Of a DNA stretch of 64,000 nucleotides, positions 1-64,000 are shown in pieces. The number at the start of each line of letters is the position of its first letter. Position 1 is the stretch's first letter. Origin of the DNA: Brachyspira pilosicoli (lineage in GTDB: Bacteria > Spirochaetota > Brachyspiria > Brachyspirales > Brachyspiraceae). Where the stretch lies: contig NZ_SAXY01000055.1 of NCBI RefSeq assembly GCF_008016535.1, positions 1-64,000 of the forward strand, given 5' to 3'. The notes beneath the pieces are model-generated. The model saw only the letters and a program-made list of their open reading frames with translations, had not been told where the DNA came from and searched no databases. A program made the position numbers and the translations under genes.

Positions 1-811
1 TATATTTATTTAATCGTGAATAAAATTCTCTCTCGTCTATGCCGTGTACTCTTTCTACTACGCCGTTATATCTTGGTGTTGCTACAGGAATATATCTTCT
101 CTCTAATTTATTTTTTAAGCAGTATTCGTCAAAAATATTTATTTTAGGAGTATTAATACAGCGATAAGTATATTCCATACCATTGTTACCACAGGCACTT
201 CCTTCGGTCGCTGTTTGTATAGCCTGTATCTTAAAAGGTGAAGTTTTTAAGACATATTTTAAGAAAGATAAAGCACTAGAAGGTGTTTTATCTTCATAGA
301 TTTCTCTCCAACTATAACGAGCAGCTAAATCTACAGCAGTGAATTGATAAACTGTTTTTCTGCCTAATTTGATATATTTAGTGTCTATTTGAACTATTTT
401 GCCTTCTTTTTGTATTTTAGAGACAAATTTTCGTTTATCATATCGCTTCTTTTTCTTTTTTGTTTTATATCTCCAAAGATTATTTCTTTTTAGTACATTC
501 TCTATAGCTGTAACACCTATCTTAATGCCTTCACGATTTAAATATGCTTTAATATAATGCTTACCTCGATATTCTTTAGTATAGAGTTTAATAATTAAAT
601 TAATAGCTTCTTGATTATTAAAGATATTTGGGGAAGTTTTTGGTCTAGTGCTAAAATTGGCGACAGTTCCAGTGTCTTTATATTTTTTAAGCCAAGCATA
701 AAAAGTAGATTTGGGTATTTCTTCTATCTTTAAAAATCTTTTAATATTTTTAGTTTCTAATGCTTCATCCACTATAAATAATTTAAATTCTGTGCTATAA
801 TCTTTTTTCAT
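1..811 (-). pseudogene. DDE transposase, copy 1, catalytic motif interrupted by a 24-bp in-frame insertion
   Basis: The protein starts at 811 and runs off the left edge. It has an N-terminal helix-turn-helix, a second HTH with a Lys/Arg-rich linker, and an rve-type integrase core. The first catalytic Asp is visible in QIDTKYIKLG and the last Glu in the RYNGVVER context. The middle Asp, which in the copy at 48.2-49.1 kb lies in IQTDNGIEYT, is gone: 24 bp (187-210) split its codon, giving IQTATEGSACGNNGMEYT. The reading frame stays open but catalysis should be lost. Sequence at the edge (RLNKY) shows that the A-run frameshift of the third copy is absent here. It is called a pseudogene only because the Asp is missing. 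Confidence 0.8.
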
Positions 812-909
812 AGTAGCATCCTTTTTATTTGTTTTCTGTTCAAAATATTATAACAAGGATACTGCTTTTTTTATACTAAAAAATGTCCAATATCTCATAC
901 TCCTAAACA
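1..909 (-). mobile_element. IS481/IS3-like insertion sequence, copy 1 (left end outside window)
   Basis: This is the right-hand part of a roughly 1.06-kb insertion sequence whose left end lies before the window. The right terminus is placed at 909 because identity with the copy ending at 50152 stops there. Read inwards from that end, the terminus starts TGTTTAGGAGTATGAGATAT and is an imperfect inverted repeat of the left end TGTCATGGAGCCATAGATAT seen at 48234 and 49137. Ends in TGT...ACA and a single-ORF DDE transposase fit the IS481 group; the IS3 family is the alternative. The element lies directly upstream of the sugar gene cluster. Confidence 0.85.
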
Positions 910-1111
910 ACATTTTTTATAGATATATTGATTTTTTTGTACTTTATGCTATCATTAAATCGATAGAAAAAATGATTAATTTGTTAAAATTAAAATATTA
1001 TTTTTTATTAGTCCACATTGTAAGTTTTCAAGTACTTTCAAATAAAATTACTTTTAATCATTTAAAATCAGTTTTTGCTTTAAAATTTATAATAAAGGAG
1101 TAATAATTATT

Positions 1112-1540
1112 ATGGAAATATTGTTAGTTTCTCACAAAGGTATTGCTTCAGGCATGAAATCTGCAATGAAGATGATAATTGGGGAAGACTCTCAAGAGCT
1201 TAAAATATTAGAACTTACAGAAGAAGAGGGAATAGATATATTTTCTAAAAACTTAGAAGAATCTATAACAAATTGGCTTTCAGATGAAAATAAAAAAGGC
1301 ATTATATTTGCTGATCTTAATGGCGGTGCTCCGTATAATCAAATTGATGGTATTTTGCAAAAGCATAATTTAAAAGACAGAGTTAAAGTTATTACCGGTA
1401 TGAATCTTGCTATTATTATAGATGCCTTATATAAAGACATTGATGTAAATAATTCAGATGAAATATATGAGATTATGAAGGCAGGAAAAGAAGCAATATT
1501 ATGTATGGATTTAGATTCTAATACAAGTGATAATAGATAA
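1112..1540 (+). CDS. PTS mannose/fructose/sorbose-family EIIA component
   Basis: This cytoplasmic phosphocarrier accepts phosphate from HPr on a His and passes it to an EIIB partner during sugar uptake. At 142 residues it is the length of a single EIIA-Man domain. The phospho-site His is H8 in LLVSHKGIASGM, and the family signature FADLNGGAPYNQ follows the mid-domain strand. An AAGGAG ribosome site precedes the ATG. No EIIB, EIIC or EIID lies in the window; the gene stands between an insertion sequence and a GH35 galactosidase 35 bp downstream. In streptococci GH35 bgaC is linked to a complete Man-type PTS, so this looks like the 3' remnant or distal end of such an operon. The domain call is firm; the sugar is unknown. 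Confidence 0.88.
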   Translation: MEILLVSHKGIASGMKSAMKMIIGEDSQELKILELTEEEGIDIFSKNLEESITNWLSDENKKGIIFADLNGGAPYNQIDGILQKHNLKDRVKVITGMNLAIIIDALYKDIDVNNSDEIYEIMKAGKEAILCMDLDSNTSDNR

Positions 1541-1575
1541 ATTAGCTATACAAAAATTAAAATAGGGATATTGAA

Positions 1576-3354
1576 ATGAGTATTTTTGAAGTTAAAGAAG
1601 AATTCATATTAAACGGCAAGCCCATAAAAATTTTATCTGGAGCTATTCATTATTTTAGATTTGTAAAAGAATATTGGCAAGATTGTCTTTATAATTTAAA
1701 AGCAGCAGGATTTAATACTGTTGAAACATATATACCTTGGAATATTCATGAGGTAGATGAAGGAGTTTTCGATTTTTCCGGCAATAAAGATATAGCATCT
1801 TTTATTAAGCTTGCACAGAAAATGGATTTATTAGTTATATTAAGACCTACTCCTTATATATGTGCTGAGTGGGAATTCGGCGGGCTTCCTGCATGGCTTT
1901 TAAGATATGATAATATTAAAGTTCGCACTAATACAGAATTATTTTTAAGCAAAGTTGATGCTTACTATAAAGAATTATTTAAACATATTGCAGATTTACA
2001 AATTACTAAAAATGGTACTGTAATTATGATGCAGATTGAAAATGAGTATGGTTCATTTGGCAATGACAAAGAGTATCTTAAAGCTTTAAAAAACATTATG
2101 ATTAAATATGGTGCGGAAGTTCCTTTATTTACTTCTGATGGAGCTTGGGACGCTGTTTTGGAAGCTGGAACATTGGTAGATTATGGAATATTAGCTACTG
2201 TTAATTTTGGTTCTAAGGCTAAAGAAAGTTTTGATGATACAGAAAAATTCTTTGAAAGAAAAGGCATAAAAAAGCCATTAATGTGTATGGAATTTTGGGA
2301 CGGTTGGTTTAATTTATGGAAAGAGCCTATAATCAAAAGAGGTGCTGATGATTTTATTATGGAAGTGAAAGAAATTTTAAAAAGAGGCAGCATCAATTTA
2401 TATATGTTTATAGGAGGAACTAATTTCGGCTTTTATAATGGTACGTCTGTAACGGGTTATACTGATTTTCCTCAAATTACATCTTATGATTATGATGCCG
2501 TTCTCACGGAATGGGGAGAGCCTACAGAGAAATTTTATAAACTTCAGAAACTTATAAATGAATTATACCCGGAAATAAAAACTTTTGAGCCTAAAGACCA
2601 TAAAAGAGCAGATTTCGGCGAGGCAAAACTTAAAGATAAAACTTCATTATTTTCAGTTGTAGATAAAATATCAAAATGTCAGAAAAGTGATGCCCCTATC
2701 ACTATGGAAAAAGCAGGAAGCGGATATGGTTATATGCTCTATAGAACTAAAGTAAAAGGCTTTGATAATAACATGAATGTGAGAGCTGTTGGGGCTTCAG
2801 ACAGAGTTCATTTTTATTTGAATGGAGAATATAAAGGCGTTAAATATCAAGATGAGCTTATAGAGCCTATTGAAATGCATTTTAATAATGGAGATAATAT
2901 ATTAGAATTATTGGTTGAGAATGTAGGACGTGTTAATTATGGTTATAAGCTTCAGGAATGCAGTCAAGTTAAGGGTATTCGTATAGGAGTTATGGCTGAT
3001 ATACATTTTGAAACAGGCTTTGAGCAATATGCTTTATCTCTTGATAATATAAAAGATGTGGATTTCAGCTCTAAATGGATAGAAAATACTCCTTCATTTT
3101 ACAGATATGAATTTGAAGTTAAGGAAGCTGCAGATACTTTCCTTGATTGTTCTAAACTTGGAAAGGGTGCGGCATTTATAAATGGGTTTAATTTAGGAAG
3201 ATATTGGAGTGAAGGACCTGTATGTTACTTATATATACCTGCTCCTCTTTTAAAAACGGGATTAAATGAAATTATAGTATTTGAAACAGAGAATGTATTA
3301 TCTGAGAGTTTGGCACTTAAAGATAAACCTACTTATAAAGAAATAAAAAAATAA
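1576..3354 (+). CDS. Glycoside hydrolase family 35 beta-galactosidase
   Basis: The enzyme hydrolyses terminal beta-galactosides. The 592-residue protein has no signal peptide, so it is probably cytoplasmic and acts on imported, possibly phosphorylated, sugar. The N-terminal TIM barrel (about 1-330) has the GH35 signatures SGAIHYFR, NTVETYIPWN and RPTPYICAEWEFGGLP. The acid/base is E157 in QIENEYG and the nucleophile E239 in MCMEFWDGW. Beta-sandwich domains follow, as in BgaC-type enzymes. It lies 35 bp after the EIIA gene and is probably cotranscribed. Substrate linkage (beta-1,3 in BgaC) cannot be read from sequence alone. Confidence 0.93.
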   Translation: MSIFEVKEEFILNGKPIKILSGAIHYFRFVKEYWQDCLYNLKAAGFNTVETYIPWNIHEVDEGVFDFSGNKDIASFIKLAQKMDLLVILRPTPYICAEWEFGGLPAWLLRYDNIKVRTNTELFLSKVDAYYKELFKHIADLQITKNGTVIMMQIENEYGSFGNDKEYLKALKNIMIKYGAEVPLFTSDGAWDAVLEAGTLVDYGILATVNFGSKAKESFDDTEKFFERKGIKKPLMCMEFWDGWFNLWKEPIIKRGADDFIMEVKEILKRGSINLYMFIGGTNFGFYNGTSVTGYTDFPQITSYDYDAVLTEWGEPTEKFYKLQKLINELYPEIKTFEPKDHKRADFGEAKLKDKTSLFSVVDKISKCQKSDAPITMEKAGSGYGYMLYRTKVKGFDNNMNVRAVGASDRVHFYLNGEYKGVKYQDELIEPIEMHFNNGDNILELLVENVGRVNYGYKLQECSQVKGIRIGVMADIHFETGFEQYALSLDNIKDVDFSSKWIENTPSFYRYEFEVKEAADTFLDCSKLGKGAAFINGFNLGRYWSEGPVCYLYIPAPLLKTGLNEIIVFETENVLSESLALKDKPTYKEIKK

Positions 3355-3431
3355 TATAAGGTAAAAATTTATTATACCGATAGTTAATAGTAAGAACTTT
3401 AATTAAAACTATAATTTGCAGTGTAATATCT

Positions 3432-4226
3432 ATGAAACATTTTTTATTTATATTTTTATTTTTTTGTTTATCTTTATATTCTCAAACAAATACAGCTACT
3501 ACAAGTTTAAGAATAGATACTAATTTTTTTATGTCATCTTTTAACGGTAAATTACAGCCTGCTTGGGTTTATATAGGAGAGGCTAAAAGGGCTATAAACA
3601 ATGGTGATACTTCTTATGCTCTATTTGTTATGAATAAAACTTTATTATATTATCCTGAAAACGCTGATGCTCATTATTTTTTGGGTGTGATATATGAAAG
3701 CGAAGCAGGAAGCCCTGCAGAGCAAGGCGGAATTGCTACATACCGTTTGGCTGTAGAAGAATATAAAAAATCAATACAATTTGCAAATAATTTAACTATA
3801 CCTTCATATAAATATGATGCTTACTTTAATTTGCTTGACATATATGAAAAACTCATAGACCAAACTAATTATGCCAATACAGAACAAGAAATTATTAATA
3901 TGGCTGAAAGAAGCTATAATAAAATGGAAAAAGGAAGAATATATTTTAAATTGGCAGAACATTATGATGCAAGAAACAGAAGAACTTCAGCAATTGATTA
4001 TTATAGACAAGCATATTTAAATGGCTACAGACAAAAATTATCTTTATTTAGAATATCTATAATATATAGAAAGATGCGTAATTATGTACAAGAGAAAGAG
4101 ACTCTTATGCTTGCAAGCGGATATAGTTTTCAAAATGAAGAGCCTTCTAATTTTGAAGTTGAAAAGATTATTATAAGCAGATTAGAAGAGCTTAAAAATG
4201 TAAAAATACCTAAAAAAATATATTAA
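3432..4226 (+). CDS. Exported TPR-repeat protein of unknown function
   Basis: The first 18 residues form a hydrophobic signal peptide (MKHFLFIFLFFCLSLYSQ) with likely cleavage after LYS, so the protein should be periplasmic. The rest, to residue 264, is helical with TPR-like pairs such as ALFVMNKTLLYYPENADAHY and KLAEHYDARNRRTSAIDYYR, suggesting a protein-binding scaffold. A TATAAT-like box lies about 20 bp upstream of the ATG. The next gene, an esterase, begins 16 bp after the stop, so the two are probably cotranscribed. I recognise no specific family. Confidence 0.75.
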   Translation: MKHFLFIFLFFCLSLYSQTNTATTSLRIDTNFFMSSFNGKLQPAWVYIGEAKRAINNGDTSYALFVMNKTLLYYPENADAHYFLGVIYESEAGSPAEQGGIATYRLAVEEYKKSIQFANNLTIPSYKYDAYFNLLDIYEKLIDQTNYANTEQEIINMAERSYNKMEKGRIYFKLAEHYDARNRRTSAIDYYRQAYLNGYRQKLSLFRISIIYRKMRNYVQEKETLMLASGYSFQNEEPSNFEVEKIIISRLEELKNVKIPKKIY

Positions 4227-4242
4227 TAAATAGGAAATAATA

Positions 4243-5205
4243 ATGGCTTTTTTTGATTTATCTATAGATGAACTTTATCAATATAAAGGAAGCTCCGAAG
4301 AACCAAGCGATTTTGACAGTTTTTGGCTTAACACTATAAAAGAAAATAATCATAAACCAGAGGCAAAATATAATTTAATACAAACACATTTAAAGTTTTT
4401 TGATGTGTTTGAAGTAAGTTTTTTAGGCTATAACAAGCATACTATAAACGGCTGGTACATAGCACCAAAAAATAGTGATAAATTAACTTGTGTAGTTCAA
4501 TATTTAGGATATGGAAATGGAAGAGATTTTCCTATTAGTCATATAGTTTTTCCATCTGCAGGCTATAGTGTATTTGTAATGGAAACTAGGGGGCAGGGTG
4601 CTGAAGATGGTAATGGTGCTTCAACAATTGACCCTGAAGGCTACGGAGTGCATGCAGACGGATTTCTTACAAAAGGAATATTAGACAAAAACGATTATTA
4701 TTATAAAAGAGTTTTTATAGATGCTCTAAAGGCAATAGAAGCTGCTAAAGAACATCCATCAACAGATAAAATTGTTATAAACGGTTCTAGTCAAGGAGGA
4801 GGAATTGTCTTAGCTGCATGTGCTTTAAGTGAGCTTTCAAACATAAAAATAGATGCTATGATAGCTGATGTGCCTTTTTTGTGTGATTATAAAAGGGCTT
4901 CCACTATTACAGATACTTTGCCTTATAATGAAATAGTGAGATACTGCAAAACAAATAGAGATAAAGAAAATATAGTTTTTAATACGCTTTCATATTTTGA
5001 CGGAGCATTTTTTGCTAAGAGGGCTAAAGCAAAAGCATTATTTTCTGTTGGGCTTATGGATATATTAGTGCCTCCTTCAACAGTGTTTGCTGCCTATAAT
5101 AATTATGCAGGAGAGAAGTCTATTGAAGTTTATACTTTTAACGGACACGAGGGCGGAGATAATTATCATATAGAAAAGAAGTTGGATTTTTTAAGCAGAT
5201 TATAA
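4243..5205 (+). CDS. Acetyl xylan esterase / cephalosporin-C deacetylase family (CE7)
   Basis: This alpha/beta hydrolase of the AXE1 family removes O-acetyl groups from small sugars and xylo-oligosaccharides. The 320-residue length is typical. The nucleophile is S183 in the GSSQGGG elbow, the acid D273 in GLMDILVPPS, and the base H302 in NGHEGG. The family motif METRGQG lies near residue 115 and GYGNGR near 90. No signal peptide is present, as in most CE7 enzymes. With the GH35 enzyme and EIIA it suggests intracellular trimming of acetylated galactosides or oligosaccharides. Confidence 0.9.
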   Translation: MAFFDLSIDELYQYKGSSEEPSDFDSFWLNTIKENNHKPEAKYNLIQTHLKFFDVFEVSFLGYNKHTINGWYIAPKNSDKLTCVVQYLGYGNGRDFPISHIVFPSAGYSVFVMETRGQGAEDGNGASTIDPEGYGVHADGFLTKGILDKNDYYYKRVFIDALKAIEAAKEHPSTDKIVINGSSQGGGIVLAACALSELSNIKIDAMIADVPFLCDYKRASTITDTLPYNEIVRYCKTNRDKENIVFNTLSYFDGAFFAKRAKAKALFSVGLMDILVPPSTVFAAYNNYAGEKSIEVYTFNGHEGGDNYHIEKKLDFLSRL

Positions 5206-5249
5206 TATTTTTAAAGTATACTAAAATAAATATTTTTGGTAAATTATTT

Positions 5250-5565
5250 TATTGTTCTTTTCCCAGCCTTCGCTATGCGGACTTTGTCAAAGTTTTACCC
5301 TTCGCCTACGCTTCGCGAAAGTGCAAATATTTAAGTTTTATATAGTATATAAAATAATATAATATATTCTTTGTTATACTTCATAAAAATGCAGTTCTTT
5401 TGGTTCTTTTATACCAATAAAAGAACTGGGGGTGCGGGGGCTAGTCCCCGCAAATAATTTAAAAAAACTAATTTTTAATAAACTTTAAAATTTTCAATGT
5501 ATATTGAAACAATAATTTTTTATCAACTTTTTCCCGTAGCAAAAAGTTGCAAAAAGTACAAGTAA
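5250..5565 (+). repeat. Mosaic intergenic repeat, region A (beta, alpha, beta modules)
   Basis: This fills the gap between two convergent genes (5206-5669). A GC-rich beta block with ACTTTGTCAAAG at 5280-5291 and CTTCGCGAAAGTGCAAAT at about 5310-5328 is followed by an AT linker. An alpha block begins ATGCAGTTCTTTTGGTTC at 5389, contains the hairpin AGTTCTTTTATTGG-type arms and ends GGGGGCTAGTCCCCGC. A second linker leads to CAACTTTTTCCCG at 5524. The same order recurs in other gaps of the window on either strand. The alpha block can be read as a 22-codon ORF, but other copies contain stops or frame changes, so I treat it as repeat. Confidence 0.8.
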
Positions 5566-5669
5566 AAAATGATAGTAAACCATAATAATTTATATATAAT
5601 ATAAATTATTAATTAGTATAATGGTATTTAACAAAATACTTAAAAATCTTTAATACATAATAAAATTGC

Positions 5670-7661
5670 TCAAGAATCTGGCTTCAATGTTGCTTTGAGG
5701 TTTGAGAAAAACTCTTCTTCGTCCATTGCCATATCTTCTGGAAGACCTTTTCTCATCTCTTCCAAAAATATTGACGGAGTGCATTCCACATCTCTTCCCT
5801 GCTTTTTTCTTTTCATACAGTATGTTAATGTGAGGTGCTTTTTTGCCCTTGTCATAGCTACATAGCAAAGTCTTCTCTCTTCTTCTATCTCTCTGTCCGA
5901 TGAACTTTTATGATGCGGAAGTATGCCGTCTTCCATGCCGCATATATAAACATAAGGAAACTCCAACCCCTTTGCAGCATGTATACTCATAAGCATTACA
6001 CCTTTCTTTTTCTCTTCTTCATTATTTTCTTCTATGCTCATTAAAAGTATTCTGTCTAAATAATTTTTTAGAGTTGCATTTTTATTTCCTTTCTCATATT
6101 CTGCTATACCATTCATTAGAGATTCAATGTTTTCTATTTTTTTGCTTCCCTGCTCTTTTGTATCGCTTGAGTTTAATACTTCATTATGATATGCGATTGT
6201 ATCTAAAAACTTATTAATATTTTCGTAAAGTTTAGGTTTTTCTAATGTGTTTTTATCAACTGTAAAGACTTCATTATAATGATGAATAATATCCAAAAAA
6301 TCTTTTATGCCTGTTTTTGCCTTTGGAGGTATATCATCTATATTCTCATAGTCGAGTAATGTTTGATATAATGACACTCCATTTTTTATGCTTATTTCAT
6401 TTAGATTATTAATTGCAACTGCCCCTATTCCTCTTTTTGGTATATTAATAACTCTCAAAAGAGAAACTTCATCTTCTGGATTAACGAATAAGTTTAAATA
6501 TGCAAGTATATCTTTAATTTCTTTTCTTTCATAAAATTGAAAAGCACCAACAACAGTATATGGAATACCTCTAAATCTCAAAGCCTCTTCAAAAATACGC
6601 GACTGAGAGTTCATTCTAAACAGTATAGCAAAGTTTTCGTAGTTTAAATTTTTGCTTATTGCAGTTTGTGTAATATTTTCTGCTATAAACTGTGCCTCAT
6701 CTCTCTCATCTTCGCAAGGCATAATAACAGGAGGTATACCCTCATCATTAACAGCAACAACCTCTTTTGCCTTTCTTTGTGTATTGTTGCTTATTACAGC
6801 ATGAGCCGCTTCAAGTATAGCTTTAGTGCTTCTGTAATTTTTGTTTAATGTAATTATTTTAGCTTCTGGATATTCGTTTTCAAAAGAAAGTATATTTGAT
6901 ACATCAGCTCCTCTAAAAGCATATATACTCTGGTCATCATCGCCTACAACGACTATGTTTTTATATTTTGAAGCTAAAAGACTTGTGAGCTTATATTGTG
7001 CTAAATTAGTATCCTGATATTCATCAACCATAATATATTTAAATCTCTCTTGATATTTGTCTAAAACATCAGGAAAATGAATATATAAATCAATAGTTAA
7101 ATCAATAAGGTCATTAAAATCAACAGCATTATACCCTTTCAAATAATTCTGATAAACCTCATAAACTCTTTTAGCAATCTTCTCCAAATCATCATGAGGC
7201 ACTACTTCATTTGGCTTTATTAAATTGTTTTTGTATCTGTCTATATACCAAGCAAAAAGATTTTCATCATAATTAAGAGTATTTACTTTAACTTCTCTCA
7301 AAATATTTCTTATAAGAGTTCTGCTGTCTGAAGAAGAATATATACTAAAGTTTTTTTTGTATCCAAGCTTATCTATATCTAATTTAAGCACCCTCACACA
7401 AAAAGAATGAAAAGTGCTGATTACCAATTGTTTAGGTTTTTCTTTAAGCAAACTAGCTATTCTCTCACGCATTTCATTTGCTGCTTTATTTGTAAAAGTA
7501 ACAGCAAGTATATTACTAGGATCTACTCCGTTTTTTATTAAATAGGCAATTCTCTCTGTAATTACTCTAGTCTTACCGCTTCCTGCACCAGCTAATGCAA
7601 GCATAGGACCGTTAATATGCTCTACAGCTTTTTTTTGCTCTTCATTTAACATTAATGCCAT
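5670..7661 (-). CDS. uvrD: UvrD/Rep/PcrA-type superfamily 1 DNA helicase
   Basis: This ATP-driven 3'-5' DNA helicase acts in excision repair, mismatch repair and clearing of stalled forks. All SF1A motifs are visible in order: Walker A GAGSGKT at residues 25-31, motif Ia TFTNKAANEMRER, motif II VDEYQDTN, motif III GDDDQSIYAFRGAD, motif IV NYRS, motif V SIHAAKGLEFPYVY and motif VI YVAMTRAKKHL. At 663 residues it lacks the longer tail of many UvrD/PcrA proteins and is closer to Rep in size, so the exact orthologue is uncertain. It stands alone, with mosaic repeats on both sides. Confidence 0.93.
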   Translation of the reverse strand: MALMLNEEQKKAVEHINGPMLALAGAGSGKTRVITERIAYLIKNGVDPSNILAVTFTNKAANEMRERIASLLKEKPKQLVISTFHSFCVRVLKLDIDKLGYKKNFSIYSSSDSRTLIRNILREVKVNTLNYDENLFAWYIDRYKNNLIKPNEVVPHDDLEKIAKRVYEVYQNYLKGYNAVDFNDLIDLTIDLYIHFPDVLDKYQERFKYIMVDEYQDTNLAQYKLTSLLASKYKNIVVVGDDDQSIYAFRGADVSNILSFENEYPEAKIITLNKNYRSTKAILEAAHAVISNNTQRKAKEVVAVNDEGIPPVIMPCEDERDEAQFIAENITQTAISKNLNYENFAILFRMNSQSRIFEEALRFRGIPYTVVGAFQFYERKEIKDILAYLNLFVNPEDEVSLLRVINIPKRGIGAVAINNLNEISIKNGVSLYQTLLDYENIDDIPPKAKTGIKDFLDIIHHYNEVFTVDKNTLEKPKLYENINKFLDTIAYHNEVLNSSDTKEQGSKKIENIESLMNGIAEYEKGNKNATLKNYLDRILLMSIEENNEEEKKKGVMLMSIHAAKGLEFPYVYICGMEDGILPHHKSSSDREIEEERRLCYVAMTRAKKHLTLTYCMKRKKQGRDVECTPSIFLEEMRKGLPEDMAMDEEEFFSNLKATLKPDS

Positions 7662-7734
7662 AAAAAATAAAAAACCCTTTATTTATATAAGTTGGAAATT
7701 TATTATATATTATAACGAAATATATACAAGCATA

Positions 7735-8032
7735 GGGGTTGGGGCAAAGCCCAGCAAATAATAAAAATAAAAAAAGTTAAAAATTTCAGTATATTCTGAA
7801 ATAAGTATATTTTGTTATATGATTTTTTATTCAACTTTTTCCCGCCTTCGCGGTGCGGACTTCGTCAAAGTTGCAAAAAGTGCAAACATCTTAACTCTAT
7901 ATGTTGGAATATGTATTAGTATAAAATAATAAATTTATTTTAATCTGAAAAAATGCAGTTCTTTTGCTTCTTTTATATCAATAAAATAACTGGGGTGCGG
8001 GGCAAAGCCACCACAAATAATAAAATTTAATA
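7735..8032 (+). repeat. Mosaic intergenic repeat, region B (alpha tail, beta, alpha)
   Basis: This occupies most of the 392-bp gap between the helicase start and the thioesterase stop. The order is an alpha tail (GGGGCAAAGCCCAGC near 7741), a linker carrying TTTCAGTATATTCTGAAA, a beta block from CAACTTTTTCCCGCC (7835) through GGACTTCGTCAAAGTTGC, a second linker, and a complete alpha block from ATGCAGTTCTTTTGCTTC (7954) to GGGGCAAAGCC. It is the plus-strand counterpart of the inverted arrangement at 25.1-25.4 and 44.5-44.8 kb. I see no other gene in this gap. Confidence 0.8.
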
Positions 8033-8053
8033 AATTTAAATCAATAAATTCAA

Positions 8054-8566
8054 TTATGGTATTGCTATAGTTTGAGGGTCTGTTTCTTTTTTCTCCACAT
8101 ACCAATCTTCTTCATTGTTTGGGTCCATTTCCGCTATTTGCTCTAAACTCATGCATATATAATTGCCTTTTGCTGTTACTGCTATTGTGTCATCATTAAG
8201 AAGTATATACCCTTCTCCTTCATACATTCTGCCATTGCCGTAAGTAATTTTTCCAATTATTCTAATTTCTTCATTGATAGGTACAGGCTTTTTATATTTT
8301 GTTGTAAGCGTTGTTGTAACTCCCCATTTATCTTCACCTGTATAAGGCATCATTGCTCTTCCTATAGTTTCATCTAAAATAGCAGCAAGTATACCGCCAT
8401 GCACTCTTCCGGGGTATCCTTGATGATAATCTTTAAAAGTTACCAAAGCACAAAGTGATTTATCTTCAAGTTCAAAAAACTCCGCTTTCAAACTTAAATC
8501 ATTTTTAAATCCGCATACTAAACACATTCTTGAATTGTTCTGTTTATTTAATACTTTTAATTCCAT
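8054..8566 (-). CDS. PaaI/4HBT hotdog-fold thioesterase
   Basis: It is predicted to hydrolyse acyl-CoA or related thioesters in the cytoplasm. The 170-residue protein has the hotdog signature RVHGGILAAILDET, with HGG at 56-58 and D65/E66. The strand YKKPVPINEEIRIIGKI follows, as in PaaI/4HBT enzymes. The N-terminus carries CLVCG, a Cys pair seen in a subgroup of these proteins. An AAGGAC ribosome site precedes the ATG. It is probably monocistronic, and its acyl substrate cannot be inferred from the neighbours. Confidence 0.85.
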   Translation of the reverse strand: MELKVLNKQNNSRMCLVCGFKNDLSLKAEFFELEDKSLCALVTFKDYHQGYPGRVHGGILAAILDETIGRAMMPYTGEDKWGVTTTLTTKYKKPVPINEEIRIIGKITYGNGRMYEGEGYILLNDDTIAVTAKGNYICMSLEQIAEMDPNNEEDWYVEKKETDPQTIAIP

Positions 8567-8758
8567 AAAAATGTCCTTATCTATTAAATATAATTATAAT
8601 ATTATATACTAAAAACTTGATTAACAATATACCAAACTAATTAGGTTTTATCAATTTTTAATTATAAAAAAATGCTATTAATATTTAATTTTATGAACTC
8701 AATAGATTTATGAATAAATTTACAATTTCTATATAAAAAATATAATTTTGTTTAAAAT

Positions 8759-8791
8759 ATAGATACCCAAGCATTAAGCTCAGGTATCTAT
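8759..8791 (-). terminator. Rho-independent terminator of feoB
   Basis: ATAGATACC (8759-8767) and GGTATCTAT (8783-8791) form a nine-pair stem with a 15-base loop. On the minus strand the stem is followed by TATTTTAAAC. It lies 34 bp after the FeoB stop. The gap from 8567 to 8824 holds nothing else that I recognise. Confidence 0.75.
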
Positions 8792-8824
8792 GATTTTAAT
8801 AAAAAATAGGTTATATTATGAAGT

Positions 8825-11317
8825 CTAGATAATTCCAGCTATTCGTCCTGCGATTTGGTAGAATGCGAAACTAACTATCCAAGCCACAGCTAAAGTATAA
8901 ACAATTAAGAAAGGTATCCAAGCCTTACCAATTTCAGAGCCTATTACAGCTATTGATGCAAAGCAAGGGAAATATAATAATACAAATAACAGCAAAGCAT
9001 AAGCTACTATCGGATTAAACACTGGGTCATTTCTTAATGCTTCTATTAAAGTAGTTTCATCTTCTTCTATAGATTTTATCTGTGCTATAGTGGAAACAAA
9101 TACTTCTTTAGCAGCTCCTCCTGCTATAAGAGCAATACTTATTCTCCAGTCAAAACCTAAAGGCTTCATTACAGGTTCAATGAATGTTCCCAATTTACCA
9201 GCAAAACTATGTCTTAAACCTTCAGAAGCTACAATCCTATCATATTCATCATTTAATGCTTCTTCATCATTTATATCTATATTTTCTGATATTAATACAG
9301 TTTTTGCTCTATCCATTAACTCAAGAGATTCTTTTTCTGTAGGATTGTACTGAGGGAAAGTCATTAATGCCCATATTAAAACTGAAGCAGCAAATACATA
9401 AGTACCAGCTTTTTTTATGTACATCCAACCTCTGTCAAACATATGCCTTAAAACAGTTTTTACACGGGGTACTCTGTATGGAGGTAATTCCATAACAAAA
9501 GGAGTTTCATCACCTTTGAAAAATAATTTTCTTAATATAAATGCCACAAGAAAAGCCATTATTACACCAATTATGTATATGCTAAACATTACAGTAGGAG
9601 CCATTTTTGGAGAAAAGAAAGCTGCTGTAAATAATACATAAACAGGAATTCTCGCACCGCAGCTCATAAATGTAGTTATAAGTACAGTTACAATTCTGTC
9701 TTTTTTGTTTCTCAAAGTTCTTGCAGCCATAGTAGCAGGTATAGTACAGCCGAAACCTAAAAACATAGGTATAAATGATTGCCCGTGAAGCCCAAACTTA
9801 TGCATAACCTTATCCATTAAAAATGCAGCCCTAGCCATATAACCGCAGTCTTCAAGGAAAGATATACCAACAAATAGTATCAATACTAATGGGAAGAATG
9901 AAAGCACTGCACCGACACCGCCTATTACACCATCAACAACTACTGATTGTAATAAACTTCCTTCAGGTAAAAGGTTAGATACAAAAGATGATAATGCACC
10001 AATACCCATTTCAATCCAGCCTTGAGGATAAGCCCCTAGTGTAAAAGTAACTTTAAATATTAGCCACAATACCCCTAAAAATATTGGTATGCCAAGCCAT
10101 TTGTTTAAAAATACTACGTCTGCTGCATCTGTGAAATTGAATGCCTGTATATCATCTCTTTTTATAACTTCTTTTAAAGCACCTCTAATATATGAGTATC
10201 TTTTATCTGCCATAATGGAGTCTGTTTTAGAGTTTTCTTTTGTCTCTAGTTTTATAATTTCTTTGTTTATTGTCTCTATTACTTCTCCGCCGTTGCTGCA
10301 TTCGCGTCTTACAGAGTGTATTGCTCTTTCATCTTTCTCTAATGCCTTTATAGCAAGCCATCTCTTATGAATATCAGATATATCTCCCTGCATAGAGCTA
10401 ACTATATTTTTTATAGACTCTTCAACATCTGCACCATATTCTAAAGCAGCTTCTCTATTAAGTTTATTTCCAGATTCATAAATTTTTTCTATTTTATCTA
10501 ATATTAAAAGTACGCTTTCATGTTTGTTTCCATGAACTTTCATTACAGGAAGTCTAAACAACTCTTCTAATTTAGCTTCATCTATGATTATACCCTCATT
10601 TTCTGCATACTCATACATATTAAGCACACATAAAATAGGAATACCTAATTCCACTAATTGCAAAGTAAGATAAAGATTTCTCTCTAAATTTGTAGAGTCA
10701 ATAACATCTATAATAAAATCGGGTTTTTCATTTAGAAGCACATCGCAAGCTACAACCTCATCTTGAGAATAAGCACTTAAACTATAAACCCCGGGTAAGT
10801 CTATCAAATCATAGGTGTATCCGTTGTATAGCATAGAGTGTTCTCTTTTTTCAACCGTTACACCGGGGTAGTTGGCAACTTTATAATTAGCACCAGTTAA
10901 AGCGTTAAATATTGTTGTTTTACCGCAGTTTGGGTTACCAGCAATTGCTACTTTTAATTTTGTGTTGTTTGAAGGAACTTTTAATTTTTTACTGATTTCT
11001 TCTTTGTCTTCTAAAAATAAATCACAGGTATTGTTTTTTTTCTCTTTTTTTACTTTGCCTGTTTTTATATCCGCCATTTTCTTAATTTCAACATCTGCCT
11101 TAGAAACTTCAATTCCATTTGCCTCAGACTTTCTTAAAGATATTTCATAGTCCATAATATGAACTTGAATAGGGTCGCCAAGAGGGGCTTTTCTCACAAT
11201 CCAGCCTTTAGCACCAGCAGTGAAACCCATCTCTATGATTCTCTGCCTTATCTCCCCCTGTGTTTCCACATTATCTACAACAAAACCTTCTTCTATGTCA
11301 AATTCTGTTAGTTTCAT
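8825..11317 (-). CDS. feoB: Ferrous iron transporter FeoB with fused N-terminal FeoA domain
   Basis: This inner-membrane, GTPase-linked Fe(II) importer is 830 residues long. Residues 1-75 form a FeoA-like SH3 domain (EIRQRIIEMGFTAGAKG), fused through a charged linker to the FeoB G domain. G1 is GNPNCGKT (127-134), switch I is NYPGVTVEK and G3 is DLPG (173-176). G4 reads NMYE (233-236) where NMxD is usual. The C-terminal half is the membrane region, with Gate motifs around GCTIPATMAARTL and the GGAAKEVFVST segment. No separate feoA or feoC is adjacent. A palindrome overlaps its promoter. It is probably Fe-repressed by a metalloregulator. Confidence 0.96.
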   Translation of the reverse strand: MKLTEFDIEEGFVVDNVETQGEIRQRIIEMGFTAGAKGWIVRKAPLGDPIQVHIMDYEISLRKSEANGIEVSKADVEIKKMADIKTGKVKKEKKNNTCDLFLEDKEEISKKLKVPSNNTKLKVAIAGNPNCGKTTIFNALTGANYKVANYPGVTVEKREHSMLYNGYTYDLIDLPGVYSLSAYSQDEVVACDVLLNEKPDFIIDVIDSTNLERNLYLTLQLVELGIPILCVLNMYEYAENEGIIIDEAKLEELFRLPVMKVHGNKHESVLLILDKIEKIYESGNKLNREAALEYGADVEESIKNIVSSMQGDISDIHKRWLAIKALEKDERAIHSVRRECSNGGEVIETINKEIIKLETKENSKTDSIMADKRYSYIRGALKEVIKRDDIQAFNFTDAADVVFLNKWLGIPIFLGVLWLIFKVTFTLGAYPQGWIEMGIGALSSFVSNLLPEGSLLQSVVVDGVIGGVGAVLSFFPLVLILFVGISFLEDCGYMARAAFLMDKVMHKFGLHGQSFIPMFLGFGCTIPATMAARTLRNKKDRIVTVLITTFMSCGARIPVYVLFTAAFFSPKMAPTVMFSIYIIGVIMAFLVAFILRKLFFKGDETPFVMELPPYRVPRVKTVLRHMFDRGWMYIKKAGTYVFAASVLIWALMTFPQYNPTEKESLELMDRAKTVLISENIDINDEEALNDEYDRIVASEGLRHSFAGKLGTFIEPVMKPLGFDWRISIALIAGGAAKEVFVSTIAQIKSIEEDETTLIEALRNDPVFNPIVAYALLLFVLLYFPCFASIAVIGSEIGKAWIPFLIVYTLAVAWIVSFAFYQIAGRIAGII

Positions 11318-11355
11318 AAATAACTCCTTTAGTTAATTTTAATAATCTAATAAAG

Positions 11356-11373
11356 TGTTAGTATATTCTAACA
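11356..11373 (-). promoter_or_regulatory. Palindromic operator overlapping the feoB promoter
   Basis: TGTTAGTATATTCTAACA is an 18-bp near-perfect palindrome with arms TGTTAG/CTAACA. On the minus strand a -35 TTGACA (11387-11392) is separated by 16 bp from a -10 TAGAAT (11365-11370), so the palindrome covers the -10. This is a classic repressor position. A Fur/DtxR-type iron regulator is the likely ligand, by inference from the downstream gene. Confidence 0.7.
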
Positions 11374-11429
11374 CACGCAAAAAAATTGTCAATATAAGTT
11401 TGTATAAAAAGTATTAATTAAGTAAAAAT

Positions 11430-11717
11430 TTAACGAGAAAAAAGTTTATTATATATATTGTCTTGCTCTTTTATATGAATCACAAAACCAACAGCTATTT
11501 TGTTTTCAGTAGCCTCTATTATTTTTTTAGCTCCTTCCTCTCTAAAGCCTCCGCAAAGCTCTATGCAGTCAATGCCTTCTTTTTGTAAGTTTTTGGATAC
11601 CTCAATAGCTTCTTCTATATTTGATACACCAATTATTTGTGAAACTCCATTATGTATTGAAGCTTTATCTTTTTTAGAATCAAAGATTTTATCCATTATT
11701 AAATAAGCGAATTTCAT
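11430..11717 (-). CDS. Conserved small protein, DUF6506-like
   Basis: The 95-residue soluble protein has the pattern IIGVSNIEEAIEVSKNLQ, then GIDCIELCGGFREEGAKKI, then KIAVGFVIH. This resembles a small domain family I know as DUF6506. No catalytic role is established. It lies upstream of feoB in the same direction, but the feoB promoter stands between, so co-regulation is uncertain. The family assignment is from memory of the motif, not a search. Confidence 0.6.
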   Translation of the reverse strand: MKFAYLIMDKIFDSKKDKASIHNGVSQIIGVSNIEEAIEVSKNLQKEGIDCIELCGGFREEGAKKIIEATENKIAVGFVIHIKEQDNIYNKLFSR

Positions 11718-11773
11718 TTATTATCCTAATAGAAGTTTATATAATATATTATAACATAATTAATATTTTTGCG

Positions 11774-12514
11774 TTATTTTTTCTTTGTAAAAGTATTAGT
11801 ATTTGTATATGTAGTTTGCTTTATATAAGTAACAGTGCCATCATTTTCAAAAATGAAATAACTTGCAGGATATTTTTGAGGATCATTATAATATAGCAAT
11901 TTATTTTTATCTAGTACACATAGTCTAGTTATTATAGATTCTAATGTAGGAAATTTTAAAGGGGTTAAAATTATATTGCCGTATTCATCTATTTCTAATC
12001 TTTCACCATTGCCTTGACTTTCTCTTTCATATATTCCTTTATATTTATCTTCAGGGAAATCGTATTTAGTTAGAGAATCTCCAGATCCATCTTCATATTT
12101 ATAAGTTAAATATTTATTTTGATTTATTGTTGTTAATGTAATAGTAATATATTTTTTTGGGTTATTATTATATAGATATTTTATAACATTAGTTCATTCT
12201 AAAATTAAGTTTGTAATTTCATTTTTTTCCCATCTTTTTAAAGAATAGGCCATTTCATATAATTTAGTATTTTTTATTTTGTATCGGCTTATATATGTTG
12301 ATACTGTTTGAATATTGATATTTGTTTGGCCATATACTCCTTCATATTCTTGCAATAATTTTTCTAAAGTATAAGTTGGAGGATTGGGCTCTTCTGGATC
12401 AGTTGGGTTTTCGTTTGTATTTGAAGGATTAGTGATATTATCTGGAGCTGTTACAGGTTTTTTACAGTTTAGAATATATAAAAGTATTAATAATATAATA
12501 ATAATTTTTTTCAT
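11774..12514 (-). pseudogene. Lipoprotein gene interrupted by one in-frame TGA
   Basis: The gene starts at 12514 with a lipoprotein signal peptide ending in the lipobox YILNC (Cys17), followed by a Pro/Asn/Thr-rich linker. It reads open to a TGA at 12194-12196 after NLILE. The same frame then continues open for 139 more codons (TNVIKYLYNNNPKK, KYEDGSGDSLTKYDF, ERLEIDEYGNIILTP, ending FTKKK) to TAA at 11774. The downstream part has normal codon use and beta-strand MORN/toast-rack-like text. A single nonsense mutation is the simplest reading; a 106-residue truncated lipoprotein may still be made. I see no strong hairpin after the TGA that would argue for selenocysteine. The function is unknown. 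Confidence 0.75.
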
Positions 12515-12716
12515 AAAACACCTCCTATTTGTTAGATAGTTATATTTAGATGAAATTATTTATATTATGAATTTTAGTATATAAAAAAATAATTATAAAT
12601 CAATAATAAAATGATTATTTCAATAAAAATTATTGTAGATATAAATTAAATATTTCTAAATTACTCTATATAATAAATAATATAAAATATTCTAGAATAA
12701 ATTTAAAAAATAAAAA

Positions 12717-12750
12717 AGGCTCAAGTATAAAAACTCAAGCCTCTTTTATT
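12717..12750 (-). terminator. Terminator after the M24 peptidase gene
   Basis: AGGCTCAAGT (12717-12726) and ACTCAAGCCT (12733-12742) pair through AGGCT/AGCCT and AGT/ACT, with a 2x2 internal mismatch. The minus strand then runs into a series of Ts (AAAAAA at 12712-12717 on the plus strand). The same stem words recur in the terminator at 15776. Confidence 0.65.
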
Positions 12751-12762
12751 AAAAACAACTTT

Positions 12763-13953
12763 TTAGTCAATATAATGCGGAGCGGCATCAGTAATAATTT
12801 CGCATCCATCTTTAGTAACAACAATCATATCTTCTATATTGTATCCTCCTATACCTTCTATATAGCAAGGAGATTCTATACATAAAACCATATTCTCTTC
12901 TATTACTCTAGTTTCATTTTTAGATACAAAAGGAGCTTCAGCAGTTTGAGGCCCCATACTAATGCTATGTCCCATATGCCCCCTTTCATAACCAGGATAT
13001 TTTTTCTTAACATATTCAAAACCTATATTAAATATCTCAGAAAAAGGAACATTTGGTTTTATATTTTCTATCATCAATGTTCTTGATTCATATAATGTGT
13101 CTTTTAATTTAAAAAGCTCTTTATCGGCATTAGGCATCACCCAAGCTCTAGACATATCAGTAGTATAAAAATCCCATTCAGCATTAACTCCGCCGTCAAA
13201 TTTTATTATATCAGTATCTTTTACTATAGTGTTTCCTGATATTGCTAAGGCAGATGCATTTTCGCCTGTTAAAAAAGCAGACCATGTGCTTGGCACACAT
13301 ATTTTACTTTCCATAACATTGAGCCTGTAAATATCCATAAGCTCTTTTTCTGTAATACCAGGCTTAGCAAATTTACTTGTATGAAGCATAGCTAAAGCAC
13401 CAACATTTGCTATTTTTTTTATAATATCAATTTCTTCTTTTGTTTTTACAGACCTTGCTTTTATAAATAAAGGACTTGAATTTTTTATTATTATATTTGG
13501 AAGCTTTTCTTTTAATAAGTTAAAATAATTAATACTTATAAAATCCAATTCCAAACCTATAGTTTTATTTTCAAGTCCATACTCTTTTATTAGATTAATT
13601 AAAATATCAAGCGAACCAGAAAAGCTTTTGAAGTTTTTTGCTCCAAGTGAACCCTCACTGCTTGTAAGTTTATCAAAAGTTTTAACTCCAACCCAAGTAT
13701 CATATTGAACTACTTTGCAATTGTCCACTCTATCTTCTAAAGCCTTTTTTTCAAAGTCCATACATATAGCTACAGTTTGAATATTATCATCACTATTTAC
13801 AAGAGCCATAGATACAGCAGGCATTCTTGAAACTGCATGCTGATGTGATGCTGTTCCTGTAACATAATGAAAGTTTTCTGGAGAAGATACTATTAAAGCA
13901 TCAATGTTCTCCTCTCTCATAATTTTTTTTATATTTTTTTCTCTTGATTTCAT
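12763..13953 (-). CDS. M24-family aminopeptidase (Xaa-Pro peptidase type)
   Basis: This is a dinuclear-metal cytoplasmic peptidase that removes residues ahead of proline, or a related creatinase-fold enzyme. Residues 1-150 form the creatinase N-terminal domain and 165-396 the pita-bread domain. Candidate ligands are the Asp pair in FDGGVNAEWDFYTTDMSRA, the His in GHMGHSISMG, the Glu in CIESPCY and the Glu in NIEDMIVV. At 396 residues it fits PepQ/PepP-like proteins. It starts 27 bp after the AbgT-family transporter gene in the same direction, so uptake of a peptide-like compound followed by hydrolysis is a reasonable inference. Confidence 0.88.
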   Translation of the reverse strand: MKSREKNIKKIMREENIDALIVSSPENFHYVTGTASHQHAVSRMPAVSMALVNSDDNIQTVAICMDFEKKALEDRVDNCKVVQYDTWVGVKTFDKLTSSEGSLGAKNFKSFSGSLDILINLIKEYGLENKTIGLELDFISINYFNLLKEKLPNIIIKNSSPLFIKARSVKTKEEIDIIKKIANVGALAMLHTSKFAKPGITEKELMDIYRLNVMESKICVPSTWSAFLTGENASALAISGNTIVKDTDIIKFDGGVNAEWDFYTTDMSRAWVMPNADKELFKLKDTLYESRTLMIENIKPNVPFSEIFNIGFEYVKKKYPGYERGHMGHSISMGPQTAEAPFVSKNETRVIEENMVLCIESPCYIEGIGGYNIEDMIVVTKDGCEIITDAAPHYID

Positions 13954-13980
13954 TTATTTTAATCCTATTTTAATATTTAA

Positions 13981-15534
13981 TTACATTCCATAATGTATAG
14001 GAGCATTTATACCAACAGGAAGACCTATTAACATCCATATTACTAAAAGAATAATCCAAGCTATTAAAAATGCTATAGAATAAGGAAGCATCATAGTAAT
14101 AACAGTTCCTACACCGCTGTCTTTATTATATTTTTTTACGAATGCTACTATTAAAGGGAAAAAAGGCATTAAAGGAGCAATTATGTTTGTAGTGGAATCT
14201 CCTATTCTATATGCTGCCTGAGTAAGCTCTGGAGATAGACCAAGCTGCATAAACATAGGAACAAATATAGGAGCCATTATAGCCCATTTAGCAGAGTCCA
14301 CAGCTATAAATATGTTGATAAATGCTGTTACTATAATAAATGAAACTATTAAAGGAATACCAACAAAACCTATTGATTTTAAGAAATTAGCACCAGTTAC
14401 AGAAAGTATTATTCCAACATTTGAATAATTAAAATAATCAACAAACTGAGCAGCAAAAAATAACAACACTAAAAATCCAGATATAGTAGATATAGTTTTA
14501 ACCATTAAAGCTACAACCTCTTTATCAGATTTTACAGTACCAGCACCTATACCATAAAATAATCCAGGTATTAAAAAAGCAAACATCATCATTATTATTA
14601 TACCGCTCATAAAAGGAGATTGAAGTATTCCGCCAGTTTCAGGGTTTCTTAATATACCATTTTTTGGAAGTACTAATGCAAGAATAATAGCTACGTAAAT
14701 TATGAATGATATTATAGCAAATAGCATTCCTCTTTTTTCATTAGCTTCAATATCAGCAACAACAGAATCTTCATCAGGCTGATATTTACCAAGTCTTGGC
14801 TCTATTATTTTATCAGTAACTATTGTGCCTATTATAGTGATGAGGAAAGTAGATACAAACATGAAATACCAGTTGCCTGTAGGCTGTACAGTATAAGAAG
14901 GGTCTAATAATCTAGCAGCTTCTGTAGAAAGTCCGGCAAATAAAGGGTCATTAGAACCTATTATTAAATTAGCATTCCAACCTCCAGAAACACCAGCAAA
15001 AGCAGCAGCAAGACCCGCAACAGGGTGTCTTCCAAAACTCATAAATATTATAGCTCCAAGCGGAACTAAAACTACATATCCTGTAGAAGAAGCTATATTT
15101 GACATTATTCCTAAAAATACTACCGAAGCTGTAACTAATTGTTTAGGAGTTACTTTTACAAGTTTTCTTAATACAGCTGACATAAATCCTGTACCGTCTG
15201 CCACTCCAACACCAAGCATTATGGCAAATACTACTCCTAATGGGAAAAAGCTTGTAAAATTGCTTATAGCAGAAGTGTAAATATGTCTTATTCCTTCTGG
15301 AGTTAAAAGACTTACAGCTTTAACTGTTTTTGTAATATATGAACTAGTTGCAGAATCAAATACTTCATATTCAACAAAAATTCCTAATTTAAAACATATA
15401 TGAGATATAAATAGCATTAGTACTGCAAATACTATAAACAATGTAGTAGGGTCAGGAAGAGAGTTACCAACCTTCTCTATTTTGTCCAAGATTTTTAAAA
15501 TTTTTCCTTCTTTTTTAATTTTTTCTGTTTCCAT
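13981..15534 (-). CDS. AbgT-family transporter (aminobenzoyl-glutamate type)
   Basis: This inner-membrane transporter of 517 residues has about 12 hydrophobic segments. The family start VGNSLPDPTTLFIVFAVLML is clear, and LLTPEGIRHIYTSAISNFTSF and SGGWNANLIIGSNDPLFAG are AbgT-like. E. coli AbgT imports p-aminobenzoyl-glutamate, and homologues export antifolates. Pairing with an M24 peptidase recalls abg operons, where uptake is followed by amide cleavage. No promoter stands out in the 15535-15829 gap. Confidence 0.9.
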   Translation of the reverse strand: METEKIKKEGKILKILDKIEKVGNSLPDPTTLFIVFAVLMLFISHICFKLGIFVEYEVFDSATSSYITKTVKAVSLLTPEGIRHIYTSAISNFTSFFPLGVVFAIMLGVGVADGTGFMSAVLRKLVKVTPKQLVTASVVFLGIMSNIASSTGYVVLVPLGAIIFMSFGRHPVAGLAAAFAGVSGGWNANLIIGSNDPLFAGLSTEAARLLDPSYTVQPTGNWYFMFVSTFLITIIGTIVTDKIIEPRLGKYQPDEDSVVADIEANEKRGMLFAIISFIIYVAIILALVLPKNGILRNPETGGILQSPFMSGIIIMMMFAFLIPGLFYGIGAGTVKSDKEVVALMVKTISTISGFLVLLFFAAQFVDYFNYSNVGIILSVTGANFLKSIGFVGIPLIVSFIIVTAFINIFIAVDSAKWAIMAPIFVPMFMQLGLSPELTQAAYRIGDSTTNIIAPLMPFFPLIVAFVKKYNKDSGVGTVITMMLPYSIAFLIAWIILLVIWMLIGLPVGINAPIHYGM

Positions 15535-15775
15535 AAGAAAATCCTTTTTTATTAATATTTTTTAATTTTATTGTATTTGATTATTTTTTAGTTAAAAATT
15601 ATTGAAGATTTATGTTTTTCTGGGGAAAATGATATTTGTATAAAAATATCATTAAGTGAAAAGAAGATACATTTTTTAAGCTATACATAATTATTATAAC
15701 CTTATTGATATATAAAAATACTAACATTAAAGATTAATAAAGTCAATTAATAAATAATAAATTATTTAAAAAATA

Positions 15776-15807
15776 AAAAGGCTTAAGCATTAAAACTCAA
15801 GCCTTTT
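15776..15807 (-). terminator. Terminator of the RND efflux operon
   Basis: AAAAGGCTTAAG (15776-15787) pairs with CTCAAGCCTTTT (15796-15807) with one mismatch. It is flanked by A/T runs on both sides, so it could work in either direction. It lies about 20 bp after the RND permease stop. The rest of the 15535-15829 gap is AT-rich and holds nothing I recognise. Confidence 0.8.
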
Positions 15808-15829
15808 ATTATTTTTAATTAATTATTTA

Positions 15830-18800
15830 TTATTTACCAGGTGTGCTTAAAGCATCATCAACATTTGGATTAGTTTCAATACTAGCCAAATCTTTAGCAT
15901 CATAATCTTTAAGAGGTATTCTATTTCTAATAGCTGCATAAACAGTAGGTACTATAACAAGCGTAAACAAAGTAGAAACACTTAATCCTCCAAGAACCGC
16001 TAAAGATAAAGGTTTATACATCTCATTACCTTCGCCGTTTGATAAAGCCATAGGAAGAAGTCCAAGTATTGTAGTAAGTGAAGTCATAAGTACAGGTCTT
16101 AATCTTCTAGGTCCGGCAATTAAAGCAGCAGCATCTCCATTAATTTTTTTCTCATGCATAAGCTGATTCATATAGTCAATAAGTACAATACCATTATTAA
16201 CTACAATACCAATAAGTACTATGATCCCAATTCCGCTATATACACTTAAAGTCTGTCCTGTAATTAGAAGTAATAAAAGTGAACCAGCAAAACCAAAAGG
16301 TATAGCAAGAGCAATAACAAAAGGAGCTATATAAGATTCAAACTGACTAGCCATAATAGCATAAACTAATACTAAAGCCAATATTAAAGCTTGTATAAGT
16401 TGACCGAATGCTTCTTGCATGTCCTCATAATCACCAGAATAAACAATACTAAAACCAGCAGGTACAAATACTTTTTCATTGATAGTTTTTTGTATATCAT
16501 TCATTATTTGGTTCATAGGTCTTCCATACCCTGCTGCTGTAATTGAAGTTATTCTGCTGTCATTTTTTCTTTCTATTTCTGTAGGTGCTAGTTCTTTTTT
16601 TACATCGGCAATTGCAGATACAGGCACCATTCCAGAAGCTGTAGGTATAAGCATTCTATTAACATCATCTATGTTTATTCTGTCTCTTTCATTAAGCTGT
16701 ACTATAACATCAATATCAGTAACTTCAGAGTTTTTAGGAGTCATTCTTGTAGCAGTAGTACCGCCGAAACTTGTTTTTATAGAGTTAGCAACTGTATTAA
16801 TGTTAAGTCCCATTTTTGAAGCTAAATCTCTATTTATAGTTACATTAAGCTCAGGACTTGAATCGCTTTTTTTCAAACGTACGTCTCTAAGACCAGGAAC
16901 ATCTTGTAAAGCTGCTATTATATTATTAGCCAATTCTCTAGCTCTTGTTAAATCTTCACCAACAATATCAATATCTATGCCGCTTGAAGTACTGCTTCCG
17001 CCTCCGCCCATGCTGCTTACGCTATCAACGTTAATTGTAGCAGGATATCCAGCTAATTTCTTTCTAACCATTTCAACATATTCTTCTGTCTCTACAGTTC
17101 TTCCATCAGATTTATCTATCAATTTAGCTCTTATTTGTCCTTTATTTGCATCAGAACCAGATTTAGCTTTTGATTGTATTCTGCTTAAGTCTTTTCCAAT
17201 AACCTCTTCAACATCTTTTCTCATTCTATCTATAAATGAACCTGTTTGCTCTTTTCTTGTACCTATAGGCATTTGTATTCTTGCCATTAATTGACCTTCA
17301 TCAGATTGAGGGAAACCTTCTTTACCTATAAATATTAATCCCACTATTATAACAGCAAATACTATACTTATTACTGGTATTAATACTCTATTTTTATGAT
17401 GAACTGAGTAAGTTAATATTTTTTCGTATATATAATTAACTTTAGAGTGGAAATGCTTATCGAAAAATACTTCAAAACGATAGAAGAATTTAGATTTTTT
17501 TGTAGTTACAAGTCTTGCACCAAGCATAGGTACTATAGTTAAAGCAACAGCCAAAGAAGCTATCATAGAAACTGTAACTGTAATACATAAATCTCTAAAC
17601 ATCTGACCAGTTTGACCTTCTACAAATAGGAAAGGCAAGAATACTGCTATTGTTGTGAGAGTAGAAGCAGATATTGCAAGTGCTACTGTAGAAGTACCGT
17701 CTATTGCAGAAGAGTATTTACCATAACCATTATTTCGGTAATAGAATATATTTTCAAGTACAACAATAGAGTTATCTACCATCATACCAATACCAAGTAC
17801 AAGTCCTGAAAGAGATATAATATTTAAAGTGGTGCCGAAGAAATACATCAAAGTAAATGTTACTATTATAGACATAGGTATTGATATTGCTATTATAAGT
17901 ACAGTTCTAACATTCCATAAATATATCATAAGAATAATAACAGCAAATAAACCTCCCTGCCAAGCAGTATCAAGTACGCCTTTTATGGCATTATTAACGT
18001 TATCAGCACTGTTGAATAGTATTTCGTATTTTATATCTCCCGGTAAGTTTAAGCTGTCTAATCTTTTTTTAATAGCATCAGAAACAGCAACTGTATTAGC
18101 ACCAGATTCTTTGTTTATAGAAACATTAACAGCAGGAGTACCATTAACTTTTATAACGTCTCCGTCTTCATCATAACCTTCATAAATAGTAGCTAATTCC
18201 CTAAGTCTTATAGGAGTGTTATTATCTTTTAATGCCACTACAACATTACCAATATCATCAACAGTTTTAAACTCTCCAGTAGTTCTTAAAGTATATTTAT
18301 AAACACCCTCATAAGTTTCACCGCCTGATATGTTTTGGTTTTCCATAGCTAAAGTACTTACTATAGAGTTAATATCAAGACCATAAGCCTGAAGCCTATT
18401 CATATCAACATCAACTTTAATTTGGCTTTTTAGTCCTCCTCTAATCTGAGCCATAGCAACACCGCCGACCTGCTCTATAGAAGTAAGTATTTGGTTATCA
18501 ACTAAATTGTATAATGCAGATAGGTTGTCAGTACCATAGAAAGATATTTCCATAACAGGGATATTATCAGTAGAAAATTTATAAACAGCAGGACTTTCAG
18601 CATCATTAGGCAAAGATTTTCTTATTCTATCTATTGCCTCTCTTATATCCGCAGTAGCAGATGCTAAATCGCTTCCCCAGTTAAACTCTATAAATACTTT
18701 TGAATCTTCTTCCTCTGAAGATGAACTTACTTCTTTAATGTTGTTTACAGAAGAAACAGCAGATTCTATAAGTCTTGAAACAGATTTTTCTACCTCCTCT

Positions 18801-18970
18801 GGACCAGCATTATCATATGTAGTTCTAATACTAATAAAAGGCAATTCCAAGTCAGGCAAGAAGTCTACAGGAAGCCTAGATAAACTTACAATACCAAGTA
18901 TAACGACTGCCACTATTCCCATAAAAACGGAAACAGGTCTTTTTACTATTAATTCAATAAAACTTCTCAT
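15830..18970 (-). CDS. RND-family efflux permease (AcrB/MdtB-like)
   Basis: The inner-membrane proton-driven pump of a tripartite exporter. At 1046 residues it has the standard 12-TM, two-lobed layout with two large periplasmic loops. The start (RPVSVFMGIVAVVILGIVSLSRLPVDFLPDLELP) and segments AITIVPMLGARL-like, QSDEGQLMARIQMPIG and GIVLIGIVVNNGIVLIDYMNQ-like are diagnostic. The TM4 relay reads MMVDNSIVVLEN, with Asp-Asn where AcrB has Asp-Asp, as in many HAE-1-type pumps outside Proteobacteria. It follows the adaptor and TolC genes in one minus-strand operon. The substrate is unknown. Confidence 0.95.
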   Translation of the reverse strand: MRSFIELIVKRPVSVFMGIVAVVILGIVSLSRLPVDFLPDLELPFISIRTTYDNAGPEEVEKSVSRLIESAVSSVNNIKEVSSSSEEEDSKVFIEFNWGSDLASATADIREAIDRIRKSLPNDAESPAVYKFSTDNIPVMEISFYGTDNLSALYNLVDNQILTSIEQVGGVAMAQIRGGLKSQIKVDVDMNRLQAYGLDINSIVSTLAMENQNISGGETYEGVYKYTLRTTGEFKTVDDIGNVVVALKDNNTPIRLRELATIYEGYDEDGDVIKVNGTPAVNVSINKESGANTVAVSDAIKKRLDSLNLPGDIKYEILFNSADNVNNAIKGVLDTAWQGGLFAVIILMIYLWNVRTVLIIAISIPMSIIVTFTLMYFFGTTLNIISLSGLVLGIGMMVDNSIVVLENIFYYRNNGYGKYSSAIDGTSTVALAISASTLTTIAVFLPFLFVEGQTGQMFRDLCITVTVSMIASLAVALTIVPMLGARLVTTKKSKFFYRFEVFFDKHFHSKVNYIYEKILTYSVHHKNRVLIPVISIVFAVIIVGLIFIGKEGFPQSDEGQLMARIQMPIGTRKEQTGSFIDRMRKDVEEVIGKDLSRIQSKAKSGSDANKGQIRAKLIDKSDGRTVETEEYVEMVRKKLAGYPATINVDSVSSMGGGGSSTSSGIDIDIVGEDLTRARELANNIIAALQDVPGLRDVRLKKSDSSPELNVTINRDLASKMGLNINTVANSIKTSFGGTTATRMTPKNSEVTDIDVIVQLNERDRINIDDVNRMLIPTASGMVPVSAIADVKKELAPTEIERKNDSRITSITAAGYGRPMNQIMNDIQKTINEKVFVPAGFSIVYSGDYEDMQEAFGQLIQALILALVLVYAIMASQFESYIAPFVIALAIPFGFAGSLLLLLITGQTLSVYSGIGIIVLIGIVVNNGIVLIDYMNQLMHEKKINGDAAALIAGPRRLRPVLMTSLTTILGLLPMALSNGEGNEMYKPLSLAVLGGLSVSTLFTLVIVPTVYAAIRNRIPLKDYDAKDLASIETNPNVDDALSTPGK

Positions 18971-19008
18971 AATTTAATAAACCTCTCTAAAAATACAAAT
19001 AATAGTTT

Positions 19009-20331
19009 TTATTTACCCACTGAATAAATATCACTATCATTTGTTTGCTCAGTGTTTTTAATTACATCTTCATTATCGGCTCTATCTTTTTCTGCTGTAT
19101 TTCTTATAACATTATTAGTATTTTGAATAGCTGTATTAGTTTGAACTTTTGTAACTGTGTTAGTTTGCGGTTTTACAGCAGTATTTTGAGTAGTTTTAGC
19201 GGCATTAGTATTATTTGCTAATAATGATGATGTTTTTGGTTTTGTTTGATTTGTAGTAGTTTGTTTTATAGTATCATTTTGTTTTGCTTGATTTACTTGA
19301 GTTGTTTGTTGTTTTATAGCATTAGTATTATTATCATTTGTATTAACATTTTGCGGTGTAATATATTCTAATATTGTAGGGTCATTCTCTATTCTGTTTA
19401 CTAAAGAGCCGTCTTTTAAGAACTCTCTACCAAACATTACTACTTCTTCACCATCTTCAAGCCCACCGCTTAAAGCAACTTTGTCTTTGGATCTAAATAA
19501 TATATCAATTTCTCTAATGTATGCTCTATATTGTTTATTAGTATTATCAGTAGCTACATTTCCTTCTAAAGGAGGATTTTGAGAATTATCTTCTTTTACA
19601 ACATAAATATAGTTTTTTCCTAAATCATCAGAGAATGTAGCACTATTTGGTATTACAAAAATATTATTAGCAGAGTTTAAGAGTATTGATACATCAGAAA
19701 ACATGCCCGGTAAAAATAATCTATCTTTGTTATCTATTAAAGCTTTTACCATTAAAGTACGAGTTGCAGGATTAACAGCATAATCTTTTTTTGTAATAGT
19801 AGCTTCCACTTCTTTATTTGGAGAAGAAGGAATTCTAATTAATACTTTTTGCCCTAATTCTATTCCTGCAATAGAGCGTTCTGGTACTTGTATCTCTACT
19901 TCCAATTTACTAATATCAGCAACATTCGCTATTGGTGTAGCAGCTGCTATAGAAGCACCCACTGCCATATATGTTGTAGTTACGTAACCAGAAATAGGTG
20001 TTCTTGCCGGAGCATATGCATAATTTGCACCTATTACAAATCTATCTATTAATGCTATAGTGTCGCCTTTTTTCACAAAACTGCCTTCATATTTTAAAAT
20101 ATTTGCAATTTTACCGGGTACATCTGATGAAATCTCTACTTCCTTTATTGCTTTAATTTCGGCAGAAAGTTCAAGATATTCCTCTAAAGACTGTCTTACT
20201 GGTGCCGCAACAAGTACACTTATAGGATTTTCTTTCTTCTTCAAATCAACTTGTTTCTTACAAGAAATGGAAAATGCAGCTATTATCAAAATTGTAGAAA
20301 GTATTAAAATAATTTTTCTATATAGTATCAT
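19009..20331 (-). CDS. RND efflux periplasmic adaptor lipoprotein
   Basis: This membrane-fusion protein links pump and outer-membrane channel. The signal peptide ends in a lipobox at Cys24 (FSISCKK). The two lipoyl half-motifs (EISSDVPGKIANILKYEGSFVKKGD and PISGYVTTTYMAVGASI) are separated by only a short loop, so the usual coiled-coil hairpin is missing. Beta-barrel and membrane-proximal domains follow. Residues from about 330 to 440 form an Asn/Thr/Gln-rich low-complexity tail unlike the rest. It sits 38 bp before the pump gene and 13 bp after the TolC gene. Confidence 0.9.
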   Translation of the reverse strand: MILYRKIILILSTILIIAAFSISCKKQVDLKKKENPISVLVAAPVRQSLEEYLELSAEIKAIKEVEISSDVPGKIANILKYEGSFVKKGDTIALIDRFVIGANYAYAPARTPISGYVTTTYMAVGASIAAATPIANVADISKLEVEIQVPERSIAGIELGQKVLIRIPSSPNKEVEATITKKDYAVNPATRTLMVKALIDNKDRLFLPGMFSDVSILLNSANNIFVIPNSATFSDDLGKNYIYVVKEDNSQNPPLEGNVATDNTNKQYRAYIREIDILFRSKDKVALSGGLEDGEEVVMFGREFLKDGSLVNRIENDPTILEYITPQNVNTNDNNTNAIKQQTTQVNQAKQNDTIKQTTTNQTKPKTSSLLANNTNAAKTTQNTAVKPQTNTVTKVQTNTAIQNTNNVIRNTAEKDRADNEDVIKNTEQTNDSDIYSVGK

Positions 20332-20344
20332 AGTTGTTTTCTCC

Positions 20345-21703
20345 TCAAGCTCCTAAAAGCTTTAATACTTGTAATGTACTTGAAAAATATTCATATATAG
20401 CTTGTAAATATGCAAGCTGTGCATTTAAATATGTGAGTTCTGCATCGCTTAGCTCTAATGTAGATATTGTACCGCCTCTGTATTGTCTTTGTGCCATTTG
20501 TAGAGCATATGCAGCCGTTCTAGCATTTTCTGCTTGAGATTGTAATGTTAATTCATGAGATTTTGCTGTAGATATTAAATTTCTACTATTGATTTCTATA
20601 TTATCTCTTAATTGTTCATAGCTTATTTCCATTTGTTCTATACTTAATTTAATCTCTTCTGCTGCTTTTGCTGTGGATGAGAATGGAAGTAAAGAATCAA
20701 GAGAATAATTTAGTGAAAATCCAACACCCCAGCTAAACTCTCCGCTTCTATCTTTATAAAACTCTTTATTATTATTCAATTTTAATTTATCTATTGTAGT
20801 AATTCCAACATTAGCATTTGCTGAAAATGTTGGCCATAAATAACTTCTTGCTACTTTTCTATTATATTCAAGCATTTCTATATTATTAGCCATATTGTTA
20901 AGCTCTATATTATTATCCATTATCAAATCTAATATCACATTTATATCTAAATTAGGCAATGTTATTTTTGTAGCATCCAATATGTTTCCTATCAATTCTA
21001 CATCATCAGATACATTTGTTAAACCTATTTGTCTTATGAATGTTAATTTTAAACTTTCATAATTATTACTGAGTGCAACAAGCTGAGGTTTTGTGCTTTC
21101 ATATTGTACTTTTGCATTCAAATATTCATATTCTGAAACTTGTCCGTTTCTATATTTTATATAAGACTCCCTCATTCTATTACTATAATTAAGCTGCTGC
21201 TGATAATATACTTTATAATTTTCTTGAGCTACAAATGTATTGTAAAAATTTAATTGCGTATTTATTGCAACATTTTTTCTTTCATCAAAATATGTATCTT
21301 TCATCATTTGTAAGTTTATTTCTCTAGCTTTATCAGTATTCCAGTTTCTAAACCCAGTGAAGAGTGTTTTTGATAATGTTGCTTGAGCACTCCAAGTATC
21401 AGCACTTGAATATACGCCAGTGTCTAAATTGCTATATTGATATTCTTTTGGTTCTGATATATTAAGTCCGCCGCTTACTGTTAATGAAGGTAAAAATAAA
21501 TCAGAAAATGATGCATCTTTTTGAGTTTGAGCTATTCGTACATCATATTCTGCCTGTTTTAATGTTTTATCATTTTCTACTGCTAAATCTAATGCTTGTT
21601 CCAAATTTATGCTTATCTTAGAGTTTGTGTAGTTTTCATTACTTTGGGAATATAAAAAAATATTGAATATAATAGTCAACATAATAATAAAACTAATTCT
21701 CAC
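20345..21703 (-). CDS. TolC-family outer-membrane efflux channel
   Basis: A 452-residue outer membrane protein with an N-terminal signal peptide (IIFNIFLYSQS) and two OEP repeats of long helices. The first repeat starts NLEQALDLAVENDKTLKQAEYD and the second includes NVILDLIMDNNIELNNMANN. The C-terminal YLNAQLAYLQAIYEYFSSTL pattern is typical. As first gene of the operon it provides the exit duct for the RND pump. Start and promoter agree: the ATG follows a promoter at 21766-21793. Confidence 0.92.
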   Translation of the reverse strand: MRISFIIMLTIIFNIFLYSQSNENYTNSKISINLEQALDLAVENDKTLKQAEYDVRIAQTQKDASFSDLFLPSLTVSGGLNISEPKEYQYSNLDTGVYSSADTWSAQATLSKTLFTGFRNWNTDKAREINLQMMKDTYFDERKNVAINTQLNFYNTFVAQENYKVYYQQQLNYSNRMRESYIKYRNGQVSEYEYLNAKVQYESTKPQLVALSNNYESLKLTFIRQIGLTNVSDDVELIGNILDATKITLPNLDINVILDLIMDNNIELNNMANNIEMLEYNRKVARSYLWPTFSANANVGITTIDKLKLNNNKEFYKDRSGEFSWGVGFSLNYSLDSLLPFSSTAKAAEEIKLSIEQMEISYEQLRDNIEINSRNLISTAKSHELTLQSQAENARTAAYALQMAQRQYRGGTISTLELSDAELTYLNAQLAYLQAIYEYFSSTLQVLKLLGA

Positions 21704-21765
21704 AATACTACTCCTAATAAAGTCTACATCGTAAATTTAATAAAAATTTATTTTTTTACTTATAA

Positions 21766-21793
21766 ATTATAAACTTCAAATAAAAAATATCAA
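21766..21793 (-). promoter_or_regulatory. Promoter of the RND efflux operon
   Basis: On the minus strand TTGATA (21788-21793) is followed after 16 bp by TATAAT (21766-21771), 63 bp upstream of the tolC-family start. No clear operator palindrome overlaps it. The remaining 21794-22088 stretch of this 461-bp divergent gap is AT-rich and I see no gene in it. Confidence 0.65.
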
Positions 21794-22088
21794 GCTAATT
21801 TTACAATATATTTAATTAGACGAATAAATCATTAAAAAGTTCCCATTATTAAATGCTTATTATATGTAATTAAATTAATATTTATAATAGGTAAATAAAA
21901 AAATAATTATTTATATATTTCAACAAATAGAGTAAATATTTTTTACTTTATTGGTATAAAAAATATAGTTTTATCTAATTAATTTACTTTAAATTTACAA
22001 ATAACATGTATTTTTTGATAAAATCATACTAAAATATCAAAAAAACTACAAAATATATATATTTTTGTAAAAAAGTAGTAAAAAAAAT

Positions 22089-22117
22089 TTGACAAAACTC
22101 GCACCGTATACTATAAT
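22089..22117 (+). promoter_or_regulatory. Consensus sigma-70 promoter of the PepSY gene cluster
   Basis: TTGACA (22089-22094), a 17-bp spacer and TATAAT (22112-22117) match the housekeeping consensus at every position. The first gene starts 48 bp downstream, with AAGGAG ahead of its ATG. A promoter this strong suggests abundant expression of the secreted products. Confidence 0.85.
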
Positions 22118-22164
22118 TATAATTGTAAAGATAATTTACTTAGATTCATTAAGGAGAAATTAAA

Positions 22165-22680
22165 ATGAAAAAAATATTAAATGTTATTTTTATTATATCA
22201 ATATTTTCAAGCTTGTTATTAGCACAAAATAATAATAATTCAGCAGATACTAATACAGCAAATGATATGACAATGTATAATCCTTATATGCAAACACCAG
22301 ATAGTAATGTTCAATATGGATATGGTGTGCCATTATCATCTTTGCCTCAAAACACTCAAGATTTTATAGCAAAGCATTTTCAAAATGTGGAAGTAACTTA
22401 CATAGAGAGAGATTGGGAGGAAATAGAGGTATATTTAGCTAATGGAACACAAATTGAATTTTTCCCTAATGGAGAATGGAAAGAGGTAAAAACTTATGGA
22501 AATATGCCTACTACAATATTGCCTGCTAATGTTTTAGCCACTGTTAATAAAACTTATCCTCAGGCTGCAATTATAAAAATAGAAAAACAATTCACTATAT
22601 ATGAAGTTAAACTCAATAATATGATGGAGCTTTATATTGATAATAATGGTAATTTATTAGGACAGCAATTTGATGATTGA
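22165..22680 (+). CDS. Secreted two-domain PepSY-like protein
   Basis: A 171-residue protein with a signal peptide (residues 1-20, cleavage after LLLA), an Asn-rich linker and two PepSY-like domains of the PF11396 type. Domain one starts VPLSSLPQNTQDFIAKHF and domain two LPANVLATVNKTYPQAAI. Each has the pattern of conserved Pro, a helix, then strands (YEVKLNNMMELYIDNNGNLL). It is the first gene after a consensus promoter, and three single-domain paralogues follow. Members of the family are periplasmic and of unknown or inhibitory role; nothing here fixes the function. Confidence 0.8.
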   Translation: MKKILNVIFIISIFSSLLLAQNNNNSADTNTANDMTMYNPYMQTPDSNVQYGYGVPLSSLPQNTQDFIAKHFQNVEVTYIERDWEEIEVYLANGTQIEFFPNGEWKEVKTYGNMPTTILPANVLATVNKTYPQAAIIKIEKQFTIYEVKLNNMMELYIDNNGNLLGQQFDD

Positions 22681-22716
22681 TAATTAAATAAAAAAATAAA
22701 ATTAAAGGAGTAAATA

Positions 22717-22968
22717 ATGAAAAAAATAATATGTTTATTAATAGCTTTGAGTATAATAGGTTCTTCAGCTTTATTTGCTGATTGGTATATACCTCTTAAT
22801 CAAGTTCCTCAAGCAGTATTAGCTACAGCAAGAGCAACTTATCCTCAAGCACAGATTTGGGCTGTAGAAATGGAGTATTATAATGTTTATAAAGTAAAAA
22901 TGAACAACATGATGGAACTTTATATAGATAAAGATGGTAATTTATTAGGTCAAGAGTTTGACGACTAA
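22717..22968 (+). CDS. Secreted single-domain PepSY-like protein, tandem copy 1
   Basis: An 83-residue product with a signal peptide to about residue 21 (SALFA) and one PepSY-like domain (VPQAVLATARATYPQAQ then VYKVKMNNMMELYIDKDGN). It is the most diverged of the three tandem copies: it has QIWAVEMEYYNVYK, and LLGQEFDD at the C-terminus as in the two-domain protein. GGAG lies 7 bp before the ATG. This copy is probably the ancestor of the other two. Confidence 0.82.
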   Translation: MKKIICLLIALSIIGSSALFADWYIPLNQVPQAVLATARATYPQAQIWAVEMEYYNVYKVKMNNMMELYIDKDGNLLGQEFDD

Positions 22969-23000
22969 TATTAAAATATAAAAAATAAAGGAGTGAAATA

Positions 23001-23252
23001 ATGAAAAAAATAATATGTTTATTAATAGCTTTAAGTATAATAGGTTCTTCAGCTTTATTTGCCGATTGGTATGTACCTCTTAATCAAGTTCCTCAGGCCG
23101 TATTAGCAACAGCAAGAGCAACTTATCCTCAAGCAGAAATTTGGGCAGTAGAAATGGAAAATTATTATGTTTATAAAGTAAAAATGAATAATATGATGGA
23201 ACTTTATATTGACAAAGCAGGTAATTTGTTGTATCAGGAGTTTGACGACTAA
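23001..23252 (+). CDS. Secreted single-domain PepSY-like protein, tandem copy 2
   Basis: An 83-residue secreted protein differing from copy 1 mainly in EIWAVEMENYYVYK and in the tail LLYQEFDD. Signal peptide and domain boundaries are the same. The gene lies 32 bp after copy 1 with an identical spacer carrying AAAGGAG. Function unknown, as for its paralogues. Confidence 0.82.
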   Translation: MKKIICLLIALSIIGSSALFADWYVPLNQVPQAVLATARATYPQAEIWAVEMENYYVYKVKMNNMMELYIDKAGNLLYQEFDD

Positions 23253-23284
23253 TATTAAAATATAAAAAATAAAGGAGTGAAATA

Positions 23285-23536
23285 ATGAAAAAAATAATAT
23301 GTTTATTAATAGCTTTAAGTGTAATAGGTTCTTCAGCTTTATTTGCCGATTGGTATGTACCTCTTAATCAAGTTCCTCAGGCAGTATTAGCAACAGCAAG
23401 AGCAACTTATCCTCAAGCAGAAATTTGGGCAGTAGAAATGGAAAATTATTATGTTTATAAAGTAAAAATGAATAATATGATGGAACTTTATATTGACAAA
23501 GCAGGTAATTTGTTGTATCAGGAATTTGATGACTAA
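23285..23536 (+). CDS. Secreted single-domain PepSY-like protein, tandem copy 3
   Basis: An 83-residue product that differs from copy 2 by a single residue in the signal peptide (Ile to Val at about residue 14). The near identity shows a very recent duplication or gene conversion. It is the last gene of the cluster, and a strong terminator follows at 23580. Confidence 0.82.
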   Translation: MKKIICLLIALSVIGSSALFADWYVPLNQVPQAVLATARATYPQAEIWAVEMENYYVYKVKMNNMMELYIDKAGNLLYQEFDD

Positions 23537-23579
23537 TAAAAAAGACAATTGATAAAAAAATAGTTATTCCTTATTATTG

Positions 23580-23622
23580 TAGAAGAGGCTTAAAAATATT
23601 TTTAGGTCTCTTCTTTTATTTG
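23580..23622 (+). terminator. Terminator of the PepSY cluster
   Basis: TAGAAGAG (from 23580) pairs with CTCTTCTT around a long A/T-paired inner stem (TTAAAAAT/ATTTTTAG). The transcript then runs into TTTTATTTG. It lies 44 bp after the last stop. Confidence 0.8.
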
Positions 23623-23727
23623 TATAATAAAATCTATTTGCATAATAATATCAAAATATTCTATTGCAATAATAACAAAAAATATATATATTGTTTCTTT
23701 ATTAAAAAATTATTATAAGGATTATTT

Positions 23728-25038
23728 ATGGAAAAGTTTTTCAAATTAAAGGAAAATGGCACTAATGTAAAAAACGAAATAATAGCTGGTATTACTACAT
23801 TTATGACTATGGCTTATATATTGGCTGTAAATCCTAGCATACTTAGTGCTACTGGTATGGATAAAGGGGCTGTATTTACTGCTACAGTGGTATCTTCTAT
23901 AGTTGCTACTTTAATTATGGGACTATTAGCTAATTTGCCTTTTGCTTTAGCTCCGGGTATGGGGCTTAATGCTTTCTTTGCTTATACTGTTGTACTTGGT
24001 ATGGGATATAGCTGGCAAACTGCTTTAACTGCTGTTTTTATTGAAGGTATTATATTTTTAGTTTTAACTATTTTCAATGTAAGAGAGGCTATCGTAAACA
24101 GTATACCTCTTAATATGAAAAGAGCTATATCTGTCGGTATAGGTTTATTTATTGCATTCATTGGTCTTCAGAACTCTAAAATTATAGTTAATAATGATGC
24201 AACATTAATTTCATTAGGAGATATTACTTCAGGCTCTCCACTTCTTGCTATAATAGGTTTATTAATAACATCTTTACTTCTTGCCTACAATGTAAAAGGA
24301 GCTATATTAATTGGTATATTATTGACAACATTAATAGGAATACCTATGGGAATCACTCAGCTTTCTCCTTATGCAAGTTTTGCTCCTCCTTCTTTAGAGA
24401 CTGTTGCTTTCAAATTAGATTTTGCTAATATACTTCATCCTAATATGTTTATAGTATTATTTACTTTCCTTTTTGTGGATATGTTTGATACAGTTGGTAC
24501 ATTGGTTGGTGTTTGTACAAAGGCTAATATGCTTACAAAAAATGGAGAAGTTCCTCGCTGTAAACAGGCTTTATTTGCAGATGCTGTAGGTACTATATTT
24601 GGTGCTTGTATGGGTACTTCTACTGTTACTACTTATGTTGAGAGTGCTTCTGGTGTTGCTGAGGGCGGAAAAACAGGACTTACTGCTGTTGTAGTAGCTA
24701 TATTATTTACTATATCATTATTCTTATCACATATTTTCTTATCAATTCCTAGTGCTGCTACTGCTCCTGCTCTTATAATAGTTGGTTTATTTATGATGAC
24801 TCCTATATTAGAAATTGACCTTACAGACTATACAGAAGCTATACCTTCTTTTGTTTGTATTATATTTATGCCTTTCGCTTATAGTATTGCTGAGGGAATA
24901 ACTTTTGGTATATTGGCTTTTACTTTATTGAAATTATTAACAGGAAGAACAAAAGAGATTACATTATTTACTTGGATATTGTCAGCTCTCTTATTAATAA
25001 AGATTTTAATGCCTGTTATTTCTAAATTTTTAGCATAA
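23728..25038 (+). CDS. AzgA/PbuG-family purine permease (NCS2 type)
   Basis: An inner-membrane proton symporter for adenine, guanine or hypoxanthine. The 436-residue protein has 12-14 hydrophobic segments. The family motifs are EIIAGITTFMTMAYILAVNP at the N-terminus, FALAPGMGLNAFFAYTV around residue 75 and VDMFDTVGTLVGV around residue 250. GTSTVTTYVESASGVAEGG, the substrate-site motif, is also present. A stand-alone gene; I looked for a purine riboswitch in the 190-bp leader and saw none. Confidence 0.93.
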   Translation: MEKFFKLKENGTNVKNEIIAGITTFMTMAYILAVNPSILSATGMDKGAVFTATVVSSIVATLIMGLLANLPFALAPGMGLNAFFAYTVVLGMGYSWQTALTAVFIEGIIFLVLTIFNVREAIVNSIPLNMKRAISVGIGLFIAFIGLQNSKIIVNNDATLISLGDITSGSPLLAIIGLLITSLLLAYNVKGAILIGILLTTLIGIPMGITQLSPYASFAPPSLETVAFKLDFANILHPNMFIVLFTFLFVDMFDTVGTLVGVCTKANMLTKNGEVPRCKQALFADAVGTIFGACMGTSTVTTYVESASGVAEGGKTGLTAVVVAILFTISLFLSHIFLSIPSAATAPALIIVGLFMMTPILEIDLTDYTEAIPSFVCIIFMPFAYSIAEGITFGILAFTLLKLLTGRTKEITLFTWILSALLLIKILMPVISKFLA

Positions 25039-25068
25039 AAATTATAATATAAAATATTACATTAAAAA

Positions 25069-25106
25069 AACAAAGGTCTTGAATTAATTTCAAGGCTTTT
25101 GTTTTT
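25069..25106 (+). terminator. Terminator after the purine permease
   Basis: ACAAAGGTCTTGAA and TTCAAGGCTTTTGT form a 14-pair stem with two wobble pairs, followed by TTTTT. It lies 31 bp after the stop and immediately before mosaic repeat region C. Confidence 0.85.
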
Positions 25107-25124
25107 TAAAAAACTTAAAAATTT

Positions 25125-25425
25125 TTAAGTTTCTCAATTTTGTTTTTAAATTTTATTGTTTGCGGGGACTAGCCCCCGCACCCCCACTTCTTTTGCGACC
25201 GAAGGAAGTGCCGGCGACTGAAAGAAGTACCTTTAGGTAAGGCGTGACCCAAAGAAGCAAAAAGACTGCATTTTTTAACCTGAAATACAAGTATTATTTT
25301 ATACTAATACATATTCTTAAGACATTATCGATAGTACTTGCGTTTTTTGCAACTTTTTGACGAAGTCCGCACCGCGAGAGCGACAAAAAAGTTGATAAAA
25401 AATTATTATTTCAAGCCACTACGGG
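25125..25425 (-). repeat. Mosaic intergenic repeat, region C (inverted alpha-beta)
   Basis: This fills the space between convergent genes, almost up to the DUF3810 stop. In minus orientation, alpha begins ATGCAGTCTTTTTGC near 25273. Its central hairpin is replaced by GC-rich blocks (GCGACCGAAGGAAGTGCC at 25195-25212, then GCGACTGAAAGAAGTACC), and it ends in GGGGGCTAGTCCCCGC (25162-25178). Linker and beta (TTTGACGAAGTCCGCACCGC, about 25355-25375) follow. The GCGACC block is the one that also occurs inside two transposase genes. Confidence 0.82.
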
Positions 25426-25433
25426 CGAGTAGA

Positions 25434-26525
25434 TTATTGTAAAAAACCTTTGCTCATATTGTAATAGATTAAAAGTTTTACCACTCTCGAATAACTCTTC
25501 ACGCCATATATTTGATTGTTCGCTTTTAAATAGGTGTCATTTACTTTATGGCTTATATTAGATAACTGTCCTTTGTATTGATTCCAAAAATCATAATTGT
25601 ATTTTATCTCTTCTTTTGTTTTTTCATTGAGATTTGAAATAAGCATAGCATAATTTTCATCTCTGTTAAGTTCTGATAAAACATACAAAAGTGCTTCAAA
25701 TGCTCCTGAATATTGTATAAACAAATCGCTATGTTTTGAGCAAGCAAGATAAGCAATAAAATTAGCTTCATCTTCGTAGGCGATTCCTATTTTGTGTGCC
25801 ATTTCATGAGCTATAGTATAGGCAATAGATGTATAAGGTATAAGAATGTTAACATTTGCCTCTGAAGTAAATGGAGAATATATTCCTGTTATTTGCAGTC
25901 TTAAAAAAAGTTTTGATATTTTTATTGGTTTTGTTTTTGAATAGTGCATTTCTAAATATGGAAACTCTTCAAAGACTTTATTATATTCGCTTTCCGCCAT
26001 TCTATTTAGAGCTTGATAATTTGTATTGATTGCATAGTCATATTTCATTTTTGTTTGCAAATCATTTAAATCTTTTATTAAGAGCTCTGCTAATGAATAT
26101 AGTTTGTTATATGATTCTTCATCTGTGATATTGTTGTTTTCAAAGAAGTATTTTTGATAATTATTGATAAGAGGAAATCTATAATAATTTAATCCCCATA
26201 CAGACATAAAAACTATATATATAATAATTGCAATGCATACTACCCCATATAAAAAGTTAAATATTAATTTTAGCTTTTCTTGTCCAAATATTATTTTTTT
26301 TATAGAGAAAACAAAGAATAAAACAATTAATATTATAAAAATAAATAAAAGTATTTCAGCAATAGAAAAACTAAAGTTTGATGTTAATCTTCCAATACTT
26401 CCAGATATAACTTTATAAGCTTTTCTTGAATAAAAATTTTCTATAAATTTTGGCGATAAAGTGAGGAGTTTTAATACTACAGCTATAAATATTATACATA
26501 TTAGAAAGGTTATTTTGTTTCTCAT
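25434..26525 (-). CDS. DUF3810 membrane protein with HExxH metallopeptidase motif
   Basis: A 363-residue inner-membrane protein with three hydrophobic segments (about 5-25, 52-76 and 90-112) and a large C-terminal domain outside the membrane. The zinc motif is H240-E241-x-x-H244 in YTIAHEMAHKIG, with E253 in YEDEANF as a possible third ligand. The pattern and neighbouring SKHSDLFIQYSGAFEALLY match DUF3810. It is the last gene of an operon after rsmD. The substrate is unknown. Confidence 0.85.
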   Translation of the reverse strand: MRNKITFLICIIFIAVVLKLLTLSPKFIENFYSRKAYKVISGSIGRLTSNFSFSIAEILLFIFIILIVLFFVFSIKKIIFGQEKLKLIFNFLYGVVCIAIIIYIVFMSVWGLNYYRFPLINNYQKYFFENNNITDEESYNKLYSLAELLIKDLNDLQTKMKYDYAINTNYQALNRMAESEYNKVFEEFPYLEMHYSKTKPIKISKLFLRLQITGIYSPFTSEANVNILIPYTSIAYTIAHEMAHKIGIAYEDEANFIAYLACSKHSDLFIQYSGAFEALLYVLSELNRDENYAMLISNLNEKTKEEIKYNYDFWNQYKGQLSNISHKVNDTYLKANNQIYGVKSYSRVVKLLIYYNMSKGFLQ

Positions 26526-26576
26526 TTTTTTATTATAACCAAAATAATTTTATTTGTAAAGCTTAAAAAAATTGAA

Positions 26577-27113
26577 TTATATATTTCTAAAAATTATTAA
26601 AACACTCTCGCCGTAAGTTTTTATTTCATAGTTATGTTCTTTTACTTTCTCTAAAAAGCTTTTATAATATTCAAGACCCATCTCCACAAATAAATATCCA
26701 TCATCATTTAATAATTTTCTTTCAAATATATTTAAAAATACTTCATAATAAATTTTTGAATGATAAGGCGGGTCAAAGAATATTATATCAAAAGTATCAT
26801 TTGTCCTTTTGACATAGTCGTCAGCTGATACTCTTTTTATTTTATATTGATTCTCTTCAAATATATTTTTTGCATTTGTAAATATGGTTTTAACAGCCTC
26901 TCTGTCTATTTCTATAAAAGCAGTAAACTTAGCCCCCCTGCTTAAAGCCTCAAACCCCACAGCACCGCTTCCAGCACAAAGGTCTAAAAAAGTTTTATTA
27001 TTAGCATCTATTATATTAAATAAAGCCTCTCTCACTTTTCCCTGAGTAGGTCTAAAATCTCTCTTTGGTGTAATGATTTTTTTATTTTTTTTGTATCCAG
27101 ATATTATATGCAA
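26577..27113 (-). CDS. rsmD: 16S rRNA (guanine966-N2)-methyltransferase RsmD
   Basis: It methylates G966 of 16S rRNA using S-adenosylmethionine. The 178 residues cover the whole single-domain enzyme. Signatures are HIISGYKKNKKI and RPTQGKVREALFNII at the N-terminus, the SAM motif FLDLCAGSGAVGFEALSRGA and the catalytic DPPY in IIFFDPPYHSK. It starts 21 bp after the LiaF-like gene and lies 51 bp before the DUF3810 gene, all in one direction. Confidence 0.94.
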   Translation of the reverse strand: MHIISGYKKNKKIITPKRDFRPTQGKVREALFNIIDANNKTFLDLCAGSGAVGFEALSRGAKFTAFIEIDREAVKTIFTNAKNIFEENQYKIKRVSADDYVKRTNDTFDIIFFDPPYHSKIYYEVFLNIFERKLLNDDGYLFVEMGLEYYKSFLEKVKEHNYEIKTYGESVLIIFRNI

Positions 27114-27134
27114 TTTTTTATCCTCATTAAAAAA

Positions 27135-27809
27135 TCAAATATATAATACTCTAATCTGAGCAAAAGCAGCATTAACATTCAAATAAAGTATTTTATCAGA
27201 AGTACCCATAACAAAGTTCATCTCCCCAAAACTCACACTATCTCCAGTAGGTATGGAAATACTGCCAAATGCACTTGAAGCTTTTATATGTATTTGTATA
27301 TTTTGATTAATTAAAACAACAGTATCAGCAAATGCACAATTAACATTAACATTTTTATTTCTGTCGATTTGTATGTCTGATAAATCTATTGTAGAGCTTT
27401 TAAAATTAATATTATAATCTTCTGTTTTTTGTTTAGGCAATTTATCTCCAACATAATAAACACCTACTATGATATATATTCCAATGAATATAATAATCAT
27501 TCCTATAATCATTCTAAATATAGGAGTGTATAGTATGAAAGGCATATTTATATTAAGAGCATATCTTATTAAAATATAAAGTCCTGTGACAATTATGGTA
27601 AGAGCTATTATAATTTTTGATGCATAAAAACCCTTCCCAAGTATTATTGCTACACCCCATGCGATAATCAATATAGACACAATTATAGTAAATACAGGTA
27701 CATATGCTAATGCAGGTATATATATATGAAACACATACTGAAGAAGAATATATGAGCCGATAATTAAAACTAAAATTCCTATTATAGTTCTTGAAAAAAT
27801 AAATTTCAT
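27135..27809 (-). CDS. LiaF-like membrane protein with toast-rack C-terminal domain
   Basis: The N-terminal half has four hydrophobic segments in two similar pairs (GILVLIIGSYILLQYVF and IIALTIIVTGLYILIRYAL). The C-terminal 90 residues are beta-rich repeats (NVNCAFADTVVLINQ and SSAFGSISIPTGDSVSFGE), like the LiaF/DUF2154 domain linked to envelope-stress sensing. The 224-residue length fits. No LiaRS-type regulators lie in the window. It heads an operon with rsmD. Confidence 0.75.
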   Translation of the reverse strand: MKFIFSRTIIGILVLIIGSYILLQYVFHIYIPALAYVPVFTIIVSILIIAWGVAIILGKGFYASKIIIALTIIVTGLYILIRYALNINMPFILYTPIFRMIIGMIIIFIGIYIIVGVYYVGDKLPKQKTEDYNINFKSSTIDLSDIQIDRNKNVNVNCAFADTVVLINQNIQIHIKASSAFGSISIPTGDSVSFGEMNFVMGTSDKILYLNVNAAFAQIRVLYI

Positions 27810-27979
27810 AATAAGCCTTTTAATTAATTAGTTTGTATTCAATAATATTAAACAATATTTATTAAAAATCAAGTTATTGTATTGTAATAAAATTTAATTA
27901 TTAAAATTATTTAAAAAATTATGTAAAGTAAATTTTTTAAATATCGATAATTATTATATAAATTAAGGGATGGTATTTT

Positions 27980-28489
27980 ATGTTTAACTTATATGAAGAA
28001 CTTACAAAAATCGAAATAATTCTTAACAAAGAAATAGAAGTCTACAAGGTGATATTAGAAGATGAAGAGAGAAAAGTAAACTCTATCATAGATACAAGAC
28101 TTCAAGATGTTCACATGTACTGCGATCATCAAAATGAAAAAATGAAAGAAGCTAATGAATTAAGAAAATTAAGAGAGAATATTACAGATTTGATAATATT
28201 AAATAAATTCCCTCATCTTTCTCAAACAGCTACTTTGTCTGATATAATAAGAAAAATACCTCTAAATAAAACAGCTAAAATATCCTCACTTCGTTTGGAG
28301 CTTGTAACTTTAATGGCTAGATTAAAACATCTAAATAAATTAGCTCCGAAATTGTTTGATGAGGCATTGGATTTTTTTACAGATATGAAAGAAGTATTAA
28401 ATGAAAGTAAAAAGGTAGGATATAACAATAAAGGAAAAGAACACTTAATTAATAAAAGATTATCTATATTAATAAATAAGCAAGTGTGA
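27980..28489 (+). CDS. FlgN-like flagellar chaperone candidate
   Basis: A 169-residue, highly charged, all-helical cytoplasmic protein with the N-terminal NLYEELTKIEIILNKEIEVYK pattern, a long coiled coil and SLRLELVTLMARLKHLNKLA. This fits FlgN-type chaperones, which hold hook-associated proteins before export. The family is divergent, so the call is tentative. AAGGGATGG lies before the start. It is monocistronic, with a strong terminator. Alternative: an unrelated helical protein. Confidence 0.5.
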   Translation: MFNLYEELTKIEIILNKEIEVYKVILEDEERKVNSIIDTRLQDVHMYCDHQNEKMKEANELRKLRENITDLIILNKFPHLSQTATLSDIIRKIPLNKTAKISSLRLELVTLMARLKHLNKLAPKLFDEALDFFTDMKEVLNESKKVGYNNKGKEHLINKRLSILINKQV

Positions 28490-28506
28490 AAAATATAAAA
28501 TAATAT

Positions 28507-28540
28507 AAAAAGCTTCGTTTTTAAATACGAAGCTTTTTTA
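28507..28540 (+). terminator. Bidirectional terminator
   Basis: AAAAAGCTTCGT and ACGAAGCTTTTTT form a perfect 12-13 pair stem around TTTTAAAT. It sits between the convergent FlgN-like and DUF1858 genes and can serve both. Confidence 0.9.
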
Positions 28541-28570
28541 AATTTATTTAAATATTTTAATTAAAAAAAA

Positions 28571-28777
28571 TTAGTTTTTAGAACATCTATCATTTATTTC
28601 TTTAACTAAATTATCTATTTTAGCATCGTCCATACCATGTCCTCTGCATCCTTCTTCAAGGCTCTCCCAACTTGCAACATGACATCCTACGCAATGAAGA
28701 CCATAGCTCATCATAATCTCTACTGAATCTGGAAATATCTGTATAATTTCCCCTATACTCATAGTTTTATTTATCAT
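28571..28777 (-). CDS. DUF1858 small protein (possible redox or Fe-S binding)
   Basis: A 68-residue protein of the ScdA_N/DUF1858 type: MSIGEIIQIFPDSVEIMMSY followed by GLHCVGCHVASWESLEEGC. Three Cys occur in the conserved CxxC...C arrangement, plus one near the C-terminus. The domain often accompanies hybrid-cluster or iron-sulfur repair proteins. Here it stands alone between two terminator-bounded units. Confidence 0.85.
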   Translation of the reverse strand: MINKTMSIGEIIQIFPDSVEIMMSYGLHCVGCHVASWESLEEGCRGHGMDDAKIDNLVKEINDRCSKN

Positions 28778-28855
28778 AATTTTTCCTCTCTTATAATTTT
28801 TTAGTTTCTATATAATATATATAATATGATTTTTTGTCAAAAAGTAAAATGATAA

Positions 28856-30982
28856 TTATCTATTATCATAACAGACTATTGGGTAGTATTCATTATAGTT
28901 TTTTATATATTTTCTTAAATAATTTAAATTAAACTCGCCTGTATTTTTTAGAGTTTCTTTTTCAATACCAGCAAGTTTTTTTACCATATAATTATTTCCA
29001 AGCTTATTATAAACACGTTTAAAAGTCATAATGAAAGATAAACTATTATGATATGTAATATCCTCATCAAAAATAGAAGCCGCCTTCTCTAAACTAAAAC
29101 CTTTTTTGCAAGTAAGAGCAAAATAAGCATACAATAATAAAACATAATCATGACAATTTTCGTTATGGTTGTCTACAGCATCTTTTATTAATTCTAATGC
29201 CAAAGCCTCATTTTTGTTTACACCTATTCCATTATAATAACAATGAGCCAATGCCGCTTTAGAGCAAGATGAATGATAATTATTCATTTTTGCCATTTCA
29301 TTAGATTTATAATATATTTCAAAAGCTCTATCTTCATTTTTCTCTATACCTCTTCCTAATTCATATGCCCTCCCCAAAATAATATGAGAAGGCTCAAATG
29401 TGCTGTATAAATCAATAGAAGATTTAGCCATTCCTATTGCTAGTTCAGGCGATGGGGTTATAATATTTCCATAAAATAACTCTTTTGAATATATATAATA
29501 AGCAAAAAAGTCATTCATATTTATTGCCATTTCTAAATATTTAATGCCTTCATAATAATATTTTTGAGGTATGTTGTATATCATCACTTTTGCTATTTTT
29601 CTATATATTATTGCTTTGTTTAGTTCGTTGCTATTTAATGATATTTTTAAGTTCTGTATTATAGTTTCATAGTCATGAGATTTTGTTTCTATTAGAGAGA
29701 AAGCATATACATATCTTAAATGATACATATCTTCATTAGAATAATCTTTATCATTATCTAAACTATTCAATACTTCCTTTGCCGCTAATGCTGATTCTTT
29801 ATAATTTTTTAATTTATAATAAGAAAATGTTTTATATATTAAGGCTCTAGTATCTTTTATTTTGTTTAAATGTTTAATAAGCTTTTTGTAGTCTTCATCT
29901 GTTTTGGCATTATAATAACAAAACTCCAATATATCATTATAAAACCATTCATTAAAATCATCATTTTTTTTTAATATATCATCAAATTCTAATTTAGCAT
30001 TATCAATCTCACCAATATAAGCATATAAATTACCCCTATAATATTTATATCTCATATATTTTTTATCAAGAGAAAAATTTTTTATTATTTTATCTAATAA
30101 AAAAAATGCTTCATCGAGATGTTTTTTTTCTGTATAAGATTCACCGCTTACAATATAATCATGCAAAGCTTCAGCTTTCCCTAATAAAGCAGCCAATTTA
30201 TATTTATTTTCAGTTTCAAGCAATATTTCATAATTTTTTATAGCATTCAAATAATCTTCTTTACTAAAATACCATTCAGCCCTTTCATAAATAGCATTAT
30301 AATTTTTATCATTAAGCTCTATAGCTCTATTTAAAAAAAGCAAAGCATCATAATAAAACTCACTATCAACCCCCTGTTTAGCTAATGCAATAGCCTTTAA
30401 AAAATAAGCTTCATCATAAAAAGGAAAATCTTTTATAAGTTCATTAGCCTCATAATCTGACTTAATTAATATATTTAAATTATAATAGCAAAGCCCCCTT
30501 TCAAACCTCGCAACCTTAGACTCTTCAATATCAACTCTCTCAATAAAATCATCATAATACCCAATAGCCTGATGAAAATCTGAAGCATTCTCTCCATTGT
30601 TTAAATAGCTATTAGCAAGTATAATCAAAGCATCATAAGCATTTTTATCTTTTTCAAATAAAATCTGAGCATATTCTCTTTCTTTATATATATTGCCTAT
30701 ATCTCTATTTAAATACATTAATCCCCTATAAGCATCAATTATATTAGGGTCAATTTCTATAGAATGAAGAAGGTCGTACTCTATATTTGAATATATTAAA
30801 GAGAGATTTGCATTTGAATAATCGTATTTGTTTTTTTGTAAATCTATAAATCTAAACTTACCCCTCATATAAAAAGCTTTTGCATTATCAGGGTTTTTAT
30901 ATATTAATAAATTCAATTCTTCTATGGCTCTTTCATAATCACCATCATTAATATATTTATTAATATCTTCTAAAAAGTCCAT
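28856..30982 (-). CDS. TPR and Sel1-repeat protein
   Basis: A 708-residue cytoplasmic protein (no signal peptide) of about 15 helical repeats. The N-terminal part has classic TPRs (YERAIEELNLLIYKNPDNAKA, NYNAIYERAEWYFSKEDYLNA). Near residues 540-620 there are Sel1-type repeats (LGRAYELGRGIEKNEDRAFEI, LAHCYYNGIGVNKNEALAL). It is the last gene of the xthA-to-YggT operon, 34 bp after YggT. A scaffold role is likely; partners are unknown. Confidence 0.85.
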   Translation of the reverse strand: MDFLEDINKYINDGDYERAIEELNLLIYKNPDNAKAFYMRGKFRFIDLQKNKYDYSNANLSLIYSNIEYDLLHSIEIDPNIIDAYRGLMYLNRDIGNIYKEREYAQILFEKDKNAYDALIILANSYLNNGENASDFHQAIGYYDDFIERVDIEESKVARFERGLCYYNLNILIKSDYEANELIKDFPFYDEAYFLKAIALAKQGVDSEFYYDALLFLNRAIELNDKNYNAIYERAEWYFSKEDYLNAIKNYEILLETENKYKLAALLGKAEALHDYIVSGESYTEKKHLDEAFFLLDKIIKNFSLDKKYMRYKYYRGNLYAYIGEIDNAKLEFDDILKKNDDFNEWFYNDILEFCYYNAKTDEDYKKLIKHLNKIKDTRALIYKTFSYYKLKNYKESALAAKEVLNSLDNDKDYSNEDMYHLRYVYAFSLIETKSHDYETIIQNLKISLNSNELNKAIIYRKIAKVMIYNIPQKYYYEGIKYLEMAINMNDFFAYYIYSKELFYGNIITPSPELAIGMAKSSIDLYSTFEPSHIILGRAYELGRGIEKNEDRAFEIYYKSNEMAKMNNYHSSCSKAALAHCYYNGIGVNKNEALALELIKDAVDNHNENCHDYVLLLYAYFALTCKKGFSLEKAASIFDEDITYHNSLSFIMTFKRVYNKLGNNYMVKKLAGIEKETLKNTGEFNLNYLRKYIKNYNEYYPIVCYDNR

Positions 30983-31016
30983 AAGAATATAATTCCAGTT
31001 TTTTATAATATTAAAA

Positions 31017-31337
31017 TTATAATATTAAACGAATTACAAATCTGTATAGCATAGTAATTAGAGGAGGTACAACCATTTGAAGTATAAGCAAAAATACTAA
31101 AGGAGATAAATCTATTACTCCTATTATAAGTTTATCTCTAAAATTTCCGAAAACTTTATCTATAACTCCGTCTGTAATTCTATAAAAGAAATTAACTATA
31201 GGATTATAATAATCTAAATGTATAGCCCCAAAAGCAGTAAGCCAGCTAATGATAATCCATATAAACCATATGAAAGAATAAAGCCTCAAAGCCTGCATTA
31301 TAAGAACATATATAAAATTAATAATTTGTATTAACAT
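31017..31337 (-). CDS. YggT-family membrane protein
   Basis: A 106-residue protein with two hydrophobic regions around the conserved FIWFIWIIISWLTAFG and NPIVNFFYRITDGVIDKV segments, as in YggT/YlmG proteins. Those act near the division or osmotic-stress machinery, but the molecular role is unsettled. It lies 16 bp after the STAS gene, in the same operon. Confidence 0.88.
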   Translation of the reverse strand: MLIQIINFIYVLIMQALRLYSFIWFIWIIISWLTAFGAIHLDYYNPIVNFFYRITDGVIDKVFGNFRDKLIIGVIDLSPLVFLLILQMVVPPLITMLYRFVIRLIL

Positions 31338-31353
31338 AAACCCTCATTATTAT

Positions 31354-31686
31354 TTATTTGATATTGCTTAAAGCCTCATCAATATCTTTGGCTGTATTTA
31401 CTATAGTGAGAAATCTTGTAGCTTCAAATACACTTGTTAATTTACTGCTTAAAGAACAAAAATAAACCTTTCCGCCTTTTTCACCGGATACTCTTAAAGC
31501 AGAAGCTATTAACCCTAAAGCAGAAGAACATATATAATCTATATTATGAAAATCAAATACGAAATTTAATATACCAGCATCTTTTATGTAATTAAGTTTT
31601 TCTTCTAATATATCGACATTTTCAGATATAATATTTTTTTCTATATTAATAATAGCAGTTTTCCCATCTATAACAGTACTAACCAT
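31354..31686 (-). CDS. STAS-domain anti-sigma factor antagonist
   Basis: A 110-residue single STAS domain. Such proteins bind an anti-sigma kinase and are controlled by phosphorylation of a Ser. The conserved segment is FDFHNIDYICSSALGLIASA, with the phosphorylatable Ser in the CSSALG turn. The partner kinase is not in the window. The gene sits 21 bp after the restriction endonuclease gene and 16 bp before YggT. Confidence 0.88.
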   Translation of the reverse strand: MVSTVIDGKTAIINIEKNIISENVDILEEKLNYIKDAGILNFVFDFHNIDYICSSALGLIASALRVSGEKGGKVYFCSLSSKLTSVFEATRFLTIVNTAKDIDEALSNIK

Positions 31687-31707
31687 TCTTTTAACTCCTT
31701 ATAAGAT

Positions 31708-32274
31708 TTATAATTTTTTAATATTTTTATTTTTTTTAAATATATCTGAAAAATGATTTTCAAATTCATTTTTTACATCATCTAAACTAGAAATTTTGAT
31801 CATATCATTTAATTTAAAATCCCATTTGTATCCTTTTCCTGTTTTCTTTTCAGCCCTATTATGCAATTTATCAAATGGTATATCATCCTTTTTTACAAAT
31901 TTTATATATAAATCATTTGGAGTAACACCCAAAAACATAATACCATAATAATCTCCATATTTTTCAATACCCTCATTTTGAAATTTTTTATTTACATCAA
32001 TAGAAGATGTTTTTATTTCAAATTGGAATCCATTAAATTTTAAATCCCACTCTCCTTGATCTCCATCTTTATATTCTATAACTATTCTCCTATTATAAAT
32101 AGTATATAATACATTAGCAAAAAAACGTTCTCCAAAACTTCCTCTCTTATCTATTTGTAAATATCTGTACCTCATATATTTACTATTTGGATTACTCCAT
32201 TCACCAAGAGCTTCATTTGATAGAATATCTAAAATTTCAATTGCTATATCATCTAATTTATTATTATTTATCAT
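31708..32274 (-). CDS. Type II restriction endonuclease candidate (PD-(D/E)xK fold)
   Basis: A 188-residue protein with the nuclease core GEWDLKFNGFQFEIKTSS, giving D77 and E86-I-K88 as metal and catalytic residues, and GSFGERFF as a possible upstream helix. The start overlaps the methyltransferase stop by 11 bp, the usual sign of a coupled restriction-modification pair. I do not recognise the recognition site or a named family. The call rests on the motif plus context. Confidence 0.75.
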   Translation of the reverse strand: MINNNKLDDIAIEILDILSNEALGEWSNPNSKYMRYRYLQIDKRGSFGERFFANVLYTIYNRRIVIEYKDGDQGEWDLKFNGFQFEIKTSSIDVNKKFQNEGIEKYGDYYGIMFLGVTPNDLYIKFVKKDDIPFDKLHNRAEKKTGKGYKWDFKLNDMIKISSLDDVKNEFENHFSDIFKKNKNIKKL

Positions 32275-33322
32275 AATAACCTCTGCTTATTATTTCATCT
32301 TCAATTATATCTAGTCTTAAATTTTTTGCTGAATTAGTAGATAAAAAAGCTACATCATCCCAGTTTATTTTATTAAAAAATAAATTCATTAATTTTTTTT
32401 TATATTTATAAAAAATTATACCATATCCTCTTTTATTTGGAAGATCATCAAATTTAGTATATGCTCTCATTCCAGAAAAACAAGTAGATGGTAAATATAC
32501 ATCACATTTTCCTATCATATTTTTATTCCTTGTACTACTTGGAGTTCCGCCATCTGATAATGAAAAAATTTTCATTATACTTTTACATTCTTTTAATTGC
32601 TTATTAATAATTTTATCTGTATTTACTTTTACCCATATCTGAAATATAGTAGCAACATTTACTTCTTTACCATTTGGATACTCAAATGAATTAAGGGGTA
32701 ATTTTTCTGTATATGCTAATTTATATCCTTTTACTCTTTTCATAGGAACACCTTTTCCACTGCTATTAAATAATGGTGGTAAAATAAAAGCAACAACATC
32801 AGCGAAGCTATAAGAATGATTTATAAATCTAAGTGCTAAATTTCCTCTTAAACCAAATGGAGGATTACCTATAACAATGTATTTATTTTTTATTTTAGGA
32901 AAAAAATCTAAATAATTAATTTTTATTATTTCATTTTTTAGTTTTCCTTTTGGCTCTAAATCTATACCAATTCTTCTATTTTTAGGTAATATTTCATAAA
33001 AACTGCAACAACCTGCACTTGGTTCTATAAAATAATAATTTTCATAATTTATATCAATTTCTTTTAAAACTTCTAAAGTTTTATTATAACAATATAAAGA
33101 AGTTTTTTTTGTAGTATAAAATTGACATTTATTTCTATAATCAGAATCAAAATTATATTTATAATTTAAAATTCTATTTAAATCTTCTAAGTAATTATTT
33201 GGGACTTTTTTATTTAAAATCCATCTTTTTATAGTACCTGTATGAACGTATAATTCTTCTGATAAATCTTTGATAGATTTTATTTCTAAAACTTCTTCAA
33301 ATATAACATAAGAATTAATCAA
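32264..33322 (-). CDS. Adenine-type DNA methyltransferase with N-terminal HTH
   Basis: The 352-residue protein is the modification half of a type II system. Residues 18-40 (IKDLSEELYVHTGTIKRWI) form a helix-turn-helix. The SAM motif I is FIEPSAGCC (98-106) and the catalytic motif IV is NPPFG (153-157), typical of N6-adenine or N4-cytosine enzymes. A C-terminal target-recognition region follows. The fused HTH may allow autoregulation, as in other restriction-modification operons. It starts 29 bp after the xthA stop. Confidence 0.85.
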   Translation of the reverse strand: MINSYVIFEEVLEIKSIKDLSEELYVHTGTIKRWILNKKVPNNYLEDLNRILNYKYNFDSDYRNKCQFYTTKKTSLYCYNKTLEVLKEIDINYENYYFIEPSAGCCSFYEILPKNRRIGIDLEPKGKLKNEIIKINYLDFFPKIKNKYIVIGNPPFGLRGNLALRFINHSYSFADVVAFILPPLFNSSGKGVPMKRVKGYKLAYTEKLPLNSFEYPNGKEVNVATIFQIWVKVNTDKIINKQLKECKSIMKIFSLSDGGTPSSTRNKNMIGKCDVYLPSTCFSGMRAYTKFDDLPNKRGYGIIFYKYKKKLMNLFFNKINWDDVAFLSTNSAKNLRLDIIEDEIISRGYYDK

Positions 33323-33351
33323 AACTATCTCTCCTTAAATAAAACATAAAA

Positions 33352-34134
33352 CTATTTATACCATTCAATTAATATAGGACAATGGTCGCTTCCAAGAACA
33401 TCAGTTAAAATATCAGCCCTTTTAATATTATTTGATATTTCATTATTAACAAAGAAATAATCTATTCTCCAGCCTACATTCTTCTCTCTAGAACGAGTCT
33501 TCATATCCCACCAACTATAATGTCCGCCTTCTTTTACAAACATTCTAAAAGTATCAGTAAAACCGCTATTTAAAAATTTTGTTATGCATTCGCGTTCTAT
33601 AGGCAAAAAACCAATGCTCTTCTCATTTTCTTTAGGTCTAGCCAAATCTATAGCCTCGTGAGCAATATTCATATCTCCGCATAATATTACATTAGTTTTT
33701 TCTTTTAATTTTATCATATGTTTAGTCATTTCATCATAAAAAGAGAGTTTATAATTAAAATGTTCTTCAGATTTACCGCCGTTAGGAAAATAAACATTAA
33801 ATATAGTAAAGTCATCAAACTCTAAAGCAAGTATTCTTCCTTCTCTGTCTGTAAATTTAGAACCAAACTTATTTTTTATTTCTTTGTTTGGTTTTAATTT
33901 AGTATATATAGCAACACCGCTGTAACCTTTTTTTATTTCAGGGTCAGCAGGATTAATAAATAATTGATAGCCTTCTATGTTCCTTAAATCTTCAGGAAGC
34001 TGTTCTTCAAAAGCCTTAGTCTCTTGCAAACATATTATATCGGCATCTTCTTTTTTTATAAAATCCACTAAACCTTTTTTGTATGCTGCTCTTATACCGT
34101 TAACATTCCAAGAAATTATTTTTAATTTGCTCAT
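33352..34134 (-). CDS. xthA: Exodeoxyribonuclease III / AP endonuclease
   Basis: It cleaves DNA at abasic sites and degrades 3' ends during base excision repair. The 260-residue protein shows all EEP motifs: KIISWNVNGIRAAYK, CLQETKA (metal Glu), INPADPEIKKGYSGVAIYTK, FNVYFPNGG, GDMNIAHEAIDLARP, GWRIDYFF and the C-terminal GSDHCPI with the catalytic His. It is the first gene of a packed minus-strand run. An inverted repeat AATAGTT...AACTATT lies about 60 bp upstream of the start. Confidence 0.95.
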   Translation of the reverse strand: MSKLKIISWNVNGIRAAYKKGLVDFIKKEDADIICLQETKAFEEQLPEDLRNIEGYQLFINPADPEIKKGYSGVAIYTKLKPNKEIKNKFGSKFTDREGRILALEFDDFTIFNVYFPNGGKSEEHFNYKLSFYDEMTKHMIKLKEKTNVILCGDMNIAHEAIDLARPKENEKSIGFLPIERECITKFLNSGFTDTFRMFVKEGGHYSWWDMKTRSREKNVGWRIDYFFVNNEISNNIKRADILTDVLGSDHCPILIEWYK

Positions 34135-34354
34135 ATATTACCTTTAATAAATTAGTTAACATTATACTAGTAATTTTATTATTTGTCAAAATCAATAGTT
34201 TAGTTTAACTATTTGTCGATAATATAAAGTGTTTTAAGTTTAATTTTTTATTGAAAATAAGATTATTTTTTATAATTTTTAAGTGTAGTATAAAATAAAA
34301 ATTATCCTTTCAAAAAAAAGTATTTTAGGTTATAATTGATAAAAAGGGATTATT

Positions 34355-34612
34355 GTGAATATTATATTTATTATATTTGTTATCATTATATTTTTAATAT
34401 TTATTTCTATGTTTGGAATACTATTTTTTGTATCGGGTATAGGAAAAATAGTTGATATTATATCTTCTATAGTATTTAGAAACCATGAGGATTGCCCTTT
34501 TTGTAATACTAAAAATTCTATGAGGATAATAAAGACATATAACGGATATAAAAAGATATGTAATAAGTGTAAGTTTTCTATAGAAGTAGAAGATAAAGAA
34601 GAAAGGAAATAG
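34355..34612 (+). CDS. Small membrane protein with zinc ribbon
   Basis: An 85-residue protein starting at a GTG that follows AAAGGGA. Residues 1-40 form one or two hydrophobic helices, and the C-terminus holds CPFCNTKN and CNKCKF, a four-Cys zinc ribbon separated by 21 residues. I recognise no family. It lies against a tRNA gene on the opposite strand. Confidence 0.65.
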   Translation: MNIIFIIFVIIIFLIFISMFGILFFVSGIGKIVDIISSIVFRNHEDCPFCNTKNSMRIIKTYNGYKKICNKCKFSIEVEDKEERK

Positions 34613-34620
34613 AGACATTT

Positions 34621-34700
34621 GCGAGGGGAGGGAATCGAACCCTCATGCCTAGGGCGCTAGATCCTAAGTCTAGTGCGTCTGCCAGTTCCGCCACCCTCGC
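34621..34700 (-). tRNA. tRNA-Leu (anticodon UAG)
   Basis: On the minus strand the gene starts GCGAGGGTGGCGG and ends CCCTCCCCTCGC. The acceptor stem GCGAGGG/CCCTCGC is complete. The anticodon loop is CTTAGGA within CTAGA/TCTAG, giving UAG, which reads CUN leucine codons. The variable arm GCC-CTA-GGC is short for class II. The T-loop is GTTCGATTC. No CCA is encoded, so the tail must be added. Confidence 0.97.
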
Positions 34701-34752
34701 TTTTGTATCGTTAATTATACATTAAAAAAATATTTTTTGCAAGAAGTGTTTT

Positions 34753-36378
34753 ATGGCTAAAATCAAAAATTTTACAAACAAAATCAAGAGTTTTTTTCAA
34801 AAAGAAATTTATTCTATTGATACATCAAATGTAAAACCTGTTTATAGATTTTTTATAAATTTATATAGAGTAATAACCTTTGCAATAACAGACTTCTTCA
34901 AAGATGACTGTACTATAAGAGCAGCTTCTCTCACCTATCTTGTTACTCTTTCTTTTATACCTGCATTAATAGTTGGTTTGTTTGTGCTTAGAATATTTAA
35001 TATTTATCAGAATATATTTATTTTAATATTTGATTGGATGGAGAAAAATGCTCCTTTCTATGAACCTATGGTAAGGCAAATTTTAAATATTGCTGATAAT
35101 ACAGATTTAGCGAGTTTTGGTATTATAGGAGTAATATCTACTTTAGTAAGTGCTAGTTTAATACTTCATAATATTCAAAAATCGCTTATTAAAATTTGGC
35201 GTGTAAAAATTAGAACTTCTATACCGAGAGTTGCTGTAAACTATATTGCTCTTTTAATATTGATTCCTGTTTCTATTGGTATATCTTTTACTTTAATTAC
35301 TTATTCTTCTATAGCTTTATATTATTTGCCTGCTATTTTAAGAATATTAATATCTTGGGTGACTCCTGTTATTGCTATGAGTTTGCTTGTATTATTTTCT
35401 TATGTATTAGTGCCGCAAACTAAGGTTAATTGGTCTAATGCTTTAATATCTTCTGTGTTTGTGGCTATTGCTATTATTACTTTATTTAGTGTATATTTTA
35501 AATTAAACATTAACGTGAAAAATTATAAACAGATATTTGACAGCGATAAATATAAAACAGAATATATTGTAAGAGAAGTAAACCTATTAAATAATAAAAA
35601 TGAATTATCAGATATAAAATTAGATAGAATAAGTTATAGAATAATAGAAGATGAAGGCACGGGAATATCTGCTGCTACATATGAAAGGGAAGTAATATCT
35701 AGTAATGCTTTATTTTTTACAAACTTTGCTCCTAATATATATGAACAGGTGAGAAAATATAATTTTCAATTAGATGATATAGTAACTATTACAAGTGAGA
35801 ACTCTCTTCTAACAAGTATAGAACCTGCAGAGTTATCTTCAGCAAGTGCTTTTGCTCAAATACCGGTACTTTTACTTTTACTTTATATTGTATGGATAAT
35901 TATTTTATTTGGTGCAGAGTTAACTCATTCGCTTCAATATTTTAGGTCATATGGAGTGGATGTAACAAACATAAAATTATCTTTTGCAGAAAAAGAGATG
36001 ATAGCTTTAGAGTTTATGCATATTATAGCTTATAGATTTATGAATAATAAAAAATGCATGTCCATGTATGATTTAGCAAGGGATTTGAGAGTGGCTCCTT
36101 CTGTATTAAACGATATAACAGATTCTTTGGAACAGGCTAAATATATAGTAAAAATAGTAGAAGGCACTACAACTTCATACACATTAGCATGCCCTCCTGA
36201 ACATATAACAATTGGAAATATATTATATAAACTTAGAATGACAGGCGGTTTTAGAGCTAAACATTTTAACCGTAATGATAAATACAAAAACATTATATAT
36301 CAAAATAAAGCAATATCTGCTAAAGATTATAATACAACACTTTTAGCTTTAGTTGAAAATAAAAAGAAATTTATATAA
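34753..36378 (+). CDS. YihY/BrkB-family membrane protein with extra domains
   Basis: An inner-membrane protein of the family once called RNase BN. The signature DDCTIRAASLTYLVTLSFIPAL begins at about residue 50, followed by six hydrophobic segments. At 541 residues it is much longer than usual: about 110 residues (roughly 255-365) are inserted before the last membrane helices, and a C-terminal region (about 410-541) contains DLARDLRVAPSVLNDITDSL, resembling a winged helix. The function of the family is unclear. It stands alone after the tRNA. Confidence 0.88.
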   Translation: MAKIKNFTNKIKSFFQKEIYSIDTSNVKPVYRFFINLYRVITFAITDFFKDDCTIRAASLTYLVTLSFIPALIVGLFVLRIFNIYQNIFILIFDWMEKNAPFYEPMVRQILNIADNTDLASFGIIGVISTLVSASLILHNIQKSLIKIWRVKIRTSIPRVAVNYIALLILIPVSIGISFTLITYSSIALYYLPAILRILISWVTPVIAMSLLVLFSYVLVPQTKVNWSNALISSVFVAIAIITLFSVYFKLNINVKNYKQIFDSDKYKTEYIVREVNLLNNKNELSDIKLDRISYRIIEDEGTGISAATYEREVISSNALFFTNFAPNIYEQVRKYNFQLDDIVTITSENSLLTSIEPAELSSASAFAQIPVLLLLLYIVWIIILFGAELTHSLQYFRSYGVDVTNIKLSFAEKEMIALEFMHIIAYRFMNNKKCMSMYDLARDLRVAPSVLNDITDSLEQAKYIVKIVEGTTTSYTLACPPEHITIGNILYKLRMTGGFRAKHFNRNDKYKNIIYQNKAISAKDYNTTLLALVENKKKFI

Positions 36379-36559
36379 AAATGTTTTGTTAATATTTCAA
36401 TTTTTATTAAAAAAATTAGTTATTTATACTATTATTATTTCATAATATAAAAATATTTTAATAAATAATAATATTCTATTTAACATAATAAAAAATAATT
36501 AAGTATTTTAGTATTATACCGAAAAAATAAGATAGTATAATATAAAAATAGGGGGAAGA

Positions 36560-37837
36560 ATGTTTAAATACACTATAGAAAGTTCTAAAAATATTAATGG
36601 AACCGTAAAGATTTCTGGTTCTAAAAATGCATCACTTCCTCTTTTGGTAGCTTCAATACTTACAGATGAACCTGTAACACTTCATAATGTACCAGATTTG
36701 GTTGATGTGCAGGTATTAATAAATATATTAGATCCATTGGGAAAGAAAGTTGATTTTAAAAACAACACTACTGTAATAATATCACAAAACGGTAAAAGCG
36801 ATGAAGCTCCATATAAACTAGTAAAAAAAATGAGAGGTTCTATTATAGTACTTGGTCCTCTTCTAGCAAAACGCAAACACTGTAAAGTTTCCTACCCCGG
36901 CGGCTGTGCTTTTGGTCCAAGACCTATAGATTTGCACCTGAAAGGAATGGAAGCATTAGGGGCTAAGATTGATATCACCGCCGGTTATATAGATGCCACT
37001 GTAAAAGACAATTTAATAGGTGCAGATATAAATTTATCTGGTAAAAATGGTCCCACTGTTTTAGGTACAGATAATGTTATGATGGCTGCTACTTTGGCTA
37101 AAGGTAAAACAATTATAAGAAATGCTGCAAGAGAGCCGGAATGTACAAACCTAGCAGAGTTTTTAAAAGCTATGGGGGCAAAAATTGAAGGAATAGGAAC
37201 TTCTACCCTCACAATAGAAGGCGTTGATTATTTAAAAGGTGTAGAGTTTGAAGTAATACCAGATAGAATAGAGACAGGTACTTTTTTGGCAATGGCTGCT
37301 GCAGGCAGAGGCAAACTAAAATTAGAAAACACTAATCCAGAGCATTTAACTTATGTATTAGATTTACTCTCTTCTATAGGCTGCGATATAAAAACAACTA
37401 AATCGACAATAGAAATAGATGTATCAAATAAAGAATTAAAGCCTTTTGAAATAGAAACACTTCCATATCCTGGCTTTCCAACAGATTTGCAGGCAATATT
37501 TACAACCTTAGCATGTACAATAAAAGGTTCAAGCAAGATAAAAGAAACTATTTACCCAGACAGATTTAGTAATGTACCAGAATTAATTCGTATGGGTGCT
37601 AATATAGAATTATATGAACCTAGCATTGTTGTAAATGGAGGCGGCAAACTTTCTGGTGCTGATGTACAGGCTAGTGATTTGCGTGCCGGTGCTGCATTGG
37701 TTATTGCAGGTGCTGTGGCAGAGGGTGTTACAGACCTCCACAGAATATACCATATAGAAAGAGGCTATGAAGACTTTGTAAACAAATTAAACAAAATTAA
37801 TATAAAAACAACAAAAGAAAATGATGATATATTATAA
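36560..37837 (+). CDS. murA: UDP-N-acetylglucosamine 1-carboxyvinyltransferase MurA
   Basis: The first committed step of peptidoglycan synthesis: transfer of enolpyruvate from PEP to UDP-GlcNAc. The 425-residue protein has the two inside-out barrels typical of the family. K22 lies in SGSKNASLP. The active-site Cys is C116 in PGGCAFGPRPID, so the enzyme belongs to the fosfomycin-sensitive class rather than the Asp-containing class. A strong GGGGG ribosome site precedes the start. A flagellar rod gene follows 17 bp later. Confidence 0.97.
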   Translation: MFKYTIESSKNINGTVKISGSKNASLPLLVASILTDEPVTLHNVPDLVDVQVLINILDPLGKKVDFKNNTTVIISQNGKSDEAPYKLVKKMRGSIIVLGPLLAKRKHCKVSYPGGCAFGPRPIDLHLKGMEALGAKIDITAGYIDATVKDNLIGADINLSGKNGPTVLGTDNVMMAATLAKGKTIIRNAAREPECTNLAEFLKAMGAKIEGIGTSTLTIEGVDYLKGVEFEVIPDRIETGTFLAMAAAGRGKLKLENTNPEHLTYVLDLLSSIGCDIKTTKSTIEIDVSNKELKPFEIETLPYPGFPTDLQAIFTTLACTIKGSSKIKETIYPDRFSNVPELIRMGANIELYEPSIVVNGGGKLSGADVQASDLRAGAALVIAGAVAEGVTDLHRIYHIERGYEDFVNKLNKINIKTTKENDDIL

Positions 37838-37854
37838 AAAAGGGGGATATATAA

Positions 37855-38703
37855 ATGGTTAGAGGAGTTTATACAGGTGCAAGCGGAATGATAGCCGAAC
37901 AATACAGACTTGATGTTGTGGCTAATAATTTGGCTAATGTTGATAAACCTGGTTTTAAAAGAGATACTGCTGCTTTCAAGGCTTTTCCAGAGATGATGGC
38001 TGCTAGAACCGAAGATGACGGAGTTGTAATATTTCCTCTTGGTTCTACAGATATAAGACCTTATGTTGGAAGACTTGGTACTGGTGTAGAAGTAAATGAA
38101 GTTTTTACAGAGTGGGAACAAGGCTCTTTAAGAGAGACTGGCAATCAGCTTGATATAGCTTTGGGTGATAAAGGATTTTTCGCCGTAGAAACACCTCATG
38201 GAGAAAGATATACAAGAAACGGAAGTTTTTTAATTGATAAAGATAATTATCTCGTTACAAAACATGGCTATAAAGTAATGGGTGAAAATGGTTATATACA
38301 AATAAAAACTAATAACTTTAATATAGACGAAGAAGGAAGAATTAGCATTAACAGAAGATATCAAGACAACGAAGACTTTGTTCAGTTTAATGATAATGAA
38401 TGGGAAGATGAAGAAATACTTGACACTCTCAAAATAGTTCGCTTTGAAAATGAAAGATATCTCAAAAAAGAAGGAGATTCATTCTGGGTAGATACAGATA
38501 TCAGCGGACCTGCTTATATAGCTCAAAAAGGTGTAGACAGACCTAAAGTATTATCAAGATTTTTAGAAATGAGTAATGTAAACCCTATAAATGAAATGGT
38601 TAGAATGATAGAAGTTCAACGTGCTTATGAATTAAACTCAAAAACTATATCAACACATGATACTCTAATAGGAAGAGTAGTTAATGAGGTTGGAAGAGTG
38701 TAA
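37855..38703 (+). CDS. flgF: Flagellar basal-body rod protein FlgF/FlgG type
   Basis: A 282-residue structural protein of the periplasmic flagellum rod. The N-terminal rod motif (GVYTGASGMIAEQYRLDVVANNLANVDKPGFKRD) and the C-terminal helix (NPINEMVRMIEVQRAYELNSK) are both present. The middle LGDKGFFAVETPHGERYTRNG is typical of FlgF/FlgG. The single proximal or distal rod assignment is uncertain; spirochaetes carry both. It appears cotranscribed with murA and no other flagellar gene is adjacent. Confidence 0.9.
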   Translation: MVRGVYTGASGMIAEQYRLDVVANNLANVDKPGFKRDTAAFKAFPEMMAARTEDDGVVIFPLGSTDIRPYVGRLGTGVEVNEVFTEWEQGSLRETGNQLDIALGDKGFFAVETPHGERYTRNGSFLIDKDNYLVTKHGYKVMGENGYIQIKTNNFNIDEEGRISINRRYQDNEDFVQFNDNEWEDEEILDTLKIVRFENERYLKKEGDSFWVDTDISGPAYIAQKGVDRPKVLSRFLEMSNVNPINEMVRMIEVQRAYELNSKTISTHDTLIGRVVNEVGRV

Positions 38704-38777
38704 ATTAATATTTTGATAAAAATTGTACGATAATGTATAATAATATCTAAAATTATATAAAAGGAATGGATTATTAT

Positions 38778-41711
38778 ATGGCTGTAGAAAAACCCCAACA
38801 AAAAACTATATTCTCTCTAAAAATGCAGCTTATTTTTACATATATAATAATAAATCTGCCTATATGGTATATTATACTATACTTCTTCGTATACAGTCAT
38901 AAGATTCCTTTCTACGGTATTAAAATAATAGCAACAGTTTTTTCTGTAGTATCTATATTAAAATACTTCGAGATTTGGCAAAATGGTATAAATATACAAA
39001 TAGCTAGAAAAACTATAAAACTATTTACAGCTACTTCTATAATTAGTTCATTTTTAGAAATAGTATTATACAATATATTAAATAAAGATGTTTTCATATA
39101 CACATCTATTATAGCTATGATTGCATGTTTATTAGTAAATGGAGCTGCTGTTTCTTTAACTCTCCTCTCATTCAAAATAGCTACACTTAAATTAGACCTA
39201 GAAGTTAATATTAATACTTTCTATATACCAATTACAACTAAAATTATATATACTATCTATTTCTTTTTCTTTTCTGTTGTGTTGATATTTTTAATCTATT
39301 CAATCAATGTAAATGAAAACTTGTACATCAATAATTACGTTAATAGTACATTAAATGAAATATTAAAAATAGATAATAATATATATTCATTAAATAATTA
39401 TATAAAAAATGATTTAGATATTTATAATAGAGTTATTAATAATATTTATTCAAATAGATACACTCAAAATAGAGATATTTTAAAAACAGAAATAGAAAGT
39501 AGATTATCTTATATAAATAGAATTTCAAAAAATAATTACAAAGCAATATATATAAATATGGATAGAGAGTTTTTAGATTCAAACCTTGCCTATTCAATAA
39601 GTATAACTAAAAATAGCTATTCTAATGATAATGCTTATACAATACGAACAGCAGATAGCTTAACAACTCACCCCGTATTAGAAAATAATGCTACAAGAAG
39701 AGATTTTTTTATATCAGTAATAGCTAATGACAAAAACGATATAAATGTATCTGCACATTATCCAATAGTTTTAAACGATATTCAAATAGGATATATAATA
39801 TCAGATATTAATATAAAAGATTATTACAGCAATATGATTACAAATACTTCTCTTTCAGATTTATCATATATATATTATGATTTTAATACAAAAGAGGTAT
39901 TATTAACTTCAGAATCAGAAAGTATATTAGAAAATGTTAATTTGGTATTAAGAGAAAAATCTGCTAATTTAATTAAATATGTTACTGAGTTTGGCTCTCA
40001 ATTAGGCAATAAATATCTTTATGTTACGCCAATACTTAATATAAGCGGAAATAGAACTATGGTTGTAATGTATTATATAAAAAATTTGAATGTTATTGCT
40101 ATATATTATAGAGATCTTACTAGTATAATAAAGAGTTCTGCTATAGAAAGAGATATATCAATAATATTGTCTATAGTTATAATAATATTTTTAGTAGTTT
40201 CAGGTACTTATTTATATATTATAAGACAACTATTTAAACCTATAGATTCAGCTACAGAATCTGCTAAAGGTCTTATAGGAGGTAAAGGAGATTTAAGAAA
40301 AAGAATATATTCTAAAAATAATGATGAAATTGGAGTATTAGTATATAACTTCAACTTATTCCTTAATGTTTTAGATGATATTATAGGAAATTTAAAAACA
40401 GAAAGTAATAATGTATTTCATGAAATAAAATTAATAGATAAAGCAATAGAATCAAACGCTCAAATGGTAAATGATCAGAGTGCTAGTATTACACAAAATA
40501 TAGCAAGTGTAAATAATATTATTAATTCAATAAAAAATGTTACAAACTCTTCAGAGCAGCAGAAACATGCATTTTCATCGGCTTCCATTGCTGTAGAGGA
40601 ATTATTACAGACAATTTATAAAATAAGTGATAACATGGAAAAGCAAGCATCTGCGGTAGAGCAAACATCTTCTTCTATAGAAGAGATGATATCTAATATT
40701 ACGAGTGTTGCAAAAAGTATTACTAAAGCACATTCCTTCTCAAAAAAATTGCTTATAGATGCTCATGATGGTGGAGATATGGTAGATGAAGTGATAGAAG
40801 CTGTTAGAGGTATTGAGGAAAGCTCTGACCAAATTAAAGAGATAGTTAACGTTATTCAAGGTATCGCTGAGCAAACAAACCTATTAGCTATGAACGCAGC
40901 TATAGAAGCGGCACATGCTGGTGAACAAGGCAGAGGTTTTTCTGTAGTTGCTGATGAAATTAGGTTACTCGCAGAGCATACAGCAGAAAATACAAAAACT
41001 ATTACAAACATTATTAAAACTATTACTAAGAGAATAGATGAAACAGTTGAACTTGCTAATAACAGCGGCAAATCTCTAGAAAATATACTTGATATGTCTG
41101 AAAACACTTCAAGGGTTGTTGCTGAAATTAATACAGCAAACAGCGAGCTTGAAATAGGCGGAAGAGATATGCTTGAAACTATTAAACACTTAAATAATAT
41201 TACTATGGGTGTTAAAGAAAATGTACGAGAACAGATTAATAGTGGTGATGTGGTAGACAGTCAAATTACTTTATTAGACCAAATTAATAAAGAGGTTGCT
41301 GAGATTATTCAAGCTAATAGTGTTGGAGCTACTGAAGTTGTTAGTACTATGGCTTTCTTAAATGAATTATCTGTAAAAACTGCTAAAAGTAATCATGAAT
41401 TCTTTATGGTTACTAGTAAATTGAGTGAGAGTTTTAATAAATTCCAATCTATTATGTCTGGATTTATTACAAATGTTGATAATGTGGAAACTGAAAAATC
41501 TGACGATATAATATTAAATTTAGATACAGAAGAATTTAATACTGATGAGATAGAAATTAATAAAATTGGTGAATCAGAATATAAAATAGATACTGAAATA
41601 CAAGAATTAGAAAAAGAATTATCAAATATTGAAGATGATATTTTTTCTAAAGATAATAAAGTTCTTGAAACATTAAAAGAAGATTTTAAAAATCCTGATA
41701 TGTTTTATTAA
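38778..41711 (+). CDS. Methyl-accepting chemotaxis protein with multi-helix N-terminus
   Basis: A chemoreceptor of about 977 residues. The N-terminus has about five hydrophobic helices (roughly 20-180), unlike the usual single anchor. A dCache-like extracytoplasmic domain (about 180-450), one more helix, a HAMP domain ([14 protein letters not shown]) and the signalling domain follow. The hairpin tip is [32 protein letters not shown]. The acidic tail lacks a CheR pentapeptide. I prefer ATG 38778 over 38766, because AAGGA directly abuts the earlier ATG. Confidence 0.92.
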
Positions 41712-41870
41712 TACACAAAATATTATATTATTATTATAGCATATTTTTCTTTTTATCTGAAAATTAGTTATATTATTAACAATATTGTGATTTATAGTAA
41801 TACTTATTATAGTATTAACTATAATAAACTCAAAATGTATACTGCAGCTTAAGTATGCTTAGGAGATAAA

Positions 41871-42971
41871 ATGTACAATATAGCAGAAATAGATCTAAAA
41901 GCATTACAAAACAATATAAAGATAATTCGTTCTATGATAGGAAATACTAAATTGCTAAGCATAGTAAAGGCTAATGCTTATGGTCATGGTATTGTAGGAA
42001 TGTCAGAGCAGTTAGAAAAATTAAATGTAGATGCACTTGGGGTTGCTACTGTGGAAGAGGGTGTAAAGATAAGAGAAGTTGGAATAAAAACTTCTATAAT
42101 TGTTTTGTTTCAGCATTTTAGAAATGAAGCAGAATATGTTTGCAGGTACAATTTAACACCTATTATAAGCAATGATGAATGTTTAGATGATTATGATAGA
42201 TTTTTGAAAAAGTATAATAAAAAGTTGAAACTGCATATTAAAGTAGATACAGGTTTAAATAGAATGGGGGCAAAACCTAAAGATGTATTAAACTTAGCAA
42301 AAAAAGTTTTATCATATAATACTTTAGAGATAGAAGGTATTAATACTCATTATGCTGCTTCAGATACGTTTGATAATATTTCGAGAGAGTTTACAGAAAA
42401 TCAAATAAGAGTATTTAATGAAGTTTTGAATAATTTAAAAACAAACGGCATAAAAATAAATAATGCTCATACTGCTAATTCTGCTGCATTGCTTTATTAT
42501 AAAAATGCATACTTCGATATGGTTAGAGCGGGCATAGTGCTTTATGGTTATACAGAGAAGCTGCATGATTTTGGATTTAAGCCAATACTCAATTTAAAAT
42601 CTAAAATTATTTTAACTAGAAAAATAAAGAGAAATGAAACTGTTTCTTATGGCATGACTTGGAAGGCTAGCAAAGATACTAATATTGCTGTAGTACCTAT
42701 AGGATATGCTGATGGAATGTCAAGAAAACTTTCTAATAATTGGGAGGTTAAAATAAATGGTAAATATTATCCTATAGTAGGAAAGATATGTATGGATATT
42801 ATGATGGTAGACATAGGAAATGAAAATAATATAAAAGAAGAAGATGAGGTTTTAATATTTGGTAATGATGAGAGGCTCAATGCTAATACTATGGCAAAAA
42901 AAATAGATAGTATAAGTCATGAGGTATTGGTTCGTATAGGTGAGAGGGTGAAAAGGGTTTATAGAGATTAA
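41871..42971 (+). CDS. alr: Alanine racemase
   Basis: This PLP enzyme interconverts L- and D-alanine for peptidoglycan. The 366-residue protein has K33 in VKANAYGHG for the Schiff base and Y260 in TVSYGMTW as the opposite catalytic base, plus the VPIGYADG and ICMDIMMVDI motifs. GGAG lies 6 bp before the ATG. A sodium:alanine symporter gene follows 75 bp downstream, so alanine uptake and racemisation are probably co-expressed. Confidence 0.96.
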   Translation: MYNIAEIDLKALQNNIKIIRSMIGNTKLLSIVKANAYGHGIVGMSEQLEKLNVDALGVATVEEGVKIREVGIKTSIIVLFQHFRNEAEYVCRYNLTPIISNDECLDDYDRFLKKYNKKLKLHIKVDTGLNRMGAKPKDVLNLAKKVLSYNTLEIEGINTHYAASDTFDNISREFTENQIRVFNEVLNNLKTNGIKINNAHTANSAALLYYKNAYFDMVRAGIVLYGYTEKLHDFGFKPILNLKSKIILTRKIKRNETVSYGMTWKASKDTNIAVVPIGYADGMSRKLSNNWEVKINGKYYPIVGKICMDIMMVDIGNENNIKEEDEVLIFGNDERLNANTMAKKIDSISHEVLVRIGERVKRVYRD

Positions 42972-43052
42972 AAAAATATTTTAAAAATAAAAAAAATTTA
43001 ATTTTAAGGAGTACATCAAATTTAAATAAACTAGATAAAAAAGGAGATGTTT

Positions 43053-44426
43053 ATGTTTGATATGATAGCAAAAGTGAACGGCATTATTAATGGTTTTGTA
43101 TGGGGTCCAATAATGCTAACTTTGTTGGTTGGAACTGGTATATTTTTAAGCATTAGAACTGGTTTTTTACAAATTACGCAAATACCTCTATGGGTAAAAC
43201 ATACTTTTGGTTCTTTAGCAAAGAAGCAGGATTCTGATGATAATATTACGCCCTTTCAAGCAGTAAGTACAGCATTAGCAAGTACTGTTGGTACAGGAAA
43301 TATTGCTGGAGTTACTACTGCGATAGTGGCAGGAGGACCTGGGGCTTTATTTTGGATGTGGTTTGCTGCATTTTTTGGAATGGTTACAAAATATTCTGAG
43401 GTCATATTAGCTGTTTATTATAGAATTAAAGATGATCAAGGTCGTCACCATGGCGGACCTATGTATTATATATCTAAGGGTGCTAATTTGCCTTGGCTTG
43501 GAAGTATATTTGCTGCTTTTGCTGCTTTGGCTTGTTTTGGGGCGGGAAACATGACTCAAACTAATGCTATGGCGGCTGTTGTTTATCAAAACTTTGGTGT
43601 GCCTAAAATTATTACTGGAATTGTTGTTGTTGTTTTAACTGCTATTATAATAATTGGAGGTATTAGAAGAATAGCTACTGTTACAGAGAAGCTTGTTCCT
43701 ATTATGTGTGTTATATATTTAGTTGCTGGAATAATTATTTTAGCTTTAAATTTAGATAAGATTCCTCATTCTTTTCAGAGAATATTTTCTGAAGCTTTTA
43801 ACTTAAAACAAGTTGGTGCTGGTTTTATGGGTTATTCTATAATGATAGCTATGAAATTTGGTTTTGCAAGAGGTGTATTTTCAAATGAGGCTGGTTTAGG
43901 TACTGCTCCTATGGCTCATGGTGCTAGTAACTCTAAAAACCCTATAGAGCAAGGTTTATGGGGAATATTTGAAGTACTTATAGATACTTTCTTTGTTTGT
44001 ACTTTAACAGGTCTTATAGCTATTATGTTTTTAGAGGCTAATCAGGGTACTACATTAAATGGTGCTGAATTAATATCTGCTTCTTTTGGTGCTCATTTGG
44101 GAAGTATTGGTTCTATAATACTTACTGTATCATTAATATTATTTGCTTTCTCAACTTTCGTTGGTTGGTCGCATTATGGTGTTGTTGCTTTAGGTTATCT
44201 TACTAAAAGAAATAGGGCTGCTTCTTATACTTATAGAATTATATTTTTAATTGTTGGTATAATTGGGGCAGTAGCTCAATTAGATTTAATATGGTCTATA
44301 GCAGACACTTTAAATGGTCTTATGGCTATACCAAACTTAGTAGGACTTTTAATTTTATCTCCAAAAGTAGCTAAATTAACAAGAGATTATTTACAAGACC
44401 CTACTTCAACTATTATTAAAGATTAA
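43053..44426 (+). CDS. Sodium:alanine symporter (AGCS family)
   Basis: An inner-membrane Na+-coupled alanine/glycine importer of about 457 residues with 10-11 hydrophobic segments. Family motifs are NGFVWGPIMLTLLVGTGIFL, FQAVSTALASTVGTGNIAGV (the signature), GPGALFWMWFAAFFGM and GFARGVFSNEAGLGTAP. I start at 43053 because AAGGAG (43041-43046) sits 6 bp before that ATG and touches the earlier one at 43047. Pairing with alr suggests supply of D-alanine. Confidence 0.94.
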   Translation: MFDMIAKVNGIINGFVWGPIMLTLLVGTGIFLSIRTGFLQITQIPLWVKHTFGSLAKKQDSDDNITPFQAVSTALASTVGTGNIAGVTTAIVAGGPGALFWMWFAAFFGMVTKYSEVILAVYYRIKDDQGRHHGGPMYYISKGANLPWLGSIFAAFAALACFGAGNMTQTNAMAAVVYQNFGVPKIITGIVVVVLTAIIIIGGIRRIATVTEKLVPIMCVIYLVAGIIILALNLDKIPHSFQRIFSEAFNLKQVGAGFMGYSIMIAMKFGFARGVFSNEAGLGTAPMAHGASNSKNPIEQGLWGIFEVLIDTFFVCTLTGLIAIMFLEANQGTTLNGAELISASFGAHLGSIGSIILTVSLILFAFSTFVGWSHYGVVALGYLTKRNRAASYTYRIIFLIVGIIGAVAQLDLIWSIADTLNGLMAIPNLVGLLILSPKVAKLTRDYLQDPTSTIIKD

Positions 44427-44444
44427 AAGTAATAAATAATAAAG

Positions 44445-44472
44445 CACTCGCTGTAAAAAGCGAGTGTTTTTT
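44445..44472 (+). terminator. Terminator of the alr-symporter unit
   Basis: CACTCGCT (44445-44452) pairs with AGCGAGTG (44459-44466) around a 6-base loop and is followed by TTTTTT. It lies 18 bp after the stop. Confidence 0.92.
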
Positions 44473-44489
44473 ATTTGCAGAAGAAGAGT

Positions 44490-44778
44490 TAAAATGTTTG
44501 CACTTTCACGAAGCGTACCCAAAGGGTAAAAACTTTGACGAAGTCCTCACTGCGACTGAAAGGAGTCCTTCAGGGCGACCGAAGGAAGTGCCTGCGAAGG
44601 CAGGAAAAGTTGAATAAAAAAATCATATAACAAAATATACTTATTCCAGAATATACTAAAAATTTTTAACTTTTTTTATTTTTATTATTTGCAGGGCTTT
44701 GCCCTTAACGAAGTAAACACCGTGCAGCACCCCAGTTCTTTTATTGGTATAAAAGAACTAAAAGAACTGCATTTTATT
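44490..44778 (-). repeat. Mosaic intergenic repeat, region D1 (inverted beta-linker-alpha)
   Basis: Part of a 760-bp gap without genes. Beta (44490-44620) is enriched in GC-rich blocks: ACGAAGCGTACCC, CTTTGACGAAGTC, GCGACTGAAAGGAGTCC and GCGACCGAAGGAAGTGCCTG (44575-44594). A linker with TTCCAGAATATACT leads to alpha in minus orientation (44690-44775), with a full hairpin AGTTCTTTTATTGGTATAAAAGAACT. The 20-bp GCGACC block is identical to the insertion inside the transposase copies. Confidence 0.85.
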
Positions 44779-45035
44779 ATAAATTTTATAATTTAATTGT
44801 ATATTAAAAGGTATTCCCCCGCACGTATAAGAAGTTATAATTAAAACATGGTATTACCGTGCGGCAAGGTGGTACAGCTCGTACGCGGGAAAAAGTTGAA
44901 TAAAAAATTTATTATATATTTGAAAACTTTTAAGTTCATCAATTTTTGTTTTTAAATTTTATTATATTCGGGGGCTAGCCCCCGCACCCCTACTTCTTTT
45001 ATTGGTATAGCAAAAGAACTGCAATTTCAATAAAA
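44779..45035 (+). repeat. Mosaic intergenic repeat, region D2 (gamma and alpha modules)
   Basis: A gamma block (about 44779-44912) is nearly identical to 51499-51625. It contains CCGCACG (44819-44825) facing CGTGCGG (44858-44864), then GTACAGCTCGTACGCGGG and AAAAAGTTGAATAAAA. A second alpha tail follows at 44969-45030 in minus orientation (GGGGGCTAGCCCCCGC). From 45036 to 45185 the sequence is AT-rich and I see nothing in it. Confidence 0.8.
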
Positions 45036-45185
45036 TTATTTTAGTATATTTATAATAAAAAATAAAAAAGAACTATAATACTTAAAATAACTCTTTTTTA
45101 TGAATTTAATTATCTTTAATTGTTGCAAAATAGAATAAATAATTTAATATTATATTGTAAAATTATCAAAAACAGAGCATAATAA

Positions 45186-46451
45186 ATGAAAGAATTATAC
45201 AAGCTAGATAATGCCGCAAAACTTTTTGTATCTATAAAAAATAAAAAAAACATTCCAATATTTAGAGTATCAGCTGTATTAAAAGATAAAGTAAATGAAG
45301 CAATACTGCAAAATGCCCTAGACATCACAATGAAAAGGTTTCCAACATTTGCTTTGGCTATAAAAAAAGGACTATTTTGGAATTACTTTGAAGAAAATAA
45401 TAGAAGGCTTTTAATTGAAGAAGAGAAGTATTACCCTTGCTATAATATAAACTATAAACTTAATAATGGTTATTTAGTTAGGGTTGTTTATTATAAATAT
45501 AGAATATCTGTAGAGATTTTTCACTCTCTTGCAGATGCTTCAGCTTTAATAAGTTTTTTAAAATCCTTGCTTTATCATTATATCACATTGTTAGGAAAAC
45601 AAATTAATGACCCCAATGAAGATGTATTTAAAGACAGCATACATACAACTCGCGACTATGATGACAGTTTTAAAATGCATACAAAAAATAAAAAAATATC
45701 AATGAAAGAAAAGAAAATTAAAAATGTTTATTTAATAAAAGGAAAGCAATTAAATATATATGGAAACAATGTTGTTCATGGTATTATGAATATGGAAAAT
45801 ATTAAAAAAGAAAGTAAAAAATATAATATTACTATCACGGCATACATTGCTTCACTTTTGGCATATTCTATATATGAAGCAAAAATAAAAAATAGATTAG
45901 ACGGCAAAAATATAGTGGTATGCATTCCTGTTAATTTGAGAACAATATTTCCTTCAATATCTTTAAAAAACTTTTTTGGTGTGGTTAATATAAAAATAAA
46001 AACTAATAATGAATTAAACTTTGATGATATTATAAAAATAGTTTCTAATGAAATGAGAGAAAAACTTCAAAAAGAAAAATTAGAAAACTTTATTTACCAA
46101 AACACAAAATTAGAAAATAATATACTAACAAAATTTATTCCATTATTTATAAAAAACTTTGTGGTTAATTTGAATTTTGAATTATTTGAAGATAAATTAA
46201 AAACTCTCACATTATCAAACTTTGGAAATATCATTCTTCCAGAAGATATGAAAGAATATATTAATCATTTTGAGGCTGTGGTTTATAATACAATAAATAG
46301 CCCTTTAAATGTAGGTTTATGCAGCTTTAATGATAAACTCTCTATTACATTCAATAGAACAATTATAGAAACAGATATTATAAAACACTTCTTTCAAAAT
46401 ATTTCAAAAGTTACAAAGACAGAAATTTATTCTAATGATTTTGGAGTGTAG
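45186..46451 (+). CDS. Condensation/alcohol-acetyltransferase superfamily protein
   Basis: A 421-residue acyltransferase of the chloramphenicol-acetyltransferase-like fold. The catalytic His is probably H113 in FHSLADAS, a variant of HHxxxDG that keeps His and Asp117. The second half has ITAYIASLLAYSIYEAK and VCIPVNLRTIFPSISLKNFFG, which match alcohol acetyltransferase-like proteins. No membrane segment or carrier domain is present. It heads an operon with a zinc-ribbon membrane protein and an esterase. Substrate unknown. Confidence 0.78.
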   Translation: MKELYKLDNAAKLFVSIKNKKNIPIFRVSAVLKDKVNEAILQNALDITMKRFPTFALAIKKGLFWNYFEENNRRLLIEEEKYYPCYNINYKLNNGYLVRVVYYKYRISVEIFHSLADASALISFLKSLLYHYITLLGKQINDPNEDVFKDSIHTTRDYDDSFKMHTKNKKISMKEKKIKNVYLIKGKQLNIYGNNVVHGIMNMENIKKESKKYNITITAYIASLLAYSIYEAKIKNRLDGKNIVVCIPVNLRTIFPSISLKNFFGVVNIKIKTNNELNFDDIIKIVSNEMREKLQKEKLENFIYQNTKLENNILTKFIPLFIKNFVVNLNFELFEDKLKTLTLSNFGNIILPEDMKEYINHFEAVVYNTINSPLNVGLCSFNDKLSITFNRTIIETDIIKHFFQNISKVTKTEIYSNDFGV

Positions 46452-46455
46452 AAAA

Positions 46456-47115
46456 ATGCCTTATTGCAATAATTGTAAATTAGAAATAAAAGCTAACAAA
46501 TGCCCATTATGTTTTAGTGAAGTAGAAAATAAAAATAATATATATTACGAAGAGTATCCTTCATATAATTGGTATTATAAAAAAATAAAAAAAGTTAATG
46601 CTAAAAAGATAGTTTCTTTAGTTGCTGTAAGTGCTGTCATTATTATAATGCTTATTAATATATCAACTTCTTCAAAATATAATTGGGCTATGATATCTAT
46701 AGTGTCTGTTGCATCTGCATATTTTACCTATATATGTTTTACAGCTTCAATATTTTATTTGAGGCAAAAATTATTAATAGAGTTTTTTATACTTCTTCCT
46801 TTGATGATAATAATAGATATATTCAGCGGATTTTATAAATGGTCTTTTAATTATGTGATGCCTTTTTTATCTCTTGGATTAAATGTTTCAATTCTTATAA
46901 TAGCTATTATAGACCATAAATATTTTAATGAATATGTTTCTTATATAATTTCTGCTGCTTTCATATCTATGCTTATGATTGTTTTACCATTATTTAATTT
47001 TCTTTATTGGAGTAGTTTGGCTGCTTTTGGTTCGGGTATAATTGTTATTTTTAGTATGATTATACTATTTAGAAATGAGTTTATTTTATCTTTGAAAAAA
47101 ATTTTTAATGTATAA
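46456..47115 (+). CDS. Zinc-ribbon membrane protein, DUF6320-like
   Basis: About 219 residues from the ATG at 46456 (an upstream in-frame ATG at 46435 overlaps the previous gene and lacks a better ribosome site). The N-terminus is a four-Cys ribbon (YCNNCKLEIKANKCPLCF). Six hydrophobic segments follow. In Firmicutes a similar ribbon-plus-six-helix protein (DUF6320) accompanies alcohol-acetyltransferase genes, and the same context occurs here. The function is unknown. Confidence 0.7.
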   Translation: MPYCNNCKLEIKANKCPLCFSEVENKNNIYYEEYPSYNWYYKKIKKVNAKKIVSLVAVSAVIIIMLINISTSSKYNWAMISIVSVASAYFTYICFTASIFYLRQKLLIEFFILLPLMIIIDIFSGFYKWSFNYVMPFLSLGLNVSILIIAIIDHKYFNEYVSYIISAAFISMLMIVLPLFNFLYWSSLAAFGSGIIVIFSMIILFRNEFILSLKKIFNV

Positions 47116-47168
47116 AAAATATTATATGCATAAAAAAATATTATACTAAAAAATATTAGGAGTTTTTT

Positions 47169-48059
47169 ATGAATAATAAAGTAAAGAAAATAAAAAAAAC
47201 AAAAAAAAATAAAAACTTAATAAAAGAATATTTAAGCTATCCTGTAATGGCTATTAACTTTATTAAGGCAGATAAAAAAATTAAGCCAACTAAATTTAAA
47301 TACGACAAAAACAAAAGACAATATATTTTATATTTTCCAGCACAATTAAAAGAAAATGAAAAGCCAAAAAAACAATTAATAGTATATATACATGGCGGAG
47401 GCTGGAGAGAGGGAAGTGCTGATTTATATAGATTTGTTGGAAGAAGATTTGCAAAAGAAGGCTTTAATGCAATACTATTAGGTTATAGATTAAGCAAAAA
47501 AGCTAAATACCCTGCTCAAACAGAAGATGTATTCAATGGTTTTAATAAAGCACTTTCTGTATTAAAAGAAAAAAATATAGACTATTCTGATATAGTTGTT
47601 GTAGGCTCATCTGCAGGTGCACATTTAGGAGCTTTACTTGTTTATAATAAAGATATGCAAAAAAAATATAATGTTGATATAAATAATTTTAAAGGGTATA
47701 TATCATTAGGAGGCCCAACAGATTTAAACGTATGCACCAATGAAATTATAACTCCTATGCTCAATCAGCTTTTTGAATGGAATTATAATAGAGATTTAGC
47801 AAACCCTTATAACTATATAGATGGAAGCGAAAAAAATAAAGTGTTATGCATACACTCAGGATTAGACCCTATTTGCGATGTTCAAAACTCAATTAATTTT
47901 TCAAACAAAGTTAATAGTTTTAATGATGGCTTGGCTAAATGTATTGTATTTGAAAACAAAGAAATTTATCATAACAATTTAGTTAACGGGATATTTTTTG
48001 AGACTATGGACAGCAACAATATAATGGACGAAGTTTTTAAGTGGATTGAAACATTATAA
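47169..48059 (+). CDS. Alpha/beta-hydrolase esterase (HSL type)
   Basis: A 296-residue serine hydrolase. The oxyanion motif HGGGW is at 75-79, the nucleophile S148 lies in GSSAG, an Asp lies in SGLDPICD and the His in EIYHNN. These features mark the hormone-sensitive-lipase group. The first 35 residues are Lys-rich without a signal peptide. It follows the zinc-ribbon gene by 53 bp and probably removes or transfers an acyl group handled by the first gene's product. Confidence 0.88.
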   Translation: MNNKVKKIKKTKKNKNLIKEYLSYPVMAINFIKADKKIKPTKFKYDKNKRQYILYFPAQLKENEKPKKQLIVYIHGGGWREGSADLYRFVGRRFAKEGFNAILLGYRLSKKAKYPAQTEDVFNGFNKALSVLKEKNIDYSDIVVVGSSAGAHLGALLVYNKDMQKKYNVDINNFKGYISLGGPTDLNVCTNEIITPMLNQLFEWNYNRDLANPYNYIDGSEKNKVLCIHSGLDPICDVQNSINFSNKVNSFNDGLAKCIVFENKEIYHNNLVNGIFFETMDSNNIMDEVFKWIETL

Positions 48060-48134
48060 ATAATATAAAACAAGCAACAAAAATTAATTTTATCTAAGAC
48101 ATAGGTATTACTTTATATATATTCCAAAATATGG

Positions 48135-48225
48135 AGTTAAAATATTTGCACTTTTTGGTTCTTTTGACGAAGTCCGCAAAGCGAAGGCGTTAAAAAGAAC
48201 AACAAAAAATTTGATATAAAACTAT
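48135..48225 (-). repeat. Mosaic intergenic repeat, region E (beta only)
   Basis: A short beta copy in minus orientation between the esterase stop and the IS left end. TTTGCACTTTTTGG, GACGAAGTCCGC and GCGAAGGCG are recognisable, but no alpha or gamma remains. The rest of 48060-48233 is AT-rich. Confidence 0.7.
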
Positions 48226-48233
48226 TATTTTAA

Positions 48234-49136
48234 TGTCATGGAGCCATAGATATTGTACTTTTACTTGCTATAATATTTTTGATTCTTTCTTTGATTGTAA
48301 TATACAATAACGAAGAAATCAATCTTTGATTGTTATAAAAATGTGTATATTCTTTTAATTTTTCTCTTAATAATTCTACTTGATATTTTTATTTAATCGT
48401 GAATAAAATTCTCTTTCGTCTATGCCGTGTACTCTTTCTACTACACCATTGTATCTTGGTGTTGCTACTGGAATATATCTTCTCTCTAATTTATTTTTTA
48501 AGCAGTATTCATCAAAAATATTTATTTTAGGAGTATTAATACAGCGATAAGTATATTCTATACCATTGTCTGTTTGTATAGCTTGTATCCTAAAAGGTGA
48601 AGTTTTCAATACATATTTTAAGAAAGATAAAGCACTATAAGGTGTTTTATCCTCATAGATCTGCCTCCAACTATAACGAGCAGATAAATCTACAGCTGTG
48701 AATTGATAAACTGTTTTTCTGCCTAATTTGATATATTTAGTGTCTATTTGAACTATTTTGCCCTCTTTTTGTATTTTAGAGACAAATTTTCGTTTATCAT
48801 ATCGCTTCTTTTTCTTTTTTATTTTGTATCTCCAAAGATTATTTCTTTTTAGTACATTCTCTATCGCTGTAACACCTATCTTAATGCCTTTACGATTTAA
48901 ATATGCTTTAATATAATGCTTACCTCGATATTCTTTAGTATAGAGTTCAATAATTAAATTAATAGCTTTTTGATTATTAAAGATATTTGGAGAAGTTTTT
49001 GGTTTAGTGCTAAAATTAGCGACAGTTCCAGTGTCTTTATATTTCTTAAGCCAAGTATAAAAAGTGGATTTATTTATTCTTTCCATCTTTAGAAATCTTT
49101 TAATATTTTTAGTTTTTAATGCTTTATACACTATAA
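48234..49136 (-). mobile_element. IS481/IS3-like element, copy 3 (5'-truncated)
   Basis: The left terminus TGTCATGGAGCC is present at 48234. The right part, including about 20 transposase codons and the right inverted repeat, is replaced at 49136/49137 by the left end of copy 2. The remnant of right-end sequence is not found beyond copy 2, so this is not a simple insertion into copy 3. Confidence 0.85.
48236..49131 (-). pseudogene. DDE transposase, copy 3: truncated and frameshifted, catalytic Asp intact
   Basis: The reading frame opens at a chance ATG (49131) within the truncated start and keeps the catalytic motifs QIDTKYI, IQTDNGIEYT and RYNGVVER. It stops after RLNKNIK at 48376. Two extra bases in an A-run (five where copy 1 has three) shift the frame. 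The other frame resumes YQVELLREKLKEYTHFYNNQ and ends SKSTISMAP at 48236 inside the terminal repeat. Alone among the three, this copy lacks the 24-bp insertion. Confidence 0.85.
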
Positions 49137-50152
49137 TGTCATGGAGCCATAGATATTGTACTTTTACTTGCTATAATATTTTTGATTCTTTCTTTGATTG
49201 TAATATACAATAACGAAGAAATCAATCTTTGATTGTTATAAAAATGTGTATTTTAATCGTGAATAAAATTCTCTTTCGTCTATGCCTTGTACTCTTTCTA
49301 CTACGCCATTGTATCTTGGTGTTGCTACAGGAATATATCTCCTCTCTAATTTATTTTTTAAGCAGTATTCATCAAAAATATTGATTTTAGAGGTATTGAT
49401 ACAGCGGTATGTATATTCCATACCATTGTTGCCACAGGCACTTCCTTCGGTCGCAGTTTGTATAGATTGTATCTTAAAAGGTGAAGTTTTTAAGACATAT
49501 TTTAAGAAAGATAAAGCACTATAAGGTGTTTTATCCTCATAGATTTCTCTCCAACTATAGCGAGTAGCTAAATCTACAGCTGTGAATTGATAAACTGTTT
49601 TTCTGCCTAATTTGATATATTTAGTGTCTATTTGAACTATTTTGCCTTCTTTTTGTATTTTAGAGACAAATTTTCGTTTATCATATCGCTTCTTTTTCTT
49701 TTTTGTTTTATATCTCCAAAGATTATTTCTTTTTAGTACATTCTCTATAGCTGTAACACCTATCTTAATGCCTTTACGATTTAAATATGCTTTAATATAA
49801 TGTTTTCCCCTATACTCTTCAGTATAGAGTTTAATAATTAAATTAATAGCTTCTTGATTATTAAAGATATTTGGAGAAGTTTTTGGCTTAGTACTAAAAT
49901 TAGCGACAGTTCCAGTGTCTTTATATTTCTTAAGCCAAGTATAAAAAGTGGATTTATTTATTCTTTCCATCTTTAAAAATCTTTTAATATTTTTAGTTTT
50001 TAATGCTTCATCCACTATAAATAATTTAAATTCTGTGCTATAATCTTTTTTCATAGTAGTATCCTTTTATTTGTTTTTTATATCAAAATATTATAACAAG
50101 GATACTGCTTTTTTTATACTAAAAAATGTCCAATATCTCATACTCCTAAACA
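49137..50152 (-). mobile_element. IS481/IS3-like element, copy 2 (both ends present)
   Basis: Both termini are present: TGTCATGGAG at 49137 and ...CTCCTAAACA at 50152. The flanks ACACTATAA (left) and ATACTATAA (right) differ by one base and could be a 9-bp target duplication. Internally about 43 bp are missing relative to copy 3, between short TTTAAT repeats, so the element is 1016 bp. It stands head to tail with copy 3. Confidence 0.85.
49236..50054 (-). pseudogene. DDE transposase, copy 2: catalytic Asp split by 24 bp, C-terminus lost
   Basis: The protein starts at 50054 (MKKDYSTEFKLFIVDEAL) with two HTH regions and the integrase core. The 24-bp insertion at 49430-49453 yields QTATEGSACGNNG instead of QTDNG. 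The 43-bp deletion near 49250 replaces the last roughly 50 residues with KYTFL. First Asp (QIDTKYI) and Glu (RYNGVVER) remain. It should be inactive. Confidence 0.85.
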
Positions 50153-50243
50153 ATACTATAAAAATACTCTATTGAAAAATATTTTTTTAGGTATATAATT
50201 TATCACAATAATTTTTTTAAATAATTTATTGGATTCTACTAAA

Positions 50244-50609
50244 ATGAAGTTGATAAAACAATTCTCTATAATATTTTTTATTTATTCAGTATCATACATA
50301 TTAAGTAAATCTCTAAAACTTCCAATACCGGGAAATGTAATAGGAATGTTTTTACTATTCTTTCTTTTAGTTTTTGGAATTATAAAAGAGAGTGATATTG
50401 ATGAGGCTAGCGATATATTAATAAAAAATATGTCTTTATTATTTGTACCTGCCACTTTAGCTATAGTTGATGAATATAAATATATTAAAGATGAGATAAT
50501 ACCCTTTCTTATAATATGCATATTTTTTGTTGTAGTGATAATGGTAGCAACTGGTTTATCTGCACAGTTCTTTGAAAACATAGTTAATAAAAAAAGGAAA
50601 ATAAAATGA
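50244..50609 (+). CDS. lrgA: CidA/LrgA-family holin-like membrane protein
   Basis: A 121-residue inner-membrane protein with four hydrophobic helices. The pattern LPIPGNVIGMFLLFFLLVFGIIKESDI and MSLLFVPATLAIVDEYKYI is diagnostic. These holin-like proteins modulate murein hydrolase export and small-molecule (pyruvate) movement with their LrgB partner. I use the ATG at 50244; a TTG at 50229 would add five residues. The stop overlaps the lrgB start (ATGA). Confidence 0.9.
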   Translation: MKLIKQFSIIFFIYSVSYILSKSLKLPIPGNVIGMFLLFFLLVFGIIKESDIDEASDILIKNMSLLFVPATLAIVDEYKYIKDEIIPFLIICIFFVVVIMVATGLSAQFFENIVNKKRKIK

Positions 50610-51313
50610 CAGCACTATTTCAAGACAACCCGCTAATTTCAATAGTAATAACTTTAATAGCATATATCATAGCATACTATATTTATAATAAAACAAAACT
50701 TCCAATATTAACGCCTCTTGTAACAACTGTAATACTTGTAGGTTTATCTATTTATTTTATGGGGGTACCTTATAGTGTTTATAATGAAAGCGGGGGAAAA
50801 TTTATTAATGCATTAGTTGGGCCTGCTACTGTTGTGTTAGCTCTTCCAATATATAGAAACCTTCCAATATTAAAAGCGAATTTACTAGTAATACTTTTAA
50901 GCATTGCAATAGGAAGTGCCATTGGAATAGTTGGAATATATTTCACTGCAAAAATTATGGGCGTATCAAAAAATATACTTTTATCACTTCTTCCAAAATC
51001 AATAACTACGGCAATAGCTGTTGATGTGGCAGATAGTATTGGTGCTGTAAAATCTATCACTGTGCTTGCTGTTATAGTGTCTGGGGTTGTGGGTGCTATA
51101 ATTGCCCCTATAGTTTGTAAAATATTTAGAATAAAATCGCCTTTAGCTATAGGTATTGCAATAGGTACTGCATCGCATGCTGTTGGCACTAGTAAGGCTA
51201 TAGAAATGGGAGAGACTGAAGGAGCTATGTCTGGTCTTGCTATAGGTATAGCTGGAGCTTTAACGGTTGTATTGCTTCTTATACTATATAAATTGCTTGT
51301 TACTATATGGTAA
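50606..51313 (+). CDS. lrgB: LrgB/CidB-family membrane protein
   Basis: A 235-residue inner-membrane protein with about six to seven helices. The family segments GPATVVLALPIYRN, LLPKSITTAIAVDVADSIG and GTASHAVGTSKAIEMGE are clear. Translation is coupled to lrgA through an ATGA overlap, and AAAAAAGGAAAA lies just upstream. The usual LytSR regulator genes are not here. Confidence 0.94.
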   Translation: MTALFQDNPLISIVITLIAYIIAYYIYNKTKLPILTPLVTTVILVGLSIYFMGVPYSVYNESGGKFINALVGPATVVLALPIYRNLPILKANLLVILLSIAIGSAIGIVGIYFTAKIMGVSKNILLSLLPKSITTAIAVDVADSIGAVKSITVLAVIVSGVVGAIIAPIVCKIFRIKSPLAIGIAIGTASHAVGTSKAIEMGETEGAMSGLAIGIAGALTVVLLLILYKLLVTIW

Positions 51314-51334
51314 AAATTTTTAAGTTTGTTAAAA

Positions 51335-51625
51335 ATATTTTTTAAGTTTTTTATTTGTGGTGGCTTTGCCCTATGCGAAGCGTACCCGTAGTGGTACACG
51401 TCCCCACTTCTTTTGCGACCGAAGGAAGTGCCGGCGACTGAAAGGAGTACCTTTAGGTAAGGCGTGACACAAAGAAGAAAAAGGACTGAATTTTTATGAT
51501 AAATTTTATAATTTAATCGTATATTAAAAGGCAATCCCCCGCACGACTAAAAAGTTATAATTAAAGCATAGCATTACCGTGCGGAAAGGTGGTACAGCTC
51601 GTACGCGGGAAAAAGTTGAATAAAA
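51335..51625 (+). repeat. Mosaic intergenic repeat, region F (alpha plus gamma)
   Basis: This fills the 334-bp gap between convergent lrgB and folD. An inverted alpha carries inserted GC-rich blocks: GCGAAGCGTACCC, then GCGACCGAAGGAAGTGCC (51415-51432) and GCGACTGAAAGGAGTACC. The gamma block (51499-51625) repeats 44779-44905 almost base for base. The two D/F copies share more than 120 bp. Confidence 0.85.
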
Positions 51626-51647
51626 CAAGAACATAAATTAGTTATAA

Positions 51648-52493
51648 TTAATTATTATTATACTTCGTATGCAAATAAAGCAAGTTTGAAAGAAGCATTG
51701 TTGTCGTTAAACTTCCAACGCCATTAGGTACAGGTGTTATCATAGATGCAATATTAACTGCCTCATCAAACTTTACATCTCCCTTAATAGAACCATCTTC
51801 AAGCACATTGATTCCTATATCTATAACAACAGCATTTTCTTTTATATATTCAGCGTCAATAAACTCTGCCTTTCCAATAGACACGCATAATATATCAGCA
51901 TTTTTGCAAACACTTTTTAAATCTTTAGTTTTTGAATGAGCTATTGTAACAGTAGCAGATTTATTTAATAATGATAAAGCAAGAGGCTTTCCAACTATCT
52001 CGCTCCTTCCAACAACCACAGCATTAGCACCTTCTATTTTAACATTATAATGTTCAAGTATTGTCATCACACTCTTTACAGTGCAAGGAATTAATTCATC
52101 ATTAGAAGTTAAAATTCTTCCAAGATTTAAATTGCTTATTGCATCAATATCTTTTTTTGCGGATATTGTCTCATAAACTAATTCTCTTCTTATGTGCTTA
52201 GGCAAAGGCATTTGAAGCATTATACCGCTAATATCTTTCTCTTCGTTTAAATATTCTATTAGAGTAATGAAATCTTTTTCTGTTGTGTTTATACCTAACT
52301 TATGAAGCTCGCCTATCATTCCGACATTCTCTGCCATTTTTTTGGCATGCGTAAAATATAACTCTGTAGATTTATCATCATCAAAATAAACAAAATCTAT
52401 TCTAGGCTTCTTGTTTAATAAAGCAACCTTCTCTTTAATTTCTGCTCTTATGCTTTTTGATAATTCTCTTACATCAAGTATATTAGCTGACAT
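51648..52493 (-). CDS. folD: Divergent FolD (methylene-THF dehydrogenase/cyclohydrolase)
   Basis: A bifunctional one-carbon enzyme by fold. The NADP-binding VVGRSEIVGKPLALSLL and ATVTIAHSKT are canonical, as is QMPLPKHI. Several active-site words differ: YFTHAKK has Ala50 where the cyclohydrolase Lys of the YxxxK motif is expected, with Lys one place later. KDIDAISNLN replaces KDVDGFxxxN, PCTVKS replaces PCTPxG, and PVPNGVGSLT replaces PVPGGVGPMT. The 281-residue length is normal. It may be a specialised or impaired FolD. Confidence 0.88.
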   Translation of the reverse strand: MSANILDVRELSKSIRAEIKEKVALLNKKPRIDFVYFDDDKSTELYFTHAKKMAENVGMIGELHKLGINTTEKDFITLIEYLNEEKDISGIMLQMPLPKHIRRELVYETISAKKDIDAISNLNLGRILTSNDELIPCTVKSVMTILEHYNVKIEGANAVVVGRSEIVGKPLALSLLNKSATVTIAHSKTKDLKSVCKNADILCVSIGKAEFIDAEYIKENAVVIDIGINVLEDGSIKGDVKFDEAVNIASMITPVPNGVGSLTTTMLLSNLLYLHTKYNNN

Positions 52494-52678
52494 GTTATGG
52501 TTTCCTTTAGAATGAAAATAATTAATTTATTCTATATTTTTTAGAGATAAAAAACAAGTATATAAAAAGAACAACAACAATTTTAATATATTATTTTATA
52601 TATATAAAAAATTTAATTATTAAAAATTATTATTCTCATAAATATAAATAAAAAAATTATTTTATAAATTTACAATGT

Positions 52679-52703
52679 TTTAAGTATAAAAGAAAATACT
52701 TAC
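52679..52703 (-). terminator. Possible terminator after the PerR-like gene
   Basis: TAAGTAT and ATACTTA form a seven-pair stem around an A-rich loop. It is A/T only and the T-tract on the minus strand is weak, so confidence is limited. The rest of 52494-52718 holds nothing recognisable. Confidence 0.45.
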
Positions 52704-52718
52704 TCTTTTAATAAAAAA

Positions 52719-53105
52719 TTATTCTGATTTGCAAGACTTACAAATGCCTATAAATACAATGTCATGCTTATTTATTTCTACATTATACTTTTTTGAAACA
52801 GCTTCATCTAATTCTTTATTATAAGGCAAATTAATATCTATTAACTTTTTACATTTATCGCACTGAAAGTGATAATGTTCATCTGTGATATGGTCAAACC
52901 TCACAGCATCGTCTATTATAGAAATTTTTTGTATCTCATTGTTTTCAGAAAGTAAATTAAGATTTCTATAAACTGTTCCTAAACTAATAGAAGGAAAGTT
53001 TGGTTTAATATAATTATAAACCTCTTCTGATGTAGGGTGATTTTTTAATTCCCGTACAGCACTTAATATTACTTGTTTTTGTATTGTGTTTCTGGTGTTG
53101 TTCAT
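52719..53105 (-). CDS. Fur-family regulator, PerR-like
   Basis: A 128-residue DNA-binding metalloregulator. The winged-helix part includes HPTSEEVYNYIKPNFPSISLGTVYRNLNLL. The metal part holds RFDHITDEHYHFQCDKCKK and a second CKSCKSE, forming the Cys4 structural zinc site. PerR and Fur cannot be separated firmly here. It lies downstream of its own palindrome (53160-53176) and next to ddl. FeoB, 42 kb away, has a related but differently spaced palindrome. Confidence 0.92.
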   Translation of the reverse strand: MNNTRNTIQKQVILSAVRELKNHPTSEEVYNYIKPNFPSISLGTVYRNLNLLSENNEIQKISIIDDAVRFDHITDEHYHFQCDKCKKLIDINLPYNKELDEAVSKKYNVEINKHDIVFIGICKSCKSE

Positions 53106-53159
53106 ATTTTACAAACCTCTATCTTATGAAGAAATTATTTAATTAATAATTAATATCAT

Positions 53160-53176
53160 TTAGTATAATATACTAA
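53160..53176 (-). promoter_or_regulatory. Palindromic operator at the PerR-like promoter
   Basis: TTAGTATAATATACTAA is a perfect 7-1-7 type inverted repeat (TAGTATA-A-TATACTA). On the minus strand TTGACA (53189-53194) lies upstream, and the -10 region falls inside the palindrome. The 7-1-7 design is that of Fur/PerR boxes, so autoregulation by the downstream gene is likely. Confidence 0.72.
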
Positions 53177-53203
53177 TTTTTCAATATTTGTCAATAGATA
53201 ATT

Positions 53204-54175
53204 TTATACATTTTTATAAGCAAGAGAAAGTATATATAAAACAACATCTTCAAAAGGCATATTGATATTTCTTGCCATAGCTGGTATATCGGAAGTATTT
53301 GTCATACCGCCTTGAGTATTAACTTCCATCAAGTTGATAAAACCATCTTCAGCAATTATAGCATCTATTCTGCAAAGACCTTCACAGCCTAAAACATCAT
53401 AAGCCTTCTTACAATTTTCTATTAATTTATTTTCTACTTGTTTATCTAATTTAGCAGGTATCTCCATCTCTGTTTTTCCCGGAGTATATTTAGCATCATA
53501 ATCATATATTTCATTTTTTGGATTAATACCAAGTATAGGAAACACATATATATCATCATTATCAACTACAAGACCAACAGTTACTTCTTTACCTTTAATG
53601 TATGGCTCTAAAAAATAATTATGAGTATCTTTTATATCTTTAACAATATTTTCAAATTCATCTTTAGTTTTAATTAGAGAAACACCCACACTAGAACCGC
53701 TTGAAATAGGTTTCAATATTATAGGGAAATCAAAAGAAAGACTATTATTTTTTACAGCATCTTCAAGAAGCTGAAAATCAACAGTAGAAATATTTGAAGA
53801 AAGCCATATTCTTTTTGTATAAACCTTATTCATACAAAGAGAACTAACTAAAGTATTTTCACCCGTGTATTTAATATTAAGACAATCCAAAAGCCCTTGA
53901 ATAGTGCCATCTTCACCAAAAGTGCCATGCAATATATTATAACAATATTCAACATTTTCTTTTTTTAGAGTTTCAACCAATTCATAATAATCTTTTACAT
54001 CTATTAGTATAGTATTGTCTTTCAATTCTTTGTAGGAAGTTAAAGCTTCAAAAACATTCTTGCCGCTTCTAAGAGAAACTTCTCTCTCATCGCTGATGCC
54101 TCCATGAAGCACAGCTATTTTTTTTCCTTCAAATTTTTTCAATGTTTCATTTTTTAATTCAGTAGTTAATAGCAT
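53204..54175 (-). CDS. ddl: D-alanine--D-alanine ligase
   Basis: An ATP-grasp enzyme that joins two D-alanines for peptidoglycan. The 323-residue protein shows IAVLHGGISDEREVSLRSG, the ATP-grasp ILKPISSGSSVGVSLIK and the metal-binding LCRIDAIIAEDGFINLMEVNTQGGMT. It lies downstream of alaS and lipoprotein genes in the same direction. D-Ala is supplied by Alr, encoded at 41.9 kb. Confidence 0.95.
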   Translation of the reverse strand: MLLTTELKNETLKKFEGKKIAVLHGGISDEREVSLRSGKNVFEALTSYKELKDNTILIDVKDYYELVETLKKENVEYCYNILHGTFGEDGTIQGLLDCLNIKYTGENTLVSSLCMNKVYTKRIWLSSNISTVDFQLLEDAVKNNSLSFDFPIILKPISSGSSVGVSLIKTKDEFENIVKDIKDTHNYFLEPYIKGKEVTVGLVVDNDDIYVFPILGINPKNEIYDYDAKYTPGKTEMEIPAKLDKQVENKLIENCKKAYDVLGCEGLCRIDAIIAEDGFINLMEVNTQGGMTNTSDIPAMARNINMPFEDVVLYILSLAYKNV

Positions 54176-54234
54176 ATTTAATTTCCTAAAATGTTAATAG
54201 AAGTTCTTGATAATAAAAAATCTATATATAATAT

Positions 54235-54525
54235 TTAAATAATATCACATATAGATTGTATAATGCTTACCTTTTTTCTTTCTCTCTCGCTTAAAGGTGC
54301 ATATTTAGATTTATACATCACATCATTTGCCAAATTGATAAATTGATCTTTAATCATCTCGGCAGCCTCTTTAGGAGTTTTACCAGTACCCCTAATAGCT
54401 AAATCATCATTACTAATAACATATCTATCATTATCAAGTTTTGTAATATAACCTTTTAAAGGTCTTTTAAACTTAAACTCATCAATATCACTAAAACTTA
54501 ATTCTATTTTTTGTCTGTCTGCCAT
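54235..54525 (-). CDS. Unrecognised 96-residue protein
   Basis: A small soluble protein (LDNDRYVISNDDLAIRGTGKTPKEAAEMIKDQFINLANDV). The pattern of a short beta-strand pair followed by a helix has a weak resemblance to HicB-type antitoxins, but no toxin gene is adjacent. Its ATG overlaps the upstream lipoprotein stop by one base (TAATG), so translation is probably coupled. Function unknown. Confidence 0.65.
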   Translation of the reverse strand: MADRQKIELSFSDIDEFKFKRPLKGYITKLDNDRYVISNDDLAIRGTGKTPKEAAEMIKDQFINLANDVMYKSKYAPLSERERKKVSIIQSICDII

Positions 54526-55322
54526 TATTTTATACCTGCCTTTTTTGCATATTCTTCATTAGTTAAACTAAATGTCTTTTGAGTAAACAAAATATCATTA
54601 GTACTAAAAGCATATGGTACTTTATTTTTTAAAGTATATACTCCATTAGATACTGCTTCATCTATTATAATGTATAATTCATCAGCATGCTTCTGTTGAA
54701 ATTTTACAACATCAGCTATTACTATCTGATAATTCATCTGCTTAGTAGGAGAACCAGTATCTCCTATAATATAATAAGAATATCCTTCTAAAGTATCTAG
54801 CCATAAATTATTGCCATTTAAATCATATATATCAAAGTTTATATCAATGCTCTGTGCCCAAAAAGACATCTCAGAATCAGCATACATAACCCCTGATATA
54901 TTTTTATCTCTAAGCAAAGATATAGTATCATCATCTAATTTATTTGTAGCTATAGTTCCCGTAGCAGCCACATAATCAGAACCTAATATATAGTGATTTG
55001 GAAGTTTAGAAAAAGCTAAATCACCTAAAGCCTCTTCTAAAGTTACAAGTTTTATTAACTTACTTTGAGAATTAAAATTACTTATAAAACTATTTAATAC
55101 AACATCAGCATATATTTCTGTATTTAAATATTTTAATCTATCTATATTTACATTAGTCATACTCTTTGGGAAAGTAAAAGAAGCAACGGCAACTATTCTA
55201 TTTGTAGATATTATATCATCTATAACCACAACAGAATTTCCCATACTTCTGCATGAAAAAATAAAAATATTTATAAAAGAGAAAATTATTAATAAATAAA
55301 TTATTTTTTTATTAACAAACAT
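54525..55322 (-). CDS. Putative lipoprotein of unknown function
   Basis: A 265-residue protein whose signal peptide ends in the lipobox IFSC (Cys24), followed by RSMGNS. The mature part is mixed alpha/beta with no motif I recognise. It includes LPNHYILGSDYVAATGTIATN and SVNFDIYDLNGNNLWLDTLE-like strands, suggesting a periplasmic-facing envelope protein. It is cotranscribed with the HEAT lipoprotein 9 bp upstream. Confidence 0.75.
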   Translation of the reverse strand: MFVNKKIIYLLIIFSFINIFIFSCRSMGNSVVVIDDIISTNRIVAVASFTFPKSMTNVNIDRLKYLNTEIYADVVLNSFISNFNSQSKLIKLVTLEEALGDLAFSKLPNHYILGSDYVAATGTIATNKLDDDTISLLRDKNISGVMYADSEMSFWAQSIDINFDIYDLNGNNLWLDTLEGYSYYIIGDTGSPTKQMNYQIVIADVVKFQQKHADELYIIIDEAVSNGVYTLKNKVPYAFSTNDILFTQKTFSLTNEEYAKKAGIK

Positions 55323-55331
55323 ATATTATTT

Positions 55332-55949
55332 TTACATTCCTTTTTCATTTCTATATTTTAAAACCTGCTCTATAGTAGATTTTACAGCATAATCATTATC
55401 CGTAGAAGAAAGCAAATTAAGAGAACGGTCCACCCTATTATCTTCATAATCTTTCAAAGCTTCAATAGCTGCCATTCTTACCCATTTGTTTTCACTAGAT
55501 AAACTGCCAAGTATGGAGTTTAAAAGTTCAGGAGCTTTTAAATTACCTGCAACTTTCAAAGCCTCTATTTGTACCTGCAAATCAGTATCAGATATAGCTC
55601 TTTTTATGCTGTCTATTGCTTCAGGAGTTTTAGCTTCTAACTTTCCAAGCCCATGTATAGATAAACAGCGAACATTAAAATCAGGATCTTCAACACTAGA
55701 CTTTAAAAAATCACTATAAGCTATTTCTGCCTCTATATTACTAAGCACCCATATAGCCTCTGCTCTAACCTCTCTTCCTCCATTTTGTGCCGCATTAAGT
55801 ACTTCTAATAAAACCTTTTCATCATCTTTATTATTTTGTAATTTTTTTGATGCCTTATTAACATCATCGAGTCTTCTTAAAGTTAAATCTTTCTGTGAAC
55901 AAGATACAGAAAATAATATGATAATGATAATACTTAAAACTTTTTTCAT
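55332..55949 (-). CDS. HEAT-repeat lipoprotein
   Basis: A 205-residue lipoprotein with a signal peptide ending in SVSC (Cys17). The rest is about five HEAT/PBS-like helical repeats (VRAEAIWVLSNIEAEIA, VRCLSIHGLGKLEAKTP, VQIEALKVAGNLKAPEL, VRMAAIEALKDYEDNRV). These are protein-binding solenoids. The ATG directly follows the alaS stop (TAAATG), so it depends on alaS translation. Confidence 0.85.
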   Translation of the reverse strand: MKKVLSIIIIILFSVSCSQKDLTLRRLDDVNKASKKLQNNKDDEKVLLEVLNAAQNGGREVRAEAIWVLSNIEAEIAYSDFLKSSVEDPDFNVRCLSIHGLGKLEAKTPEAIDSIKRAISDTDLQVQIEALKVAGNLKAPELLNSILGSLSSENKWVRMAAIEALKDYEDNRVDRSLNLLSSTDNDYAVKSTIEQVLKYRNEKGM

Positions 55950-58544
55950 TTATAAACTACTCTTTATTTTATTAATAGCTTCTTTTGCTTTTTCGATATT
56001 TTCTATAGAGCCTTGAGCAAAACTATCTTTTCCTCCGCCTCTGCCCCCTGCAGTTGATATTATATCTTTAATTAAAGAATTAGCCAATATGTTTTTTTCT
56101 TTTAAAACATTACCTGTAACCTGAACTATTATAGAATTATTTGTTTTACTTATCATAAAAGCCAAAGAATCTTTAATTCTCTCTTTTATAGTATCAGCAT
56201 AAAGCCTTATATCTTTTATATCTTCATCAAACTCCAAATTGTAAAACTTAATTCCATTTAAATCTTCATAATTATCAATAAACGCTTTAGAAGATGAGCC
56301 GGAAGTCTTTAATTGTTTATTTTCTTTTTGTAATTTTTTTATTTCTGCTTGCAAGTTTTCTGCTCTAATTGTAAGCTCGTCTGCTTTGTTTGCATTAAGT
56401 ATATGGCTTAAACTTTTTACTTTATTAAATAAATTTGTAGCCTCTTTAGCAGCATTAAGCCCAGTAATAGCTTCAATTCTTCTCACACCGCTTGCAACAG
56501 AACCTTCACTTACTATATGAAAATAACCAACTTCAGATGTATTTGTCAAATGGCTTCCCCCGCAAAGCTCAACAGAAAAACCTTCGCCAATATCAAGTAT
56601 TCTTACAGTGTCCGGATATTTCTCTCCAAATAATGCCTTAGCTCCAGAAGCTATAGCCTCTTCTTTCGGCATATATTTTATTACTGCAGGCATTGATTTA
56701 AATACTATTTCATTAACTTGATTTTCTATGTTTATTAAAGTTTCTTCATTAATAGAATCTGGGTGGGTAAAGTCAAATCTCAAATAATCTTCACAAACAA
56801 AACTTCCTGCTTGATTAATATGATTTCCAAGTGTTAGCTCTAAAACTTTTTGAAGTATATGTGTTGCTGTGTGGTTTTTTCTTATAGCACTTCTTCTGTC
56901 AAAATTAACTAAAAGTTTTATCTCTTCTCCAACTTTCAAAGTTTTATTATCACAATCAACTATATGTATAATAGTGTTTTCTTTTTTTTGCGTGTCTACT
57001 ACTTTTAATTTTTCTCCGTTAGAAATCTCTATAAAGCCATTATCTCCAACTTGTCCTCCCATCTCTCCATAAAAAGGTGATGATTCTGTAATTACAGCTG
57101 CATTAGAAGATGATGCACTTTCTTTTTTCTCTTCATTCTCATATAAAGCTACTATCTTTGATTTTACTCCGTTAATCAAACTCTCTCTCTCTTCGCCGAC
57201 ATATTTTGTTTCATAATTTTCAACAAAACCAAATTTAGACTTTTTATCTTCTCCTGTTCCCCTGCTTCTTTTTTTCTGTTCTTCCATTGCATCTTCAAAG
57301 CCTTTCTTATCAACTGTAAAACCATGATCATTAGCTTCTTCTTCTGTAATGTCAAAAGGAAGCCCATAAGTATCAAAAAGCATAAAAGCATCTTTACCTG
57401 ATATTACTTTACTTTCCTTGTTTTCTTTCATTACACTGTAAAGTTTATTCATACCAGCAGATATTGTGCTTAAAAATTTATTCTCTTCTTCTAATAATAT
57501 CTTTTTAATATTCTCTTCTTCTTTTGGAAGATAATCATATATATCTTTATAAACATTAATTACAGCAGAAGTAAGCTCATTTAAGAAAGCTCCTTTATGA
57601 CCTAAATCATTAGCAGTTTTTAAAGCTCTTCTTAAAAGCCTTCTTAAAACATATCCTCTTCCCTCATTGGACGGTTTACAGCCTTCAGCTAAAACAAACA
57701 CCAAAGCTCTTAAATGGTCTGCTAATAAATTTATTTTTGTTTTATTGTTTCCTTCATACTTAACATTAAGCTTATTTAAAATAGCATCAACAATAGGCTT
57801 CATTACATCAGTCTGATAATTGCTCTCAACTCCCTGCATAATATAACAAAGTCTCTCAAGCCCCATTCCTGTATCTATACCAACATTCTGAAGCGGAGTT
57901 AAATTGCCATCAACATCTTGAAAAAACTCATTAAATACTAAATTCCAAAACTCTAAATACCTCTCGCAATCACATCCCACAAAACAATCAGGTTTACCAC
58001 ATCCTTTTTCTTCACCCATGTCAATATAAAGCTCACTGCAAGGTCCGCAAGCTCCAGAATCTCCCGCAGGTCCCCAAAAATTATCCTTCTTTCCAAGCCT
58101 AACAATTTTTTCTTTTGGTATTCCTATATGTTCATTCCAAATCTTAAATGCATCATCATCTTTCTCATAAATAGATACATATATTCTCTCAACAGGAAGC
58201 TTTATCACCTGTGTGGAAAACTCCCAAGCAAACTCAATAGCTTCTTTCTTAAAATAATCTCCCATAAAACAAAAATTACCAAACATCTCAAAAAATGTAT
58301 GGTGTCTTGCTGTTTTCCCTATATTCTCTAAATCTGATAATCTAAAACATTTCTGTATAGTGGCAACTCTTGAATATGGTGCTTTTTTTATTCCAGCATA
58401 GTATGGCTTAAACTGAAGCATACCTGCTGTTGTAAATAATAAACTAGGGTCATCTATTGGTATTAACGATGATGATTTCTCTATAGCATGTTTTTTACTT
58501 TTAAAAAACTCTTTGAACTTTTCTCTCAACTCTAAATGCGTCAT
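55950..58544 (-). CDS. alaS: Alanyl-tRNA synthetase
   Basis: It charges tRNA-Ala and edits mischarged Ser or Gly. The 864 residues are full length. The catalytic domain has MTHLELREKFKEFFKSKKHAIEKSSSLIP and ADHLRALVFVLAEGCKPSNEGRGYVLRRLLRRA. The editing domain has HTATHILQ and CGGSHLTNTSEVG for zinc. The C-terminal C-Ala domain ends GGRGGGKDSFAQGSIENIEKA. It heads an operon running through two lipoproteins and a small protein, possibly to ddl. Confidence 0.97.
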   Translation of the reverse strand: MTHLELREKFKEFFKSKKHAIEKSSSLIPIDDPSLLFTTAGMLQFKPYYAGIKKAPYSRVATIQKCFRLSDLENIGKTARHHTFFEMFGNFCFMGDYFKKEAIEFAWEFSTQVIKLPVERIYVSIYEKDDDAFKIWNEHIGIPKEKIVRLGKKDNFWGPAGDSGACGPCSELYIDMGEEKGCGKPDCFVGCDCERYLEFWNLVFNEFFQDVDGNLTPLQNVGIDTGMGLERLCYIMQGVESNYQTDVMKPIVDAILNKLNVKYEGNNKTKINLLADHLRALVFVLAEGCKPSNEGRGYVLRRLLRRALKTANDLGHKGAFLNELTSAVINVYKDIYDYLPKEEENIKKILLEEENKFLSTISAGMNKLYSVMKENKESKVISGKDAFMLFDTYGLPFDITEEEANDHGFTVDKKGFEDAMEEQKKRSRGTGEDKKSKFGFVENYETKYVGEERESLINGVKSKIVALYENEEKKESASSSNAAVITESSPFYGEMGGQVGDNGFIEISNGEKLKVVDTQKKENTIIHIVDCDNKTLKVGEEIKLLVNFDRRSAIRKNHTATHILQKVLELTLGNHINQAGSFVCEDYLRFDFTHPDSINEETLINIENQVNEIVFKSMPAVIKYMPKEEAIASGAKALFGEKYPDTVRILDIGEGFSVELCGGSHLTNTSEVGYFHIVSEGSVASGVRRIEAITGLNAAKEATNLFNKVKSLSHILNANKADELTIRAENLQAEIKKLQKENKQLKTSGSSSKAFIDNYEDLNGIKFYNLEFDEDIKDIRLYADTIKERIKDSLAFMISKTNNSIIVQVTGNVLKEKNILANSLIKDIISTAGGRGGGKDSFAQGSIENIEKAKEAINKIKSSL

Positions 58545-58775
58545 AATATCTCCTAATATATCATAACCTAATATTTAAAAATATTTTCGTTTAATAATAT
58601 AATTAAATGCCTCGTTTTGCAAGTAAAAGTATGATAGTTTTTTAATAAGAATTAATAATTAATAATAATTTTTAAAATAATAATTTTAGAAAAATAATTC
58701 AAAATATTTTGTAAAAAGTTATTTTTGTTATATAATATTTATACGTAATAGTAATAAAAGAATCAAGGATTTTAT

Positions 58776-59381
58776 ATGATATTAGACAATGGAATTAACA
58801 CATTAACACCTTCAGAATTTGAAAAAAAAATGGAAGAATTAGATGATTTTATAATTTTGGATGTAAGAACAGAATTAGAGCATAATTATGAGGGAATGAT
58901 AGAAAATTCTTTGTTAATAGATTTTTTAAGACCTAGAGTATTTAAAAGAGAAATAGAAAAACTTGATAAAAATATTACTTATTTGATTTATTGCTCTGTT
59001 GGCAAAATAAGTGTTGATGCTGCTTCATATATGAAAAGTGTAGGGTTTGATAATCTATATATTCTTGAAGGCGGACTTAAGGCTTGGAATAAATATTTAG
59101 GTGATGATAGTAAAGTTTCTAAATTTGGAAGAGAAGAAATTGTAGAAAAAAGAAAAAAACTTATAATCAGATTAAACAGAATAGAAGGACAAATAAACGG
59201 AATGAAAAAAATGCTCATTAAAGGAGAATATTGCGGAGATATACTTAATCAGGCTTTGGCTGTTAAAGCTGCTATGGCTAGTGTTAATCAAGAGATTATG
59301 GAAGTGTTTTTAAATACTTGTATGATTTCACCGAAAGAAAAAGAAGACTTTTTTAGATACATGAAAAAATTAATAAAGTAA
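58776..59381 (+). CDS. Rhodanese domain fused to a CstR/CsoR-type repressor
   Basis: A 201-residue fusion. Residues 1-108 are a rhodanese sulfurtransferase domain with LDVRTELEH and active Cys73 in IYCSVGKISVDA. Residues 125-201 are a DUF156 all-helical repressor (LIIRLNRIEGQINGMKKMLIKGEYC) with Cys153 and Cys182. The CsoR copper His, four residues before the second Cys, is replaced by Phe178. That pattern fits persulfide-sensing CstR rather than copper-sensing CsoR. A TATAAT box lies upstream. No sulfide-oxidation genes are adjacent. Confidence 0.9.
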   Translation: MILDNGINTLTPSEFEKKMEELDDFIILDVRTELEHNYEGMIENSLLIDFLRPRVFKREIEKLDKNITYLIYCSVGKISVDAASYMKSVGFDNLYILEGGLKAWNKYLGDDSKVSKFGREEIVEKRKKLIIRLNRIEGQINGMKKMLIKGEYCGDILNQALAVKAAMASVNQEIMEVFLNTCMISPKEKEDFFRYMKKLIK

Positions 59382-59405
59382 ATTTTTAAATAAACTTTTT
59401 ATTAT

Positions 59406-59445
59406 AAAAAACCCTTCTGATATTTTTAATCAGTAGGGCTTTTTA
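59406..59445 (+). terminator. Terminator after the rhodanese-CstR gene
   Basis: ACCCTTCTGAT and ATCAGTAGGGC form an inverted repeat with one T-T mismatch around ATTTTTA, followed by TTTTTATTTTTT. It lies about 29 bp after the stop. Confidence 0.85.
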
Positions 59446-59539
59446 TTTTTTATACTTTTATAACTTTTAAGAATTTTCAGAATTAGCTGTAATATTTGAA
59501 TTAAACTTACTCATATCTACTATAATTTAAATTTTAAAA

Positions 59540-59770
59540 TTTACTTACATTCCCCGCCCTTTTAAATTTGATGTTTGTATTTAACAGATTAATCTTTATT
59601 TGTTTTTTTGCTTAATTAAAAATGTTAAAACCCGCCCAAGCTTTTATTAAATTTTTTGCATTTGTTTCTCGCACGTTAAACATAATTTAAAAAGTTAATT
59701 AAAACTGCAATCTAAAATTAATTCATATTTTTTGTTTTGCTTACCGTGCGGTTATTATAATAAACAATAA
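59540..59770 (+). repeat. Decayed gamma-like mosaic repeat, region G
   Basis: This takes up most of the gap from 59446 to recX. The words CCCCGCCC (59552), CTCGCACG (59668), TTAAAAAGTTAATTAAAACTG and TTACCGTGCGG (59742-59752) occur in the order expected of a gamma module stretched by AT-rich sequence. The pairing CGCACG/CGTGCG is retained. No gene is seen here. Confidence 0.5.
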
Positions 59771-59807
59771 TGTTGAAAAACTTATACTTTTGATATATAT
59801 TATATTT

Positions 59808-60419
59808 ATGACTATCCTTAAAATGAAATTAAAAAATAATAAAATCTATATAAAAGTATCCGGCGGAGAATATTTTACTATACCAAAAAATGGCACTTAT
59901 GAACTTGATATTTATGAAGGTATGGAATTGGAATATGATGAAATACCACATATAAGAATGAGAGCTTATGAGGCTGCCGCTAAAAAATCTGCTGTTAATG
60001 CATTAAGAAGAAGTTTTTTAAGTGAGGGTATGCTTAGAGATAAGTTACTTAAAAAAGGTCATAAAAAAAGATTTATTAATTATGCTATAGCTTACTGCAA
60101 AGAATATGAACTTATTGATGACAGAAGGTTTGCAAAAATTACTGTTAATAGCTTAAAATTAAAAGGCAAAAGTAAAAGATATATTCTTGATGCTCTTAAA
60201 AAAGCTAAATTAAAAAACAAAACAATAGATAGAGTTTCTCATTTAATAACAGAAAAAAATGAAATAAGATTATTAAAAAATGCTATTAGAAAATATTATA
60301 AAATCTATGAAAATAAAGATAAAAGAAATGACTATATTATAAGAACCTTAATGAGAAAAGGTTTTAAATACGATTCTATAAAAAGACTATTAGATAAATA
60401 TAAGCCTCACAAAAATTAA
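59808..60419 (+). CDS. recX: RecX-family regulator of RecA
   Basis: RecX binds RecA and limits filament growth. The protein is about 203 residues from ATG 59808 (198 from 59823). The region after residue 60 has the RecX repeats AKKSAVNALRRSFLSEGMLRDKLLKKG, YCKEYELIDDRRFAKITVNS and RTLMRKGFKYDSIKRLL. The N-terminal 60 residues are beta-rich, as in many RecX proteins. No recA is adjacent. No clear ribosome site precedes either start. Confidence 0.85.
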   Translation: MTILKMKLKNNKIYIKVSGGEYFTIPKNGTYELDIYEGMELEYDEIPHIRMRAYEAAAKKSAVNALRRSFLSEGMLRDKLLKKGHKKRFINYAIAYCKEYELIDDRRFAKITVNSLKLKGKSKRYILDALKKAKLKNKTIDRVSHLITEKNEIRLLKNAIRKYYKIYENKDKRNDYIIRTLMRKGFKYDSIKRLLDKYKPHKN

Positions 60420-60599
60420 TACGATATATATTTATAGTGTATTTATTTTTTATTATATAAATGTAATCTCATTATTTTTATATTTTAAATATTTAAAAAA
60501 TAATATAATTATTTAAATAGATGTTTATATGATATATTGATAATTGTGTTAAAATGTATTATAATATAATTAAATTAACATAACTTCGGAGCTGGCTTG

Positions 60600-61424
60600 A
60601 TGAGAAAAATAGCATTGTTATTCATAATTTTATTTAATATTTTATCAATTTCAAATATCTATGCTCAAAACAATAATCAAAAATATAATACTGATAATCA
60701 AGGATTATTTAATGCATTAAAAGACGGCAAAACAGATATTGCTATAAATATAATAAAACTTGTAACTAATGTTAATATAAAAGATGAGTATGGTTGGAGT
60801 TTATTGCATAGAGCTGTTCAATATAATAATAAAGAAGTAGTTAAAGAATTATTAGAAAATAAAAAAATAGATATGGAAGTTAAACTCCCCAAAGATACTA
60901 TAATAACTAATGATAATGAAAAATGGTATGCAGATGGAGATACTCCTCTTCTTCTTGCCTGCTATTATGGATATAATGAAATAGTTAAAATACTTTTAGA
61001 CTATGGTGCAAATCTTGAGGCAAAAGATGATATAGATTCTGCTATGGCAATACATATAGCGGCATCAAGAGGGTATTCTGATATAATAGAAACTATAATG
61101 CAATCATATGCTGCAAAGAAAATAAATAATCTTGTAGATATAGAAGATGATACAGGAACAACTCCTTTAATGTGGGCATCTATGAATAATGAAATAGCAG
61201 CAATAAATACTTTGTTAAAATATGGTGCTAACATCAATGCTCAAGACTATGATGGTTGGAGTGCTTTGCATTTTGCTTCTGCTTCACAGAGTTATAAGGC
61301 TGTTGAGATATTATTAAAAAACAATGCCAATGCTAATTTAGAAAATGTAAATGATGGCAAGGCTGTTGATTTAACTACTGATACTGATATAGTGGAACTA
61401 TTAAGTAAATATACAAATAGATAA
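60600..61424 (+). CDS. Exported ankyrin-repeat protein
   Basis: A 274-residue protein starting at the ATG 8 bp after GGAG; the TTG just before is not needed. The signal peptide covers residues 1-21 (SISNIYAQ). Five ankyrin repeats follow, such as WSLLHRAVQYNNKEVVKELLE and TPLLLACYYGYNEIVKILLDYG. It is probably periplasmic and protein-binding. The next gene begins 4 bp after its stop. Confidence 0.88.
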   Translation: MRKIALLFIILFNILSISNIYAQNNNQKYNTDNQGLFNALKDGKTDIAINIIKLVTNVNIKDEYGWSLLHRAVQYNNKEVVKELLENKKIDMEVKLPKDTIITNDNEKWYADGDTPLLLACYYGYNEIVKILLDYGANLEAKDDIDSAMAIHIAASRGYSDIIETIMQSYAAKKINNLVDIEDDTGTTPLMWASMNNEIAAINTLLKYGANINAQDYDGWSALHFASASQSYKAVEILLKNNANANLENVNDGKAVDLTTDTDIVELLSKYTNR

Positions 61425-61428
61425 AAAT

Positions 61429-62232
61429 ATGGAATCAAAAAAACTTCAAAGATTTAGCGAATATAGTATGTCCACATATTTACTTTGTCCGAGAAAGTAT
61501 AGATACACTTATATAGAAAAGCCTTTTAAAAAATATAAAAGAGGGGTAAATGTATATTTTATATTTGGTAATGCTATACATTTAGCATGCAAAGAGTTTT
61601 ATCAATTACGTGCTGAAGAGAGGAATTTAGAGAGTTTACATAACATATTTAGAGAAGTTTGGAAGAGAAGCGGCATAAGGTCTTTTTTTAATAGCAGGGA
61701 AGAAGAAAAAGAGCTTGGAGAGAAAGGTTTATATATGCTTTCAAATTTCTTTAATTCTTTTGGTCAAAAAGTTCCTTATCAAATAGAAAGCTATAAAGAA
61801 ACAAAAATAAAAGATTATATATTATTTGGACGTATAGACAGAATAGATTTATCTGCAGATGGTTCTTTGCAGATAGTGGATTATAAAACAAACAGGTATT
61901 ATGATTTGGGTGAAGATAATACAGAGAGAGAGAGAAAAACTCTTCAGCTTAAACTTTATGCTTTTATACTAGACTCTTTAAATTTTAAGGTAACCAATGG
62001 TTCATATTATCATTTTGATGATGACAAATTTGATACAATAGATTTTACAAAGGAATCAATACAATATATAGGCGAATGGTTTGATGAGATAATAAATGAC
62101 ATAAGATATGATAGGGCTTTCGATAAAAATGTAGGCACGCACTGCGAGTACTGCGATTTTAATAAGATTTGCAATGGCAACTATATAGAAGGTATAACAG
62201 ATAATACAGAAGAATTATTAATAAACAATTAA
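61429..62232 (+). CDS. RecB/Cas4-like PD-(D/E)xK nuclease with four-Cys cluster
   Basis: A 267-residue stand-alone nuclease of the PDDEXK_1 group. Active-site residues are H51 in GNAIHLA, D137 in GRIDRID, and D151-x-K153 in IVDYKTN. C20 (LLCPRKY) plus C239, C242 and C248 (HCEYCDFNKIC) are spaced like the Fe-S cluster of Cas4, AddB and Dna2. No cas genes, CRISPR or AddA is nearby. It follows the ankyrin gene by 4 bp and overlaps the cupin gene tail to tail. Confidence 0.88.
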   Translation: MESKKLQRFSEYSMSTYLLCPRKYRYTYIEKPFKKYKRGVNVYFIFGNAIHLACKEFYQLRAEERNLESLHNIFREVWKRSGIRSFFNSREEEKELGEKGLYMLSNFFNSFGQKVPYQIESYKETKIKDYILFGRIDRIDLSADGSLQIVDYKTNRYYDLGEDNTERERKTLQLKLYAFILDSLNFKVTNGSYYHFDDDKFDTIDFTKESIQYIGEWFDEIINDIRYDRAFDKNVGTHCEYCDFNKICNGNYIEGITDNTEELLINN

Positions 62233-62555
62233 AGGAATACTAATAACAAATTAGAATAAGCTTCTTCTGCAACACTAATCATAGAGTGTATAGAATGCGG
62301 TTTTACTTTAATAACATCACCTTCTTCTAGGTCTACAACTTCTTCTTCTACTACATACCTAATTTTACCGCTTAAAACAATTACCATTTCTTCGGAAGGG
62401 TGTTCATGATATGGTATAAGCTGATTAGTTTTTTGCTTAATAGAGTAGATATTATATCCTTTATTATTTAATATATGTATTAATTTCTCGTCATTATTAT
62501 CGCAACTAAATTCTTTTAGAGTATTAGATTTATAGTAAAACTTTTGTTCAGTCAT
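62229..62555 (-). CDS. Cupin-domain protein
   Basis: A 108-residue single cupin barrel. The first motif HEHPSEEMVIVLSGKIRY gives His and Glu metal ligands, and the second EGDVIKVKPHSIHSMIS gives another His. Such proteins are metal-bound sugar or small-molecule enzymes or sensors. Its end overlaps the nuclease end by 4 bp. Upstream of its start lie two parS-like sites. Confidence 0.85.
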   Translation of the reverse strand: MTEQKFYYKSNTLKEFSCDNNDEKLIHILNNKGYNIYSIKQKTNQLIPYHEHPSEEMVIVLSGKIRYVVEEEVVDLEEGDVIKVKPHSIHSMISVAEEAYSNLLLVFL

Positions 62556-62620
62556 TTTATCATCCTCACGTTTATAAATTTCGGATAAAAGGTTTTAAAA
62601 ATTAGCAATGGAGTTAAAAA

Positions 62621-62636
62621 TGTTTCACATGAAACA
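62621..62636 (+). other. parS-like ParB-binding site 1
   Basis: TGTTTCACATGAAACA differs from the parS consensus TGTTTCACGTGAAACA at one position. It is the reverse complement of site 2 (62729). The flank is AAAA. parS sites load ParB near the replication origin. Confidence 0.82.
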
Positions 62637-62728
62637 TATTTATAAAGACAAATTAATAAATATTTATACTGTTTATTTAAATATAAATTTTATACAACAG
62701 AGTTTTTAATAGTAAAAATAAAGCAAAA

Positions 62729-62744
62729 TGTTTCATGTGAAACA
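62729..62744 (+). other. parS-like ParB-binding site 2
   Basis: TGTTTCATGTGAAACA also differs from the consensus at one position and mirrors site 1. The centre-to-centre distance is 108 bp, about ten helical turns. Both lie in the only 232-bp gap between the cupin and rsmI genes, upstream of both. Confidence 0.82.
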
Positions 62745-62787
62745 TTTATACTATTGCAAATTATATTTTATAAATTAAAATAAATAT

Positions 62788-63567
62788 ATGGAAAATATTA
62801 ACTTAAACAATAACATAAACATAGAACAATCCGCTATATATGTGGTGGCTACTCCTATAGGTAATATGGAAGATATAACTATAAGAGCCTTGAAAATATT
62901 AAGTAATGTTGACTTCATTCTCGCGGAAGATACCAGAGTAACCCTTAAACTCCTAAATACTTATAATATTAAAAAAACTGTTTATTCTTACCATAGCCAC
63001 TCAACAGAAAAAAAAATTAATGAATACATAAATAATATTATAAATGGAAGCTCTGTTGCTATTGTAAGTGATGCTGGTACTCCTTGTATAAGTGACCCCG
63101 GTTTAAGTATAATTAGTAAGGCTATAGAAAACAATATTAAAATTATTCCTGTTGGTGGTATATCTGCTTTTACTACATTGCTATCTGCTTCTGGTATTTC
63201 TGGCAATACTTTATTTGTAGGTTTCTTATCAAATAAATCTGGTAAAAGAAAAAATCAATTAAAAGAATTATACTCAAACGAAAAAAATATTATAGTATTA
63301 TATGAATCTGTGCATAGAATAAAAGCATGTACAGAAGATATTGTTAACATATTTGGAGAAAATACTTACATTGTTATCGGAAGAGAGCTTACTAAAAAAT
63401 TTGAACAAATCATAAGAGATAAAGCTTCTAATATACTTGCTTTTTTTAACAATAATAGTATACTTGATAAAGGAGAATTTTGCATCATTATTGATAATAG
63501 AAAATCTAAAGTATGCAAATCTAATGCCGAAAATATACTATGTAAGGAGTCAGATTATGACAATTGA
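62788..63567 (+). CDS. rsmI: 16S rRNA (cytidine1402-2'-O)-methyltransferase RsmI
   Basis: A 259-residue tetrapyrrole-methylase-fold enzyme that methylates the ribose of C1402. Motifs are YVVATPIGNMEDITIRAL, VDFILAEDTRVTLKLL, VAIVSDAGTPCISDPG, YESVHRI and IGRELTKKFEQI. The coding end overlaps the start of the FlgM-like gene by 11 bp. parS-like sites lie immediately upstream. Confidence 0.95.
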   Translation: MENINLNNNINIEQSAIYVVATPIGNMEDITIRALKILSNVDFILAEDTRVTLKLLNTYNIKKTVYSYHSHSTEKKINEYINNIINGSSVAIVSDAGTPCISDPGLSIISKAIENNIKIIPVGGISAFTTLLSASGISGNTLFVGFLSNKSGKRKNQLKELYSNEKNIIVLYESVHRIKACTEDIVNIFGENTYIVIGRELTKKFEQIIRDKASNILAFFNNNSILDKGEFCIIIDNRKSKVCKSNAENILCKESDYDN

Positions 63568-63853
63568 TAAAATAGGCGGCACACAAAACATACAATTTAA
63601 TTCTAAAGTAAAATATTCAGATAAACCATCTCAATTAGGTTCTGATAGAATTGATATATCAAATGAATCTAAAATAGCTTTGCAAAATAAAAAATTAGTT
63701 GATTTAGTTAAACAATCTCCTGATATTAGAGAAGAAAAAGTTGCTGAAGCTAAAAAAAGACTAGAAATGTATATGAAAGATGGTGCTTTAAGAAAAGAAG
63801 TACTAAACTCTTTGGCTAATTCTATTTTAGATGTTATGCCTATAGATGAATAA
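63557..63853 (+). CDS. flgM: FlgM-like anti-sigma-28 factor
   Basis: A 98-residue protein from the ATG at 63557, preceded by AAGGAG. The C-terminal DRIDISNESKIALQNKK and SPDIREEKVAEAKKRLEMYMKDG match the FlgM motif, and NSLANSILDV the final helix. FlgM holds sigma-28 until hook completion. The start overlaps the rsmI end, so its translation is coupled to an rRNA methylase gene. A longer in-frame reading from 63437 lacks a ribosome site. Confidence 0.78.
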   Translation: MTIDKIGGTQNIQFNSKVKYSDKPSQLGSDRIDISNESKIALQNKKLVDLVKQSPDIREEKVAEAKKRLEMYMKDGALRKEVLNSLANSILDVMPIDE

Positions 63854-63883
63854 TAAAAATTTTTTTTTAATTAAAAAATTATT

Positions 63884-63916
63884 AAATAGTAAGCTTTACT
63901 AGCTTACTATTTTTTT
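63884..63916 (+). terminator. Terminator after the FlgM-like gene
   Basis: AAATAGTAAGCT (63884-63895) and AGCTTACTATTT (63901-63912) form a 12-pair stem with a 5-base loop, followed by TTTT. It could also serve the LuxR-type gene from the other side. Confidence 0.9.
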
Positions 63917-63924
63917 ATTTATAA

Positions 63925-64000
63925 TTAATACTTAGAAAATTTATTAACAAGTTCTACTCTATTTTTTACCCCAGATTTATAATATATATTAGCTACATGA
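63925..64000 (-). CDS. LuxR-type DNA-binding protein, C-terminal end only
   Basis: The last 24 codons (HVANIYYKSGVKNRVELVNK...KY) before a TAA at 63925 read in frame into the right edge. The segment is the recognition helix and tail of a GerE/LuxR-type HTH (pattern HxxNIYxKxGVxxRxELV). Whether a receiver domain precedes it cannot be seen. Confidence 0.7.
   Translation of the reverse strand, partial: HVANIYYKSGVKNRVELVNKFSKY

Follow-up and report, generated by a model that had tools for sequence, protein, structure and literature searches.

A GC-rich block of 24 bp is a discrete unit: intergenic hairpins of Brachyspira, and repeats in several unrelated phyla, either contain it entire or lack it. 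In one draft genome of B. pilosicoli it also stands in frame at the second catalytic aspartate codon of an IS481-like transposase. From the comparison of copies it is suggested, with confidence a little short of even, that the unit may have been copied into this codon as a patch of about 26 nt from a filled hairpin (one that carries the unit), and then exchanged among the copies of the IS, which it would inactivate.

Results

The insert in the window transposase

The window, i.e. the whole stretch of DNA analysed here, covers the first 64 kb of contig C65 in a draft genome (G000; 2.755 Mb, 113 contigs). Its transposase features are the following:

188..211 (-): 24-bp unit GCGACCGAAGGAAGTGCCTGTGGT, preceded by Thr codon ACA and followed by the codon of the second catalytic Asp, which has become AAC (Asn)
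2..811 (-): gene of an A-type, IS481-like transposase that holds the unit; it is cut off by the contig end
49431..49454 (-): the unit again (GCGACC...TGTGGC), in L128, where it occupies the same codon
49236..50054 (-): the A-type transposase around this second unit; it also has a deletion of 44 bp farther downstream
48376..49131 (-): neighbouring A-type copy that lacks the unit, CAAACAGACAATGG being intact (L026/L120)

The filled ORF at 2..811 (-) is open and reads IQT-ATEGSACG-N-NGMEY, where intact copies of the same genome read IQT-D-NG. An in-frame insert of 24 bp at the second DDE aspartate had been placed at 187-210 by the earlier note, with an open frame, eight extra residues and a change of Asp to Asn; it is the same event, the shift by one base reflecting alignment ambiguity at the ends, and the comparison with the intact IQTDNG copies bears out all of its consequences. 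The description of the insert as splitting the Asp codon holds as far as 24 bp do lie at that codon, but what is found there is a complete unit between the Thr and Asp codons together with a G-to-A change at the junction, and not a random cut inside the codon. Since the unit is 24 bp long and stop-free, the reading frame survives; read in tandem, the unit contains no stop in any of the six frames. The filled copies are probably switched off, because the change of Asp to Asn alters the DDE motif and eight residues are added at the active site, and they should be catalytically dead.

The 18-mer core of the unit, GCGACCGAAGGAAGTGCC, occurs exactly five times in the window, at 194-211 (-), 25195 (+), 44575 (+), 49437-49454 (-) and 51415 (+), and not once in shuffled sequences. 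All four places listed previously are thus correct, and the list lacked only the fifth, at 49437, which belongs to the second transposase copy with the same insert. In the whole genome, 38 exact copies and 80 copies with at most two mismatches were counted, the reversed control giving none.

The host IS

An intact A-type protein has NCBIfam IS481 as its best family (E 1.1e-50), at 172.8 bits for a cut-off of 224, and it scores 35.1 bits with Pfam rve (PF00665), above the cut-off of 32.6, as expected for a DDE/rve integrase core. Residues D143, D201 and E245, assigned from the known motifs, are presumably the DDE residues. A PDB search with the transposase returned nothing meaningful. The A-type element measures 1035 bp, its ends being read from aligned copies, and an intact copy used as query gave 88 A-like matches in the genome, whereas the sole near full-length match above 45% identity in the other 25 genomes of the genus is one 81% copy (G018). 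A transposase cluster of 47 members, conceivably the A-type IS, is described for B. pilosicoli B2904 (PMC3532143).

A second transposase family of the same genome, the B-type, is about 42% identical to the A-type over its length, and A/B chimeras occur. Two of them (L104 and L111) are B/A transposases with the junction at the IQTDNG codons. Many IS copies in this genome are cut at contig ends.

Filled and empty codons

The unit is found at the second Asp codon (D2) in 11 places of the genome, ten with an A-type and one with a B-type catalytic half. Two of these places, C60:257 and C90:42906, share 599 bp at the start of C60 and the end of C90 without a single difference, and thus probably represent one copy split by the assembly, which leaves ten distinct filled copies. 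The unit is absent from D2 in 65 intact aligned A-type copies, and the filled pattern, the insert followed by AAYAATGG, was seen in only one of the 26 genomes of the genus; a constitutive part of the transposase fold is therefore rejected as an explanation of the insert.

The intact sequence at D2 is CAAAC(A/G/C)GAYAATGG. Its filled forms are CAAACT[unit]AAYAATGG at eight places, CAAACA[unit]AACAATGG at two, and CAAAGT[unit]AATAATGG in the B-type copy. If the unit is taken as GCGACCGAAGGAAGTGCCTGTGGY (with one mismatch in the B-type), the insertion point falls between the Thr codon (Ser in the B-type) and the Asp codon. The base after the unit is A in 10/10 distinct filled copies, while it is G in 64/65 intact ones; the base before it is T in 8/10 filled copies and in 0/65 intact ones. 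The aligned copies contain no target duplication at the D2 site.

Among the 79 distinct 18-mer sites (at most two mismatches) in the loci examined, those read as coding insertions belong to a single transposase family (the 11 places and ten distinct copies mentioned above), accompanied by one IS truncated at the unit; the remaining sites have intergenic-hairpin flanks, a judgement made partly by eye, and some of them are overlapped by long frames (331 codons in L065, 255 in L027). The genome-wide search for coding copies advised by the earlier note thus led back to this one family and the truncated IS, and no other gene was read as carrying the unit. At G000:C32:6554-7186 (L073), the unit marks the point at which an A-type IS breaks off and an intergenic hairpin repeat continues, a recombinant junction.

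A discrete unit in Brachyspira hairpins

Outside the transposases, the window contains both empty host hairpins and unit cores (a slash marks the insertion point here and below):

44735..44758 (+): empty host hairpin GTTCTTTT/ATTGGTATAAAAGAAC
5403..5426 (-): empty host hairpin GTTCTTTT/ATTGGTATAAAAGAAC
44575..44592 (+): 18-bp unit core in an intergenic composite hairpin repeat
25195..25212 (+): 18-bp unit core in an intergenic composite hairpin repeat; a second, diverged unit comes next, at 25214-25231
51415..51432 (+): 18-bp unit core in an intergenic composite hairpin repeat

The genome was searched for the host hairpin as GTTCTTTT[X]ATTGGTATAAAAGAAC, both arms being required to match exactly and X being at most 30 bp, so that longer inserts were out of range. 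Of the 38 sites found, 28 have no insert (X of 0 bp), six have one of 24 bp and four one of 21 bp. Compared with the unit in the IS, the six 24-bp forms differ by one base at two sites and by 4-5 bases at four. In ten genomes, this one included (G000, G002, G004 and G006-G012), 140 sites were counted by hand: 104 are empty, and of the others 22 have inserts of 21 bp, 13 of 24 bp and one of 23 bp. The genome G011 is a single contig and has 15 empty sites, eight with 21 bp and four with 24 bp, so that the quantised inserts are independent of draft assembly. Two 21-bp forms, present in G011 and other genomes at the same point of GTTCTTTT/ATTGGTATAAAAGAAC, are near reverse complements of each other, with 3/21 mismatches against 10 in the direct comparison. 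One orthologous pair (L159/L095) shows two gaps of exactly 24 bp and is the sole clean-block case among ten intergenic pairs from close genomes; in most of the other pairs the whole repeat region differs, the flanking DNA being mostly 89-97% identical.

G or C makes up 15 of the 24 bases of the unit, compared with 27.9% in the window, and the hairpin that it forms as DNA is modest (-3.2 kcal/mol, z -1.86). An Rfam search of the window for structured RNA at gathering thresholds found one tRNA only. Three exact unit cores stand in tandem at 24-bp spacing, with an unusual flank, at G016:C2:628744-628809 (L132). By eye, a second intergenic repeat (CCCCCGCACG ... GTACGCGGGAAAAAGTTGAA) occurs twice beside the hairpin repeats of the window, at 44820-44895 and 51520-51612.

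The unit beyond Brachyspira

In a genome collection of 257 Gb, for which about 0.007 chance matches are expected at equal base frequencies, 72 stretches of 30 assemblies contain the exact 23-mer; 23 of the assemblies are non-Brachyspira and have it in unrelated repeats. The carriers include KSB1, Gamma- and Betaproteobacteria, Poribacteria, two lineages of Patescibacteria, Clostridia and Marinithermofilum, Sulfurovum, an actinomycetote, a bacteroidote, a calditrichote and Desulfoluna; together they represent about ten phyla. The unit is thus not specific to Brachyspira. Many carriers are metagenome bins, in which contamination is possible, and Desulfoluna, Oleiagrimonas and Marinithermofilum are named strains. 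Occurrence is patchy: 20 of the 296 genomes in the phylum of G000 have the unit, 19 of the 20 belonging to the genus, and in the class of one gammaproteobacterial carrier 1/369 genomes has it, namely the carrier itself.

When each assembly is represented once, 21/23 have T as base 24, the next base is always a purine, and conservation drops on both sides, so that the ends of the unit are sharp. In a search with the 18-mer of 20 carrier genomes, which had been picked for the presence of the 23-mer, the right end was again mostly TGTGGT or CGTGGT. Empty sites were also found. The gammaproteobacterial empty site GCGTGG/GCACAAAAATCGTGCCCACC occurs at 26 and 34 places (0-3 mismatches) in two of the five genomes searched and at none in the other three. 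Among the loci examined, the joined flanks had a match with at most 5/30 mismatches for 26 of 53 distinct flank pairs, some of which are self-overlaps of tandem arrays; the clearest cases are from Clostridiales (0 mismatches), Calditrichota (1) and a tandem array of Poribacteria (2-3). Stems of at least 6 enclose the unit in nine of 24 non-Brachyspira contexts (11.4% of control points) and stems of at least 8 in five (control 2.3%), an enrichment that is only suggestive, since some control points lie in coding DNA. The empty-site and stem tests were restricted to flanks of at least 15 or 20 bp.

Long ORFs spanning the unit in other phyla appear, by eye, to be chance or terminal ORFs. No match was obtained in viral contigs with two unit patterns (the scrambled control also gave 0), in plasmids by distant BLAST of window 44460-44800, or in the genome collection with the transposase-context pattern, in a set to which the own genome possibly does not belong. 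In one poribacterial locus (L288, JAPUIP010000569.1, ~1600-1800), a unit-bearing repeat array appears to interrupt a transposase just after its GDREF motif; the second piece of this transposase is PF01609 (DDE_Tnp_1), and the first piece is without a Pfam match.

Possible spread among IS copies, and other modules

Over bases 1-690, pairs of filled A-type copies diverge by 4.6% (21 pairs) and pairs of intact ones by 4.4% (2002 pairs), the filled copies thus being no closer to each other. The nearest 5' relative is an intact copy for 7/7 filled copies, which means little because intact copies are about eight times more numerous. Among 85 aligned A-type copies, linkage between SNPs falls from r2 0.56 at 1-10 bp to 0.19 at 11-25 bp (84 comparisons at like frequency) and 0.04 at 26-50 bp. 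For the D2 insert, two comparisons with SNPs at up to 10 bp give r2 0.038, and six with SNPs at a distance of 11-25 bp give 0.004. In six pairs of filled copies, a run of 67-102 bp is identical on one side, which speaks against very short tracts and is compatible with simple descent or conversion of the usual kind. IS matches shorter than 250 bp and contained sequences were dropped from this set, and for this reason the C90 place, identical to C60, is missing; A copies below 92% identity were also dropped, except L130. The simplest reading of these values is a frequent short-patch exchange between IS copies. Chimeric assembly might give the same appearance of mosaicism at distances greater than the assembler's word length, and in a draft of 113 contigs both the mosaicism and the copy number of the IS are possibly inflated.

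The catalogue of indels in the A-type, with chimeric and B-like rows having smaller alignment gaps set aside, contains two insertion points of module size, D2 and reference position 528 just after the D1 codon. The latter is occupied by a 19-bp module, CGCCTTGCGTACCTTCGGT, in six copies (L101, L103, L117, L118, L121 and L123, the last with one base variant); the module shifts the frame, and two of the six copies also have the unit at D2. In the B-type, D1 is occupied in two copies by a 17-bp module that also forms the core of a different intergenic hairpin, D2 in one copy by the unit, and B reference position 836 in two copies by a module of 20 bp. The last module, GGCGAATGCCCGCAGATGCG, lies in L076 and L230 in the motif FNY/KRI, away from the Asp codons, and L076 has three different modules in one B-type copy. 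With lengths of 19, 17 and 20 bp, insertion in frame is no rule. Strict targeting of catalytic Asp codons, considered as a candidate, is weakened by the third B-type insert at position 836, and targeting of catalytic codons by modules is suggestive only.

Discussion

How the unit may have entered the transposase

The patch copied from a filled hairpin into the second Asp codon would consist of the unit plus one base on each side. In the host hairpin, GTTCTTTT[X]ATTGG, the insert is preceded by T and followed by A, from which a copy of ~26 nt including the Asp-to-Asn base is inferred; the amino acid change would accordingly have arrived together with the patch. Of 12 other full units seen in the genome, three have the preceding T and five the following A, and since the pair occurs with an exact unit in L015 only, the donor inference is thin. 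Once in place, the patch may have been passed on among the IS copies by short conversion tracts, to which its weak linkage to neighbouring sites points. The likely engine would be the replication and repair machinery, through short-patch templated copying at hairpins, and not a transposase belonging to the unit. The case for a hairpin target at the IS site itself is weak, 20% (A-type) and 13% (B-type) of positions doing as well, and the DNA fold of the intact site is ordinary (z -0.05). Templated copying alone leaves the exact recurrence of the unit across phyla and the IS inserts at D1 and D2 unexplained.

On another reading, unlikely in our estimation, the 24-bp unit and its 21-bp sister are true mobile elements, moved by a site-specific enzyme that acts in trans on hairpins, and the same codon was the target of repeated insertion. 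The sharp ends across 23 non-Brachyspira assemblies, the quantised presence and absence in host hairpins, the near-reverse-complement 21-bp forms in one of these hairpins, the diverse backgrounds of the filled IS copies, and the fact that A-type and B-type transposases were both struck at D2 and D1 are as such an enzyme would leave them. It would, however, have produced no target duplication in the IS, the D1 modules of the A-type (19 bp) and B-type (17 bp) are unlike, and the single carrier among 369 genomes of the gammaproteobacterial class also speaks against it. As to the enzyme, the search covered Y1_Tnp only, and RAYT is absent from the genus. Ordinary history, in which one or two chance insertions, in frame by luck, were followed by trans-transposition and homologous recombination among IS copies, is judged slightly more doubtful. 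It agrees with a genome that has so many A-like matches, mosaic IS copies and A/B chimeras (some with junctions at IQTDNG), with the identical runs on one side of some filled copies, with the restriction of the filled pattern to one genome of 26, and with modules that are not in frame as a rule. But it accounts neither for the same unit with empty sites in other phyla nor for the recurrence at D1 and D2 in two families about 42% identical, and it sits poorly with an insert whose linkage at 11-25 bp lies below that of SNPs of like frequency.

It is far less probable that filled copies spread by selection, a dead transposase with its N-terminal DNA-binding region repressing the active copies in a dominant negative manner. 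Some filled copies do keep long open frames without stops (328 codons in C72, 310 in C32), and some differ at synonymous positions at the insert, as read by eye. The 19-bp D1 inserts shift the frame, however, and several D2-filled copies are truncated, have a deletion or also carry a D1 insert (C27, C38). An assembly artefact, by which one or a few real filled copies were multiplied through graph chimeras in the draft, is equally improbable. The 113 contigs, the many IS copies cut at contig ends and the listing of probably at least one filled copy twice, at two contig ends, are in its favour. Against it, four filled copies lie at least 5 kb inside contigs (C65, 49 kb; C32; C27; C38, 67 kb), variants are combined within 25 bp, i.e. 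below the usual assembly word length, and quantised units also occur in the one- and two-contig genomes G011 and G009. We retain templated copying of the patch, followed by exchange among IS copies, as the working explanation.

Relation to known systems

It is possible, although we consider it rather doubtful, that the 24-bp hairpin unit, together with its sisters of 21 bp and comparable lengths, ranks among the smallest mobile DNAs known. It would insert precisely as a block into repeats, in about eleven bacterial phyla, and now and then into genes, by a process tied to the short-patch exchange of ~25 nt among the IS copies of this genome. To our knowledge, how gene-less short palindromes enter new sites is still an open question for Rickettsia palindromic elements (RPEs) and for GC clusters. 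On this question the present evidence is unusually clean: one genome contains many filled and empty copies of an IS family, the inserts of a host hairpin have three lengths with hardly an exception, and other phyla offer the same unit at matched empty and filled sites. The insertion process thereby becomes directly testable. The decay of linkage within ~25 bp among the copies of one IS, if confirmed, would suggest exchange of very short tracts. A literature search with the unit strings, their translations and related topics found no description of the 24-bp unit, subscription papers being outside its scope.

In behaviour, the closest systems are the mitochondrial GC clusters, followed by RPEs and REPs. 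One GC cluster of yeast mitochondria lies in frame in the var1 gene. The unit resembles these clusters (GC42, M1 class) in being a GC-rich palindrome in an AT-rich genome that is present or absent at homologous sites; it differs in its length of 24 bp instead of 42, in its occurrence across phyla in bacterial and not mitochondrial genomes, and in the absence at the IS site of the AG target-site duplication. Yeast GC clusters are described as short GC-rich palindromes of an AT-rich genome with sporadic presence, interspecies transfer, and merger and shuffling of units (PMC4478555).

RPEs, as described in PMC2229807, are palindromic, stop-free elements of 105-146 bp found in frame in many unrelated genes. 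The earlier note had seen in the insert a possible equivalent of these, and the likeness stands for a dispersed, palindromic, stop-free unit that has precise filled and empty sites and lies in frame in a gene. It fails in the length of 24 bp, in coding insertions confined, partly by eye, to one transposase family, and in the modules of 19, 17 and 20 bp in the same IS, which are not multiples of three. REPs mobilised by RAYT are intergenic palindromes of 20-40 bp, sometimes inside genes, and have CGTC families in Spirochaetes (PMC3733652). The unit contains neither GTAG nor CGTC on either strand and sits inside other repeats, and a RAYT-driven REP is rejected because Y1_Tnp (PF01797) was found in 0/26 genomes of the genus, the control being positive in 5/14. 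Recurrent invasion of intergenic regions is known also from the repetitive hairpin-forming elements of sponge mitochondria (PMC2800124); those elements are organellar and differ between lineages, whereas here one exact unit recurs.

Follow-up and report, generated by a model that had tools for sequence, protein, structure and literature searches.

The window, i.e., the whole stretch of DNA analyzed here, is 64 kb long and belongs to one contig of a 2.76-Mb draft Brachyspira genome. It contains three copies of one IS that encodes an integrase-like transposase (1-811, 48376-49137 and 49236-50054) and a dispersed repeat located in six gaps between genes, the limits of which are approximate, since the ORFs were called within the analysis. 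The first-pass annotation described the repeat at 5250-5565 and in at least six gaps on both strands, and this was borne out. A B unit (5247-5327), an A unit (5385-5457) and a second B unit (5517-5562) were found at the described position, and five further gaps are occupied: 7735-8020 (+), 25117-25401 (-), 44497-45027 (-), 48146-48207 (-) and 51312-51625 (-). Profiles of A ('alpha'), B ('beta') and 'gamma', a variant of B, gave 18 unit matches in the six gaps, including two weak ones and two left halves of B that overlap gammas. Full A units, with profile E-values from 1e-22 to 2e-11, are far above chance, and searches with two single-copy queries gave 70 and 77 matches genome-wide. The units and the remnants of their terminal inverted repeats (TIRs) are the following:

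5247-5327, + strand: B (beta) hairpin unit with module ACCCTTCGCCTACGCTTCGCG at the port-48 position (profile E 5.5e-14)
5385-5457, + strand: A (alpha) double-hairpin unit, loop 1 without module (profile E 1.2e-22; covariance model 96.8 bits)
5480-5496, - strand: 3' TIR remnant (weak TIR profile match, E 1.3, in the expected place and on the expected strand)
5517-5562, + strand: second B unit, loops without modules (profile E 4.2e-07)
7735-7760, + strand: truncated A unit, 3' end (profile E 0.026)
7779-7794, - strand: 3' TIR remnant (weak TIR profile match, E 0.54)
7825-7886, + strand: B unit (profile E 4.8e-21)
7949-8020, + strand: A unit (profile E 1.2e-16)
25117-25137, + strand: 3' TIR of the minus-strand element (weak TIR profile match, E 0.98)
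25156-25275, - strand: A unit, loop 1 carrying 48 nt of inserted sequence (two modules; profile E 1.3e-19)
25337-25401, - strand: B unit (profile E 8.2e-14)
44497-44619, - strand: B unit with modules in the loop (profile E 1.9e-11)
44651-44673, + strand: 3' TIR (TIR profile match, E 0.17)
44685-44775, - strand: A unit, loop 2 carrying a 20-nt module (profile E 9.5e-16)
44773-44895, - strand: gamma unit, a 123-bp variant joined to the left half of B (profile E 1.2e-37)
44962-45027, - strand: A unit (profile E 3e-14)
48146-48207, - strand: lone B unit (profile E 9.5e-16)
51312-51331, + strand: 3' TIR (weak TIR profile match, E 0.55)
51351-51495, - strand: A unit, both hairpin ports occupied by modules (profile E 2.1e-11)
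51493-51615, - strand: gamma unit (profile E 7.6e-39)

The family is thus represented by two GC-rich hairpin units, A and B, and the originally proposed order (beta, linker, alpha, linker) and period of about 280 bp are correct. The description of the repeat as far richer in GC than its surroundings holds for the hairpin cores (50-67% vs. 19.1% in intergenic DNA); the GC content of whole copies is 26-38% and that of coding DNA 29.1%. In 2.4 Mb of three genomes, adjacent units lie on the same strand in 132 cases and on opposite strands in 3, and A adjoins B in 115 of the 132 same-strand pairs, which indicates alternation. Chains mostly consist of 1-5 units, and A-only and B-only elements also exist. 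The window also contains an intergenic tandem array at 22600-23581 (period 284 bp, about four copies, 67-89% identity to reference copies), which is, as far as seen, unrelated to the A/B family.

One of the AT-rich 'linkers' is a 29-bp TIR, a feature missed at first and recognized from A units of other species read together with their flanks. The full element comprises the TIR TATATACTGAAAATTTTTAAGTTTGTCAA, the B hairpin, an AT-rich spacer, the A double hairpin and the inverted TIR. The ends follow the pattern TATATAC(T/C)(G/A/T)AAA...GTTTGTCAA. Matches to the TIR profile were located within 200 bp of a unit in 125 of 140 cases, while such DNA makes up 6.1% of the DNA scanned. Both ends are bounded by TIRs in 23 stretches of 242-608 bp, mostly 240-320 bp, 22 of which contain units (A, B+A, B or gamma). 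The TIRs are AT-rich and imperfect. Most copies have only one recognizable end, and what the window retains of the TIRs is weak, chiefly 3' remnants. Of the 82 TIRs lying 3' of a unit, 71 are oriented back toward it; the orientation of those 5' of a unit is less clear (43/74), probably because the end of the preceding unit falls there in chains. Tandem units abut via TATATA (...GTTTAGG-TATATA-CTAAAA...). TA or TATA adjoins the TIRs, and a clean target-site duplication was provable at none of eight near-empty sites.

In B. hampsonii and B. innocens, the A core is flanked on both sides by a different, unrelated TIR, TAGACTTGTTTCAAAA; the core can therefore occur with more than one TIR. The elements in these two species are 201-222 bp long:

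L130 4934-5155 and L142 3346-3546: A-core elements bounded by TAGACTTGTTTCAAAA

The same TIR bounds one site with an ABA chain in G007, one of the two comparison genomes. A further pair of these ends, located by the ends alone, lies in G007 at about 2,296,111-2,296,448 (338 bp).

The covariation check proposed in the first-pass annotation gave a positive result for the stems of A, B and the best-sampled module. The first stem of A occurs in two versions, CTTCTTT/AAAGAAG and GTTCTTT/AAAGAAC, with two-sided changes in its upper pairs; 96.2% of the cells are paired, and double-sided cells number 53 vs. 16 in shuffles, these counts not being independent events, because the copies share descent. 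Slid controls gave far lower values. Covariation was also found in the second hairpin of A and in the stem of B. The double changes mostly occur without wobble intermediates, and block exchange as well as stepwise compensation would fit them. Loop lengths vary by one nucleotide between copies, so no reading frame is kept.

Exchange of GC-rich sub-blocks at the same positions, as if from cassettes, was likewise confirmed: discrete GC-rich modules of about 20-25 nt occupy five fixed ports located within the hairpin loops of the A and B units or next to them, and the ports of both units carry similar module sequences. The modules at the ports fall into length classes of 20-26, 38-52 and 71-87 nt; this quantization, like the folding of the modules, had escaped notice. 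The best-sampled module covaries as a micro-hairpin with a 4-bp stem and a triloop. An RNA tetraloop of the UNCG/UUCG type was considered and rejected, since the covarying register is that of a triloop (TNC, or GNA on the other strand), and the loop sequence is therefore no proof of RNA. Triloops of the C(GNA)G type, read on either strand, seem to be enriched among triloop hairpins, which is only a hint, the copies being related and the control a mono-shuffle.

The repeat is not confined to the window, since more than 100 A units are present in several species. In four richer species, the covariance model counted 144 A copies among the matches listed for the window's genome, compared with 123 in G007, 146 among the matches listed in G015 and at least 149 in G035; G011, G015 and G035 each contain at least 140 copies. 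At the low end, G012 has six copies, and the incomplete genome G006 has two weak copies. No A units were detected by the model in two genomes that are 99% complete, G010 and G031. Among 149 genomes drawn from the phylum, no convincing match was found outside Brachyspira. Three matches elsewhere in the phylum have E-values from 5e-4 to 1e-3. Weak matches in other spirochaetes were rejected as relatives, being noise from the AT-rich linker. One copy of the repeat, searched against plasmid and phage records, gave no match. In this sample of genomes, the family is specific to Brachyspira.

Chains are intergenic in 176 of 177 cases, the lone exception overlapping only an antisense ORF, and units sit close to the 3' ends of genes. 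Chains occupy 26.3% of convergent gaps vs. 6.6% of the others (tandem, 6.7%; divergent, 6.5%; p 6e-19). Turnover was analyzed in G007 (a single 2.56-Mb contig) and G015, both closely related to the genome of the window, with orthologous blocks usually 87-95% identical to it. For 53 sites of the window's genome or G015, both flanks are collinear in G007; sites of the window's genome were picked via chain-bearing loci, which left occupancy in G007 free to vary. In G007, 46 of the 53 sites are occupied, 16 of these 46 in the opposite orientation and only 10 with the same string of units. Partners in the same orientation fall in the top 5% of similarity in 15 of 34 cases; those in the opposite orientation do so in 1 of 18 and are no more alike than random copies. 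Inversion of copies in place was rejected, since copies in opposite orientation at orthologous sites are unrelated to each other, and about a third of the occupied sites apparently hold an unrelated copy in the other orientation. The sites are thus stable and their contents replaced, since occupancy is kept while copies and orientations differ.

An association of the repeats with synteny breakpoints, suggested by a first sample (8/17 vs. 9/53), was also rejected, since it vanished in a larger one (10/37 vs. 22/79, p = 1). In the window, a gene for a UvrD-type helicase lies between two repeat-bearing gaps (5205-8054); in G007, the gene has the opposite orientation at the same place, and in G015, its neighbors are located elsewhere. 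A match to Rfam RF03531 (n00280) below the gathering threshold (50.6 vs. 65.2 bits) was found within this gene at 5810-5906 on the minus strand. In Rfam, this family is an sRNA inside a helicase gene, and the match probably reflects conservation of the coding sequence.

In the DNA checked, well-defined modules were clearly seen outside the A and B units only in four copies of the IS family present in the window, a link not made in the first-pass annotation. This family has about 100 copies and fragments in the draft genome of the window and almost none in related genomes. Four of the approximately 100 copies contain a 24-nt in-frame insert (8 codons) at the DNG motif of the catalytic Asp, changing D to ATEGSACGN. 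Two inserts coincide base for base with the A-loop module of G007, G015 and another species, and the other two differ from it by one base. Two of the inserts lie in the window:

187-210, + strand (gene on the - strand): 24-nt module in frame in the IS gene, identical to the A-loop module
49430-49453, + strand: 24-nt module in the corresponding position of another IS copy, with a single-base difference

The rve model matches an uninterrupted IS copy and not an interrupted one. The insert-bearing copies have 40-62 mutual differences and are mostly nearest to insert-free copies, which indicates that the insert spread by gene conversion or entered repeatedly. The strongly mosaic structure of the IS copies points to ectopic gene conversion. 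The ends of this abundant IS differ from the TIR of the repeat. Among the sequences checked, no in-frame modules were found in unrelated protein genes, this one IS gene family being the only carrier. The expanding IS family, by carrying a 24-nt module, thus offers a traceable event for testing module movement.

The first-pass reading of a dispersed mosaic family of exchangeable GC-rich cassettes stands; its view that the repeat is unlike any known class does not. No described family matched in Rfam (searched with the window) or in plasmid and phage collections (searched with one copy), and as far as tested, the repeat is neither a retron nor a degraded gene. The anatomy is that of a MITE: imperfect TIRs at both ends, a length of mostly 240-320 bp, no transposase gene and interspersed, intergenic copies in high number. 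The family is most probably a Brachyspira-specific, non-autonomous, MITE-like element with modules exchanged between copies. Copies would be moved in trans by a transposase recognizing the TIRs, perhaps lost in some lineages, and would insert at TA-rich targets; convergent gaps would be favored because insertion there is least harmful. Chains may grow by insertion or unequal exchange at the TA-rich sequence that joins adjacent TIRs. Hairpin modules would afterwards be exchanged between copies by ectopic gene conversion or template switching, only those changes being retained that still fold. The elements are considered to be selfish or tolerated and not regulatory. No pair of TIRs 700-2500 bp apart, as expected of an autonomous element, was found in the DNA scanned, which included 2.07 Mb of one 2.56-Mb genome, and transposases of the IS630 type (DDE_3) are absent from the genus except for one broken fragment.

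It is conceivable, though rather unlikely, that the family is instead a bacterial counterpart of the GC clusters of yeast mitochondria, i.e., palindromic GC-rich units that spread without a TIR transposase and nest in one another. Such units would spread, on the same rather unlikely assumption, via gene conversion, template switching or DNA repair, the TIR-like linker being merely co-copied. The shuffling and merger of GC-rich palindromes in an AT-rich genome match PMC4478555, the 24-nt module sits alone in an IS gene, one A core occurs with two different end sequences, and the transposase families tested (Y1 and DDE_3) give no candidate. The specificity of the TIR for the units and its geometry in the 23 bounded stretches argue against this explanation. 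Another rather unlikely proposal is that the smallest units to move are the hairpin modules of 20-25 nt as such, the MITE being only the place where most of them reside. Modules would then enter hairpin loops, and rarely genes, as discrete pieces through copying of a single 24-nt hairpin, for example by templated repair at the hairpin, a route that is equally doubtful.

A conserved functional cis-element maintained by selection at gene ends, such as a bidirectional terminator, an RNA 3' stabilizer or an attenuator, is improbable. The covarying stems, the proximity to 3' ends and the enrichment in convergent gaps agree with it, but orthologous sites change in content and orientation, and two nearly complete Brachyspira genomes have no elements. 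Terminator signals are lacking except on the minus strand of A (38% vs. 21% in shuffles), and genes with and without neighboring elements have their own terminators at an equal rate (matched search room, stricter T-run); terminator function is thus supported neither by the units nor by the neighboring genes.

BIMEs consist of palindromic, intergenic, GC-rich units that are clustered and alternate. The repeat has all of these properties, but its mobilization as REP/BIME by a RAYT (Y1) transposase is very improbable, because a Y1_Tnp protein was found in none of 26 Brachyspira genomes with the Pfam model, the controls of which worked. Remnants of a retron, a group II intron or a degraded gene family are just as hard to credit: reverse transcriptase occurs in a few genomes, but it is absent from G015, G011 and G035, each with at least 140 copies, and present in the copy-free G031, no Rfam match lies over the units, and the one-nucleotide differences in loop length keep no frame.

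Curated Rfam models gave no match to the units in the window, and the parts of Brachyspira genome papers reached by keyword search for repeat terms do not mention the repeat. No Brachyspira MITE or palindromic repeat was found in the open-license literature. Rearrangements linked to mobile elements and a multi-copy integrase are reported in PMC3532143. The repeat could supply typing markers for gut spirochaetes.

Prokaryotic MITEs, including Correia, ERIC, CIR, BrickBuilt and QMITE, have been reviewed (PMC10969869). Similar to the Brachyspira repeat, MITEs are short, bounded by TIRs, non-coding, intergenic and present in many copies, with truncated copies retaining only the palindromic core. 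The Brachyspira element is set apart from known MITEs by its modular core, which has five ports and several hairpin modules that can be exchanged; it also differs in that the same core occurs with two TIRs and no parent IS was found in the Brachyspira DNA scanned. REP/BIME sequences share the extragenic palindromes and alternating arrays, but the Brachyspira repeat has TIRs and occurs in a genus without RAYT. Rickettsia palindromic elements (PMC10969869), like the Brachyspira module, are palindromes able to sit in frame in genes, whereas the module is carried by one IS family only, its other copies being seen in intergenic DNA. The GC clusters of yeast mitochondria (PMC4478555) are likewise GC-rich palindromes of an AT-rich genome, constrained in structure and subject to merging and shuffling; in contrast, the Brachyspira units are located on a bacterial chromosome, within a larger TIR element and in a fixed alternating order. 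The family accordingly represents a short mobile repeat of bacteria, comparable to these clusters, that evolves by exchange of hairpin modules while its fold is kept.

Follow-up and report, generated by a model that had tools for sequence, protein, structure and literature searches.

How a persulfide sensor obtains its sulfur inside the cell, and what keeps it selective, are to our knowledge unsettled questions. A locus of Brachyspira pilosicoli brings them into a single protein. The window analysed here, a stretch of 64,000 nt, carries on its plus strand (58776–59381) an open reading frame of 201 aa that encodes a rhodanese–CsoR fusion regulator, an assignment based on Pfam, on 22 intact orthologues and on the signature of purifying selection. 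We consider it likely that the fusion is a CstR-like persulfide-responsive repressor with a sulfurtransferase domain of its own, predicted to act on a palindrome around the −10 box. Such a natural sulfurtransferase–sensor fusion makes sulfur acquisition testable in one polypeptide, by comparing mutants of C73 with mutants of C153 and C182. It also yields a proposed persulfide-response system, with operator and target set, for the gut spirochaetes Brachyspira; the literature searched contained no Brachyspira paper that mentions rhodanese.

The N-terminal part of the protein (aa 11–106; 58806–59093, plus strand) is a rhodanese (sulfurtransferase) domain by Pfam (PF00581, E = 3.7e-14; 53.4 bits against a cut-off of 22.2) and by Foldseek. 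Its predicted catalytic cysteine, C73, opens the six-residue active-site loop CSVGKI (58992–59009, plus strand), which reads C-S-V/I-G-K-I/L across the 22 orthologues, C73, S74, G76 and K77 being invariant. The C-terminal part (aa 126–197; 59151–59366, plus strand) is a DNA-binding and sensing domain of the CsoR/RcnR family (DUF156; PF02583, Trns_repr_metal, E = 3e-20; 72.8 bits against a curated cut-off of 22.8), in agreement with its predicted helices and strong conservation. Here Cys153 (59232–59234, plus strand) aligns with the first conserved cysteine of CsoR-family proteins, and Cys182 (59319–59321, plus strand) follows 29 residues later. Phe178 (59307–59309, plus strand) occupies the position of the copper-ligand histidine, aligning with the copper-site His of the Geobacillus CsoR 4m1p, the nearest solved relative of the fusion by sequence. 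The preliminary description had placed a rhodanese and a CstR-type repressor in one chain, which the two Pfam domains and the 22 intact orthologues bear out; its numbering of Cys73, Cys153, Phe178 and Cys182 was correct, and all four residues are invariant in the 22 Brachyspira orthologues.

Given only the orthologues, AlphaFold2 produced too weak a model (pLDDT 65). With a mixed alignment, from which one plasmid protein row was left out, the mean pLDDT was 80, and the model shows a rhodanese fold and, behind it, three helices (residues 120–148, 154–182 and 186–200); these predicted helices correspond to the three of a CsoR subunit. In a Foldseek search this model matched solved rhodaneses best, among them the rhodanese domains of the CoADR-RHD 3icr and of the Enterococcus faecalis CoA-persulfide reductase (CoAPR) 8a56; every match listed was a rhodanese, and none was a CsoR structure. 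In the hairpin topology of CsoR proteins, the start of helix 1 should be near the end of helix 2. By analogy, the point at which the rhodanese is attached (the start of helix 1) should be near Cys182 (the end of helix 2).

All 22 intact Brachyspira orthologues, the window's included, are exactly 201 aa long and share the same architecture; the fusion is therefore not an assembly join. Invariant positions make up 70 of the 78 alignment columns in the CsoR half and 56 of 110 in the rhodanese half, which evolves faster. The dN/dS is about 0.04–0.19, and among the four close relatives compared the CsoR half shows no nonsynonymous change at a dS of 0.3–0.5; the window's gene differs there from its three close relatives by 12–15 synonymous changes. 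The fusion gene is under purifying selection. It is present in 23 of the 26 Brachyspira genomes compared and missing from three (G034, G009 and G147); in each of the 23 the fusion is the single CsoR-family gene, and the three fusion-less genomes have none. In the draft genome of B. pilosicoli T010 (L016:405–1006/L039), the gene lacks one A of an A run close to the domain junction, and the resulting frameshift, which may be genuine or a sequencing error, separates the two halves; in the other pilosicoli-group genomes the fusion is intact.

Other spirochaetes had been suggested as places to look for the fusion, and among 393 spirochaete genomes we found none outside Brachyspira, nor was a hidden CsoR domain present in the spirochaete rhodanese-match loci checked. 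None of 72,556 plasmid records covers both domains, and no record of the viral contigs does so. A match on an Ilyobacter plasmid was rejected as a separate rhodanese, and matches on plasmids of Roseburia, Ruminococcus and Fusobacteria were rejected as separate CsoRs near metal P-type ATPases. Within the spirochaete genomes, plasmid records and viral contigs searched, the rhodanese–CsoR fusion is a CstR-like variant found only in Brachyspira.

In the window, the neighbours of the fusion gene are the divergent alaS and a recX-like gene. A consensus scan placed its promoter, TTGTAA-16 nt-TATAAT, at 58709–58736 (plus strand), where it is aligned and conserved upstream of the pilosicoli-group and several other orthologues. 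The ribosome-binding site AAGGA (58765–58769, plus strand), read from the sequence, lies 6 nt before the ATG and is kept in all aligned orthologues. The gene is followed by an intrinsic terminator hairpin (59405–59445, plus strand; −13.5 kcal/mol, z = −4.1) with a T run behind it, which a simple consensus scan had missed, and it appears to be monocistronic.

In nearly all Brachyspira genomes outside the pilosicoli group, the fusion is directly preceded, at a distance of 80–190 nt, by the gene of a 562-aa FAD-dependent reductase that carries a rhodanese at its C-terminus, referred to here as CoAPR. Its best solved relative is the Bacillus anthracis CoADR-RHD (PDB 3icr, 5e-144); it also matches the E. 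faecalis CoA-persulfide reductase (8a56, 2e-129) and, below that model's cut-off, the NCBIfam model for CoA-disulfide reductase (7e-131). In the pilosicoli group, CoAPR and the fusion gene are far apart. All 22 fusion-bearing genomes besides the window's (G000) contain CoAPR, and the three fusion-less ones do not; G000 itself has no full CoAPR, only a remnant.

CoAPR promoters diverge apart from two elements, the −35 box (TTGACT) and a palindrome with the −10 hexamer inside it; the palindrome is TATACATATACTAGGTATATA, with TATACCTATACTATGTACATA as its pilosicoli-group form. Around the −10 box the palindrome reads TATACM-TATANT-AKGTATA, i.e. TATAC[C/A]-TATANT-A[T/G]GTATA. A first pattern, built from the CoAPR sites alone and scanned over the 26 genomes, led to two more promoter families, those of a 106-aa rhodanese and of a 92–93-aa Thioredoxin_3 protein; at the latter the palindrome likewise surrounds the −10, about 55 nt before the gene. 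The consensus over 19 distinct site sequences is TATAC(C/A)TATANTA(T/G)GTATATA. Counts were made with a refined pattern: at 0–1 mismatches, 34 of the 37 sites in the 26 genomes lie at three loci, with 11 at CoAPR, 10 at the small rhodanese and 13 at the thioredoxin-fold locus; these orthologous sites are not independent, and their support amounts to three promoter families. One of the remaining three (L158, in G136) precedes the thioredoxin-fold gene too, and the neighbouring permease was not found there. Sites at exactly two mismatches were mostly outside the three loci and about as numerous as expected by chance (73 elsewhere, against 78 matches to a reversed-pattern control at up to two mismatches). 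The three fusion-less genomes hold no site at 0–1 mismatches; they also lack CoAPR, so that presence and absence do not cleanly separate the operator (or the regulator) from the target. From these sequence comparisons, the palindrome is most likely the DNA site of the fusion, and the most likely candidate targets are CoAPR, the small rhodanese and the thioredoxin-fold gene.

Binding of the fusion to its own promoter, named as a check in the preliminary description, found no counterpart in the scan: the 250 nt upstream of the gene hold no operator-like site in any orthologue, the best candidates having 5–7 mismatches, as in shuffled sequence. Autoregulation is therefore not predicted. The pattern scan returned no operator site within the window, and a loose scan of the window's genome with ATACCn6-7GGTAT was discarded, its count not being above the control and most of the inspected sites lying inside open reading frames. 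The gene of a Gly/Tyr-rich Metal_resist (Spy-like) protein was considered as a fourth target and rejected, since G065 and G123 alone have a close site upstream of it, G000 has a looser one and the other genomes show no conservation. The palindromes concerned are at L105:1501–1521, L210 (−357) and L196:1501–1517.

We infer that the fusion binds the palindrome, that it responds by persulfide chemistry and that its rhodanese relays sulfur to the sensor. With its cysteines reduced, the protein would bind the palindrome arms that flank the −10 at the CoAPR, small rhodanese and thioredoxin-fold promoters, and would block RNA polymerase. When persulfides or polysulfides build up, a sulfur bridge would join Cys153 of one subunit to Cys182 of its neighbour; the bridged repressor would lose DNA affinity, and the persulfide-clearing genes would be expressed. 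The N-terminal rhodanese would probably load sulfane sulfur on Cys73 and deliver it to the sensor cysteines, or might alternatively keep the sensor tuned to a particular donor.

The intramolecular relay, by which Cys73 would take sulfane sulfur from CoA-persulfide or another donor and hand it to a sensor cysteine, is put forward tentatively. If it is true, the signal would be delivered enzymatically and not by direct reaction with small-molecule persulfides. A persulfide-sensing repressor could also carry a rhodanese that acts as a resetting enzyme, stripping sulfur from the sensor, or one that is simply a member of the regulon that has become fused. We take this possibility seriously without favouring it: in E. 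faecalis these functions are divided among separate CstR-controlled genes (PMC9405070), and the faster evolution of the rhodanese half would fit, but the active-site loop is strictly kept. Moreover, the protein is always 201 aa long and, bar the one draft frameshift, no separate CsoR exists, which suggests that the physical link matters.

A repressor of the proposed kind need not be the protein that reads the palindrome. The pairing of the two is a prediction from sequence and an XRE-family regulator adjoins some CoAPR genes, so the site may belong to another regulator and the fusion act elsewhere. However, L013, L014 and the pilosicoli group have kept the palindrome without an XRE gene next to CoAPR, and the arms are of CsoR type, the fusion being the sole CsoR protein in fusion-bearing genomes. 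Specifically, ATACM...KGTAT resembles ATACCn6GGTAT, the site of CsoR-family proteins of Streptomyces coelicolor, Geobacillus and Mycobacterium tuberculosis (PMC7533328), although the spacer is 7 nt here instead of 6 and long G/C runs are absent. A different owner of the palindrome is thus unlikely. Absence of such runs is not foreign to the family, as TTHA1953 of Thermus thermophilus, a CsoR-family sulfur regulator, binds without them (PMC10318464).

As to the signal, stand-alone CsoRs of other spirochaetes have the Cys-His-Cys copper site in 20 of 20 proteins inspected, and Cys-Phe-Cys occurs only in the fusion, where Phe178 stands at the His position in all 22 orthologues. S. aureus CstR, too, is not known to carry the copper His. 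The fusion shares with CstR proteins the two cysteines at the sensor positions and the missing copper histidine (C153, F178 and C182 invariant), whereas a CstR is a stand-alone repressor of about 85–100 aa and all intact orthologues here are fused to a rhodanese; we therefore call the protein CstR-like, and not a CstR. Its predicted operators at CoAPR, the small rhodanese and the thioredoxin-fold gene agree with control of sulfur-handling genes. Operators at copper exporter or chaperone genes, which would mark a copper-sensing CsoR, were not seen, the 26-genome scan having assigned no 0–1-mismatch site to a copper gene. Because of the Cys-Phe-Cys arrangement, the 29-residue spacing and a predicted target set near that of E. 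faecalis CstR, persulfide is much more likely than copper as the signal. The earlier preference for persulfide over Cu(I) is supported by these data, and the sulfur interpretation of the fusion is well supported.

It is improbable that the protein nevertheless senses copper (or another metal) as a CsoR and that its rhodanese is incidental. It is of the CsoR family, its two cysteines are also those of the copper site and its nearest solved relative by sequence is a Geobacillus CsoR, but every orthologue has Phe in place of the third copper ligand, the predicted targets are sulfur and thiol genes, and the Metal_resist gene has a close site in just two related genomes. Improbable, too, is that the conservation reflects the promoter only, an unusual −10 context with no operator, for although the centre TATANT is a −10 hexamer at the right distance from a −35, the symmetric arms TATACM and KGTATA fall outside the sigma-70 hexamer and the 0–1-mismatch arms are almost all confined to three sulfur/thiol loci instead of being spread over many promoters.

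Among known systems, the cst-like system of E. faecalis (CstR, RhdA, RhdB and CoAPR) is a better known comparator than staphylococcal CstA. There, CstR regulates RhdA, RhdB and CoAPR, in a cst-like operon (PMC9405070). The Brachyspira protein resembles this CstR in its family, its two sensor cysteines, its CoAPR and rhodanese targets (predicted here) and its host, a gut bacterium; in E. faecalis, however, regulator and rhodaneses are separate proteins, whereas Brachyspira has one rhodanese joined to the regulator, dispersed candidate targets and, among these, an additional thioredoxin-fold gene. S. aureus CstR likewise has two cysteines 29 residues apart (C31 and C60; PMC9774590) and controls sulfur genes, as predicted for the fusion, but in the CstR/CstA/CstB system the regulator lies in the operon that it controls, its targets are the other cst genes and there is no fusion. 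ScCsoR of S. coelicolor is a CsoR-family sulfane-sulfur sensor, as proposed here, and represses a rhodanese gene; in contrast to what is predicted for the fusion, its main target is a persulfide dioxygenase and not CoAPR and it binds its own promoter, and it is not fused (PMC7533328). TTHA1953 is a CsoR-family repressor of sulfur genes whose targets are dispersed and whose operator has no G/C runs, features predicted for the fusion as well, but its operator is TACNNTACNNNNGTANNGTA, its targets are Sox genes and it is not fused (PMC10318464). Copper CsoRs (Geobacillus 4m1p and the stand-alone CsoRs of other Spirochaetota) share the fold family and both cysteines; unlike the fusion, they have the copper His and no rhodanese.

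CoAPR is deleted in the window's genome. At G000:C38:53141–53260 (L088:1501–1620) a remnant persists with an intact promoter, the exact operator, a ribosome site and the first 14 codons, after which an unrelated short tail leads to a stop codon (MKKILIVGGVAGGAKVIEY). In the relative G132, an intact CoAPR and two further genes lie between the corresponding point and an RNB-domain gene; in G000 the RNB-domain gene follows directly. At the threshold used, G000 gave no match to the small rhodanese that carries the operator. In the pilosicoli group, the closest small rhodanese (L125–L127) has about 45–47% identity to the operator-bearing one, and no operator was seen upstream of it in the sequences inspected. 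G000 keeps the thioredoxin-fold gene together with a putative site (TATACCTGTATGATGTATATA, 2 mismatches); this gene is the one candidate target found in the window's genome, and its retention with the site may explain the continued purifying selection on the regulator. The ArsP-like permease that adjoins the thioredoxin-fold target appears to be part of an arsenic-type cluster (L167:3875–6714 in G009, L166 and L163), whose members are an ArsR-like regulator, an ACR3-like transporter, the permease and the Thioredoxin_3 protein; in G009 the cluster also contains a short rhodanese open reading frame.
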